Shown here: positions 1 to 39,536 of the stretch, one piece after another
Numbering within the stretch: the stretch's first letter is position 1
How the letters are laid out: each line of letters opens with the position of its first letter
Origin: Saccoglossus kowalevskii
Lineage: Eukaryota > Hemichordata > Enteropneusta > Harrimaniidae
DNA length: 39,536 nt
Reading direction: 5' to 3'
Assembly (NCBI RefSeq): GCF_000003605.2
Contig: NW_003149770.1
Location: 274,720 to 314,255 of the forward strand
Position numbers and translations under genes: made by a program
Notes under the pieces: generated by a model
Databases searched by the model: none
What the model was told of the DNA's origin: nothing
Seen by the model: only the letters and a program-made list of their open reading frames with translations

Positions 1-352
1 AAAATATATGTAACACACAAAGTCTGCACGAAGACAGTACAACGGAAGTATTGACCGACGCGACTGCGTACTGAGTGCATACTTTGCAGTATCCTCGTAA
101 TAACCTTACGGTATTATTATACATTTCCTCCCAGGAATACATCATGGAAATGTCGAAATTCGAAATGTTTAGAACAGATTTAACAAACTTCTTTGTGTGG
201 GGTTCGTTCAAATCCTGGGGGCAGCCATGTTTTTTTTCACATTATTAGAAGACGCTTATGCGCGTAATCGTTCCATATTTGGAATTCGCGTTTCCTAATA
301 TGGTAGGATGAAAATACCCACTGCAACTACGTACGGTGACAGATATATAATA
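1..352 (+). repeat. Interspersed repeat family A, copy 1 (cut by window start)
   Basis: This matches, with substitutions, the minus-strand sequence at 2588-2985 and the interrupted copy at 33409-34096. Shared landmarks in order are GACAGTAC, GTATCCTCGTAATAACC, a segment around ATCATGGAAATG, CTTCTTTGTGTG, ATTATTAGAAGACGCTTATG, CCATATTTGGAATTCG and GGTAGGATGAAA, ending near CGGTGACA. The left arm of the internal inverted repeat seen in the other copies is degraded here. No coding capacity is visible, so it is a non-autonomous element or a fragment. Confidence 0.75.
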
Positions 353-844
353 ATATATCGTATTATGAATAATGAACTCTTGACTTACAGTGCCATGTTG
401 GATTCATCATCGACTCCACATACAATATGGTTTTTACTGTTATAATAATAAATTTTTGTACACTCTTCATTGATGCTTTTTTTGAGACATTGTGGTCAGA
501 AAACATCTCATAATTTTCATGCAGAACCATAATATCAAGATGTAAACAAAATAGAGAATTTCAATGGGATTGTAACAGTTTTAATTTTTCATCTCTACAT
601 TTTTTTCAGTACGTGGCAGTACAAATAAGAGATACATGTCTGATTTATTCCATACTTTGCACGATAAGGGTTAAAGTTTCTCTCCATATTAATGTGTTAG
701 TAAGCAGAATGACCTGTATTCATGTGGACAGCCATTAATTCAACATGGAACAACTTCTGGCACTGTATGACTGGCCCACATTCATTTCTCATAATTTGTT
801 TAATTGCCACATATTTCATTCATTGGTTGAAAAAGTAATTGATC

Positions 845-871
845 ATAATATAATATAATATAATATAATAT
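845..871. repeat. TAATA microsatellite
   Basis: Perfect short tandem repeat of the pentamer TAATA, about five copies, in intronic or flanking sequence. Confidence 0.85.
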
Positions 872-2303
872 AAAATAAATTAAATTAGACGATTAAAACC
901 TATCATGGTTAGAAATATTTGTTTAATACAAACAAACTTGCCACACAAAAATGATTTGAGCTTAATTTCCTTCATAGAATGCATGTATTAAATGTAAGGT
1001 TAAATTATTGTTCAACAGTGTTGTAATAGCCACAGGGTACAAGGAGAACCACACCCATGGAGATTGGATTTTATATCCACATCTTAGTTTCATAAATCAT
1101 TGTTTATATTCAGGAGCTATAATCAGGATATTAGTTAGATATTTTCCAGCCCGAGGCAGTCTCTCGGCTTTCCACCTGTTAGTGGCTGAGGCGATCTATA
1201 ATAAACTGAAACCCTGCATGGTTATGTGTTATTACAGAGGCTAGCTACAACAGCAGTTTATTTGAAGTTGCACAAAACGCTGTTGAAAAAACATGTAATG
1301 AAGCCTAATTGGCTAGTTTGACGATGTAATTTAGCAAAATGTCTGCTAAAATGCCAACAATGATTATCATACTGTTGGCGTTTTAGCTAAATTACCGTTC
1401 CACTATATCAGACCTTGAGCACATTTGCTATTAAATGTTATGAAGTTATTTCAAATTAATACATGGAGTATATTATATGCACTACATGTACGTGTGTTTT
1501 GAGGGACATGTATGTATGGGTTGTAAATGACCTCATGGTTGAGTGGCAAGACTATGAGTATGCCTGTCAGCCATAGATACTGGAATTATCTCTACATGGA
1601 TGACAGTATATTCTTTTCATTTCAGTCAGATTGAAATTGGTCAACTGTATCAGGGGTGAAATAAAAGCGAAAAAGGAAGAGTTTGAATTATCCTGCAATC
1701 CCGAACAATCTTGTCAAATTATTTTAGAATTAAACATGTTTATAACATTTTCACCACCAGTTCCCTCTTCATCACAAATTCACAAAATAATCCTGTTTAT
1801 AGTCTGCACTTTTCTTCAGAAGATTGGGTCAAAAATAGCCAAATAGTTTAAACTGAAAAAAGAATTGACTTAAATTTTGTCTGTTGACTCCAAAATTTGA
1901 AATCAATTTAGCTATACTTGGCATTTTTACCTTGTGTGTGGCTCTGCTGACCATGCATGTTTTAATTTATGTTAATGTGCATAGCTAAAACTTGTGAATG
2001 ATTATTGGATGAATTTATTGTATATTTATCATTTTTTGCATTCTGCTCTAAGATGCGTTGTGAGTTATTTTCACCACACTTTAATAAATCAGTACAAGTG
2101 TACAATGTAGTTTCTAGCTGTTGTCAGCTGAAATTCAACTACTTGAAGTGCACGCACGTAAATATTATAATAATTTAAATAATTACCTAAATGATTCACC
2201 CATTACTGTGGTATCTAAGAATGAGCCACGTTCTACTTTCTCAAGGTGTGTCCTATTTTATGTATCAGTTTGGCTGTATCAACAAACGAATTCTGTAGAT
2301 GTA

Positions 2304-2317
2304 TGTGTGTGTGTGTG
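2304..2317. repeat. (TG)n microsatellite, short
   Basis: Seven TG dinucleotides in a row. A longer tract of the same type lies at 32244-32272. Confidence 0.85.
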
Positions 2318-2587
2318 AGTTATTAAATGAGGCTTTGTTCTAGTATGGTGAGTCTGTCCTCGTCTTTGTCCAGTATTAAACTTAATGGAGCATGACTGCA
2401 TAGCTAGTTGTATTCATACTTATAAGATACACATATAGACAGTCAGCTATAAATAGACTGACTTGAAGTTTTAATGTTAATGCTGACCATGTCATTTTGT
2501 ATTCATTCTATTTTTCCTAATTACCTGAATCTTCAGAATACAGTATGATGAGTACATGCATGTGAAGTCTAAATAAACACTATTATT

Positions 2588-2985
2588 ATACATTTGTCAC
2601 CGTAACGCCTTAAGTTACAGCTTGCCGTAATTTTGTGGTACTTTTTGGGCTATTTCATCCTACCATATTAGGAAATGCGAATTCCAATATGGAATGATTA
2701 CACGCATAAGCGTCCTCTAATAATAAAACAAAGATGACTGCCACCGGAGTTTGACGGGACTACATACAAAGAAGTTCGCTGATTCTGTTCTAAACATTTT
2801 GTATTTCGGCATTCCCATGGTGTATCCTTGGATGGAAAAGATGTATAACAATAAGGTTATTACAAGAATACCTCAAAGTATGCACTCAGACAGTACGCCG
2901 CTCATCGACCTATGCTGCACGTCGGTCGAAACTCCAGCTGTACTGTACTGTCTTCGTCCATACTCGTAATAACCTTATATTATTT
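2588..2985 (-). repeat. Interspersed repeat family A, copy 2 (inverted)
   Basis: Read on the minus strand, this follows copy 1 closely from the GACAGTAC block to GGTAGGATGAAA and on to GTTACGGTGACA. It contains an imperfect inverted repeat: GGTTATTACAAGAATACC at 2855-2872 against a CTCGTAATAACC arm ending at 2974, about 85 bp apart between the arms. This copy keeps the uninterrupted site, TTTTATTATTAG on the minus strand, where copy 3 has received another element. Confidence 0.8.
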
Positions 2986-5900
2986 CATTTTAATAGTTGT
3001 ATTGATCACATTAATAACCATTTGTTTTGATTTTACCTGTTCACCTTGTGTTACAGGGAAAGTCTTAGTGTTGTCTTTAAATTACAGGAAAAATAAAAAA
3101 GTCTTTAAAAAGTCTTTAAATTTCTTCATAGTTATAATTCATTTTAGAAAGGCCCATTTTCTCCAGGGAACTACCATATCCTCAGAACTTTCATAAGCTT
3201 TGGTGATGATGTTGGCCTGAATTAAGGGTCAAAATGTCTTTGGAAAAATGCAAGAAAGTTTGGGAAAAAGGTCTGGAAAAGTCTTGGAAATCATTTGGCT
3301 CTTAGTGCTATAGACCCTGTGTTAAAAACCTTATTACAACTTGGATCACAGTAATTGTTGATGTCATGAGATTTAATTTTATACTGATTTGTCTTATATC
3401 AGTACATTCATTTGTACTTTCCTAAAGGAACTTCATTTCTGCACCTCACTAAAATAGGATTTGTTTCACATTTATGTTCGATATTACCTTTAACCCTAAT
3501 CTGGTCAAAAGTACATGGGGCTGGCAGAATAATGGTTAATTTTGTCTTTCCCATTTTTACTGTTCTCCGAAACTATATGATGCTCTATTTTCATTAAAAA
3601 TGTCTTCTGTGATACATACAAACTGTATAGTTTTCGTTATTTCTGGATTTTATGCCATCCGTGAAAACAAAATTTCACGGAAGTCACTGAAACGCCATAT
3701 CGTAGGGCCCCATAAATGTCACTGCTACAAGATGCAGCAAAAAAATTATATCTCACACAATTTTAGCAGTTTACAGTATAAAGAGATATGATTCGTTTTC
3801 ATATTCATGTTCTTATCAAATACATGCATACATAGTAGCTAAAAGGAAATCAAATCAATTTAATCTTAGATTCAATATATTTGACCTATTTTCATGGAAG
3901 ACGCTAAGTCCAATGATATATTACAATACTTATTATTAAAATTAACTTGAATTGCGGTGACTTTATATTGGGTTTTTTTGATTACTAGACAGAGTACCAT
4001 AGTTGATGAGATAAACCTGTTTTACAGTCTATATGTTGTCATAATCCCAAATTTCACTTTTATCTGTTCCCTTTTTAATTCACATATATAAATATTAATC
4101 TTTGATTGAACTCTTCATCTTTGACAATGTGGGAATGGGGTGTCTTCACATAATCTATTTTAATAAAATTACTCTGAATTTGTATTGCATGGATTTCTAT
4201 TTTGCGCTCAGATTTCCCTACTTTGAGCCCCCTGGTTTGGATTGCTTGTGTGCTGTGAGCACAGAGGTTGCATCCTTCAAACGACCACACAAGTGTTCAT
4301 CTCTCTTTGCTTTTATATGTGTATATATGGTGTGCTATGTTAACACCTGCATTGTTTGAATGTATTGTTCCATAAATACAGTCATATTCCCAGGGACATA
4401 TGCACCATTTAGAACTGACACAATTCTATGAAGCTGACCTGGGCTTTAAATATTTATTGCTGAAATTCACACTGTTTGTAACTGGTATTGACAGGACAAC
4501 ACTGATTTAAAAAAACAAAACAAACAAACTCCAAAACTGTTAAAAAAAGACATGAGAAAATAATGAGAAATTAATTATTTTATACTCTCTATGTCAAACA
4601 TGCTTTAATATACATGTAGTTATAAAACGCCTTCCACCTCGCCACTTCAGTGAAAATGAATTCAAATTGAAAAAATACTCTCTCACTGCATTTTGTTGAT
4701 ATATCCAGTGGAGCCATTGGCCTCTATTTAGAATATATTACAGTCAATTCATGCAATTCATTGATATTTCATGTGCTAATCCACTGAAGTAGGATATCTT
4801 ATATCTCTGCTTTTTACAAATATTTTTGGAATTTTGCACGTTTTCAAATGTATTATTTAGTCATGTAATATCCCATATATAATTTGACTTTCTAATAGAA
4901 TAATTTTTTTTGTTATGACGTTTATTAATGGAACAGTACTGTCATGCCTTCTGTCAGTCCTAATAGGTTTTTGCAGTTAACCAGTTGGATGCAGTTGTTG
5001 ACATTTATGTTTGTTTGCCAATAGCACTCAAGCCCCTTTGAGTATGGCTCTTACTGACTATCACAATATTTTATATTCTGTGCATCCATCCTATATTTTT
5101 CCAATAAATTCCTTGATATATTGAACAGTCAAAGTCTTTTTTTTTTTGCCCAGTTATTGATTATTTTTATCTTACGCAGAAATATAAGGTATTATGCGAA
5201 CAGCAAAGAGACAACAACTGGTTCAGTTGTGTGGGTGGATCACGTGCAGTCTTGCTGCCCAGTGGACCCCTCAGCTGTGTAGAAATTATGCCTTGATGTA
5301 CGCCTTAGTTTAGTCAACGTATGTTCAGTGTGCATGAATATCTCCATGTCTCAGCTCCTTATGCACTTGACATTGTCATGCTCTTTCTGGTTGATTGAAA
5401 TGTGCAATATATAGAAATAACATTCGCCTGTCTTGTTCGTGTCATTGACAAGCTTTGTATTAACTAGATTCTCATTTCCCTAAAAATGAAATTTATCATT
5501 TAGTGGACATAACAATAATTAAAAAAATATCTGACTTCAAATATCTGAATTAATTAATTGTCATGTTTTTTATGTCTTAAACTCTCTTGATAAACATTAT
5601 CTGTAAATACATTTGGTTAATATGTTAATTTTGCGTTATATACTGTCAATTTATGCACAGTTTATCATGTCCTATTTCTAATATGAAGTATGACTTCAGT
5701 CCTTGCATATAGATAATATTTATGCATACTGGCCAGGATATACTTTGGACTACAGTTTGGGTGGCACAAGTACCGGTATGGTCTACTTTGTCTTAGCTTC
5801 AGTTTGGGTGGCACAAGTAATTTATTTGTCATATTTTCACTAGATTTGCATCTCGTTTGTGAAAAATGCTAATATTCCATGTGAAAACCAATTAGCAGCA

Positions 5901-7862
5901 AAAACCTTGCATTCTAGTTTGTTTTATTTCAGCAAACTTCTCACACTAAATCAAGGTCTATATATGTAGGCAGTCGGTAGTCATCAAATTTAGTACTTGC
6001 GCATGTGAATGACGTAAATGTGTTTGGTGGAAGGAATGTCAACAGTCTGTTAAGTTTGATTTGTTATTATTGCATATTTAATGAAGGCATTTGCATAATC
6101 TCCCTGCTTTCTCTATTGCTGTGCTGCTAAATTATGTTTCATGTCACATTGGGCCATTCCAGTTTATATCTGCACCCCTCTGGATTACCAGGGCATTTAG
6201 TCGCTCAATTCACCTTACCTTATTGATATGCAGATTTCAAACTACTTTAACCACAGGTCATTGGTAGTTCACTGGTTAAACCCTTTTGCTTTATATTCAT
6301 GCATAACACATGTTAGTACATTTGAGCTTCTTATTTTTGCAAATCTAATGAAATATCATGTGTTCTGTTTTATAGCAGAGATGCATGTATCGATGGATTT
6401 ACTCTTAGTTATAGTAATTTTATTAACACATAACAACCCTTGGAAGGTATGAAAAGGTTAGAATTGAAATGAATAAAAAAAAGTGTACAATTAAGGTGTG
6501 TGTTGCTGTCTATGTGGCATACATATTGATATGAACTGGTTCCGTATTGACATGTCATGCTTGCCCATAAGGAATTCAGATTTATTTTGAATTGAATATT
6601 TATTCTTCACATTTGGTGCAGTGTTCAATTACATTGCCATCACAGTGTTCTCAGGTCTGTTCAATAACAGGCACATTTAAGAAAAAGTGCATGAGCTTAC
6701 ATAAATACAGTGAATTTTGCTTTAAATATTATATTTTGAGTTTGGATGCATACTTGTGTATGACAGGTGTGTGAGATCATACTATCATCTTGTAGTTACG
6801 ACCTTTGCCTATGTTGTTTGTTTTAACGAGTCTGAATTTTTACTTTTTATAAAGTGAAAACACCTGGCTGTGCTCTCTGACCAGATCTGTTGTCAAACAT
6901 ATTCACTAGTCATCATGCATTTAAATGGAAACAAACAATATTGTATATACTTTGTATGTGCATGGGACAAGTATCTAGTATGACACTATGTAGAGACTGT
7001 GGCACATACACTTCAATATTCTGCATGTGTGTAACTGTTTTTTTTGGTGCAAAATCCAAAGTACAATTCGAACTAATTCCATATAGGAATCTTTTTTTTT
7101 TCATATAGGTACTCCTTCATTATGTATGTGTACCCTTGCTTCCACTTAATCTATCAGTATGTATACATTTTTTTTTTGAACTTCCACTAACTGCAATCCA
7201 TGTACATGTACGTGTACACGCATGCTGATGGTCATTCCTAGTAAAATATTGATTTGTGCCTCCGAAAACATCATTGTTAATAGCATTGCAGATGACTATT
7301 GGGAATAAGCCTTGTAGAATGGGTTGTCATCAGTGAAATTTGTAATCTGCGAGTATCCTTCTGTACATACCTTCTGGTGTAGTAAAACTGTATCACATGA
7401 TATCGGTGTCTGAGTTGGTACATTGCACTTCACAGTGATAAATTTCACTTGAAAGGAAACTTACTATCAGCTGCTTTTGAGTCGTCCCCAGAGAGTTTCT
7501 TTTAAATTCATTACCGGTAACTATGATCTTAAATGATCATGACCTTTACGGGTACTTTGATGTCAAGGTACAATGTACTATACTGGTAAATCCAAACATT
7601 AACTAACGTAACTGAGTTGGTTTTAATAGAAAATAAAAAGCAAAATTGGAAAAAAGAAATGACTTGCAATTCTTACTTTTGTATACCTGAATCAAGCACT
7701 ATATCTTGGTCCTTAATTTTCAATTTATAAAACCAAACTGAGCATCTAATGTTCATTTTGCTTTTTAACATGAATGAACAGATGAACAGAGCAATTTCAT
7801 TCAGACTTTGTATGAGGATCATACATATTCAAGTTAGGTTACATGTGCACATCACATGTTTT

Positions 7863-7912
7863 TGAGGTTCAAACAAAATTGGTCGATTGGTGGCCATTTT
7901 GTTTTTATTCAT
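7863..7912 (+). repeat. Family E repeat fragment (GGTGGCCATTTTG type)
   Basis: The block GGTCGATTGGTGGCCATTTT with its flank GTTCAAACAAAA matches the segment around 16810-16845. It is a solitary fragment of the repeat family that forms a longer run at 16640-17163. Confidence 0.6.
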
Positions 7913-9459
7913 TTTTATTCTGATTCCTCACCTGTGTATTATTTTGTGATTTGATCAAATTTGTTGAAATGATAATCATTTTGTCTAAAATCCACAAATC
8001 TCAGTCTGTAAGGTGTTCGAAATCATTTCAGATAATATTTTCTGATTTTTGCTTTTTATTATTTTTTGTCATTACATATGATAAAAAAGTACAAAATTGT
8101 AAAAGGATGTTATGAAATAGTTAGCTCATAAAACATTTTACAAAATGCAATGGATACCCACTTATCCAGTAATTTCATGCAATTATATTACACTACTAGG
8201 AAATGTCAGCTGAATAAAAAGGTGGGCAGTATTCAATATTTGCAAGAATGATCATATCAGATCTATATATCCAAGATGGAGGTCACTCGTTTTTTCCCCG
8301 AGCATAAATGTGAAATTAATACTGATTGACAATCTAGGCATCCGCTACCCCTTTGGCAATTGTTAATGCTGAATTACAATGTACATTTATTTTTTATTAT
8401 GAACTGAGGACTTTTTTTAAACCATGAATTTCTGAGAAACTAGTTGTTATTTAAAATGTCATCACCAACAGAAAAGTAAATTAAATTGGGAAAAGTATTG
8501 CTTAATATAAAGTGTATGTAATATGAATATACCGGTAGTACTACCGGTAGTGGGTATATTATAATTTTTCTCATGAATCTGAAAAACATTTTTATAATGC
8601 TATCTCGTCCAGTCCATCTAGGTAGCGGCTGAACAAATTTGTAATTTGCTAAGAAAAACAAACTACTGCTGCATCCTTAGCTGAAGCGCACACATACTGT
8701 TTAAATAGATCATTGAAATGATGTATAAAACATTTTCCAGCCTAGTGAGCAGAACAAAATAAAACCTGGTGGGAACACTGGAGACACAAAGTGGTTTTCC
8801 TGTATATTGGTTCATTTAAAATTGACATCGCTACACATGCATTTACTCGTCTGTGTATGTATACACATTATATTATACGATTATATTCCATTTACCCAGG
8901 CATGTCTATTCTACATTACACTAACCAAATAAAATCTGTGCAATGGTATTTGCACTAACTTTCCTACTGTTGTAATCAAATTAAAAGCAAAATACAAGTT
9001 TCCTTTACTATAGTATTTTGTGCTTACTAGTCACATATCCCTCCTTGGTTATTGACTTCTTCCTGTGCCAGATCATGTGATATTATCATCCCACTCTCGC
9101 CTGATTGCCAATTTATGTTATTTGCCGTTTTAACTGGAATGGGTGGCAATTCATCAGCCACCTCCAAAGTAAATCAAATTTTGTGAGTATCGGAATAGAA
9201 TCTGAGTCAACTCCACCACTTAGGGAATTCCCTCAGATTCCATCTGTAATGTTGTATATTCTAGATTAAATGTTCTATGCTTTTAGTCTTAAAAACTGCA
9301 ATGTGTATACCACTATTTTAACTGGAAGTATGCTGGTTCTCTATTGAAAATATTTTAATTAATTGTCATCGTGCTCTACTATGTATGCATACACTACTCT
9401 TATGTGCAGCTACTCTGTATAGTACACAATGCATGTAGCAATTTGAATGCATAGAATGA

Positions 9460-9623
9460 TACTGTAAAATACTTTATTTTAGCTGGAATTAATTTTCGCT
9501 GATTTTTGACAAGGTTTACATAAAATATAGGTAAACAGGTATATTCACTGGGTTTTATTTTCACTGAATTATTCCTTCAGCGAAAATAGCGACAATTCCA
9601 AGCGAAATTAAGTATTTTACAGG
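9460..9623. mobile_element. Foldback/MITE-like family D, copy 1
   Basis: About 164 bp with long terminal inverted repeats. The left end TACTGTAAAATACTTTATTTT pairs with the right end, which reads AAGTATTTTACAG; the inner AGCTGGAATT pairs with AATTCCAAGC. A second copy is at 24957-25167. It has no open frame, which fits a non-autonomous DNA element able to fold into a hairpin. The target-site duplication is not clear. Confidence 0.75.
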
Positions 9624-9681
9624 AGTTTATCTAAATGTACAAGCAAATTATTGTTACATGTACAGGCTTTTGTTTGTTTTA

Positions 9682-10091
9682 TATACCATTCTAGACTTAT
9701 CAGTAATTATAAAAACAGATTACTAAACTTTGTATTGTCACATGGTGAATGCTATAACTACCAACAGACTTATCAGTAATTGGTTTATACCATTCTAATA
9801 ACAGATTACTAAACTTTGTATTGTCACATGGAGAATGCTATAAATACCAACAGATTTATCAGTAATTGGTTTATACCATTCTAATAACAGATTACTAAAC
9901 TTTGTATTGTCACATGGAGAATGCTATAAATACCAACAGACTTATAAGTAATTGGTTTATACCATTCTAATAACAGATTACTAAACTTTGTATTGTCACA
10001 TGGAGAATGCTATAAATACCAACAGACTTATCAGTAATTGGTTTATACCATTCTAATAACAGATTACTAAACTTTTTATTGTCACATGGTG
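9682..10091. repeat. 86-bp tandem repeat array, about 4.7 copies
   Basis: The anchor ACAGATTACTAAACTTT recurs at 9715, 9801, 9887, 9973 and 10059, giving an exact 86-bp period. Units differ by only a few substitutions (for example ATCAGTAATTGG against ATAAGTAATTGG), so the expansion is recent. The first unit is the most diverged. There are no cas genes and no spacer/repeat alternation, so it is a minisatellite within non-coding DNA upstream of the first visible exon. Confidence 0.95.
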
Positions 10092-11036
10092 AAGATTTAT
10101 TTTTTCAATAATTTGTTTCATGTCATCTGATTACTTTGGACATGAAGTACATGTACCTGTGCAATGAAATTTAATCATTAGGGGGGAGCATGTGATTACA
10201 ATTAGATTGGATAAAAACTGTTTGCACTGTAACTCCATGTAAACAAATGTAGATTTGATACACAAGTCCTACAAATGGGTTAAGACAGTATCTGCCATTT
10301 CAGGGCGAGAAAGAACGACAAAGATAAAAACCATTGAGTCTAAAAATCCAAGTAAACACAGATTTTAAAGCTTTTTGATTCTATACCTGTTAAGTGTAAA
10401 GCAGTGTTTGTTCATACTCAACCCTGTACTGTCAAAGTATTGATGCATTGACCTCTGCATGAGTAATCTGTTTGTTTTTTTTTATTATTTTAACAAGATA
10501 TAGTGATTGTAATTAGTTTTGGATGCCGTCCAAGTGAAGATGTTTTTGAAATATGAACAGGAAGTTCTTAAAGTTTGACATGCTCTGCACTTAATGCATC
10601 CTCTCTCCCTGTAGACTGACTTGTAAATGGAGTTGAAGGCTGCGCACGAAGTCGCGGTTGTTGTGTGCCAGTAATTCTCCTGTAATAATGTTCTGTCTTC
10701 TGGAGTGTCTCAACGAGTACAAATAACATGTACCATGCATGTATATAGTGCCATAAAATATATGTAGCCTGTTATATCATTTACATTGTCATTAAATTAA
10801 CTCGCCTCAATGTACATATTAGTTAAAGGGAAGAGGTTGCCCTGCCAGGTTTTGAGTTCCATAGCACATGTAAAATACATTGTTCGCAATAATATTTGAG
10901 CGTTCACTGTGTGACAACCATTGCCCTTCAAGTACATGTATGCTGGGATGAAAAAAAAAAAAGCGTTTTGTGTAATTGAATCACCTTTTTTATATTATTT
11001 AATTTGTGAAATATTTCCTTGACTGCGAATACATAG

Positions 11037-11118
11037 ATTTGGACAGCCCGGTGTTGATTGTCATGTACGCCATGATGAAGATGTAGCGGTCTTGCAACTG
11101 ATTTTCCTTGTCAATGAG
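11037..11118 (+). CDS. Tomosyn exon 1 of window (WD40, FGQPGVD block)
   Basis: After one base that completes a split codon, 27 codons read FGQPGVDCHVRHD and end QLIFLVNE. This matches the tomosyn segment GRPGVDCHVRHE ... LFLINE in the second or third blade of the first propeller. The acceptor is ACATAG and the donor is GAG|GTAGGT. The exon ends in phase 0, so the next exon (GALVS) follows directly, as in the family. It starts in the third codon position, so the preceding exon must end in phase 2; that exon was not found. Confidence 0.9.
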
Positions 11119-12395
11119 GTAGGTGTTACTTTCATGTACGATGATATGTGATCTCGTGAGAATTGAACTCCGGTTGTAAATGGCAGCATTTGGAAGCGAT
11201 GTAGATCCTGTTCCTTGTGTACAGCAAACATATTTCAACCAATAGCTTCACATAATCAGTAGGTGCTTGAAAAGGTTCAATTGCTGAAACAGGAATAACA
11301 GGTTATTACTGTATTAAAAATAATGCAAAAAGCACTTAATACACTTTCAACAATGAGTTGATATGAATACTACTCAGTTCTAACAAAGACTTACTAATTT
11401 GCATGAGGTGGTTTTGTGATCTTCTTGAAATTCACATGTTCTCTCCAATTTGTATGAGATTTACCTCACATATATCATTCTCTTACTCATTATTTGAAAA
11501 TTTACTATCTCTCTCACAATTTCTACACATGGTACCATGCAATACATTTTGGAGTCACATGAAGCTTGTTTGTGAAAACTGTCCAGAGTTGATCATGACT
11601 GGAAAATGTAAACCTTTTCTATAAATAGCGCCCTCTATTGGTAAAGAACTTCAATAGCCATACATGTATATAATTACCATAAATGGTTGAAAAACATAGT
11701 ATCACAGTGACAACTCAATGTTTGTTCATTATTCAGAATTTATAGTCAATGTTTTGCAAACATTTATTGTTATTGCTGGACGATTACAGATCAAAACAAA
11801 TCCCTCTCACACATCTGCATCCTGGCAACACTTGAAGCTAGTGGGAAATATCTCTGCCAGTAAAAAAATTACAACCAACTCCAAACTATTTTAGAGCAGA
11901 TTTGAGATATTCATGAATATATTTCACTGTCGTCCAATAATTCTTGGTCTAGTAGCTATAATTCATCTGTCGACATTTTTGTTTTGCCAACATTATGACT
12001 CAGACTTTTGGAAACATATCAGTTTTGTGTGTTGCCTATTAACTACATTACCATGTGTGTTGCATAATATGTAAAGTTTAAAACAAAGATTAAAAATCTG
12101 TACTTGGACAACACAAAATCGTCAATCTTTCTGATTTTTGTTTATTGACCAAATATTTTTCATATTTTGTACATTTTTGGGGGTGGGTGGGTGGGTGATT
12201 GGCTCGACTCTTAATTTTGCGTACAAAAATAGCTTTAAGTATTTTATAACACATGAAACTGTTAGTCATTTACTCAAACATTAAACAAAAATTAAAAGTT
12301 TCACGAAAGATTTTTTGAACAAAACTGTTAATTTCAACTCAAAACAATACAGACTTACATTACAGTACTGACCAAATGTATTGTTTCCTACTCAG
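11119..12395 (+). other. Intron with G-quadruplex motif
   Basis: This 1.28-kb intron joins two phase-0 codons (NE|GA). The main feature is the G-rich tract at 12179-12195. Otherwise it is AT-rich with no exon-like block. Confidence 0.85.
12179..12195 (+). promoter_or_regulatory. Potential G-quadruplex, one-base loops
   Basis: Four runs of at least three G separated by single T (GGGGGTGGGTGGGTGGG). This is the tightest intramolecular quadruplex pattern. It lies on the sense strand about 200 bases upstream of the next acceptor, so it would be present in the pre-mRNA as well as the DNA. Function is inferred, not shown. Confidence 0.6.
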
Positions 12396-12496
12396 GGTGC
12401 TTTAGTCAGTGTATGTGCAGACGATAGCCTGCATTTATGGAATTTAAGGCAGAAGAAGCCAGCAATATTGCATTCACTTAAGTTTAATAGAGAAAG
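12396..12496 (+). CDS. Tomosyn exon 2 (GALVS, LHLWNLRQK)
   Basis: Encodes GALVSVCADDSLHLWNLRQK and then PAILHSLKFNRER. This is the classic tomosyn WD block (vertebrate GALVSACADDTLHLWNLRQK). Acceptor TACTCAG, donor AAAG|GTATGT. It ends with two bases of an Arg codon that the next exon completes. Confidence 0.97.
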
Positions 12497-12522
12497 GTAT
12501 GTGCAGACATTGTTATATGTAT

Positions 12523-12690
12523 AAGTAACATATGGCATCCTAAAGTAATGATTTGGCCAGTGACCGTATTATAGGTTACACTGTCATGCTTTAATAGCCT
12601 TATTTTTTTTGCGTGTGTAACATAAGGCATTCTAGGTTATGATTTGGCCAGTGACCGTATTATAGGTTATAGCTCCATGCTTAATAGCTT
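12523..12690. repeat. Tandem duplication, about 91-bp spacing
   Basis: The block ATGATTTGGCCAGTGACCGT with following ATTATAGGTTA occurs at 12548 and again at 12639. The flanks TAACATAtGGCAT / TAACATAAGGCAT and CATGCTTtAATAGC / CATGCTTAATAGC also match. The two copies are moderately diverged. Confidence 0.9.
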
Positions 12691-13388
12691 TCAACTGAAA
12701 TCAATGCACGTTTCAGTAATAAGCCCGATTTCATTTATTTATGAAATAAATAAATAATGCGCCAACATATGGTCTTCACATCTACTGCCATTCCTCCTAT
12801 GTTTGCTAAAGAACAATAATCTTTGTCAGTTTTTTTGCATGGTTAGTATTTAATAGATCAGTTTGCAGACTGTTACCACACTTGTCAAATATGAGCTTTG
12901 ACAATTTATTGGGAGACCTTGCCATTCTGTATTTTTGCTTATTGGTTATTTACGATTTATTTGAAAATTGAATTGTTTAGCAGCGTGTACTATATAACAG
13001 TCAATATGATATTAATTTTATTATGATGGGTTACCTACCCGCCATCTACTTAATCCTTGTGTGCCCTTAACATGAGCTGTATTTTTTCATATTTATTTTA
13101 CTCTTGTAATACTGTGCTAAAAAGATCTCCGCTTCTCCAGATAAATACACACAGATCTAGCATGATTGTTCACGTGTACCGTATTCACTCTATTAGAAAC
13201 ACATTTCTAATAGAAACACACTTACACCTAATATTTTCATGGTCTAGTCTCTGTGTGTTTGTCCAGACTTGTATCTTGAATATCCCTGGACCAGTTCTCC
13301 TCAAAGTTTACACATAGCTATTACCTAACTAATACTTGGTACATATCCACATGCATTTACTTCGTAATCCAGTCTGCCACTCCTTTTT

Positions 13389-13924
13389 AGCTCCGCTGTC
13401 GAATTTGTCGAGCGGAGCTTATCATATGAGTGATTGTCCGTCGTCGTCCGTGTCAATGTTTTACTTTTTCGACTTCTTCTTGAAAACTACAAGCCTGAAT
13501 GCTTTAATACTTGGTGTATATGTACCTTGGGTAGACCTCTCTTAGGTTTGTTCATTTCATGTCGATATCTTCAATTCTCTAATTTTGGTGAATATTTTTG
13601 TCATTTTTGGTAAAAAGTGATATTTTCGACTTCTTGTTAAAAACCACAAGTCCATTTGCTTTGATATTACATATATAGGTACTACATGTGGACCTCTCTC
13701 AGATTTGTTCATTTTGTAATGATATCTTTAATTCTCTAATTTTGATGAATAATTTTGTAATTGGTAAATTGGTAAAAAGTGATATTTTTGAATTCTTGTT
13801 GAAAACAGCAAGTCCCATTGCTTGATACTATACATATTGTTCATTTTCTAATGATATCTTCTGTTCTTTAATTGACATGTGCATTGCTAACAGCGGAGCT
13901 ATCTCAGCCGAGAGGCTGCTTGTT
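13389..13924 (+). mobile_element. Family B hairpin-ended element, full copy with internal tandem units
   Basis: The left end AGCTCCGCTGT and the right AACAGCGGAGCT (11 bp perfect, 13390 region reading ACAGCGGAGCT to 13900) are subterminal inverted repeats. At the left, AGCTCCGCT can also pair with AGCGGAGCT about 13 bp later. The right end carries a hairpin CAGCC-GAGA-GGCTG (13905-13918) followed by CTTGTT. Inside, a unit containing TTCTCTAATTTT and AAAAGTGATATTTT repeats with about 157-bp spacing, then a shorter last unit. There are no coding genes. This architecture resembles non-autonomous Helentron-type (HINE) elements; that class assignment is inference. Confidence 0.75.
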
Positions 13925-14025
13925 GATCTATAAATGCACTGAAAATGGACTTTTTTTTTTCGGCCACACTTGTTTCAAATCTGGTATGAATGTATGTATG
14001 TCTAATTATTGTGTATTTTTAATTA

Positions 14026-14369
14026 AAGAGGCTGACTGGCAGCCATATTTGATCTCAAAATAACCTAAAAATCTACATTTTAATTTTATACAAGTTCAAA
14101 CTTGGAATATTGGTAACACCTGATGGCATACGGTACTTAATTTTTCAAGATCTCTTTCAAATTTTTAATTTGATGTGATCCAGCACCTCAATGAAAGCTG
14201 ATCTGTGTTATGAGGTAATGCAAAATGGTGAAAATTGAAAGATTCTGCTTGTAATCAAAATTAACAATTAGGTCCAAACTTTGTACACAGACAAGTATAT
14301 TTTAGCATATCAACAAAAGTTGTGTCACTATCCATTCTAAAATGGTGGATTGGAAACCATTTTGTTTTA
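14026..14369 (+). repeat. Family E repeat blocks
   Basis: Two blocks, GGCTGACTGGCAGCCATATTTG at the start and AATGGTGGATTGGAAACCATTTTG at the end. They resemble the repeated GGCAGCCATTTT and GGTGGCCATTTTG blocks at 16640-17163. The sequence between them is AT-rich and mostly diverged. Confidence 0.55.
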
Positions 14370-14397
14370 CATAGACATAAGAGACTTGCTGTATGTT

Positions 14398-14441
14398 GTC
14401 AGGCAGGCAGGCAGTCAGTCAGGCAGGCAGTCAGTCAGTCA
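14398..14441. repeat. CAGG/CAGT tetranucleotide repeat
   Basis: About eleven four-base units, mixing CAGG and CAGT in blocks. This is an interrupted microsatellite. Confidence 0.9.
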
Positions 14442-15383
14442 AAGACATTCAGTTCACAGCGTAGAAAGCCACTTTTGCATGTTATCAAGTGCAAGAACAG
14501 AGGAGATTTTGACATTCTCAATGGCTTGACATACTACTGGAAGTCTCCAATAGAAGCGTACCTAAAACAAAGATTACATTCATTGTATACTCTAATGTTA
14601 AAATATGAATTATTTTGAGCCATAGTCAAACCTTTGATATGGACATTAACACTTGCACTTCTAACGGCAAATATGGTACGACTTATTTTTACCGTACACA
14701 CTTTTCATTTACGTATTAAGCTAGAAGCCCAAGTACAGGATGGCTGGAGGGTTAATTTAGTTCTAGCTACTTGCCTACTATTATGACATCTTACACCTTG
14801 ATTTTTTTATTTTCCTGCCATAAAGGTCATTTATGAAGTATTTATCATAAGAAATAAAAATTTGGAAAAAAAAAAATGCAGCTTTGCCTTTAATCATTTC
14901 ACTTGTTCATTGACCAGAATAATAATATTGTTTCTATGTATTTGTATGTAGTATCGGTTCATAAGTGCATATTGTTTATTTGTGCTATACTTGTACATGC
15001 AGTGTACAAACTGTTTATTGAGCGCTTATTCTTGGTAGTGAGCGTCTAGGCGTTTTCACTGCCTGACACAGTCACCACAGTCGATGAAAACAAAAAAATC
15101 AACAACAAAAACTGTACTTGAGGCTAGTTGTTGAGACTCTTGTGAACATTGTAATAATAACCCCAGGGTACATGTGCAACATATATAAATTTGGTTTTTC
15201 GGGATTGTCTCATAGTTGAGTTTGTGCTGTTTTTTCAACTTCACCAGCTCTTCAGCTGGCTTGTGCAGAGTCCATATATACTTGGTACAGTAGCGCATGT
15301 TTTACCAGCATAGAACGTTATGTGACATAGCCCAGAGAATCCAGATTTGAGCAGCCATATGTGTCTACGTGCATATTGAATTT

Positions 15384-16096
15384 GGTTCAGTGACACTCTG
15401 CATAGCCTAGATTTGCTAAACTAGATTTCATTGAAATAATTGTAACTATGTTATTGACCCCCCAATATTGATAATAATGTGTTGTATCAATACATAGTGC
15501 ATATTATTTTTTGTACTATAGTACATGCATTGTGCAAACTAATATTAATTTTACATAGATATTCATTGCATTGTAACATTTGTCATGCATTTATTACGCA
15601 ACTATTTGATATTACAATGTGCAACTTTGATGAGATGTGATTTCATTGAAAATATTTTAGCAATGCAACATTGATGCGATGTGACCATTGATGCGATTGT
15701 GAAAATGATGTGAAAAACATGAGACATGAAGCAAAGACTGCAATGTACATGCTATTAACTATGTCCTTGTACCAAGATATAAGCAGCTATATGACATATG
15801 TTATTGCATGATTTGGTTCAGTGACACTCTGCATAGCCTAGATTTGCCAAAACGGATGTCACTAAAATCATTTAAATTTTGTCACTAACCCGAATAATAT
15901 TATTACAATGCCTAGATTTCAGCACTGCCATGACATTGTACCCAGATTTAAGCAGCTATGTGGCATTGTTGTAAGATTTTATTCAGTGACAGTCTGCATA
16001 GCCTATATTTGCCAAACCAAATGTCACTAAAATCATTTAAATTATGTCACTGACCCCAATAATATTACTACAATGCCTAGATTTCAGCACTGATGG
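15384..16096. repeat. Three-copy diverged repeat (TTCAGTGACACTCTGC)
   Basis: TTCAGTGACACTCTGCATAGCC with following TAGATTTGC occurs near 15386, 15817 and 15982 (the last with CAGTCTGC). The last two copies share a further stretch, ATGTCACTAAAATCATTTAAAT through AATGCCTAGATTTCAGCACTG, with 165-bp spacing. CCAGATTTAAGCAGCTATGTGG-like blocks lie between them. This is a locally duplicated segment with no evident coding content. Confidence 0.8.
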
Positions 16097-16259
16097 TTCC
16101 ATCAATTTGGTTATTTCATACATGATGTGGAAGAGGAGGACTTTCAGTGACTGTTGAGATCAACCCGCAATGGTGGTTAACATCAGGCTAACTATCATAC
16201 ATGTTACATGGCTAAGATCAAATTTTGCTACCGTTTTCTGCAATTTATCTCAACAATTC

Positions 16260-16296
16260 TTATATATATGTATACCGGGGTATATATATATATATT
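16260..16296. repeat. TA-rich palindrome around TATACCGGGGTATA
   Basis: Alternating TA on both sides of a GTATACCGGGGTATA core forms a nearly perfect palindrome able to extrude as a cruciform. It lies about 110 bp upstream of an exon acceptor. Confidence 0.75.
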
Positions 16297-16404
16297 TATT
16301 ATAACACTGAAAAGTGTTCAGTACTGATTTCCAAGACATTGTCAAGTGCAATCTTCAAATCATTTGTGTTGTTACTCACGTTTTTTAATATATTTTTTTT
16401 GTAG

Positions 16405-16539
16405 AATAACCTACACTCATCTGCCATTTCAAAGCAAATGGTTGTACATAGGAACAGAGAGAGGCAATATTCATATTGTGAATATAGAATCATTTATTTT
16501 ATCAGGTTATGTTATCAACTGGAATAAAGCTATAGAATT
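16405..16539 (+). CDS. Tomosyn exon 3 (WLYIGTERGNIHIVN)
   Basis: Completes the split Arg, then reads ITYTHLPFQSKWLYIGTERG and on through NIHIVNIESFILSGYVINWN to KAIEL. These are two consecutive WD-type strands almost identical to vertebrate tomosyn (WLYVGTERGNIHIVN, LSGYVIMWNKAIEL). Acceptor TTTTTTGTAG, donor ATT|GTAAGT. The final Leu codon is split 2+1. Confidence 0.97.
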
Positions 16540-18826
16540 GTAAGTATACACATGTCATTCTTTATTTCATCTGCTACAATAAAATGCCTGATTTAGGCTA
16601 AATGTCTATGTCTGTGTGAAACACTAATGTTTCATGATCCGATTCAAGATGGCTGAATGGCAGCCATTTTAAGGCTTAAAAACTCATGAAAATTACACAT
16701 TTTTGGAACTCGATCTCAGTTGTGTGTGGACAGATTTAGTTTAAACTTGGTACATACATTGGATACAATGGGACGGACCTTGGTGCACACCATTTTATGT
16801 TTTGCATCAAGTTCAAAATGGTCGACTGGTGGCCATTTTGTTTTAAAAAAATGCTGGGCCGATCAAGTTAAACTTCTATCATACATTAATTATAATATCA
16901 GACAAACAGTGTGAAATCCAACATGAATGACTGGTGGCCATCTTGTGTAAATGAAGGCCATTTCACAATATCTCACATGCCAGGACCAAAGAAATTTAAA
17001 CTTCACACATACATCACAATTAAGGTCCTATATTCTGGAAATAGATTCCAATTACTCATTAATACTAAATTGGTCCATACAATGTCAGGGACCTGGAGTT
17101 GATCATGTAGTTTTGTTTCTAAATTGGATTTCTAATTCCTGACTGGCTGCCATATTGTTTTATAGAATGCTATACAATAACCATAATTATAACATATGTC
17201 TTTTCTGTGCACATTATTCAAATGGATTATGTCATTGACAATGCCTTTTTTTAAAATAGTGCATGTTCATTAGAATACACAAACGGTTATATTGATGTGT
17301 TTTAATATTTCTTTCAATGTAGATAAATTAAGAAATGAAGAATTGTTATTGAATGTACGTAAACTAGATTTGCCAATCATCATGTTGATCATCCCTAAGA
17401 AATAGTTAATAACACACATCACGCTGTCAAGTCAAATGGCAACGTCAAGTCTAGAAAGCAAACGCCAATTGTTACTTACGATAATTTGTCTTTCACAACG
17501 GTAAATACTTGTTCGTTGAGACAATTTAAGACCATCTAATAATGCTTAAGATTAACTATCGCTTTTAACATTTAATTAAAAAAAACACTCCCTATCGTCT
17601 GCAGGGCATGGTCTGTTCTATTCAAAAATAAATTCCTATGATGGACCAAAATCTCCTCAACTCTGTCCTTGAGATATAGCCATCAGCAAGCTTTATAACA
17701 AACGTGATCAAGGTCATCGCATAGTACGCCATTTGAGGATGTCAGAATTGCTGCTTAAGAATTTTCATCAAATCCCAATGGGACACACCCCTGTTGTGGA
17801 TCTGTCTAAACTCCCATCACTGCTGTGAAAGCATTTCAAATGCAAAATATTATATATACATATTTACCAGGTATATAAAAAAGGATTAAAATGTTTTTAC
17901 GTACTGCCTGTTCATCAAAATCAAATAGTGACAGCTGAATCAATACTGATCAATAGTACAGCAGTGAATACTTGGCATAGAAGGGGGATGTTGCATTGTA
18001 ATGTCATGGTGATGTTAATACCTTTTTCCCTCCTGTATACATGGCTATTTAATAGGTCTGTAAAAGGAACAAATATTCACTGGATTGCAATCTGCAAGTA
18101 ATATGTGCCAGGTTTTTGAAATTCAAAGTAGGATATCTATAAAGCTCCCTTTGCTTGAATTGAATTTGAATTTCTAAATTACACATTTTAACTGTCTTTG
18201 ATCTGTATTATTATGCAGCCATTCCTTACAGAAGATTTTTTCAGAGAAATATTCTCATGTCCAAAATAAAAATTGCTGATAATCCCATTTGAACATCATC
18301 AAATAAAGTTTTTGTACCAAATTTACTCATTTTTTGAATTGTATACCAATTGGACAGATTAATATTAATTAATATTAATAATCTTGTGTGTGAGATAATA
18401 CAAAAATATTTACATAACAAGGTTTATGTGTATTAAAATACCTCACAATTGGATTTATGTCATAAATAACACCATTAGTATGAAGTGAATGAATGAATAT
18501 TATTCAAATCGTATGCACTGATTGTATGGGCCCTCAACGTTCCATAGCCCTAACTCAACTATCTCTTGCATGAGGTTATCGGGAGAATATCGTCAAGTAA
18601 GCACAAAGATAGGGAAGTGATCATATCAACCTTCTATTTGTAGAGGTTGGTGGGATCGACTTGAGTGCATAACTTTCACAGTTTGTTGGCATAATTTTCA
18701 GAAAATTACCAACCTGAAATCACCTGATGAAAGCCTCCATAGAAGGTTGAAATGAATGGGATAAAGTGTTAATATCACATTAACAATATAAAATACTACT
18801 TGTTAACATATTTTATCATCTTTCAG
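16540..18826 (+). other. Intron with family E repeat cluster
   Basis: 2.3 kb. It holds the family E run (16640-17163). The remainder is AT-rich with no exon-like signal. Splicing 16539 to 18827 restores the Leu codon. Confidence 0.85.
16640..17163 (+). repeat. Family E repeat cluster (four diverged blocks)
   Basis: Blocks near 16644 (AAGATGGCTGAATGGCAGCC), 16818 (AATGGTCGACTGGTGGCC), 16928 (GACTGGTGGCCATCTTGTG) and 17137 (CTGACTGGCTGCCATATTG) each hold a short palindrome-like GGCNNCCAT core. Intervening text repeats TTTAAACTTGGTACATACAT and similar phrases. It looks like an old tandemly organised interspersed repeat. Confidence 0.7.
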
Positions 18827-18890
18827 ATCTAGGAAGACGCATCCTGGACCAGTAGTGCATCTTAGTGACAATCCAATTGATTCTAATAAG
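18827..18890 (+). CDS. Tomosyn exon 4 (SRKTHPGPVVHLSDNP)
   Basis: Completes Leu, then reads SRKTHPGPVVHLSDNPIDSNK, matching vertebrate SSKSHPGPVVHISDNPMDEGK. Acceptor CTTTCAG, donor AAG|GTAAGA. It ends in phase 0. A large minisatellite begins 26 bases after this donor. Confidence 0.95.
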
Positions 18891-19965
18891 GTAAGATAAC
18901 ATGCTACATTCATTCTCAGTGTGGGTCATGTGAGGTCACATCCCCAGTGCAGGTCATGTGAGGTCACATCCTCAGTGCAGGTCATGTGGTCCACATCCCC
19001 AGTGTGGATCATGTGAGTTTACATCCTCACAGCCAGGTCGTGTGAGGTGGCATCCTCACAGCCAGGTTGTGTGAGGTAACATTCTCACAGCCAGGTCGTG
19101 TGAGGTCACATCCTCAGTGTGGGTCATGTGAGGTCACATCCCCAGTGCAGGTCATGTGAGGTCACATCCTCAGTGCAGGTCATGTGGTCCACATCCCCAG
19201 TGTGGATCATGTGAGTTTACATCCTCACAGCCAGGTCGTGTGAGGTGGCATCCTCACAGCCAGGTTGTGTGAGGTAACATTCTCACAGCCAGGTCGTGTG
19301 AGGTCACATCCTCAGTGTGGATCATGTGAGGTCACATCCTCAGTGTGGATCGTGTAAGGTCACATCCTCACAGCCAGGTCATGTGAGGTCACATCCTCAC
19401 AGCCAGGTCATGTGAGGTCATATCTTCAGTGTGGGTAATGTGAGGTCATTGTTAGAGTCATGTATGGTCATTTCACACAGATCAATTAACTGTACAAATT
19501 TGTAATATGTAGTAACAAAGTAACTTGTTTTTTATACATTGTACTGAAGGATTGGGTAACATATTATACTATAATTCTTTCATGAATTGGATCATGAACC
19601 ACCAAAAAAAAATTAAAGATGTCCACAAAAAATGTGAAATTTTAAGTTATGATCTATGCTCAACAAATTCTCATTCAGAATTTGAATATTCACAAATGAA
19701 ACTTTGAAATATAAATCTCACTAACAATTTTTTTTTGCCAATGAAGTGGTGGGAATTTATATCCTCGCCTTGGAACAGTGAGAATATGAAAACTGGGACT
19801 AATATCTAATCTCACTGAACTGCGAGAAGTCTCAGTTCTCTCTTTTGCCTGCAGTTCTTCCTAATAGTAAGGTATATTATTTACCAATAATTGTTATTAG
19901 TTCACTTTGGAATCTGAGAAAAGTCATTGCACTGTCTGATATCCAGTATTTCACTTGTCTTGCAG
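18891..19965 (+). other. Intron dominated by a minisatellite
   Basis: 1.07 kb. Roughly half of it is the 28-bp minisatellite with higher-order structure (18917-19447). The rest is AT-rich. Phase-0 codons K and L are joined. Confidence 0.9.
18917..19447. repeat. 28-bp minisatellite with 198-bp higher-order repeat
   Basis: The basic unit is about 28 bp, of the type GGTCATGTGAGGTCACATCC followed by TCAGTGTG or TCACAGCCA. Seven variant units (CAGTGTGG, CCCAGTGCA, GTGGTCCACATCC, GAGTTTACATCC, GAGGTGGCATCC, GAGGTAACATTC and so on) recur in the same order starting at 18917 and 19115, giving a 198-bp higher-order period that is almost identical between copies. Diverged single units follow. It begins close to a donor site. 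Confidence 0.95.
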
Positions 19966-20173
19966 TTATTAATTGGTTTTGAATCAGGTGCATTAGTATT
20001 ATGGGACTTGCGAAATAAGCAAGCTGAATACAGATACAGTTGTTCTGCACCTCTTCGATCGGTGTCTTGGAATCATGAAGGAAAACAATTCATGTGTAGT
20101 CATACAGATGGCAGTCTTTCACTGTGGCATGTTAGAACAACGACTAAACCGCATAATATTATGTACCCACATG
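19966..20173 (+). CDS. Tomosyn exon 5 (LLIGFESGALVLWDL)
   Basis: 69 codons: LLIGFESGALVLWDLRNKQA, then EYRYSCSAPLRSVSWNHEGK, QFMCSHTDGSLSLWHV and KPHNIMYPH. Two WD units end in WDL and WHV. It matches vertebrate LLIGFESGTVVLWDLKSKKADYRY and EGKQFICSHSDGTLTIW. Acceptor TCTTGCAG, donor ATG|GTAAGT. It ends in phase 1. Confidence 0.97.
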
Positions 20174-20585
20174 GTAAGTACATATTGGCTGAGATTCATT
20201 CAGTATATGACGTTGGGAGGGGGGGGGGGCTTGGATAAAGTCTGTAGGTACTTGCGTTTGACTAATTCTGGTTGTGTATTAAATTGTAATTTGATGGAGA
20301 GATTGTCACATAGCCCTGTCGTGTAGTTCAAAACATTGATTTTGTTTAAAAATGCTTTATATGTACCATCAGCAATTGCTCTTACAATAAAGCAAAGTTA
20401 TGAAATACAACAGTAACGCTCAGCGTGTGAGACTTTTGCCTGGCACAAAACTAATAAAAAAAAATTGAGAACATGTGAAACATGTACAAGTTGCAAACAC
20501 TGAGGGCGCTCTATATTTTTCAAAGCCTTGTGATATTATATTAGTTTGAAATTTAGTGTACTATATTAACATAATGTTGTTGGAC

Positions 20586-21580
20586 ATAGTGTGAAAATTA
20601 TTACATTAATAATTTAAAAGAGACTTCTTCATAAATAAAGACAGTTGTAAATTATTCTAATTGATATTATATGATATCCTCCTGTTTTTATAACCATAAA
20701 GTTTTCAAAATGAATTCAAACTACGGATAAGTTAGCCGTGTCAGTGTTTTAGTCTTATAGTGTCTCATTCACAAAGATAGTTTGTGTTAATTCACCCATT
20801 TCCTTTTCAAAACTTTCCTGATTGGGGTAGAGCCGTTAATGTTTTCCTCATTATAGTATTTTGGCTTGCCAATTCAGAGCTTCAGTTGTCTCAAAATTGG
20901 CTTAGGAAATTTTGTCATTAATGTCAAGCAGTGTCATTGGACATTTGGAATTATTTGCTGTATTTTGGGTGTAATACAGTAAATTTGACATGAAAACATG
21001 TAGGCCCTTTGTCTGAAATGATTGGACATTTTGAAAAAATACTAGCAAATTGCTGAAGTCCAAAGAAAGTATGGATCACTGCACTTTGAAATGCTGTTGA
21101 ATTTGTCCTCAGATTTTTTAAATTTTTAATGATAGCTTCAGTTCTTCAATTGAAATGTGAATTACTAACAGCAGAGCTATCTCGGCCGATAGGCAGCTTG
21201 TTTATGAGTTTATATTTATTTCTGATGTCTATTAACTGACATATATGCATGCCTGATCAGTTTTAAACCTTTACCTCATGAAATTGAATAATGATCACTA
21301 TAATTTGACAGCTTTTTTTGTAGTGATTGTGAAACTGAAGTTCTTACATCAATATATTACAGTTTAAGCTGTAGCTGTTATTTTTATTTAGTTGCCATAG
21401 AAGGCATACTTTTATTGAGTTAAAATGCATCGACATTGAGGTGTGAAAATTACATTATTACTAATGAGACCCCTTCATAAATAAAGGCATTTTGTTAATT
21501 GATACTATGTAATATCATTCCTTCAATAACTATAAAGTTTTCAATGAACCTCAAAATGAATATAAACTTCGCCCTCAAAT
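20586..21580. repeat. Diverged segmental duplication, arms 20586-20725 and 21441-21580
   Basis: The two arms share GTGTGAAAATTA, TTCATAAATAAAG, AATTGATA-TATG/TA-ATATC and ATAAAGTTTTCAA followed by AAAATGAAT. They are in direct orientation 855 bp apart, with several small indels, so the copies are old. A family B 3' end lies between them. Confidence 0.7.
21121..21202 (+). mobile_element. Family B element, 3' fragment
   Basis: Matches the last part of the elements at 13389-13924 and 33651-34035: TTCAGTTCTTCAATTGAAATG, then CTAACAGCAGAGCTATCTC, GGCCGATAGGCAG and CTTGTT. The subterminal repeat and hairpin each carry mutations, so the copy is old and truncated at its left. Confidence 0.8.
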
Positions 21581-22143
21581 ATAGAGAAAGGAATTATTCT
21601 AATTGATGTGTAATTTTTTTTTTAATTCATGTGCATCTTCAAGTATATATTGATAGATTTTTGTTTGAAGTTAGAATTAGTCGTATTCATTTGTCGTGCA
21701 TATCAAATCCTACTTTGGGTTGTAGCTGTACTCTGTTTTGACCGTTTTATAACCGCATGAAAGGTTGTCTGTACTCTTGAATCACAGTCATTGTAAACTG
21801 ATATAGCAGTATGTAGAACATTCTGGATACTAATAACAATCACTGACATCTAATACATCCTTGTTGAGTACTTCAAAATGTCATCCGCAAATGTTAATCA
21901 TATTTTGTTTGCTATCAATGTTCTATGCCCTCTTGAAGGTTATCTTTTTGTCGGCTTCTCAAAGTCAGTGACATTTATGGAGTACGGTGTCTTGTATGTA
22001 GGAGTGAAGGCGGTATTATTGTATCATTGGGTGTTGCAGCTCGATTATAAAATCATTAGTAATAGTAATTTCAATACAATTATAAATTCAAATAACAGGG
22101 TTTAAGTGTGGCATTACCGTTTGTTATTATTTTCATATTTTAG

Positions 22144-22225
22144 CAAGGCCGCCACTTGTTAAAGGAGCTCGACCAGATCCTTGTACACCTATCAACAAAG
22201 TAGAATGGAGGACGTGTAAAGGACA
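22144..22225 (+). CDS. Tomosyn exon 6 (start of LLGL region)
   Basis: Completes an Ala codon, then reads RPPLVKGARPDPCTPINKVE and WRTCKG. It corresponds to vertebrate GKKPEPCKPILKVEFKT at the start of the Lgl-type (LLGL) region. Acceptor TTTTAG, donor ACA|GTAAGT. It ends two bases into a Gln codon. Confidence 0.93.
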
Positions 22226-22441
22226 GTAAGTCGTGGATTAGTTAATTTTTCTTCCAATCAAGACATTTATTATAAAGCACTGGAATGCATCATCATTTTC
22301 ATTTCAATTACTTGATGTGTAATTGATTATAATCTTAACTTTGGCAGAATTTGGTATTGATATCTAAATTAAGATTTCAGGCAACATCAAAAATTCTACT
22401 AAAATAGAAAATTATTTAAATTATTTTTCTTATCTTTCTAG

Positions 22442-22596
22442 GGATCCATATATTATATTTTCTGGTGGACTGTCATATGAGAAAGCAGCAAAACAACCTA
22501 GTTTAACAATTATGCAGGGTAAAAATACAACAGTGCTTGAAATGGAACATCCTATTATGGATTTTATGTCTCTGTGTGAAACACCATGGCCAAGTG
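22442..22596 (+). CDS. Tomosyn exon 7 (IIFSGGLSYEKA)
   Basis: Completes Gln, then reads DPYIIFSGGLSYEKAAKQPS, LTIMQGKNTTVLEMEHPIMD and FMSLCETPWPS. It matches vertebrate FIILSGGLSYDTVGRRPCLTVMH and FLTLCETPYP. The intron before it is only 216 bp. Acceptor TTTCTAG, donor GTG|GTGAGT. It ends in phase 1. Confidence 0.97.
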
Positions 22597-23511
22597 GTGA
22601 GTAATGTACTTGCACAATTTAACATAACATTAGATGTTTTGTGTCAATATTTTGTGGTATCTGAGCTTTTGTTGGTTACCTGCTCATGTACATCTTAACA
22701 AGTCAAATAGGAGATCTCATTCGTATGATCACTTTGGGTAAATTACTCAACTGTTCAAAGAACATTTTACTTCTAGAATACATCACAACACTTTGTTTGA
22801 AACGCGCATTCTGAATGATCTTTACTGAACCAATCAAAAAACGTTTTACTTCTAGGATGTACCGCAATACTTTGTTGTTGAAACGTGCATTCTGAGTGAT
22901 CTTTACTCAACCAATCAAAAAAAAACGTTTTACTGCTAGGATGTACCGCAATACTTTGTTGTTGAAACACGCATTCTGAATGATCTTTACTGAACCAATC
23001 AAAAACCGTTTTACTGCTAGGATGTACCACATCACTTTGTTTGAAACACGCATTCTGAGTGATCTTTACTCAACCAATCAAAAAACGTTTTACTGCTAGG
23101 ATGTACCACAACACTTTGTTGTTGAAACACATCTTCTGAGTGGACATATTATACTCAAAAACAAAAATATTAGATCTTATTTTAATCAGATTAGTCTATA
23201 CATGAAACACATAAATAGTGTTCAGTTGGTCACATAATTATTCTAGTATTATTATACCAGTATTTCATTTGCCTGAATATGTTGTTCTGATTGGTCAGGA
23301 GTTCTTGGCAGTAGTTATTCCTTCAATATTGTTGATTGGTTTATTGTGATAGATCTTAATTTTCATCGTACGCCATCATCTGGGGAAAATTCGCCTTAAA
23401 GGAATTATTATTTTTCACTTTTAATTCAACATGTAGCTGCAAATACATTGAGGGAGTTCAGTTTGAAATAATGAATTTTAAATATCTAATTAATTTTTTT
23501 GTTCATTTCAG
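22597..23511 (+). other. Intron with 80-bp tandem array
   Basis: 0.9 kb. The main content is the tandem array at 22762-23135; the remainder is AT-rich. The Asp codon is restored across the junction. Confidence 0.85.
22762..23135. repeat. About 80-bp tandem repeat, 4-5 copies
   Basis: TTTTACT(T/G)CTAGgATGTACC...CTTTGTT followed by GAAAC...CATTCTGA(A/G)TGATC recurs with TTTTAC at 22765, 22844, 22928, 23009 and 23088 (spacing 79, 84, 81, 79). Length varies through a GTT duplication and the A-run before CGTTTTAC. Neighbouring units alternate GAATGATCTTTACTGAACC and GAGTGATCTTTACTCAACC, which suggests a two-unit higher-order pattern. The open frame on the minus strand across it is repeat-derived. 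Confidence 0.93.
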
Positions 23512-23584
23512 ACATTCATGAGCCGTATGCTATTGTCGTATTGTTAGAAAATGATATGGTTGTGGTTGATTTGAATTCACCTGG
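23512..23584 (+). CDS. Tomosyn exon 8 (EPYAIVVLLENDMVVVDL)
   Basis: Completes Asp, then reads IHEPYAIVVLLENDMVVVDL and NSP, with a split Gly. It matches vertebrate FQEPYAVVVLLEKDLVLIDL. Acceptor ATTTCAG, donor TGG|GTAAGA. Confidence 0.96.
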
Positions 23585-23989
23585 GTAAGATATATTACTA
23601 TTCATCTGTGGAGTGATAAGGTGATACTCGCATGCACTTGCATCAATCAATACAATGATTGATTTCTCTTTGATTGATATCTTTCTACTGTGTGATGAAT
23701 CAGCTGCAAGAAGCAGTGGACTATTTTTTTTGAAATATATGATAAAAGTTGTAATAGACGTGATAGAAGTCAAATAATGGTTACCTTGCATAAGGAAAGT
23801 AGCAAATTCTCACCTTCGTTTTGTCTGCATACTCAGCAGTGGAGAAGGAGAACTTATTAAGCTTGTGGTGTTCTAGCAATGTGTAAAATAGTCATTTCTG
23901 TCTTTCTCTCATGAAAAAAAAAATATTGCATCCTATTTAAAAAAAATGGCATGTTACAGGGAAGAATATATTGTATATTTTTCTTACAG
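23585..23989 (+). other. Intron, no notable content
   Basis: 405 bp, AT-rich, no repeat or exon signal noticed beyond the polypyrimidine tract before the next acceptor. Confidence 0.85.
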
Positions 23990-24146
23990 CTACCCATGTT
24001 TTGAAAATCCTTATCCAATGGACCTTCATGAATCTCCAGTTACTTGTGTGCAATATTATGCTGATTGTCCGCCAGATATCATACCTGCTCTTTATTCGGT
24101 GGGGTCAAGTAGCCAACAAAAGAAGAGAATGGGCTATAGTAAAAAG
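23990..24146 (+). CDS. Tomosyn exon 9 (YPMDLHESPVTCVQYYADCP)
   Basis: Completes Gly, then reads YPCFENPYPMDLHESPVTCV, QYYADCPPDIIPALYSVGSS and KKRMGYSKK. It matches vertebrate FENPYPLSIHESPVTC, ADCPVDLIPALYSVG and RQGYSKK, the end of the LLGL region. A small SSQQ insertion precedes the basic stretch. Acceptor TCTTACAG, donor AAG|GTTAGT, a less usual donor. It ends in phase 0. Confidence 0.97.
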
Positions 24147-24525
24147 GTTAGTGGTCATTTTTTTTTTTTTTTTTTTTTCACCTATGTCAACTAGATTAAT
24201 GGCCGGCAGCTTGCCTGCACGGGAGTTTGAACAGACTGCATCTTTTCAAACTCCAAGCGTGCATGCATCAACAGATTGTAGCTTGCTTTAACTTATTTGC
24301 AGACTACCTAACTACACGTGCATCACCAGGTTGTAATTTGTCTATTAAAATGCACACATACATCAACAGGTTGCAATTTGCCTATCTGAAGACTTACAAC
24401 TTGAAACAACTGACTGCAGCATGTTAGCATATTGTACATGAGTTTAAAAAAAAAAAAATCAAATAATTTAGCTATTACTTGTGTTTGTAATTAAGATTTT
24501 AAACTATTATTAATTTATTTGTAAG
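24147..24525 (+). other. Intron with long poly-T
   Basis: 379 bp. A 21-base T run at 24158-24178 starts 11 bases after the donor. CATCAACAG / CATCACCAG phrases with TTGTAGCTTGC / TTGTAATTTG / TTGCAATTTGCC recur three times between about 24267 and 24383, a short diverged repeat. Confidence 0.85.
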
Positions 24526-24593
24526 GAATGGCCAGTGAAAGGAGGAGAATGGGGAACGGGAGGTAATAGCTATCCTGAAATTATTATAACCGG
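24526..24593 (+). CDS. Tomosyn exon 10 (EWPVKGGEWGTGG)
   Basis: 22 codons, EWPVKGGEWGTGGNSYPEII and IT, then a split Gly. Vertebrate EWPINGGNWGLGAQSYPEIIITG matches in the same place. The acceptor is TTTGTAAG, slightly weak; the donor is CGG|GTAAGT. Together with exon 9 it makes the conserved GYSKKEWP junction. Confidence 0.96.
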
Positions 24594-25455
24594 GTAAGTC
24601 AAGCAAATATTGTATGCATTATTAAACCAAAAACATAACAGAAAACTGATGACTGATGATTCTGATTTCAGCCTCAACATCTGAAGCTGACATGGAATAT
24701 GATGTAACAGTGACGTCTATTGACACCCTCCACGATTACTTCATTAATTGTCTTTTGTGGTGAGATACTGGTATTCTCCCTTTTAACCTCAAACATGTAA
24801 CTCATAAAGAAACGCCTGTTAGCAAACTAGAGACAGTATCACATGTCAGATTGTTCTGGCTTTAATTGCGTTGTCCCTTGTACTTTAATTACATTATAAT
24901 TATAGATGCAAAACTTTGTGAATCTTCATCAGAGGTAAACCAAGTCACAAACATGATACTGTGAAATACTTTATTTTAGCTGGAATTAATTTTTACTGGA
25001 AAGACTTTTCGGGTGTTTTGTATGAATTTATTTTCACTGATTCCTGACGAGTTGAATTTTAATTATAGGAAAAAAAGTATATTCACTGGATTTTATTTTC
25101 ACTGAATCATCCCTTCAGCGAAAATAGCGAAAATTAATTCCAAGCGAAAATAAAGCAATTTACAGTATATAAGTTAGCGTATTCGCAATGTATCGTGGGA
25201 GGTGTGAATTTGTTTCCTCAGCACACTGCTCACTCAATAGTATACACACAGTATTATATTTGAAAGAATGGTGTAATATTGGATGGGGATGATAACAACT
25301 GTCATTTTCATTGGATTGTTACATTTTCCTTGTGTTTCAGGAGCTGGAGTTCCAGATCTGTAATCAAACTATTTTACACATGTTAATCTGATGAGCAAAT
25401 AAATAATTCAAATCATTTAAAAACTTCTGACCTCCATTCTGTATTCTTTCACCAG
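24594..25455 (+). other. Intron with family D foldback element
   Basis: 0.86 kb. It contains the element at 24957-25167 and otherwise AT-rich sequence. The split Gly codon is restored. Confidence 0.85.
24957..25167. mobile_element. Foldback/MITE-like family D, copy 2
   Basis: The left end TACTGTGAAATACTTTATTT and the right end AATAAAGCAATTTACAGTA are inverted. The inner AGCTGGAATTAATTTTT pairs with GAAAATTAATTCCAAGCG. Internal blocks ATATTCACTGGaTTTTATTTTC and CCTTCAGCGAAAATAGCGA are shared with the copy at 9460-9623, which is about 47 bp shorter. It has no coding capacity. Confidence 0.85.
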
Positions 25456-25496
25456 ACATGCTGATGGTTCTTTGAAATTCTGGGATGCATCTGCAG
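25456..25496 (+). CDS. Tomosyn exon 11, small (HADGSLKFWDASA)
   Basis: A 41-base exon of 13 whole codons reading HADGSLKFWDASA between two split codons (Gly before, Val after). It is identical in sense to vertebrate GHADGSVKFWDASAITLQVLYKL. Acceptor TTTCACCAG, donor CAG|GTATGT. Confidence 0.96.
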
Positions 25497-25956
25497 GTAT
25501 GTAACATTCCTAAACAAATTATGTTAATTGAGACAGTTTAATATTTCATTTTGATGCTTTACAAGAAGAGTGTCTCAATGAGTGTTGTTGAGATTGTTAT
25601 AGCGCCCTCTGTGTCATTTTTGAGAGGACAATTTCTTTTTTTCTTTCGTTTTTTAGGGGGTAGGGGTAAATTATGCATGTCACACTGTTCTGTTTCATAC
25701 AGTGTGATCAATATTACACTCGTGATCAGTTTTGTTTTATGTTCAGCTCTAAGAGATTACACATGATTTGTCAATCTTTGTTTTTTTGTTCTTGAATGAT
25801 CTCTGATGGCTTCAAAATTAATCTTAAATCCATAACCATTGGTAATGTTTTGTTGTTAATATTAATCTGGATACGCATATTAACTTTGCTCAACTAGTTT
25901 TCACCACACTTCTTACCATCTCTCAATCTCAATTTGTGTTATCATTATATTTTTAG
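25497..25956 (+). other. Intron, no notable content
   Basis: 460 bp, AT-rich with a CT- and T-rich stretch near 25630-25655. Nothing else is seen. Confidence 0.85.
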
Positions 25957-26159
25957 TGACGCTACAAGTCTTGTACAAACTGAAGACTGCCAAAGTTTTT
26001 GAGAAGAAGGGGAAGAGTGTAGATGGGGAAGAAGACCCATATGCAATTCAAATAATAAATATGTGTTTAGATAGTAGACTATTTTGTGTTGCTGGTGCTA
26101 GTGGACATGTAATTTTATTCAGATATAGTAAACAAGAAGCACAACTTGAACAACTAACT
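25957..26159 (+). CDS. Tomosyn exon 12 (TLQVLYKLKTAKVFEK)
   Basis: Completes Val, then reads TLQVLYKLKTAKVFEKKGKS, EEDPYAIQIINMCLDSRLFC, VAGASGHVILFRYSKQEAQL and EQLT. It matches vertebrate VLYKLKTSKVFEK, DEDPYAIQIISWCPESRMLCIAG and HVIIYRFSKQE. The charged loop after VFEKK is shorter than in vertebrates. Acceptor TATTTTTAG, donor ACT|GTGAGT. It ends in phase 0. Confidence 0.97.
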
Positions 26160-27533
26160 GTGAGTATCTTGTACACTCTTCTATTTCTTGCATTAATATT
26201 AGATTGTATCGCTGGCAGTTTTTAATTCAGGACGTGTCTGGATTCACTCATAAAGTAATCCATTAAACCAAGGCTATGGGTTTTTAAAAGATGGCTTCCA
26301 GATTCAGTATGCAAATCCGCACTGCTTGGAGTGTTTCTCAAATTGATATTTTTTGACAAACCAAATTATTTTTCTGTTCATTCAATAATGAATATATTGC
26401 ATAGAATACTATTTTGATGTTGGTTTTTTAGTTGCGCAAGATTGAAATATAATTCTTCATTTAAAAAAATATATAATAATAAAAATTGCTGTCAATCTTT
26501 GGTTTATGTGAATCAAAGTGTTTATTGAAACTGTCAGTGACAATAAATATGTATTTCAAGCCAGGAAATGGTGTACTTAATGTTAGCACACAGGATTCAC
26601 ACCTGCAGTAACATTTCTATACATACGGTAGTAAAGAATAGGCCAGCCATTCAAATTACATTTTCTTACATGCACTGGTGCTATTCCAGGGATTTTGCAG
26701 AGCCTTATTTTATCAACCAAAATCTTAAATTTATTCTATGATTATCTAGGGAAAACGTGAAAACCACTTATGAATATCTCAAACTTCTTTCTCAAGATAT
26801 GAGACAATTGACAGAAAAGGATGTTTACTTGTTTATTTCATGTTTAAAAAAAAATGTTTTAACATGTTTATTATTATTTCTTAATTGTTTGTTTGTTTGT
26901 TCATTTATTTGTTATTCGTTTGTTGATGCAATTAATTTTGAAAGGTGAAACGTAGAAATGAGAGAAAAGAAGGGATAACAGTAAGAAACAAATTTCCTTT
27001 GCATGAAACAGTGCAAGATTTATTGTAGACTTAGATTTATAATTTATTTAATTTAATACTATTTAATTTAATACATTGTACCCTCATAATTTGTATAATG
27101 ATACACAAAAAATAACTACACTATACTCTTAAATGGGATTGTTTCACTATCTGATGAAAAAAACATTATGGGCGATATAATCATTCAAGTTCGCTTTTGT
27201 GTGAATTAATGTTTCTTACAATCATATGAATTAATGTTTCCTAGAATCTCCATATAATGTACCTTCCTTAGTGTATACATGAAATTAAACATTAATTTTT
27301 GGTAGTCGGCAACTAAACATGGTTGATTGGCTTAAAGCGCCACAGATGTTGCACCGTGTCATGTCAGAGCACACTATGGCGTCTGCGTTTTTTAATTATT
27401 TAATAATCGGGAGGGGTCTATAAATCTATAACATCGGTCCATCAAATACTTGAATGTGAATTATCTAGTGGTGATTCATAAATTTTAACAGCATAATTAC
27501 ATCAATTTTGTCTTTCTCCATTTTCGTTTCTAG
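26160..27533 (+). other. Intron, AT-rich
   Basis: 1.37 kb. It includes an open stretch near 26757-26948 with a YEYLKLLSQD-like reading. That stretch has no tomosyn similarity, and its flanking splice sites do not give a symmetric phase-0 exon. The phase-0 exons on either side join directly. Confidence 0.8.
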
Positions 27534-27826
27534 TCCATTGAGATTTCTATTGTGTACGAAGCAGAAGAACTGGAATCTCCCGACTGTGAATTGCCACCTA
27601 CTCCAATTGGACGGAATGCTAGTACTAGTAGCTCCAGTACTGCTCCACATATGAGCAGTAGCTCTGGAGAAGGAGTCAAAGATAATGTTACAAATATTAA
27701 AGTGAGATCAGGGGGAGTTAAGTTTCCTCCCGGCTACCAACCTGATGTCATCTGTCAGTTTGTATGGATGGATGGGGAGCCGCCGCCGACTGTCACCTCA
27801 CTTGAGTGCAATTCAGCGTATGGTCT
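27534..27826 (+). CDS. Tomosyn exon 13 (propeller 1-2 connection, Ser-rich)
   Basis: 97 codons. The start SIEISIVYEAEELESPDCEL matches the family's LEVRLLYE...ETPE strand. It is followed by a low-complexity Pro/Ser segment (PPTPIG, ASTSSSSTAPHMSSSSGEG), DNVTNIKVRSGGVKFPPGYQ, and PDVICQFVWMDGEPPPTVTS then LECNSAYGL. Vertebrate counterparts are DNVPCLKVK, PGYQTELVIQLVWVGGEPP and SYGL. Acceptor GTTTCTAG, donor TCT|GTAAGT. It ends two bases into Leu. Confidence 0.96.
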
Positions 27827-28370
27827 GTAAGTCAATTTTGTAGCTCATTTATTTTGTGTTCTTTCTGTGATATGACATACATATAAAAGATGATAGCATG
27901 CAAATAAATAGTCATAAAATTTGTGATAGACCAATACAATTTGGTACCCAAGTGTGTATAGTGAATTAACTTTATTCCACAATTGTACTATATTGACGAC
28001 ACTCGTGTGCTTATTGCAATTTTGTTTATTAGCCAAGTAAGCATTTTTTGTCTGAAAAATTATTCTCTGGAAATATCTATGAATTAAGCTAAAGTAAAAT
28101 ATGTTTGCTAAATGGATAACAAGTTTTTCCTATCAAAAACGCAGACGTTAACAAATCATTTCTTAAATGTAATTTATGAGCCATTTTAAAAATAAAACCG
28201 TAAATAAAACAATGAACATTTCTTACATCAACTGTTCTTGAAATATCTAAACTCAAACATTTTGAGTTTACCAGATGTCAAATTTTATTACAGAAGAAGT
28301 CTTAGTGTACTAAATACTGTGTATTTTATTTATTTATGAGTTATCAATACATTATTGTTTTTCTTATTAG
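27827..28370 (+). other. Intron, no notable content
   Basis: 544 bp, AT-rich. The only structure seen is a short TCAAACATTTTGAGTTTACC imperfect palindrome near 28253. Confidence 0.8.
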
Positions 28371-28599
28371 CATGGCAATTGGTACAGCTAATGGTATAGC
28401 AATAGTGGATTTTATACAAAAAACATGTCTACTCAATATGGGGACACCCGATCTGTATGGATCGGCTGATCCCTACCAGAGAACACCACGCTCGCCAAAG
28501 CGAAATAAACCACAGGGCTTAGGAGATATAGTTGAGCAAGGAATGACAGAACCTGAGAGGTGTCGGTCACCGCCGGGTAATTCAGGTAATTCTGATCAG
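28371..28599 (+). CDS. Tomosyn exon 14 (second propeller start, linker entry)
   Basis: Completes Leu, then reads MAIGTANGIAIVDFIQKTCL, LNMGTPDLYGSADPYQRTPR, SPKRNKPQGLGDIVEQGMTE and PERCRSPPGNSGNSDQ. It follows vertebrate FGNCNGIAMVDYLQKAVLLNLGT, LYGSNDPYRREPRSPRK and PEDRCKSP up to the hypervariable linker. Acceptor TTATTAG, donor CAG|GTAAGT. It ends in phase 0, so the next exon must start in phase 0. Confidence 0.97.
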
Positions 28600-29103
28600 G
28601 TAAGTCATAATATCTACTTTACAAGTGGGAAATGAAGTATTTCTTAATAAATTTTTTTGCATAATAAATATCTAATTTGCATAGTTTTTACCCAAAACTT
28701 TTTTATTGATACTTCAAAAACTGAGTTGATTTTAATGTCATTAATACAAAACTAGTACATTATAGTAAAAAGTCAAAACAGTAAATAAAGATTCATGTAC
28801 TTCGTGATAATCATAAAGTGATATTATATTGTACTATGGCTTGTACAATCTACTCTATTATGCTCAAAGGGTAATTTTTCATTGACTCAATAATTGAAGG
28901 TATTGAACTTTATTACTGTGCACTTGGCTTATGCTTGGCTGCTTCAAGACACAAGATACATGACACTTTTGCTTTCTATTTTCAAATGTGGTCATATGAA
29001 GCCCAAATTTCCAGCCAGCTCACAATATTATTCCCACTATACAGGCTTGTAGTATGTTTGCTTTTATTTGTATCTTATATGTTTTATGTCATATATTTTG
29101 CAG
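28600..29103 (+). other. Intron, no notable content
   Basis: 504 bp, AT-rich. A strong polypyrimidine tract and TTTTGCAG precede the next exon. Confidence 0.85.
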
Positions 29104-29254
29104 CAAAACGGTGTTTGTCTGAGTCCCACTAGTAATAATTCCAAGAAAGAGAAGCGGCCAAATGACGCACAGCTAAAGAGGAGTAAGTCACAAGGAACAC
29201 GAAAGTTACTAAAAAAGGGCGAATCAACTGCATCTGAAGGTGGTAATGGCGAAG
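29104..29254 (+). CDS. Tomosyn linker cassette a (KRSKSQGTRKLLKKGE)
   Basis: Opens in phase 0 after TTTTGCAG and reads QNGVCLSPTSNNSKKEKRPN, DAQLKRSKSQGTRKLLKKGE and STASEGGNGE. The product is strongly basic, Ser/Thr-rich and low in hydrophobic residues, as expected for the tomosyn hypervariable linker. The chosen end is GAAG|GTATCG at 29254, in phase 1, which joins the GAC codon of the exon at 33160. Two other phase-1 donors lie inside it, A|GTAAGTC after 29182 and GAAG|GTGGTA after 29239, so three lengths are possible. Without splicing it reads on to a TAG at 29293-29295. Which donor is used cannot be told from the sequence. Confidence 0.8.
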
Positions 29255-29710
29255 GTATCGACGTGGGATGCATGGGTGGATTTATGAGTCAGTAGTTACC
29301 AAATTCACAAATATCTCAATATTGTGTGTTCTAACGCATTATCTGGGCAGCTCTGTCATCACATTTTTCCTTGCATATAACCAAACATACACTTTCTTGG
29401 TAGTGCATGATTGTGTAGAAGACCCGTCTTGAAGTATAAAACATGTACTTTAATAATGCAAGTGTCATTCATTACGTTAACTGTGACATTACTGTCATAC
29501 ATCCCCCCCAAATTGAAGACACAGACTTGCATGTTTTTTTATAATAATGAAGGAATTTTTTGATTACTTAATTAAAATTACCACCAATTATATAAACTTA
29601 AATAAAATTTAAAATCAATTCCATGAATTTGCATGAAATTTTTTTGGATTTTAATTCTTATGTAAAGAATAAATGTTTATATAAAGAATAAACTTTTTAT
29701 TATTTTCTCA
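29104..29710 (+). other. Possible alternative terminal exon (stop at 29293-29295)
   Basis: If cassette a is not spliced at its internal donors, the frame continues 13 codons past 29254 to TAG at 29293-29295. AATAAA signals follow at 29668 and 29687. The product would be a tomosyn ending in the linker, without the second half of propeller 2 and without the R-SNARE. AATAAA is frequent by chance in sequence this AT-rich, so support is weak. Confidence 0.25.
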
Positions 29711-29846
29711 ATTTATTTTTAATACAATTATTTCAATAAATGCATTAATTTCTATATATATTTCACAAAATAGGTTGCCCATTTTTTCCAATAAATGTTG
29801 ATTAATACCTGCAGGCAATGACAATTGCACTGCAGAATACTAGAAA

Positions 29847-29867
29847 AAATAAATAAATAAATAAAGC
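29847..29867. repeat. (AAAT)n microsatellite
   Basis: About five AAAT units, intronic. Confidence 0.85.
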
Positions 29868-30631
29868 AAATGGTTGAATGAAAAAAAAACATCAAAATTT
29901 GCCAGACGGGACTATGTAGGGATGTGTTGATCTTCTTTGAGAGACTTATCTAGTTTTTCTACCCTTTAGGGAAAAATGACTCGGATAAAAAAACAAAAAA
30001 ACAAATACAGTTGTATGTTGTAATCTAACTGATATTTTCACTATTTCAATTGACTACCGGTATTTCAACCAATTATTTAGAAATATTAACTGTTACAGTT
30101 CGACTGATTGTAAGCTGATACTTTTATGTTCGATGGTATAATTATTCACAAAGTACAGGAAATATGCCCTAAAATGTTCTAATTTCACTGATTTTTCAGC
30201 ACATTCAAATGTTGACAATTATTTCTTATTCAAATGTTTACCTTTCTTTTTATGCCTGGAACATTTTCAATAATTGTAGCTTAATTATACCAACAAACAT
30301 GTAAGATCATCTCAAAATCCCTATAAACCTGGAAGTATGAACATACTGCTATAATCTATGAGCCATCAGTAGATATTTACAACAGATACATTTAAACTTG
30401 AACACCATACTAGAGACTAATTGAGACTAAGACTAAATGAGCATAAATCATTGTATTTTAGATCAGTCTTTGTGAAACTTTGTTCTCATTACCACATTTT
30501 TACATCAAATCCTGAATTTGTTTGCAGAGGAAAATTTAAGAATTTACAAATTTAAAGGTCCACATTATTGTTAGTATTAAAGACAATCAACAGAAGTATG
30601 CCTTAAACAATGGGATTAAAAGTCACTTTCA

Positions 30632-30660
30632 GGGGTGGGGTGGTGTGGGGGGGGGTAGGG
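30632..30660 (+). promoter_or_regulatory. G-rich tract with quadruplex potential
   Basis: GGGGTGGGGTGGTG, then a 9-base G run, then TAGGG. At least four G-runs of three or more lie on the sense strand within the linker intron, between the two candidate alternative cassettes. Confidence 0.5.
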
Positions 30661-31705
30661 TTTCCATGAAAGCTTTGATTGTCTCTATTTGTATTGCAAG
30701 CAACAACTTGGCACAATAAACCAATCCAGCTGCTTTATTTATGTATTTAAAATGTGATTGCTCGCTATGCGAGTAGAGTTGCCCAGATATGCAAGTGGAA
30801 ACTATTTCAAGTGTATGATGCACTATCACTTTATGCACTTTTGACATGTCTTCTCATTGTTGCTTTTGTATAATTTTGGAATTGTTAACTGTTTATATTA
30901 ATTGACCATATATCATTCTATATGTGTCTTTGATGTACGGTAGCCACTGACTTGCTTATGGCTTACTTTTATGGTTTTATTATTATTATTTTCCTCCCTG
31001 GTGTTTTTTTTGCTGTATTTGTTTGGTGGGCTGTTGTAACCTTCGCTATTGCTTATTATTAACTAAAAAGCATGATTATAATCTTATGAAAAGTAACTCT
31101 ACAATAAGTCATGAGGTTTTTATTATCAGAAAAAAACTTCTTACACAGTAGGACATGTGAACAAATTACATATTCATGCAACTGTGTTGAAAAAATATTG
31201 CAAATATTGTGTTCTTAAGTTGATGTTCATTATCATGTATATATATATATAATATCAAAATGAGTTGATAAACAGCCATTGATCTTGGAAAGCTTTTTAG
31301 ATCTGATAAAAAAGAAAGATTTATGTACATCAACTTAATATGAACCCTTGCACTGTGTTTCACATGTCATGTGTTAGCATGTTATATATTAAAGACCAGA
31401 CATGTGTACATAATTACCTACATTTGATTATTCATTGCATTTTAATATACACATGGTAGTTATCAGACTGGGCGAGATTGATGCTGGAACTGATGATGCA
31501 TGTATTAGCCCAAAACTTTGTTATGCGCTACACTATACTCCAGTGTGACTGCTTCCATTCCAAAAAATAGTTAAATTTGTGTAATATTTGTACTGCAAAA
31601 CTCCATCAGAAATGCGTGTTACAAACACCTGAATTGGGTGACCATATTTGGAATATGGCAGCTACAGGTTCACATGTTTTCTGTATTTCATTTTTCAATT
31701 TACAG

Positions 31706-31754
31706 GACATAATAGCTCATATCAGCAATGTCTCCATTGAAAGATTGAAGCAAG
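31706..31754 (+). CDS. Candidate tomosyn linker cassette b (49-base exon)
   Basis: After a very good polypyrimidine tract and TTTACAG, 16 codons read DIIAHISNVSIERLKQ, then one base, then the donor CAAG|GTGCAT. The exon starts in phase 0 and ends in phase 1, exactly as cassette a does, so it can replace cassette a between 28599 and 33160 but cannot be joined in frame after it. The sequence DIIAHISNVSIERL faintly recalls the vertebrate linker ANDIAKMSRKLSL. Read through, the frame stops at TGA 31805-31807, with AATAAA at 31817. Similarity is weak, so this is a candidate. Confidence 0.5.
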
Positions 31755-32240
31755 GTGCATTGTTACAGGGAAATCAGCTGCCTGATCAATTTAACCATTC
31801 AAGTTGAAACCACTGTAATAAATGCACCGTCCCATTACAAATCACAAACATATGTTTGACACATAATTCAACCAGTAAAGTGGACTCATTAATTTTGTGA
31901 AAATGTGTGAATGATAAGGGAAACATGCTGAAGTCTAGTGTAGCATCAGCGATGACACATAACACAAGTCTTGGGTATATATAGGGTATGGGTATTTGCC
32001 AAACTATAATATAGAAAACAAATTAGGATATTCTCGGTAGAATTTAATTGATAGATAGATTCATGACATCTTCACTTCATGTTTGTATACTAGTTAATTT
32101 AATACATTCATGATAACATTGTACTTGTATTATTTGTACCTATACTCACAGTGATAAGCTTCATGCATTTATTGTGTTATGTATCATATGTGCGTGTATG
32201 TATTGTGTGTGCATATCATATGTTTGTTTATGTACTAGTA

Positions 32241-32274
<34 letters not shown>

Positions 32275-33159
32275 TCTCTTTGTTTATTCATTTGTTTATA
32301 TATTAATAAACTAACAGAAATATGTTTCATTCTTTCTGCTGTAAGCCTTCCTACATTGCTTACTTTTTTGAATATATGGTTTTTTCCCCAACCCAACCCC
32401 TACTCCATTGATCTTGATGATGAAACCATATTTTGCACTTTCTTCTCAATAATAGATGTGATCTTGTTGCATTGATGTTTTTTTTTTGTTGGTTTTTGAT
32501 TTTTTTTGTGCGTGTGTGATTGTTTAGCGTTATTTATTTGGCTGTAGTTGTCATGGTGAACTTGTTCTCTAGTCTATCCTATATTGACATTCTTTTTGTT
32601 TACTCGTCACCAAGACACAGACGGAGCGAGTAGATGCTCATCTCTTTTAACACCTGGTAAATAGACATTATATGCCCATGTAAAAATTTCCTTTTTCTAA
32701 TCAATTTTTTTCTATACTTTGCACCCTTTCTCCATACTCTTTCTCTCTTACTATGTGTCAGGTTTAGCCGTTATTCATTGATGGCTGTTTTCCTATATTA
32801 TTTCACTAATAAAATATGTATGTGTATACATGTATATTTCTGATATTGGGAAAACTGTTCGAAAAGAACAGCCAATGTTGCTTGTAACTGCACTCAAAGT
32901 CACACACAAACAGCATGTTATGTTATGTTTCTTCATAAGTTTCACCCTTGCTCGTTTCATGTTATGCCCGCATTTGGGTACACTTTATTATACACTCTTG
33001 GCAGTTTCATCTTGCTAGGGTTCAATTTCAACTTTCACAAATTCTATACTACATTTCAGCATTTTTCAAACTATTTTACACTTTCACTTTCGTATAAATT
33101 CTCTGCGTACTTGAAAATGCCAGTCAGCAGATTTGTTTGACGTTTGTTTCCATCCTTAG
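31755..33159 (+). other. Intron with (TG)n tract
   Basis: 1.4 kb. A (TG)n tract is at 32244-32272, followed by pyrimidine-rich sequence (32640-32760). It carries no recognised exon. Confidence 0.8.
32244..32272. repeat. (TG)n microsatellite
   Basis: About 14 perfect TG units. TG tracts near splice sites can bind CELF- and TDP-43-type splicing factors. This one lies in the intron after candidate cassette b, about 490 bases past its donor. Confidence 0.9.
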
Positions 33160-33276
33160 ACCGAGGAGAAGGATCATTTACCAGGTCGCGGAGTTCAAGT
33201 ATGTCTAGTCTTGAGAGGGAAAGCAAGGAAGCTATTAATTGCTTGGCATTTGCTGAGTCATACACAACCAAAACAG
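33160..33276 (+). CDS. Tomosyn exon 16 (RSRSSS phosphorylation-type motif)
   Basis: Takes one base from the preceding exon to make Asp, then reads RGEGSFTRSRSSSMSSLERE and SKEAINCLAFAESYTTKT. It matches vertebrate NSFSRSRSSSVTSIDKESREAISALHFCETFTRKT. The RSRSSS motif fits basophilic kinase consensus sites (PKA/Akt type), and phosphorylation of the tomosyn linker is known in mammals; its use here is inferred. Acceptor CATCCTTAG, donor ACAG|GTAATT. It ends in phase 1. Confidence 0.96.
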
Positions 33277-33408
33277 GTAATTCAATAGCTATTGAGGTTT
33301 TGGGTTTTATAACTTCATCTGTATGTAGGTTTATTTTAGATCACAGTGGTTAGATATTTTAGCGTTAAACATGCACTGTTGTAAGAAATGGGTATGTGCA
33401 CTGTACTA

Positions 33409-34096
33409 TGAGGTTATTATAAAGATACCAAAAATTATGCACGAAAACAGTACAGCGGAAGTATCGACCAACATGGCGGCATACTGTCTGAGTGCATACT
33501 TTTGCGGTATCCTCGTAATAACCTTATTACTATACATCTTTTCGTCCCAATGATACATCATGGGAATGCCGAAATCCAAAAAGTTTATAATAGAATGAGT
33601 GAACTTCTTTGTGTGGAGTCCAGTCAAATCCTGTTGGCACCCTTGTTTTTAGCTCCGCTGTCGACTTTGTCTAGCGGAGCTTATCATATGAGTGATTGTC
33701 CTCCGTCATCCGTCGTCGTCCGTGTCAATGTTTTACTTTTTTGACTTCTTCTTGAAAACTACATGCCTGAATGCTTTGATACTTGGTGTATATGTACCTT
33801 GGGTGGACCTCTCTCAGATTTGTTCATTTTGTAATGATATTTTCAATTCTCTAATTTTGGTGAATATTTTTGTCATTTTTGGTAGAAAGTGATATTTTCG
33901 GCTTCTTGTTAAAAACTGTAAGTCCGATTGCTTTGATACTATACATATTGTTCATTTTCTAATGATGTCTTCAGTTCTTTAATTGAAATGTGCATTGCTA
34001 ACAGCGGAGCTATCTCAGCCGATAGGCTGCTTGTTATTATTAGAGGACGCTTACTCGCGAAATCATTCCATTTATGGAATTCGCAAAATTACTAAT
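33409..34096 (+). repeat. Interspersed repeat family A, copy 3, interrupted
   Basis: The left part 33409-33650 and the right part 34036-34096 together follow copies 1 and 2. An inverted repeat GGTTATTATAAAGATACC (33412-33429) / GGTATCCTCGTAATAACC (33506-33523) encloses the GACAGTAC block (written AACAGTAC here). The right part resumes at ATTATTAGAGGACGCTTAC. The interruption is the family B element, so family A was here first. Confidence 0.85.
33651..34035 (+). mobile_element. Family B hairpin-ended element nested in family A
   Basis: Left end AGCTCCGCTGTCGAC with a second arm AGCGGAGCT at 33673. Right subterminal ACAGCGGAGCT at 34001-34011, hairpin CAGCC-GATA-GGCTG at 34016-34029, and terminus CTTGTT. 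It has one fewer internal unit than the copy at 13389-13924 (TCAATTCTCT at 33843 and TCAGTTCTTT at 33971). Comparison with family A copy 2 shows the empty site TTTT|ATTATTAG and no clear target duplication. Confidence 0.82.
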
Positions 34097-34279
34097 AATT
34101 AAAAAATAATATGCTTTATACATATTTTATACTATGCACTGCTATATATGCAGTCTATTCAAATGCAATAAGCAAAATGTTGCACTGTACTGTAAATGTT
34201 CGTCATCATATGAGCCCTCCCTCTGCATTTGCACAGTTCATCAATCTCCTGACATGTTTTGTTTATTCTTGCCATCTAG

Positions 34280-34402
34280 ATCTGATAACAGTACCTTGCC
34301 TATGGGTAGGTACCAGCCTTGGTTCTGTGCTTGTTATTGTAATTACATTGCCATCATCTTGTGAACAAAGGCCAAGCGAACCAGTTATTGTCTCGCCCAG
34401 TG
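34280..34402 (+). CDS. Tomosyn exon 17 (CLWVGTSLGSVLVI)
   Basis: Completes Asp, then reads LITVPCLWVGTSLGSVLVIV, ITLPSSCEQRPSEPVIVSPS and a split Gly. It matches vertebrate PCLWVGTTLGTVLVI, EQR and PVIVSPSG in the second propeller. Acceptor CCATCTAG, donor GTG|GTAAGT. It ends in phase 1. Confidence 0.97.
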
Positions 34403-34877
34403 GTAAGTAAAATATAGTAGCAACCTCTAATCTCACAAACTGAATTTCGCGAAAGATTCTGTATTCCATGTTTTGGATGACTGTGCTGTAATCTTCCCAT
34501 TATAATCTCATTATTGCACTTTACTGTCTGGGTAACAACTGCACCTAGAGCATTAAACGACAGTAAGAACAAAAGTAATATACTCCAGTGCTTATTGTAA
34601 TAAATATTGAATTTGTGTAGATTTTTTTACTCTAAGTTGTTGTAAATTTTTGTGCTGTTAGTGATTGATATGTTGCAGCTAAAATGAATTGTCGCATCTG
34701 TAGTTACCAAAATTACAGGCACATTACAAAGATTTAAACATTTGGCAATGCCTTGCCACTATAAGCAAAGGTACTGCAAACTATTTAATATGCTTTGTTG
34801 GCTTGATTGAACCTGTAACTATATATCCACTGTATTCACTTCTTATACACTTGTGATGGTAATTTTTTTTTTGTCAG
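34403..34877 (+). other. Intron, no notable content
   Basis: 475 bp, AT-rich. Nothing is seen beyond a strong T-tract before the acceptor. Confidence 0.85.
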
Positions 34878-35006
34878 GTACTGTACTTCGATTGAAGGGT
34901 GCTATATTATGTATGTCTTTCTTGGATTTTACTGGTAATGTGTTACCGCTTCAGAGTGAACCTTGGAGGGAAATGAACCCCAAAGAAACTCCCAAGGAAA
35001 AAACAA
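34878..35006 (+). CDS. Tomosyn exon 18 (TVLRLKGAILCMSFLD)
   Basis: Completes Gly, then reads TVLRLKGAILCMSFLDFTGN, VLPLQSEPWREMNPKETPKE and KT. It matches vertebrate TILRLKGAILRMAFLDTTG and YEPWREHN. Acceptor TTGTCAG, donor ACAA|GTAAGT. It ends one base into a Lys codon. Confidence 0.96.
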
Positions 35007-35278
35007 GTAAGTTTCTTCCTTATTTTAACAGGGTGCTTCACCCCAATTGGATAAGTATTTCTGGAGTTGGTGTAATTTATATAAAAAGTCATTTATTTGT
35101 ATTCATTCTCAGATGGATTATGGAAATAACTTTCAAAGAAAATACAAAATTTCATATTTAGTTAGTGTTTTTAATATGAAAAAAAAAATGAATCAATTTT
35201 GTTGGAAGAGGTGAGCACTGAGAGAAAACATTGCGCAAAATTAAAAAAAATTCACCCATTGTCACTATTGCTTTGTAG

Positions 35279-35376
35279 AACGTGACATACCAGCGAGACC
35301 TAAGATGTCACCATCCTCATCTACAGAAATTGTAGACAGGCAATTTGTGGTGATATGCTCAGAAAAACAAGCTAAG
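35279..35376 (+). CDS. Tomosyn exon 19 (SPSSSTEI, VVICSEKQAK)
   Basis: Completes Lys, then reads RDIPARPKMSPSSSTEIVDR and QFVVICSEKQAK. It matches vertebrate RRPVSVSPSSSQEISENQYAVICSEKQAK. The preceding intron is only 272 bp. Acceptor CTTTGTAG, donor AAG|GTAAGA. It ends in phase 0. Confidence 0.96.
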
Positions 35377-36594
35377 GTAAGACTTTTACCAGCATGCATT
35401 TAAAGATGAATGTGGCTAACTAGTATAACAAACATATATTTAAAATCACAACAAATCCTTTGTTTTGCTGAATGTTTTATCAAATAAATAACAAAAAGCA
35501 AATATAAATGCAGTAGGGTGCGCTGAACAATTTTCCGTTCAAACAATCACGTTGTAATCTACGTTTGTATAGCGTGAAGCTATTTTATATTTAAAAATAG
35601 GCAAAATGTGTCTTTCGAAAACTAGTTTGAGTATACCCCATGTGTTTTCTTAAAAAATTCAAACAGCCAATCACGAAGAATAGTTAAGCAAATTTTCATA
35701 AAATTCTTTTCCCAAAATTGTGTTAGCTGCAACTCCCCAACCCAAAAGAGTGGTAAAATAATAGATTTGCAGTGTGAAAGATAAACATAACAGGAAAGAA
35801 ACCGTGTTTGCGACTTTCTTGTTGTAAACTAAAGAAAAATAACAACACAAACAAAATGTCATTGGCTTTCCATGATAATGAAAAAAGAAAAATAGCCAAA
35901 AACATTTCTGTTTAATATTGTTTTTCGATACCTCATGCTATAGATCAAATCAAATTATGATTTATCATAAACTAAAAATGTTGCATTTGCAGAACACACA
36001 ACATTATTTTTTAGATGAATAATCAATAACTCTAATACGCATGTGCAGTGATTGTTATTGTACGTAGCAAAACAACCAATGCACATGGGTATTATAGAAT
36101 TTTATTTTTTCATCAAACGAAAACTTGGATCTGCTCCACAAGAATTCCATGATAAATTGTTGTTCAATAATTTTATCAACATACAGTATCAAACAGCAAA
36201 TTACATGTTTTCATCATTATTGCATAATTTACAAACTCACCACATCACGTTCCTTAGTCAATCATTTAATAATAATAAATGTTTTTGTGTTTTAATGCAT
36301 ATGTAATTTTTTTTTGGGGGGGGGGGCTGTAAAAGGGGTTTGCCCATTGATCTGTGTATGTAATAAAAAAATATAATCTCTTCCATGCCAAATAAAATAA
36401 TGCATTAATGGGTCCCATGTTACATATACCTATTCATTGCTTGTTAACACACACTACTTGAGTTTTAAGTTGGGTATGTGTAAAACACATTGTAGTTGGT
36501 GTGACAACTTTGAAACCACTTGGTTCTGCTATAATAGCCAGTTTGTAGATTGGTGCCCAATTCAAACTGACAGTTGATATTGTTTTATTACCAG
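35377..36594 (+). other. Intron with poly-T/poly-G junction
   Basis: 1.2 kb, AT-rich. A 9-base T run abuts an 11-base G run at 36307-36326. No exon is recognised. Confidence 0.85.
36307..36326. repeat. Poly-T/poly-G homopolymer junction
   Basis: Nine T followed directly by eleven G. It is prone to slippage and to sequencing error, so its length should be treated with caution. Confidence 0.8.
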
Positions 36595-36703
36595 GTGATC
36601 TCATTGCCATCTCAGACATGTGCCTACAGAGTTAAAGTTACGGAAACTTCATATGCGCTTAAATCTGACGTTATCAGTATGCCGACCAAGTCATCAGGAA
36701 GAG
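36595..36703 (+). CDS. Tomosyn exon 20 (VISLPSQTCAYRVKVTETSY)
   Basis: 36 codons. VISLPSQTCAYRVKVTETSY then ALKSDVISM matches vertebrate VISLPTQNCAYKQNITETSF, VLRGDIVAL. After that the reading PTKSSGRG leaves the family, where SNSICLACF is expected. The donor GAG|GTAAGT is strong, acceptor ATTACCAG. The last eight codons may be a lineage-specific extension, or an internal splice may be used instead. It ends in phase 1. Confidence 0.9.
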
Positions 36704-36844
36704 GTAAGTAATTGTAATCAGTGGAGACATGAAGTATTCTCTATTAATTGGAGCATAACAAATAATCAAAAAAGCACATGGTATGCAAGAAGACCATCTG
36801 TTTCGTCTTATGACATTATTGCTAGCAAATTTCACAATATTTAG

Positions 36845-36874
36845 CCCCCGCCGGATCTGCGATCCGGGCGGGGG
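36845..36874. repeat. GC-rich terminal-type hairpin, family C
   Basis: CCCCCGCCGGATC, then TGC, then GATCCGGGCGGGGG: a near-perfect inverted repeat of about 13 bp arms in AT-rich surroundings. Its position at the border of the CpG-richer block suggests it marks the left end of an inserted element, by analogy with the left hairpin of family B. No matching right end was found. Confidence 0.65.
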
Positions 36875-37739
36875 ATATTAATTTGGGTTGTGTCTGTGCA
36901 ATGTGCGTGCACATTTTCATGTTACCAGCTTTTTCTCGCACATGTGTGATCCAATTAAGTTCAGAGTTGGTACAGAGACAGAAATTGATGGTGCTATGGT
37001 GCACATCAAGTTATTTTTTCGATTCTTCAAAGTTTCACTGTGTTTTTCCTTGATTTTTAACATTTTTCCTTCAAAATCCGACTTTTCCCGAAATTACCTG
37101 AGTTTAATCCGAGTTTTGATGACGCTTACGCAGTTCTCGTCTCGGTGGAAATCAGTCAATTTTGTGAGGATATTGTATCCCGGAATCTTTATTTGCGCAA
37201 CGCTTCTATGGACAAAATTGTGTCTCGTCAATTTCAAAGGTAAGAAACTGTGCTTGTTATGGTATTTATACACTTTGTATTATCGTTTGTGTCTCCGGTT
37301 TGGTGATCGTGAGAAACTATTGCTAACCTGGTGAGAGTTTCGCCAGAAAAACTGCCTTTTTATTATGGTTGTAGGAACTGATTATGTATTGTGTAAATTG
37401 AAAGTTTACCTCGTGACTTAAGAGGTTTGCAGTGCTCTCACCGGGATTCAAACGTCGTGGTGGTGTCGGCGCAATGCTGCTCTGAGACGCTTGCCAGACT
37501 CTGCCTCGCTCAAAATCATTATCGCCATGCTTGATTTCCGCAACATTTACATTTGTTTATGATTTCCACAGCTATTGTTCTATGAGATGCGTCCTCGCTG
37601 TTCATAAACAGCCATAAACAAGTTTAGTTGGGTCGGCATGTACTCATTGAAAGTGTTGGTTTATTTACGTAATCCACTGATCACGCAATAGACGAAGTTA
37701 AAAATATGTCGCTACTCAGGAGAGCTTGCCCACAACGCT

Positions 37740-38155
37740 AAATGTCCCAATATAAACGTACCGGTACGTTTATTTTTTCCACAGAAAAATTCCATCCGGC
37801 ACATTTCTATTTGGGACGGTACGTTTATTTATTTTTCTAAATCCGATTAAAAAAATCCTGCCTTTTTTTTCCCCATGAGAAACGAAGCCAAAAGATCGCA
37901 CTAAAACATCGGTAAATCTGGTCTTTCGTGTTGCTTTCACCATGAGGTCTAAATGTCCCAATATAAACGTACCGGTACGTTTATTTTTTCCACAGAAAAA
38001 TTCCATCCGGCACATTTTTATTTGGGACGGTACGTTTATTTATTTTTCTAAATCCGATTAAAAAAATCCTGCCTTTTTCCCCCATGAGAAACGAAGCCAA
38101 AAGATCGCACTAAAACATCGGTAAATCTGGTCTTTCGTGTTGCTTTCACCATGAG
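37740..38155. repeat. 211-bp tandem duplication with palindromes
   Basis: 37740-37950 and 37951-38155 are nearly identical. They differ mainly in a T/C run length, one base in CACATTTcTATT and GAGGTCT / GAGATCG at the ends. Each starts AAATGTCCCAATAT and carries the perfect 18-bp palindrome AAACGTACCGGTACGTTT, followed later by GGGACGGTACGTTTATTT. The near identity means the duplication is recent. Confidence 0.95.
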
Positions 38156-38222
38156 ATCGCTGAACTGTCATATTTAAATGCTTTATGGTAATTTGAGCAC
38201 ATGGGCACCATCCAGCATTTTG

Positions 38223-38300
38223 ATTGGTTGATTAGCGACTTGACCTATCTGGTCATTATAAACACGCGTCGTGGGCATGGATAACATGGCGGATATTGTC
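38223..38300 (+). promoter_or_regulatory. Promoter-like cluster: inverted CCAAT box, TATAAA, ATGGCGG
   Basis: GATTGGTTGATT (inverted CCAAT) at 38222-38233, TATAAA at 38257-38262, then CGCG-containing sequence and AACATGGCGG with ATG at 38286. The reading from that ATG is only 11 codons. Spacing fits a pol II core promoter, and it lies in the CpG-richer block. It could be a promoter belonging to an inserted element or an internal tomosyn promoter, or chance. Confidence 0.3.
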
Positions 38301-39400
38301 TCATCGAGCGTTAACATGTAACCGAAAACATTTGCTTACGATAAAACTAAGTTGAATTTTACTTGCATTTCATAACAATTCAACGAATTTATTTTTTGTA
38401 CGTTAATATAATCACTACTGAGTACTAATCAACAATTACAACACTTCGAAAACAAGTAAGCTACCGTACCGTGCTACCAACAAAAAAATAATGCATAATG
38501 AATATAGTGAATATTTGTTGTTGTCATGTGAACAGTTTTTTTGATTGACTGTAATTTTCCAACATTCCATGACGTCTATTGTAGCACCAAATTAGGGCTT
38601 TTCACTCCTCCTTGACGCCTATTTAAACGATTAGACGGGATCTTGTCGCCAGCCACGAATGTCACACTAGACAAACTTGATCGATACTGCCGACTATTCC
38701 ATGCATTTTTTTATCGACGCACGACGACACGCAAATCGAGAAAAGTATTGTCCTTGCAACAATTTTGCGCAATACGTCACCACTATACAGTGACTGATTT
38801 TAATTTTTATTCAACATTAAAACAAACTACAGTGAGTTGTTCTATGGTCGTATAAAAATAAAATGAACTACATTAAGATACAGTAAAGTTAACCAACTAA
38901 ACAGAATGCTAAATAAAGCTAAATAATATTACAAACACATATAGAATCACAATAAACTTGTACGATACAGTACAATACAATACTCTAACTACTATTGCTA
39001 AGGAGTGGAAAATCACATTCACATTAGAGTCATAACTATGGAAAGAATATTTTTATATTTGGTGGAGCTGCTCATATATCATGAGCATACATTTTTGTAT
39101 GTACTGTGCAGTTTCCCAGCCAGTCAGACTACTTCGCTACTTCGCTACTTCATTACATCTTGCAGCCTTTCAAACAGTATATTGCTAGAAATGCATCAAT
39201 TGTTGTCCATGTATATTCCTAATTGCTCAGTGAAAACTTGCAATTTCTTTCTGGCTGGTATAAATATATTAAGTAATATATTTTCGTACTGAAAAGACAG
39301 TACAAAAATATCTTTTTTAATTAAATTTAACAGCTAATGGGAGCATATATGCTACAATCTCTGCTTACTTTTGACTAAAATGTTTTTTTGTTTTTTTCAG

Positions 39401-39536
39401 GTGCAGAGCCAGATTTTTTTCTCGGAAAAGCAAAGCCACTGAAACTGCATATACAATTGTATTACAAAAGCATACTATTCGCTGCATGTCTGACCAATTG
39501 TATAAAGTTTTGCAGGTCGTCTTTTTTTTTTTTTGA
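39401..39536 (+). CDS. Weak candidate for the next tomosyn exon (open to window end)
   Basis: A strong acceptor (long T-tract then TTTCAG at 39400) precedes a frame that, joined in phase 1 to 36703, gives GAEPDFFLGKAKPLKLHIQL and YYKSILFAACLTNCIKFC, and stays open to the window end. The part SILFAACLTNCIKF loosely recalls the family's SICLACFCANGHIMTF, which is what should come next, but the match needs gaps and the front part has no counterpart. A possible donor is GCAG|GTCGTC at 39515. Treat it as unproven. Confidence 0.3.

Follow-up and report, generated by a model that had tools for sequence, protein, structure and literature searches.

Splicing of the tomosyn linker in Saccoglossus kowalevskii: a coding exon that is probably regulated and a candidate partner exon in a single-copy gene

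The window analyzed here is a stretch of 39,536 nucleotides from Saccoglossus kowalevskii (assembly GCF_000003605.2, contig NW_003149770.1, positions 274,720 to 314,255). The greater part of a tomosyn gene lies in it, on the forward strand, as seen from exon-by-exon tblastn matches with human STXBP5 at 11038-36681 (the query sequence was not taken from a database record). The exon-joined peptide matches the Pfam family LLGL (E-value 2.8e-31, 108.2 bits, cut-off 22), and the gene has the LLGL-type double beta-propeller scaffold by which a tomosyn (STXBP5/STXBP5L) is recognized. A first-pass annotation had named the gene tomosyn and the region its variable linker, and both assignments are right. 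Tomosyn is a brake on neurotransmitter release and sets release probability. Neither the C-terminal R-SNARE motif nor the first and last tomosyn exons were found in the window and its flanks, where 54,794 of 139,536 bases are N; N bases cover the 10 kb adjoining the window on both sides. The assembly (572 Mb, 4830 contigs) has one tomosyn locus. No second locus was found, the sole other match in the genome having an E-value of 3.28. For the linker region, no Pfam match lies above the cut-off, and none of three PDB matches is significant (best E-value 0.1; the related Lgl1 at 0.26).

The interval is bounded by two constitutive exons. The upstream one, U (28371..28599), is supported by its frame, a tblastn match to the STXBP5 query and a donor score of 8.92, and it exits in phase 0 at CAG/GTAAGT. 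No relatives of exon U were found in viral and prokaryote contigs. The downstream one, D (33160..33276), is supported by its frame and its own match to the STXBP5 query, and needs one incoming base. Between them lie exon A (29104..29254; 50 codons, basic and Ser-rich), assigned by frame, codon score, similarity to the STXBP5L linker and donors, and candidate exon B (31706..31754; 16 codons, DIIAHISNVSIERLKQ), for which the frame and the splice-site scores are the evidence and which is unproven. All are on the forward strand. With lengths of 151 nt (A) and 49 nt (B), each is 1 mod 3 and is open if entered in phase 0. The coordinates, GT/AG borders and phases of U, A, B and D are all as first annotated. 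It had also been claimed that A alone or B alone preserves the frame, which is borne out, the U-A-D and U-B-D joins both being open. At the named sites, the U-A-B-D join is stopped by a TGA inside B, and the direct U-D join is frame-shifted.

From these phases, it had been concluded that using both exons, or neither, breaks the frame. This holds at the named sites and fails once the donors at 28576, 28585, 28624 and 29262 are allowed. When all donors of U, A and B that score 0 or more were enumerated (the splice-site PWMs were built on general metazoan frequencies), 9 of 60 splice combinations were in frame. U-A-D accounts for four of these, through ends of A at 29182, 29239, 29242 and 29254, and U-B-D for one. 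Three lack A and B, with U ending at 28576, 28585 or 28624 and joined to D. One includes both exons, with A ending at 29262 (phase 0) and followed by B. Because in-frame routes exist that skip or include both exons, the phase pattern alone is not a signature of mutually exclusive exons, as had been proposed.

Phase-1 donors after 28576 (2.92) or 28585 (4.17) would remove the tail of U (28577..28599, forward strand). The 28585 donor, CAGGTAATTC, is as a 10-mer identical to D's own donor and scores higher than all donors of A (best 2.29) and than that of B (1.54); it may nevertheless be unused. The donors of A after 29182, 29239 and 29242 are all phase 1, and the first of them (GGA/GTAAGT, 2.29) exceeds the originally named donor after 29254 (0.55). 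The comparison set comprised 19 constitutive donors and acceptors, chosen by eye out of a list in which one exon was in the wrong frame. The 29254 donor scores below all 19 of these donors, and that of B above only two. The acceptor of B is strong (4.81) and is surpassed by about three of the 19. The 29262 donor (GAC/GTGGGA, 0.87) lacks a G at -1 and is weak, even if slightly higher than the 29254 donor. As it is in frame, both exons could in principle share a transcript under another phase solution.

Exon A is clearly real. Its codon score of 0.40 is that of coding sequence (mean 0.19 for 468 coding windows, -0.26 for 4275 non-coding ones). Against the human STXBP5L (tomosyn-2) linker, it has a local alignment score of 57, compared with a shuffle mean of 24, and none of 5000 shuffles scored as high; the likeness to the STXBP5 (tomosyn-1) linker is weaker (P 0.016). 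The vertebrate linker sequences in these tests, and in those on exon B, were not taken from database records. The STXBP5L segment used has 57-58 residues by count, and by this length it would correspond to the 171-nt (57-codon) exon of mouse Stxbp5l. Coding codon usage and the likeness to the tomosyn-2 linker, together with the motif clusters in single-copy DNA described next, make exon A secure.

Two motif clusters follow exon A in the downstream intron. One consists of four TGCATG motifs (Rbfox-type) at 29269, 29404, 29528 and 29630 (29269..29635, forward strand), the densest 400 nt of the window. Each of 20 other listed exons has at most one such motif in the 400 nt that follow it, and in seven other loci of the assembly (47,956 non-N bases) no 400 nt contain more than three. 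Exon A thus has the downstream UGCAUG cluster that marks Rbfox-regulated exons. The local Poisson P is 2e-4 (29 motifs in the window), and the scan P for any 400 nt with four is 0.065, so the presence of the cluster, rather than a function, is established. In general, an exon is included more readily when UGCAUG lies downstream of it. The other cluster is a UWAA-rich stretch (STAR-type) with 17 motifs at about 29541..29760 (forward strand), the densest 200 nt of the window, where the mean is 3.7 and the next highest value 13; the maximum in 4639 other 200-nt windows (47,956 bases of other loci) is 12. As 19% of dinucleotide shuffles of the same A+T-rich stretch also reach 17, this enrichment is not counted as independent evidence. 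The region 29255-29800 is single copy, its only match in the genome being itself (the search skips simple repeats). A Sam68-like KH gene and an Rbfox-like RRM gene are present in the genome; Pfam Fox-1_C has no match there, but as it has none in any of 14 control genomes either, this result is uninformative. Because all candidate donors of exon A are weak and because both motif clusters lie in the next intron, exon A is probably regulated.

For exon B, the tests point in different directions. With thresholds set loosely (1.5 for acceptors, 0.5 for donors), the stretch from U to D has no open exons entered in phase 0 and left in phase 1 other than A and B. Shuffled intron sequence yields a mean of 0.345 such exons (SD 0.57); there are none in 18,669 bp of the gene's other introns and five in window positions 1-11030. 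At exon B's own two thresholds (taken from B itself), a comparable exon occurs in 2% of 200 shuffles and nowhere in 29.7 kb of other introns and positions 1-11030. When the summed splice score is used, a phase-matched exon that at least equals B turns up in 53 of 500 shuffles (10.6%). In the same 29.7 kb, 18 exons are as good over nine phase combinations, and 3 of them have the phases of B; these three all lie at 6622-7516, where undetected 5' exons are possible. The codon score of B (-0.06) falls between the coding and non-coding means, with a likelihood ratio of 0.79, and 19.9% of the 4275 non-coding windows score as high. B shows no similarity to either vertebrate linker (tomosyn-1, P 0.22; tomosyn-2, P 0.43). 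In a search of the genome, the 181 bases around B have no match but themselves. B is thus the best phase-matched partner within the interval, though not clearly beyond chance. Given the shuffles and other introns, the neutral codon score and the lack of likeness to either linker, it is not established, and it may be a pseudo-exon, from which the splice-site, ORF, codon and homology tests do not clearly separate it.

Base pairing around exon B was also considered. Among the duplexes between the A-B intron and the B-D intron, the best one (-70.3 kcal/mol, z -4.8) has B inside it and was reached in none of 300 pair shuffles; the shuffle control covered the i2-i3 intron pair only. When the best of all duplexes is taken from each shuffle (family-wise), one of nine was as good. 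No structural mechanism of exclusion by docking/selector pairing around B is therefore claimed.

The linker is the part of tomosyn reported to be varied by splicing in fly and mouse (PMC8612732, PMC3948876, PMC10066595). Mutually exclusive exons in insect tomosyn, to which the first-pass annotation had referred, are indeed on record for Drosophila: exons 13A and 13B encode a loop that extends outwards from the WD40 core, 13A is described as conserved in insects and 13B as poorly conserved, and either form restored release in the mutant (PMC8612732). The present gene resembles that of Drosophila in that it is the single tomosyn gene and in that, of the two members of the proposed A/B choice as of 13A/13B, one is conserved and the other poorly so. 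The fly exons are, however, backed by transcripts and rescue constructs as reported there, whereas A and B were read from genomic sequence alone, and the two pairs are likened by description, not by exon sequence. In mouse Stxbp5l, e23 and e24 are called mutually exclusive and are altered without SLM2 (PMC10066595). A 171-nt exon with UWAA motifs on its flanks is reported as responsive to SLM2 and Sam68 (PMC5397175), and a 93-nt exon is placed upstream of it (PMC10066595, PMC5397175, PMC5199341, PMC3636136). These mouse exons presumably lie in the linker region. UWAA-rich flanks are shared with the present gene, where they are densest beside A, the exon that resembles the STXBP5L linker. In contrast to A and B, which are 1 mod 3, the 171-nt and 93-nt exons as reported are multiples of three, so the frame demands no choice there. 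For mammalian tomosyn-1, m, b and s isoforms are described, with the linker segment SLPTDLKPDLDVKD missing in s1 via exon skipping (PMC3948876). This is described as cassette skipping, not as an either/or choice, and a 28585-33160 junction in the present gene would be the analogue of the short form. Since mutually exclusive exons are reported from Drosophila tomosyn and mouse Stxbp5l, the present linker is a possible further example.

We tentatively favour, at somewhat below an even chance, the reading that the interval encodes the linker of an invertebrate tomosyn from a single-copy gene and that its splicing is alternative and regulated: A would be optional, and the frame would act as a filter on the products. 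Exon A is the established linker exon, and its inclusion is probably regulated; the UGCAUG and UWAA clusters that follow it may be binding sites for Rbfox-type factors, which would enhance, and for STAR-type factors, which would repress. When A is left out, the frame could be kept by joining U in phase 0 to B and then D, or by joining the 28585 donor to D. Nonsense-mediated decay would eliminate the out-of-frame products, so that the frame would filter the outcomes without confining the choice to two exons. A loop on the beta-propeller scaffold would differ in length and charge according to the linker chosen, as happens with exon 13 in Drosophila, and release might be affected in this way.

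It is almost as likely that A is constitutive and B a pseudo-exon, with no alternative splicing of the linker in this gene. The shuffles with exons equal to B (53 of 500), the likelihood ratio of 0.79 that a fifth of non-coding windows (19.9% of 4275) match, and B's lack of likeness to the tomosyn-1 and tomosyn-2 linkers (P 0.22 and 0.43) all speak for this. It accounts less well for the absence of any further open exon with these phases in the interval and in 18.7 kb of other introns at loose thresholds, for an acceptor in B (4.81) that about three of the 19 eye-picked constitutive ones surpass, and for the motif clusters downstream of A; moreover, the tomosyn linkers of fly and mouse are reported to be variably spliced (PMC8612732, PMC3948876, PMC10066595). 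Strict exclusivity of A and B, in which no in-frame isoform has neither or both, is unlikely. It draws on the phase pattern at the named sites and on the mutually exclusive exons reported in fly (PMC8612732) and mouse (PMC10066595), but 28585 permits in-frame skipping and 29262 in-frame double inclusion. In addition, exons as different in length as 151 and 49 nt lack the appearance of tandem duplicates, and the -70.3 kcal/mol duplex around B is equalled by one of nine family-wise shuffles. The serial use of A (to 29262, phase 0), B and D, which we count as part of the favoured reading, is highly improbable: all joins are open and in frame and the 29262 donor slightly outscores the 29254 donor (0.87 and 0.55), but it is weak, lacks the G at -1 and requires B to be real.

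A more far-reaching proposal would be a three-way, frame-filtered switch (A, B, or neither via 28585) in which A is orthologous to the STAR-regulated exon of Stxbp5l and follows the same UWAA/STAR logic, with UGCAUG/Rbfox in addition. We consider this rather improbable. If B is a pseudo-exon, this case would illustrate that phase arithmetic, taken by itself, readily gives the appearance of mutually exclusive exons. If the STAR/Rbfox-type regulation of A is shared with mammalian tomosyn-2, it would become directly testable whether linker splicing has tuned release since ancient times or came to do so more than once. Should the three-way switch and the orthology of A be true, regulated splicing of the tomosyn linker would date back to the common ancestor that this invertebrate shares with vertebrates.

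Several repeats accompany the tomosyn gene. An 86-nt unit is tandemly repeated in 4.5 copies at 9706-10093 (96% matches). Two further tandem arrays lie within the gene, one having a 28-nt unit (18911-19448; 19 copies, with a higher-order period of 198 nt) and being located directly 3' of a tomosyn exon, the other having a 79-nt unit (22743-23142; 5 copies) and residing inside an intron. At the start of the window, 71-320 and 2646-2889 form inverted-repeat arms (76-92% complementary, spacing about 2.3-2.7 kb) that, judged from sequence, look like transposable element ends. A similar end motif is found again at 33408-33527.

The intron between linker exon A and candidate exon B contains an open pseudo-exon (30200-30300; acceptor 2.3, donor 2.9). 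It enters in phase 0, leaves in phase 2 and is incompatible as a partner for the downstream constitutive exon D.

Exon B itself is flanked by mutually complementary stretches, one on each side (31505-31654 and 31830-31979). Such pairing could loop out exon B, but one of nine family-wise shuffles (the best-of-all control for pairing between the A-B and B-D introns) attained the duplex energy of -70.3 kcal/mol.
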